From the NCBI GenBank assembly GCA_030636125.1, contig DAOVXM010000175.1, forward strand, positions 1-6,101: a stretch of DNA of 6,101 bases, given 5' to 3'. This stretch comes from Chloroflexota bacterium. GTDB lineage: Bacteria > Chloroflexota > Anaerolineae > Anaerolineales > UBA4823. Positions 1 through 6,101 of this stretch are shown piece after piece. The translations under genes and the position numbers were made by a program. The notes beneath the pieces are model-generated. The model did not search any database and was not told where the DNA came from. It was given only the letters and a program-made list of their open reading frames with translations. Numbering within the stretch: position 1 is the first letter of the stretch; every line of letters starts with the position of its first letter.

Positions 1-90
1 CCCTTGTGTAAATCCCAACCAGGCTAAGAAGATGGCCAACAAAGCGCGCGCCATGGTAATCAAATCAGCGACCTGTTTTGCGACTAACAT
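1..90 (-). CDS. Probable CDP-alcohol phosphatidyltransferase, N-terminal fragment
   Basis: The first 30 codons of a minus-strand gene are present; the rest lies beyond position 1. The reading frame begins at ATG (90-88) behind a full Shine-Dalgarno AAGGAGGT. The peptide starts MLVAKQVADLITMARALLAI and continues into a hydrophobic stretch ending LAWLGFTQG. The pattern of a short polar start, then D-L-I-T-x-A-R and a first transmembrane helix, resembles the N-terminus of CDP-alcohol phosphatidyltransferases. Those enzymes make phospholipid headgroups in the membrane. The catalytic motif D-G-x2-A-R-x8-G-x3-D-x3-D lies outside the window, so the family call is an inference from the N-terminus. 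That a gene starts here is much firmer than its name. Confidence 0.6.
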   Translation of the reverse strand, partial: MLVAKQVADLITMARALLAIFLAWLGFTQG

Positions 91-94
91 GGTG

Positions 95-102
95 ACCTCC
101 TT
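95..102 (-). promoter_or_regulatory. Strong Shine-Dalgarno site for the leftmost gene
   Basis: On the minus strand this reads AAGGAGGT, a full match to the anti-SD core, with 4 nt before the ATG at 90-88. It fixes the start of a gene of which only 30 codons are visible. Confidence 0.8.
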
Positions 103-139
103 CCATCCAATCTGGTTACCGTTATTATTACATCAAGCT

Positions 140-170
140 CTTATACGCCTTACTTTCTCCGGGAAAGTAA
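140..170 (-). promoter_or_regulatory. Candidate promoter with dyad, upstream of the leftmost gene
   Basis: On the minus strand a -10-like TATAAG occupies 145-140, which would start RNA near 133 and give a leader of about 43 nt containing the Shine-Dalgarno site. Directly upstream is an 8-bp inverted repeat, TTACTTTC (150-157) and GAAAGTAA (163-170), with a 5-nt centre. No good -35 is seen at 17 nt. The dyad sits where the -35 and spacer would be, so it could be an operator for an activator or repressor. The evidence is weak. Confidence 0.3.
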
Positions 171-300
171 AACTAAGCCGCGGCTATCCTGGGAGTTCTC
201 TTGTTTCCACTATAGCAAATTCTCAGAGGAAATTCAAGCCCTGCGCTCGACTCGTATCCAAATCCCCATATTTTATAGGGAGAAGATTTATTAAATCTCC
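171..300. other. Gene-free intergenic stretch
   Basis: This is part of the roughly 400-base gap between the leftmost gene and the cupredoxin gene. Reading frames here lack a Shine-Dalgarno site and do not resemble known proteins. The sequence is AT-rich. It holds a short palindrome, AGATTTA-T-TAAATCT (284-298), and a TATAAA-like string on the minus strand near 270-278. No RNA gene was recognised. Confidence 0.5.
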
Positions 301-340
301 AAACAAAAATAATGGGCACCGCATCTGAATTGGTGCCCAT
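301..340 (-). terminator. Rho-independent terminator of the cupredoxin gene
   Basis: A perfect 9-bp stem is formed by ATGGGCACC (312-320) and GGTGCCCAT (332-340), with an 11-nt loop. On the minus strand it is followed at once by a T-rich tract (TATTTTTGTTT, 311-301), the classical intrinsic terminator arrangement. It lies about 150 nt past the cupredoxin stop codon and would end that transcript. A second T-run (348-356) follows at a distance on the plus strand, so weak bidirectional action is possible. Confidence 0.75.
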
Positions 341-490
341 GCTTGGATATTTTTTATACAAATGAAAGGACATACAGGAACTCAAATACAAAAGCAAATC
401 GATTATCTAGTTCCAGTGAAAATTGAGTTCATTGAATAAAACCCGGTCATCACCTTGCTCTAGCACTCACTGAGCAGTTACATACGCTTA

Positions 491-1054
491 TTAATTGGTC
501 ACGACAAATTTGCCCTTCATGCCGGCATCATAATGCACACCTTCCTGCACAAAGCAGCCGATTTCCCATTCGCCGACCATATCTTCCGTCACTGTAAAGG
601 TGATGGTGGCTTTCTCCTTTGCTTCCGCAGGCAGGGCAACCATAAATCCTTCATGCCCATGCTCCGCTTCATCTTCGCTGTGCTCGTCACCTTCCTGGTG
701 CTCGTCTTCTTCGTGATCATCATCCGCATGGTCATCTTCAGACATATCAACTGCTGTCATGACGACCACCGGCTCCACTCCAGCACTTTCGAACAGATCA
801 TGCTGGTATCCACTCGGACGATTATTCATCATCATAACATCCCGTCCGATCATCAGCTCGTGCTCCAATAGGCCTGAATTGATTAGTTCAATGGTGACAT
901 CTTGTCCAACCGTCGCTTCCAATGTATCTATCGAGTAAGCAAACTCACTCATCTCTATCTCAAAGGTGACCGGCTCGGGCTCTTGACTCCCGCAAGCGAC
1001 CAGTAGTACAGAGGCTATTACCAACACAAATAACAATAATCCATAACGTTTCAT
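491..1054 (-). CDS. Cupredoxin-domain lipoprotein with His/acid-rich insert
   Basis: This 187-residue protein is probably a membrane-anchored, extracytoplasmic copper protein. Residues 1-20 form a lipoprotein signal peptide with lipobox LVAC and Cys21 as the lipidated residue. The blue-copper (cupredoxin) fold follows. Likely copper ligands are His65 (in N-S-G-L-L-E-H-E-L), Cys167, His174 and Met179. The C-terminal loop is C-x6-H-x4-M, two residues longer than the usual C-x4-H-x4-M spacing. Residues 103-136 are an insert almost wholly of Asp, Glu and His (six His), probably disordered and able to bind metal. The start is ATG at 1054-1052 with GGAG 6 nt upstream; a TTG four codons earlier overlaps that site and is rejected. 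The gene is monocistronic, divergent from the operon to the right, and ends before a strong terminator. Its electron-transfer partner is unknown. Confidence 0.88.
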   Translation of the reverse strand: MKRYGLLLFVLVIASVLLVACGSQEPEPVTFEIEMSEFAYSIDTLEATVGQDVTIELINSGLLEHELMIGRDVMMMNNRPSGYQHDLFESAGVEPVVVMTAVDMSEDDHADDDHEEDEHQEGDEHSEDEAEHGHEGFMVALPAEAKEKATITFTVTEDMVGEWEIGCFVQEGVHYDAGMKGKFVVTN

Positions 1055-1092
1055 AACTTTCTCCAATCTAATCTATTGAGCCAACTTGGTCA

Positions 1093-1098
1093 ATTCTA
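1093..1098 (-). promoter_or_regulatory. Candidate -10 box for the cupredoxin gene
   Basis: The minus strand reads TAGAAT, 5 of 6 matches to TATAAT. It would start RNA near 1086, leaving a leader of about 32 nt that includes the GGAG site. No convincing -35 is present. A competing pair, TTGACC (1093-1088) and TAGATT (1070-1065) with a 17-nt spacer, would start RNA inside the Shine-Dalgarno site and is less attractive. Confidence 0.3.
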
Positions 1099-1131
1099 GG
1101 GCTTGCCCTGATCATACTTCCATTTAATCCT

Positions 1132-1153
1132 CGCGTCACGCGCCGCTTGGCGC
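1132..1153. repeat. Overlapping GC-rich inverted repeats in the divergent promoter region
   Basis: Two hairpins share bases. CGCG-TCA-CGCG spans 1132-1142, and GCGCC-GCTT-GGCGC spans 1140-1153. They cannot form at the same time. They stand out as a GC island in AT-rich intergenic DNA between the divergent cupredoxin gene and the three-gene operon. They may be a regulator binding site or simply structure in a leader; no T-run follows on either strand. Confidence 0.4.
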
Positions 1154-1202
1154 TGCCTAAAATAAGCCAAATTGCCTAATCCAACTTAAGTGATTTGACG
1201 GT

Positions 1203-1230
1203 TTGACATCGATCGCATCAACTATATAAT
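1203..1230 (+). promoter_or_regulatory. Consensus sigma70 promoter of the three-gene operon
   Basis: A perfect -35 TTGACA (1203-1208) is followed by a 16-nt spacer and a perfect -10 TATAAT (1225-1230). A second near-consensus TTGACG lies at 1195-1200, making a tandem TTGACGGTTTGACA. Transcription should start near 1237, exactly at the first base of the downstream hairpin. This is the strongest promoter visible in the window and should drive the genes at 1299, 1695 and 2335. Confidence 0.82.
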
Positions 1231-1276
1231 CAAATGGTAACCTCTCCTACCTTAGGCTGAGAGGTTACATCAAATG
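1229..1276. repeat. 32-bp hairpin bounded by 8-bp direct repeats
   Basis: The direct repeat ATCAAATG occurs at 1229-1236 and 1269-1276. Exactly between the copies lies a 32-bp inverted repeat with 10-bp perfect arms, GTAACCTCTC (1237-1246) and GAGAGGTTAC (1259-1268), and a 12-nt centre. The left copy shares its first two bases with the -10 box, so the predicted transcript begins at the hairpin. It may be an operator, a 5' stabilising stem-loop, or the footprint of a tiny insertion with target duplication. The sequence shows the structure; the role is inferred. Confidence 0.7.
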
Positions 1277-1298
1277 TATCTAAACCAAGAGTATATTC

Positions 1299-1646
1299 AT
1301 GCTATCAACCAATACGCTTCTAACCATACACTCAGATAGCGAGACTGCAACCAGCAGTGCCACAGAGAACCTGAGACAGGCTGGTCTGCAAGTCGTGCAA
1401 TCCTTCGATCTGCAAACAGCACGCGCCACCCATAAAGATTGCACCTGCCCCTATCACGGTACGGAACAGTGCAACTGCCAAATGGTGATGCTGTTAATTT
1501 ACCCCCAGGTTGGTGCACCTGCCACAATGGTGATTCACAGCCACAACGAGCAAACCCATATCTCTCTCGTAGATAGTCCTGGACAGCGGCCCAGTCCGGA
1601 ACTCGTTGACCTGATCTTGAAAGCGTTATCTGATATTGCCCGTTAG
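1299..1646 (+). CDS. Small protein with CxCxxHx4CxC metal-site-like motif
   Basis: This is a 115-residue cytoplasmic-looking protein with no signal peptide or membrane segment. I cannot assign a named family. Residues 21-38 (A-T-E-N-L-R-Q-A-G-L-Q-V-V-Q-S-F-D-L) and the later strands suggest a small alpha/beta fold. The standout element is C48-x-C50-x2-H53-x4-C58-x-C60, a plausible zinc, copper or iron site. A conserved-looking D-S-P-G-Q-R-P segment and a C-terminal helix (residues 101-114) follow. The start is ATG 1299 with a weak AAGAG 7 nt upstream; the gene is preceded by a perfect promoter. A DUF3105 gene follows after 48 nt. It may be a metal sensor or carrier, but this is inference. A longer minus-strand frame over the same DNA has no Shine-Dalgarno site and looks spurious. 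Confidence 0.75.
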   Translation: MLSTNTLLTIHSDSETATSSATENLRQAGLQVVQSFDLQTARATHKDCTCPYHGTEQCNCQMVMLLIYPQVGAPATMVIHSHNEQTHISLVDSPGQRPSPELVDLILKALSDIAR

Positions 1647-1694
1647 CGCTCAAATTAAACAGAAACCTGAACTTATTTATCACTGGGAGTGATT

Positions 1695-2279
1695 ATGAAA
1701 TCAAAACGACAAACCATGCGTGATAAACGCCAAAAAAGAAAAACCCTCAACCGTATCCTTTTGGGAGGAGTTGCGATCGTACTCGTTGCCGTTATTGGAT
1801 ACTTCATCTGGAACGCCTCCCGACCGGCTGTTGGTCAAGAAGTACCTGTAATGGCAGACTCTGGTCACGTGGAAGAGGGCGCAGACCCCGGCCCCTATAA
1901 TACAGATCCCCCAACATCAGGGCGGCATTATGCTATTGAGCTAAATGCCGGTTTCTACGATGAGGCCGACCTCAGCTCAATGCCCGAATTCCCTGAAGGC
2001 CACCTGGTGCACAACCTCGAGCACGGTTATGTCATTTTCTGGTATAACTGCAACCTGGTTACCGAAGGGGAATGCACCGAGCTCAAGGCTCAAGTGCGCT
2101 CTGTTTTGGATCAAGAAAACAACTTTAAAGTAATCGCCTTTCCGTGGGAATCGCTCAAAGTTCCAGTCGTATTGACCTCTTGGGGACAGATGCAGGAATT
2201 TGAGACCTTTAACCCCGAGCTAGCTCAAACCTTCGTTAATCGCAACCGCAACCAAGCGCCTGAGCCCCTGGCCCCATAA
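1695..2279 (+). CDS. DUF3105 family membrane-anchored protein
   Basis: This 194-residue protein has a very basic N-terminus (residues 1-20, many Lys/Arg), one transmembrane helix at about 21-41, and an extracytoplasmic domain. The domain shows DUF3105 hallmarks: D-P-P-T-S-G-x-H-Y (71-79, His78) and H-x2-H-N-L-E-H-G (103-111) followed by V-I-F-W-Y. His58, His78, His103, His106, Glu109 and His110 make a cluster that could bind metal. Cys119 and Cys127 could form a disulfide. The biochemical role of DUF3105 is not established. ATG at 1695 is chosen because GGGAG (1685-1689) lies 5 nt upstream; the in-frame GTG at 1689 overlaps that site. The gene is second in a likely operon. Confidence 0.88.
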   Translation: MKSKRQTMRDKRQKRKTLNRILLGGVAIVLVAVIGYFIWNASRPAVGQEVPVMADSGHVEEGADPGPYNTDPPTSGRHYAIELNAGFYDEADLSSMPEFPEGHLVHNLEHGYVIFWYNCNLVTEGECTELKAQVRSVLDQENNFKVIAFPWESLKVPVVLTSWGQMQEFETFNPELAQTFVNRNRNQAPEPLAP

Positions 2280-2334
2280 TCTTCGCCATTGGAACAGCAT
2301 GGAGAGTCATTACAAATACTAACGAGCATTCCTT

Positions 2335-3057
2335 GTGCGCACGACATCCACTCCATTAAGTCAGATTTTCAATTGGGCTGTCCGCCACTGGATCATAGTC
2401 TTTGCTGTGCTGTTAGGTCTATATGTCGGATTGCCATTCCTGGCACCGATCTTTATGCAGTTAGGTTGGACCGGGGGAGGTAAAGCCATATATACGCTCT
2501 ACTCCACCCAATGTCACCAACTACCACAGCGCTCATTTTTCCTCTTTGGTGACAAGTTGATGTATTCATTAACTGAAGTACAGGCTGCCTGGAACAACAC
2601 GCTCAACCCCCTCATCCTGCGCCAATTTGTCGGCAACCCTGAGATGGGCTGGAAAGTGGCCTGGTCTGATCGTATGGTTTCGATGTACTCCAGCATCTTG
2701 GTCTTTGGCTTATTATGATGGCCATTTCGCCAGCGCATCAAACCGCTACCTTGGTGGGGCTTTATTCTTCTGACCATACCCATGGCTATTGACGGCATTA
2801 CTCACCTCATCAGCGATTTTGCTGGACTCGGCCAAGGTTTTCGTGACAGCAATGCCTGGTTGGCAGCTTTAACCAAGAACGCATTACCCGCCACTTTTTA
2901 CGCCGGCGATTCTATCGGGTCCATTAATTCCTGGATGCGACTGGTCACCGGCGTTCTTTTTGGGTTAGCTATTGTCTGGTTTGGCTTTCCCTATATAAAT
3001 GACTGGCTTGAGGATATTGCCTACCCGATCGAACCCGGGCATCCTAAGAATACATAA
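2335..3057 (+). CDS. DUF2085 membrane protein, interrupted by an in-frame TGA
   Basis: The frame from GTG 2335 to the TAA at 3055 would give 240 residues and reads as one DUF2085 protein, except for TGA at 2716-2718 (codon 128). Features in order are a transmembrane helix at about 19-41, the family signature C60-H-Q-L-P-Q-R-S67, G-W-K-V-A-W-S-D-R-M (about 105-114), a helix ending L-L-TGA-W-P-F-R, P-M-A-I-D-G (149-154) and a C-terminal helix (about 205-225). Family-like sequence runs on both sides of the TGA in the same frame with no indel. The break is therefore a single-codon event: a nonsense mutation of Trp or Cys, a read error, or recoding. The start is the first possible one after a TAA at 2320, but its Shine-Dalgarno site is poor. 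The gene lies 55 nt after the DUF3105 gene. DUF2085 has no settled function. Confidence 0.7.
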
Positions 3058-3096
3058 CAACATACTGCTCATTGACCACTAGCTCGGCTTCCAAGG

Positions 3097-3118
3097 ATAA
3101 GTCCTGTAGGCAGCTTAT
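3097..3118. repeat. Intergenic hairpin after the DUF2085 gene
   Basis: ATAAG (3097-3101) pairs with CTTAT (3114-3118), and CTG (3104-3106) with CAG (3111-3113), around a TAGG loop. This gives eight base pairs with a 2-nt bulge. There is no T-run, so it is not a standard terminator. It may stabilise the end of the upstream transcript. It is the only structure seen in the 121-nt gap before the response regulator. Confidence 0.3.
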
Positions 3119-3166
3119 ATTAGTGAACTCTCATCCATAATGGGTATTTTTCGATCAGCCCCATAG

Positions 3167-3172
3167 TAAAAT
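3167..3172 (+). promoter_or_regulatory. -10 box placing the transcription start at the regulator ATG
   Basis: TAAAAT (5 of 6 to consensus) ends exactly 6 nt before the ATG at 3179. If +1 is that A, the hexamer covers -12 to -7, the canonical position. No Shine-Dalgarno site precedes the ATG. Together these fit a leaderless mRNA for the two-component genes. The -35 region (about 3144-3149) is weak. Confidence 0.5.
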
Positions 3173-3178
3173 TTCAAC

Positions 3179-3853
3179 ATGGAGAAACATTCCATTCGTG
3201 TTCTTCTAGCCGATGATCATGCCGTGGTAAGGGCTGGCATCCGTCAATTTCTAGAACAAGCCGACGATATCCAGGTCGTGGCAGAGGCAGAAGATGGTCA
3301 TGCAGCTCAATCCCTTATAGAGCAGTTCCAACCGGATGTAGCTGTGTTGGACATCCAAATGCCCAAGGCTAGCGGGATCGAAGTCACCCGTTGGATTCGG
3401 ACAAACCACCGGCAGATAGGTGTTCTGATTCTGAGCGCCTATGACGATGACCCCTACGTGATGGCTGTTTTACAGGCCGGTGCTAATGGATACGTTCTGA
3501 AGACCGCCCCACCCGCCGATATCATCTTGGCTGTTAGAGAAGTAAACGCAGGTAGGTCAGTTCTTGACCCAACGATCACTCAAAAGGTGATGGCTCAAGT
3601 TTCCGGACAACGCAGCACCTTACCAATTGAACAGCTCACAGAGCGAGAAATGGAAGTGCTGACGCTGGTTGGGCGCGGCTATACCAACAAGGCTATCGGC
3701 GTCCAACTGGGCATCAGTGACCGCACCGTGCAGGGACACTTGGCCCGCATTTTCGGTAAGCTCCAGGCAGCCAGCCGGACCGAAGCGGTCATGCGCGCCG
3801 TGTCTTTGGGTTGGTTACCTTCCGATTTGGGGGTTCCTTTAGATAACGGCTAG
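3179..3853 (+). CDS. NarL/FixJ-family response regulator (LuxR-type HTH)
   Basis: This 224-residue cytoplasmic transcription regulator has a receiver domain at residues 6-122. Acid pocket residues are Asp12 and Asp13, the phosphoacceptor is Asp58 in V-L-D-I-Q-M-P, and the switch residues are Ser86 and Lys108. All key residues are present, so it should be phosphorylated normally. A linker leads to a LuxR-type helix-turn-helix at about 150-210, with L-T-E-R-E-M-E-V-L, the G-x-T-N-K-A-I turn and V-Q-G-H-L-A-R-I-F-x-K-L recognition segment. The length is typical. The start is ATG 3179, which matches the usual short lead before I-R-V-L-L-A-D-D-H; it lacks a Shine-Dalgarno site. The kinase gene begins 2 nt after the stop, so the pair is co-transcribed. 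Target genes cannot be read from the sequence. Confidence 0.95.
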   Translation: MEKHSIRVLLADDHAVVRAGIRQFLEQADDIQVVAEAEDGHAAQSLIEQFQPDVAVLDIQMPKASGIEVTRWIRTNHRQIGVLILSAYDDDPYVMAVLQAGANGYVLKTAPPADIILAVREVNAGRSVLDPTITQKVMAQVSGQRSTLPIEQLTEREMEVLTLVGRGYTNKAIGVQLGISDRTVQGHLARIFGKLQAASRTEAVMRAVSLGWLPSDLGVPLDNG

Positions 3854-3855
3854 TT

Positions 3856-5625
3856 ATGAAAAAAGTATCCCGCTTCTCCTGGCGCGGTTTAACTCCCCAA
3901 CTTTTCGCCATCATCATCCTACCGGTCATCGGACTTTTACTATTAGTCACCTTCGGAGGCCTGAGTCTGCACCAGTATTCTATGCGCACATTGGTTGGTC
4001 AACGCGATCAGCGCGCCGCTCGCGCTGCAGCCAGCACGATCGAAGAGCAACTCCGTCACCGGAATATGGCTATGCGCGGCTTAGCGTTACGCGCCACCTC
4101 GAACACTTCAACAGAGGCATTGACCACGATTTTAAATGAGACCGACTATCTTATCCCGGATTTCGAGGGTGGTTTTGCATTCTTAGACCCGGGCGGCAAT
4201 CTAATTGCCTATTCAGGCGACTCGACTCTCTGGGAAAGCCTTGACCGAACTACATTTGATACTCTAGAGCGATCGCTAACCGAGGAAACTCCCACCGCTG
4301 TTTGGGCATCTAGCCATCCCATAACCTTGGAACCCTTGGTGTATGTATTATCCCCAACCAAGGACAACCTGATCGCCATAGGTGCGTTTTATCCAAAGGA
4401 CCTGCTTCAACGCTCACTGGCCGAAGTCTTCAGCCCCGATGAGGGAGGCTCAGCCTTTGTGATCGATAGCGAAGGTCATTTGCTATACTCACGAGGCAAT
4501 TTAATCGAAGGCGAAGACCTGAATACCCACCCTGGTATAGAAGAGGCCTTAGCCAATAAAAGCGGGGCTACCTATATTCAAGTTGGGGAAAAAGAGCACG
4601 TCGTCGCGTATAGCCCTGTTTCATCCGCGAATTGGGCTCTGATCATCGAAGAGCCATGGGAGACGGTCGCCAGTCCATTGCTGCGGGTGACCGAAGGCGC
4701 ACCATTAGTGCTCATCCCAATAGTGGTTGTTGCCTTATTAGTCGTGTGGTTTGGCACTCGCCGGATCGTACAGCCATTACAGGCACTTGAATCAAAAGCG
4801 GCCGAGTTGGGTTGGGGAAACTACGCTCCAATCGAAGAACCGGTTGGGGGCATCACTGAGATCCGTCGTTTGCAATCCGAGCTGATTCACTTGGCGCACA
4901 AGGTAAAAGTCGCCCAACAAGGATTGCGCGGCTATATCGGTGCCATAACCCAAGGCCAGGAGGAAGAACGCCAGCGCCTGGCCCGCGAATTACACGATGA
5001 TACGCTGCAGGCATTGATCGCGCTCAACCAGCGTGTACAACTGGCACAATTATCCATGAACGGCAACCCAAAATCTTCCGAGTTGGCTGAAATTCAGGAT
5101 CTAACTGAGCATACCATCCAAAATTTGCGCCGCATTACCCGAGCACTTCGTCCAATATATCTCGAAGATCTTGGATTGGTGGCTGCCTTGGAGATGCTGG
5201 CCCAAGAAATTCAACAAGCTAACGATTTAATAGTCGATTTCCATCAATCAGGCAGAGAAAAGCGCTTAGGATCAAATGTGGAGCTAGCCCTATATCGTAT
5301 CGCTCAGGAAGCGTTGAGCAACGTTATCCGCCATGCACAGGCAACTCAGGTTGCGATTCACCTGAGCTTTTCGTCGCAAAACCTGACATTGGAAATCAGC
5401 GACAACGGGATTGGGTTTGATGTTCCAGAAAGCCCGGCTGAATTTGTTCCCAGTGGGCACTACGGGTTGCTCGGCCTTTCCGAACGAGCCGAAATGATCT
5501 CCGCAAAATTAAAAATCGACTCGATGCCCGGCCGGGGCACCCAGGTGATAGTGATACTGCCTAACACCTCGATAGGACCTGTTGGATACTTGTCTGATAT
5601 TGACCTTAATGCACCAACAAACTGA
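3856..5625 (+). CDS. Membrane sensor histidine kinase, HisKA_3/NarL-partner type, Cache-like sensor
   Basis: This 589-residue partner kinase has TM1 at about 14-37 and a large extracytoplasmic region (about 38-280) with two Cache-like halves: F-A-F-L-D-P-G-G-N-L-I-A-Y-S near 107-120 and F-V-I-D-S-E-G-H-L-L-Y-S near 201-212. TM2 is at about 281-300, followed by a HAMP linker (301-355). The dimerisation and phosphoacceptor helix is E-R-Q-R-L-A-R-E-L-H380-D-D-T-L-Q-A-L. The ATPase domain has the N-box Q484-E-A-L-S-N489, G1 D516-N-G-I-G520 and G2 G-H-Y-G-L-L-G-L (534-541). Every catalytic motif is intact. The ligand is unknown; small organic molecules are common for Cache domains. It starts 2 nt after the regulator stop, so translation is probably coupled. 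It ends at TGA (5623-5625) just after the usual domain end, showing TGA acts as stop here. Confidence 0.94.
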   Translation: MKKVSRFSWRGLTPQLFAIIILPVIGLLLLVTFGGLSLHQYSMRTLVGQRDQRAARAAASTIEEQLRHRNMAMRGLALRATSNTSTEALTTILNETDYLIPDFEGGFAFLDPGGNLIAYSGDSTLWESLDRTTFDTLERSLTEETPTAVWASSHPITLEPLVYVLSPTKDNLIAIGAFYPKDLLQRSLAEVFSPDEGGSAFVIDSEGHLLYSRGNLIEGEDLNTHPGIEEALANKSGATYIQVGEKEHVVAYSPVSSANWALIIEEPWETVASPLLRVTEGAPLVLIPIVVVALLVVWFGTRRIVQPLQALESKAAELGWGNYAPIEEPVGGITEIRRLQSELIHLAHKVKVAQQGLRGYIGAITQGQEEERQRLARELHDDTLQALIALNQRVQLAQLSMNGNPKSSELAEIQDLTEHTIQNLRRITRALRPIYLEDLGLVAALEMLAQEIQQANDLIVDFHQSGREKRLGSNVELALYRIAQEALSNVIRHAQATQVAIHLSFSSQNLTLEISDNGIGFDVPESPAEFVPSGHYGLLGLSERAEMISAKLKIDSMPGRGTQVIVILPNTSIGPVGYLSDIDLNAPTN

Positions 5626-5646
5626 TTTATCGATATCGTAGATTAC

Positions 5647-5650
5647 GGAG
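5647..5650 (+). promoter_or_regulatory. Shine-Dalgarno site pointing to an ACG start
   Basis: GGAG is followed by a 6-nt gap and then ACG at 5657-5659. The spacing is ideal, and the codons after ACG read K-R-I-T-W-L-F-L, a proper lipoprotein signal start. No ATG, GTG or well-placed TTG exists in this frame after the TAG at 5639-5641. Confidence 0.55.
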
Positions 5651-5656
5651 ATAAAA

Positions 5657-6037
5657 ACGAAACGCATTACATGGTTGTTCCTGGTTTTAAGTTTGGCAAC
5701 CACCCTATTGGGTGCCTGTGGTTCCAGTCCGGGGATCCCAATCACCCCGGCTGCGGATCGCCCAACATTCTTATTCTTCTACACCGACGGTTGAACGCCT
5801 TGAGCCAAGATGGAGCCCGTCGTGAACGAGCTAGAAGTGAATTTCGATGGCCAGATAGATTTTCGCAGCCTGGATGCCTCTGCTGAGGGTAAGGCAGCTT
5901 TTCGAGCTTTCCAGCTGCGCGGCCACCCAGCTTATGTGTTAATCAACCCCTCCGGGGAGGTGCTCTGGTCAGGTTTAGGCGAACAGCCATTAGACAATAT
6001 TACAAAAGCCATAGAAACGGCATTAGATAAACCATAA
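5657..6037 (+). CDS. Thioredoxin-like lipoprotein, candidate UxxU selenoprotein with two in-frame TGA
   Basis: Read with TGA as an amino acid, this gives 126 residues. Residues 1-20 (K-R-I-T-W-L-F-L-V-L and on) are a lipoprotein signal ending L-L-G-A, and Cys21 is the lipidation site. A short linker leads to beta strand R-P-T-F-L-F-F-Y-T-D-G, then TGA46-Thr-Pro-TGA49-A-K-M-E-P-V-V, a long helix, I-D-F-R-S-L-D-A, and R-G-H-P91-A-Y-V-L-I with the thioredoxin cis-Pro. Thioredoxins have W/G-C-x-P-C-K/x-M here, so both TGA codons (5792-5794, 5801-5803) replace precisely the two redox Cys. The frame has no other stop or indel. UxxU diselenide motifs are known in the SelL family. The apparent start is ACG. 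The gene lies 31 nt after the kinase and may share its transcript. The alternatives are Cys-inserting UGA suppression or a decayed gene. The downstream half alone (ATG 5810) would lack the active site. Confidence 0.72.
5814..5832 (+). other. Possible bacterial SECIS-like stem-loop
   Basis: Starting 10 nt after the second TGA, AGC (5814-5816) can pair with GCT (5830-5832), and TCG(T) (5820-5823) with (A)CGA (5826-5829). The loop is small and a 3-nt CCG bulge lies on the 5' side. Bacterial SECIS elements sit at about this distance within the coding sequence. The stem is short and the loop does not show a clear consensus, so this is only a candidate. Confidence 0.25.
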
Positions 6038-6051
6038 TCAACAAAATATCA

Positions 6052-6060
6052 TGTTATACT
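6052..6060 (+). promoter_or_regulatory. Extended -10 promoter before the rightmost gene
   Basis: TGTTATACT is an extended -10 (TG-n-TATACT, 5 of 6 in the hexamer). It would start RNA near 6067, giving a leader of about 17 nt that carries the GGAG of the next gene. No -35 is needed for this class and none is seen. Confidence 0.5.
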
Positions 6061-6083
6061 GCCGCAGTGGTCGGAGAAGTAAT

Positions 6084-6101
6084 ATGGTTGCCGAGGGGGA
6101 A
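6084..6101 (+). CDS. Start of an unidentified gene leaving the window
   Basis: ATG at 6084 has GGAG (6073-6076) 7 nt upstream and an extended -10 promoter before it. Only six codons are visible (M-V-A-E-G-E), too few to name a family. The gene appears to have its own promoter, separate from the thioredoxin-like gene 46 nt upstream. Confidence 0.5.

Follow-up and report, generated by a model that had tools for sequence, protein, structure and literature searches.

Membrane-tethered thioredoxin folds of the extracytoplasmic space, such as TlpA, ResA and CcmG, carry a CxxC active site and are reduced by CcdA or DsbD. A UxxU motif, with selenocysteine (Sec, U) at both positions, occurs in SelL, a Prx-like protein with a predicted diselenide. 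The catalogue of May 2026 lists 119 prokaryotic selenoprotein families, among which UxxU is given only for Prx-like proteins of PF00578, a metal-binding protein and FmdB, the thioredoxin entries (PF00085 and PF13098) are UxxC, and none is a UxxU thioredoxin (PMC13188914, Table 1). Passages of two other papers mention no UxxU proteins other than Prx-like ones and a putative mercuric reductase (PMC9312934, PMC2398784), and terms for a UxxU thioredoxin are absent from the available text of PMC12013277 and PMC5029168. Among the results listed by our literature search, with thin coverage of subscription journals, there was no paper on a UxxU thioredoxin lipoprotein family.

The gene described here lies in a 6,101-nt stretch of Chloroflexota DNA (the window) and very probably encodes an exported, lipid-anchored Sec-x-Pro-Sec thioredoxin, in which both UGA codons would be recoded by the Sec pathway with the help of a single bSECIS element and which would cycle between diselenol and diselenide outside the cytoplasm. 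Its family resembles the catalogued Sec thioredoxin (PF00085, UxxC) and thiol:disulfide interchange protein (PF13098, UxxC) in fold and Pfam assignment, in Sec at the first position and in its expected dependence on a bSECIS, but those entries have one Sec, whereas the small lipoproteins of this family have UGA codons at both catalytic positions. With the Prx-like UxxC/UxxU oxidoreductases (PF00578) it shares the UxxU motif and the predicted diselenide but not the Prx-like domain: PF00085 matches 53 of 54 UxxU members at E <= 0.001, PF00578 3 of 54. The metal-binding (NF041115) and FmdB-type UxxU proteins also have two Sec but belong to other families, and neither matched ours among the families listed (25 of 26). 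TlpA, ResA, CcmG and the DsbD/CcdA reductases share with this protein a membrane-tethered thioredoxin fold in the extracytoplasmic space, but with CxxC; the NCBIfam ResA model scored 16–18 bits against two relatives (L001, L002), with a cut-off of 170. No NCBIfam model scored above cut-off for the window gene or for its relatives L001–L004, which together with the 2026 catalogue (PMC13188914) agrees with the original prediction that this is not a described family.

A thioredoxin-like lipoprotein gene with two in-frame TGA codons

The gene occupies positions 5657–6037 of the forward strand and ends at a TAA stop (6035–6037). The frame encodes 126 residues and has internal stops only at codons 46 (TGA, 5792–5794) and 49 (TGA, 5801–5803), which we read as Sec46 at the first catalytic position and Sec49 at the resolving position. 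The two TGAs flank Thr-Pro exactly where C-x-P-C belongs, giving the motif U-T-P-U. The first 63 nt (5657–5719) encode a predicted lipoprotein signal peptide with the lipobox LGA-C, whose Cys21 codon is at 5717–5719, and Gly-His-Pro stands at the cis-Pro position of thioredoxins (residues 89–91, 5921–5929). The frame, coordinates and residues given in the original prediction, of a thioredoxin-like lipoprotein interrupted by TGA at 5792 and 5801 alone, are thus correct.

Pfam PF00085 (Thioredoxin) scores 31.9 bits on the protein, above its cut-off of 23.5, and PF00578 (AhpC-TSA) gave no match to it at E <= 0.001. An AlphaFold model, built with Cys substituted for Sec, has the strand and helix order of thioredoxin with a mean pLDDT of 86.7 (about 97 over residues 31–120), and its top Foldseek matches in the PDB are thioredoxins. 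Together these features of the sequence point to a thioredoxin fold carrying signals for export and lipidation.

A usual start codon is missing from the window gene where one would be expected. An in-frame TAG lies upstream at 5639 and the first usual start after it is TTG 5675, with no ATG, GTG or TTG in the frame upstream of that codon; a start at TTG 5675 would lose the basic residues of the signal peptide. The codon 20 codons upstream of the lipobox Cys is ACG 5657, where relatives L002, L004, L016 and L017 have ATG, and a Shine-Dalgarno-like GGAG (5647–5650) is found 6 nt before it. Perhaps the gene starts at ACG 5657, the missing usual start reflecting either a rare start codon or a base difference.

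Both TGA codons are conserved in relatives

A search of protein databases returned seven homologues including the window's own, all of them fragments of 75–79 residues. Five of these (P0003–P0007) are 72–91% identical to the window copy, and each is a 75-residue fragment that begins after the second TGA. A scan of genome contigs gave four relatives, titled Anaerolineae or Chloroflexi, whose best segments are 39–52% identical and all of which keep both TGA positions. We then searched 396 genomes of one Chloroflexota class, as assigned from the title of the L001 record, with a query carrying Cys at both catalytic sites. Some match at E <= 0.001 was present in 322 of the 396, many of these being weaker and lacking TGA, and every one of the best 29 matches listed has exactly two in-frame TGAs. 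The two TGAs in these 29 matches, recovered with a query that carried Cys, and in the four contig relatives argue that the codons are not products of decay. The pair had been predicted to be more than a chance event, with scattered decay in close relatives as the observation that would count against it; the conserved TGAs uphold the first and speak against the second.

Including the class search (30 loci) and 60 added loci, mostly best-scoring rows, we read the window and 94 further loci. Weaker rows of the class search, many lacking stops, were left out, so Cys forms are under-sampled in this set. As foreseen in the original prediction, homologues with UxxU, UxxC and CxxC were found, with the catalytic positions in the same register; the form CxxU did not occur among the 94 loci. 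Two chance matches in L003 and one chance CxxC match (L107) were dropped, and L013 and L014 proved to be the same loci as L001 and L002. Fifty-five UxxU genes, including the window's, were picked by the pattern U-x-x-U followed later by P-x-V. Their two TGAs therefore hold by construction, and the selection-free evidence for both codons comes from the protein search, the contig scan, the class search and the large profile search described below. Outside the 55 are L035, which lacks Pro at the pattern position, and L117, whose first 60 bases are common with L114; L090 is absent from the 25 UxxC genes, apparently through the duplicate filter. An x-Pro pair lies inside the motif in 42 of the 55 genes, Gly-His-Pro is present in 53, and the lipobox pattern in 52, the window included, in support of the lipid anchoring originally proposed. 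The window protein is 26–55% identical to the 53 other members of the family alignment (A4), from which L033 was omitted because of its long extension. The UxxU frame of L033 continues for 219 residues past the second UGA, perhaps as a fused domain. Viral contigs yielded no relative and a plasmid search one weak partial match.

Automatic annotation cuts these genes in half. In the window, gene finders call a 75-residue ORF at 5810–6037 instead of the whole gene, and the fragment from 5810 that the original prediction expected is the exact content of database entry P0002. When about 5.8 billion proteins were searched with a profile, 92 matched at E <= 1e-12 (3454 candidates, lengths restricted), of which 90 are 69–80-residue fragments following the second UGA and one is an ordinary thioredoxin. 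P0009, the sole full-length family member among them, is written W-A-P-W, apparently because the TGAs of a UxxU gene were rendered as Trp. The family thus falls in a blind spot of gene calling.

It is very improbable that the window copy is a pseudogene or a sequencing artefact, with at most the short ORF from 5810 as a genuine product. The missing usual start, the weak hairpin of the window copy (below) and a TGA at a non-Cys site in the neighboring DUF2085 gene would fit such a reading, but both TGAs are conserved in relatives, the frame has no other stops, and P0003–P0007 all show the same truncation past the second TGA.

A bSECIS-type hairpin downstream of both UGA codons

Downstream of the second UGA we identified a bSECIS-type hairpin at 5815–5831, in which 5815–5820 pairs with 5826–5831, with one C-A mismatch, around the loop CGUGA (5821–5825). 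The loop starts 26 nt past UGA1 and 17 nt past UGA2. Throughout the family the element is a 6-bp stem with a 5-nt loop reading C-G-U-G-N in 55/55 UxxU genes, and it spans the codons for P-[IV]-V-N/D-G together with one flanking base on each side, namely the final base of the preceding codon and the first of the following one. The published bSECIS model calls for a spacing of 16–37 nt, a loop of 3–9 nt and a G in the first two loop positions (PMC13188914, section 5), and the loop and both spacings of the family hairpin fit it. The same model sets a stability limit of −7.5 kcal/mol (PMC13188914). Taken alone, the window hairpin has the geometry of a bSECIS but weak stability, at −4.9 kcal/mol no better than shuffled sequences (z −0.47). 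RNAalifold recovers the same helix less one pair with a consensus energy of only −0.99 kcal/mol, and an Rfam search of the window up to E = 1 gave no match.

The comparative data for the hairpin are stronger. In the 55 UxxU genes pairing is seen in 94.8% of pair cells, versus 7.6–48.8% with slid partners, and the value is 95.4% when the 25 UxxC genes are added (80 genes). Double-changed cells number 13 in the 55 genes and 50 in the 80, each reached by 0 of 500 shuffles, counts of a kind that kinship among sequences tends to inflate. Pairs changed on both sides (14/500 and 126/500 shuffles as high for 55 and 80 genes) and further pair types (241/500 and 492/500) are not unusual. Codon choice within the hairpin is an independent sign of selection on the putative element. 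In the UxxU genes Ile is ATC in 50/50 cases (background 0.47), Val is GTG in 55/55 (0.36), Gly is GGG in 48/49 (0.23) and Pro is CCC in 50/55 (0.31), along with GAT in 20/20 and AAT in 26/31. When synonymous codons were resampled, the observed mean of 5.69 pairs in UxxU genes compared with 3.75 (sd 0.12) and that of 5.80 in UxxC genes with 3.93 (sd 0.18); ten CxxC genes had 3.50 pairs against 2.75 (sd 0.30, maximum 3.70). Since the loop GU is part of the Val codon and occurs in 9 of 10 CxxC genes as well, it is not diagnostic by itself, and the argument rests on the stem and the codon choice. In L035, outside the selection pattern, Leu CTC replaces Pro opposite Glu GAG and all six pairs are kept. 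The covariation and codon choice, as expected of a bacterial SECIS element, support one hairpin serving both UGAs.

A single hairpin for two codons, with the 17 nt of UGA2 near the short end of the 16–37 nt range, might instead mean that one UGA alone is decoded efficiently as Sec and that at the other, termination or insertion of another residue prevails. We consider this improbable: both spacings are in range, CxxU was not found among the loci read, and a clade of 53 UxxU genes (below) has no UxxC or CxxC rows.

Selenocysteine genes in the host genomes

Of the 51 genomes that host UxxU relatives, 50 carry one or more of the Sec markers tRNA-Sec, selA and selD. tRNA-Sec was detected in 44 of the 51; in the other seven a laxer search gave weak scores only, as in control genomes below the family cut-off, and four weak loci inspected in hosts without tRNA-Sec are tRNA-Ser or tRNA-Leu. 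Five of these seven match selA (in G108 partially, 5e-61), and G318 has a selD gene with a TGA. At E <= 1e-60, selA is present in 318 of the 396 class genomes; these 396 include 49 UxxU hosts, of which 46 have it. The genomes of L001–L004 all have tRNA-Sec with anticodon UCA, selA and selD (4/4 each), and selB exceeds its cut-off in two of the four, scoring below it in G001 and G002; in a further check it was below cut-off in 4 of 7 genomes. Two hosts whose UxxU contigs are near whole genomes (G354, 3.97 Mb; G231, 4.67 Mb) have tRNA-Sec, selA, selB and selD. In G329 (L023, L150), where a 5.63-Mb contig makes up about the whole genome, searches for selA, selB, selD and tRNA-Sec found none; the genome nonetheless carries a UxxU gene with the hairpin, and its missing Sec genes may reflect assembly loss or recent gene loss. 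The selD genes of the four genomes behind L001–L004 (L057–L060) have one in-frame TGA each and probably encode Sec-containing SelD.

The distribution of selA differs among the forms. It is found in 22 of 24 UxxC hosts, the remaining two having selD, and in 2 of 7 CxxC genomes chosen by eye (Fisher p 1.7e-4), or 3 of 8 when L103 is added (p 4e-4); L103 lies in a genome with selA (G297) and also holds a CxxC lipoprotein-like gene. In the five CxxC genomes without selA, a search for selD likewise found none. The proposal of Sec at both sites is thus supported by the conserved TGAs, by the covarying bSECIS-type hairpin and by Sec genes in the genomes of relatives, and further by Cys-containing relatives that occur mostly where Sec genes are missing.

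Reassignment of TGA to Trp or Cys in the hosts, with no role for selenium, is extremely improbable. P0009 is written as though TGA were Trp, but 17 of the 55 UxxU genes have their next TGA after the motif where the gene normally ends, so that TGA is still a stop codon. In addition, the hosts of L001–L004 have a tRNA-Sec reading UGA, and a hairpin would serve no need under reassignment. Trp at both catalytic positions would abolish thioredoxin chemistry.

UxxC and CxxC relatives and the probable origin of the second selenocysteine

The UxxU genes have a sister group of 25 UxxC genes (L041, L066, L069, L072, L089 and 20 others) with the hairpin in the same register. Compensatory changes are seen in this group, as in CCU-GUC-GUG-AAC-AGG, where the change of Gly GGG to Arg AGG is accompanied by that of Pro CCC to CCT. 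Three CxxC genes (L094:851-916, L095:782-847 and L108:872-937) retain 5 of the 6 hairpin pairs in hosts without detected selA or selD, which suggests that they are possible reversions from Sec to Cys following loss of the machinery.

A tree was built from 90 sequences after masking both catalytic residues, with few columns for its many rows. In it 53 UxxU genes group together (SH-aLRT 92), with no UxxC or CxxC row inside the clade. Two further UxxU genes, L118 and L119, nest among the UxxC genes, next to sisters of that form (support 92 and 97). Three changes of the UxxU label are required on this tree, two of which are forced by the starred branches. On the simplest reading, UxxC genes acquired a second Sec about three times, each by one codon change under an existing hairpin; one hairpin that serves both UGAs would put the second Sec within reach of such a single change. 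Probably, then, a widespread Chloroflexota clade has fixed an extracytoplasmic diselenide thioredoxin in which one bSECIS recodes two UGAs nine bases apart, with the second Sec acquired in this way and no Cys form among its 53 members. If so, a thioredoxin with selenium in both catalytic residues would be a property of a clade rather than a curiosity, and it would become testable why a diselenide is favored outside the cytoplasm and how one SECIS serves two UGAs. The shared hairpin, the UxxC sister group, the apparent repeated gain of the second Sec and the missing usual start in the window go beyond the original prediction.

Gene neighborhood and possible role

We examined the neighborhoods of 26 loci (L018 and L158 being one place counted twice) and ran Pfam on 30 chosen neighbors. 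Ten of the 26 loci have a metal P-type ATPase cluster no more than 9 kb away, the E1-E2 ATPase being confirmed by Pfam in L149 and L161. Other recurring neighbors are DUF2085 (7 loci, window included), response regulators (6), DsbA-like proteins (5) and DUF3105 (5), and among the 30 chosen neighbors c-type cytochromes were confirmed by Pfam near 7 loci. The order DUF3105, DUF2085, response regulator, histidine kinase, UxxU of the window recurs in L001 with other genes interspersed. In L130 a DsbD_TM ORF, cut by the contig end, starts 1 nt after the UxxU stop. DsbD_TM was found in only 3 of the 26 loci, the others being L002 and L150, where it lies nearby; Pfam showed none in the window. The neighbors in L150 also include TlpA-like, Rieske, DsbA-like and cytochrome c genes.

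In the mechanism that we propose, SelA, SelB, SelD and tRNA-Sec (UCA) would recode both UGAs, directed by the single hairpin within the gene, whose position satisfies the published spacing for each. Diselenide formation between the two residues is chemically expected, and outside the cytoplasm the mature protein would most likely alternate between its diselenol and diselenide states. It would be re-reduced by a membrane protein of the DsbD/CcdA type, and its electrons would pass to extracytoplasmic disulfides, for instance in DsbA-like proteins, apocytochrome c or copper-site proteins, genes for which lie near some family members. By our estimate there is about an even chance that the protein acts as a selenol/diselenide reductase of the extracytoplasmic space, supplied with electrons by a DsbD/CcdA-type partner and serving cytochrome or copper-protein maturation.

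The P-type ATPase clusters could also mean that the double-Sec protein handles metal, with copper or a similar ion bound by the Sec pair, in place of thiol/disulfide exchange. Hints of copper come from a cupredoxin gene (L157), a DUF411 gene (L167) and the weak, below-cut-off match to CopI of a cupredoxin-like lipoprotein in the window, and a metal-binding UxxU selenoprotein, NF041115, is known (PMC13188914). This is the main alternative, and we regard it as unlikely: the thioredoxin fold, the conserved cis-Pro position and the x-Pro within most of the motifs favor redox exchange, as do the DsbD_TM, TlpA-like and DsbA-like neighbors, and NF041115 itself is not among the matching families listed (25 of 26).

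Other genes in the window

The DUF2085 membrane protein gene of the window (2335–3057) has one in-frame TGA, at 2716–2718. We considered this gene as a second selenoprotein and rejected it, as the aligned homologues have Tyr, Trp, Phe or other non-Cys residues at this position (20 loci aligned, two of them uninformative at the site). The TGA is probably a nonsense change or a base error rather than Sec. Given this codon and the missing usual start of the UxxU gene, base errors or decay in the window contig are possible. An ORF at 1299–1646 encodes a Cys-rich stretch (CTCPYHGTEQCNC) that had no Pfam or NCBIfam match. On the minus strand, positions 491–1066 encode the cupredoxin-like lipoprotein, which is rich in His and Asp and is the source of the weak match to copper-resistance CopI.
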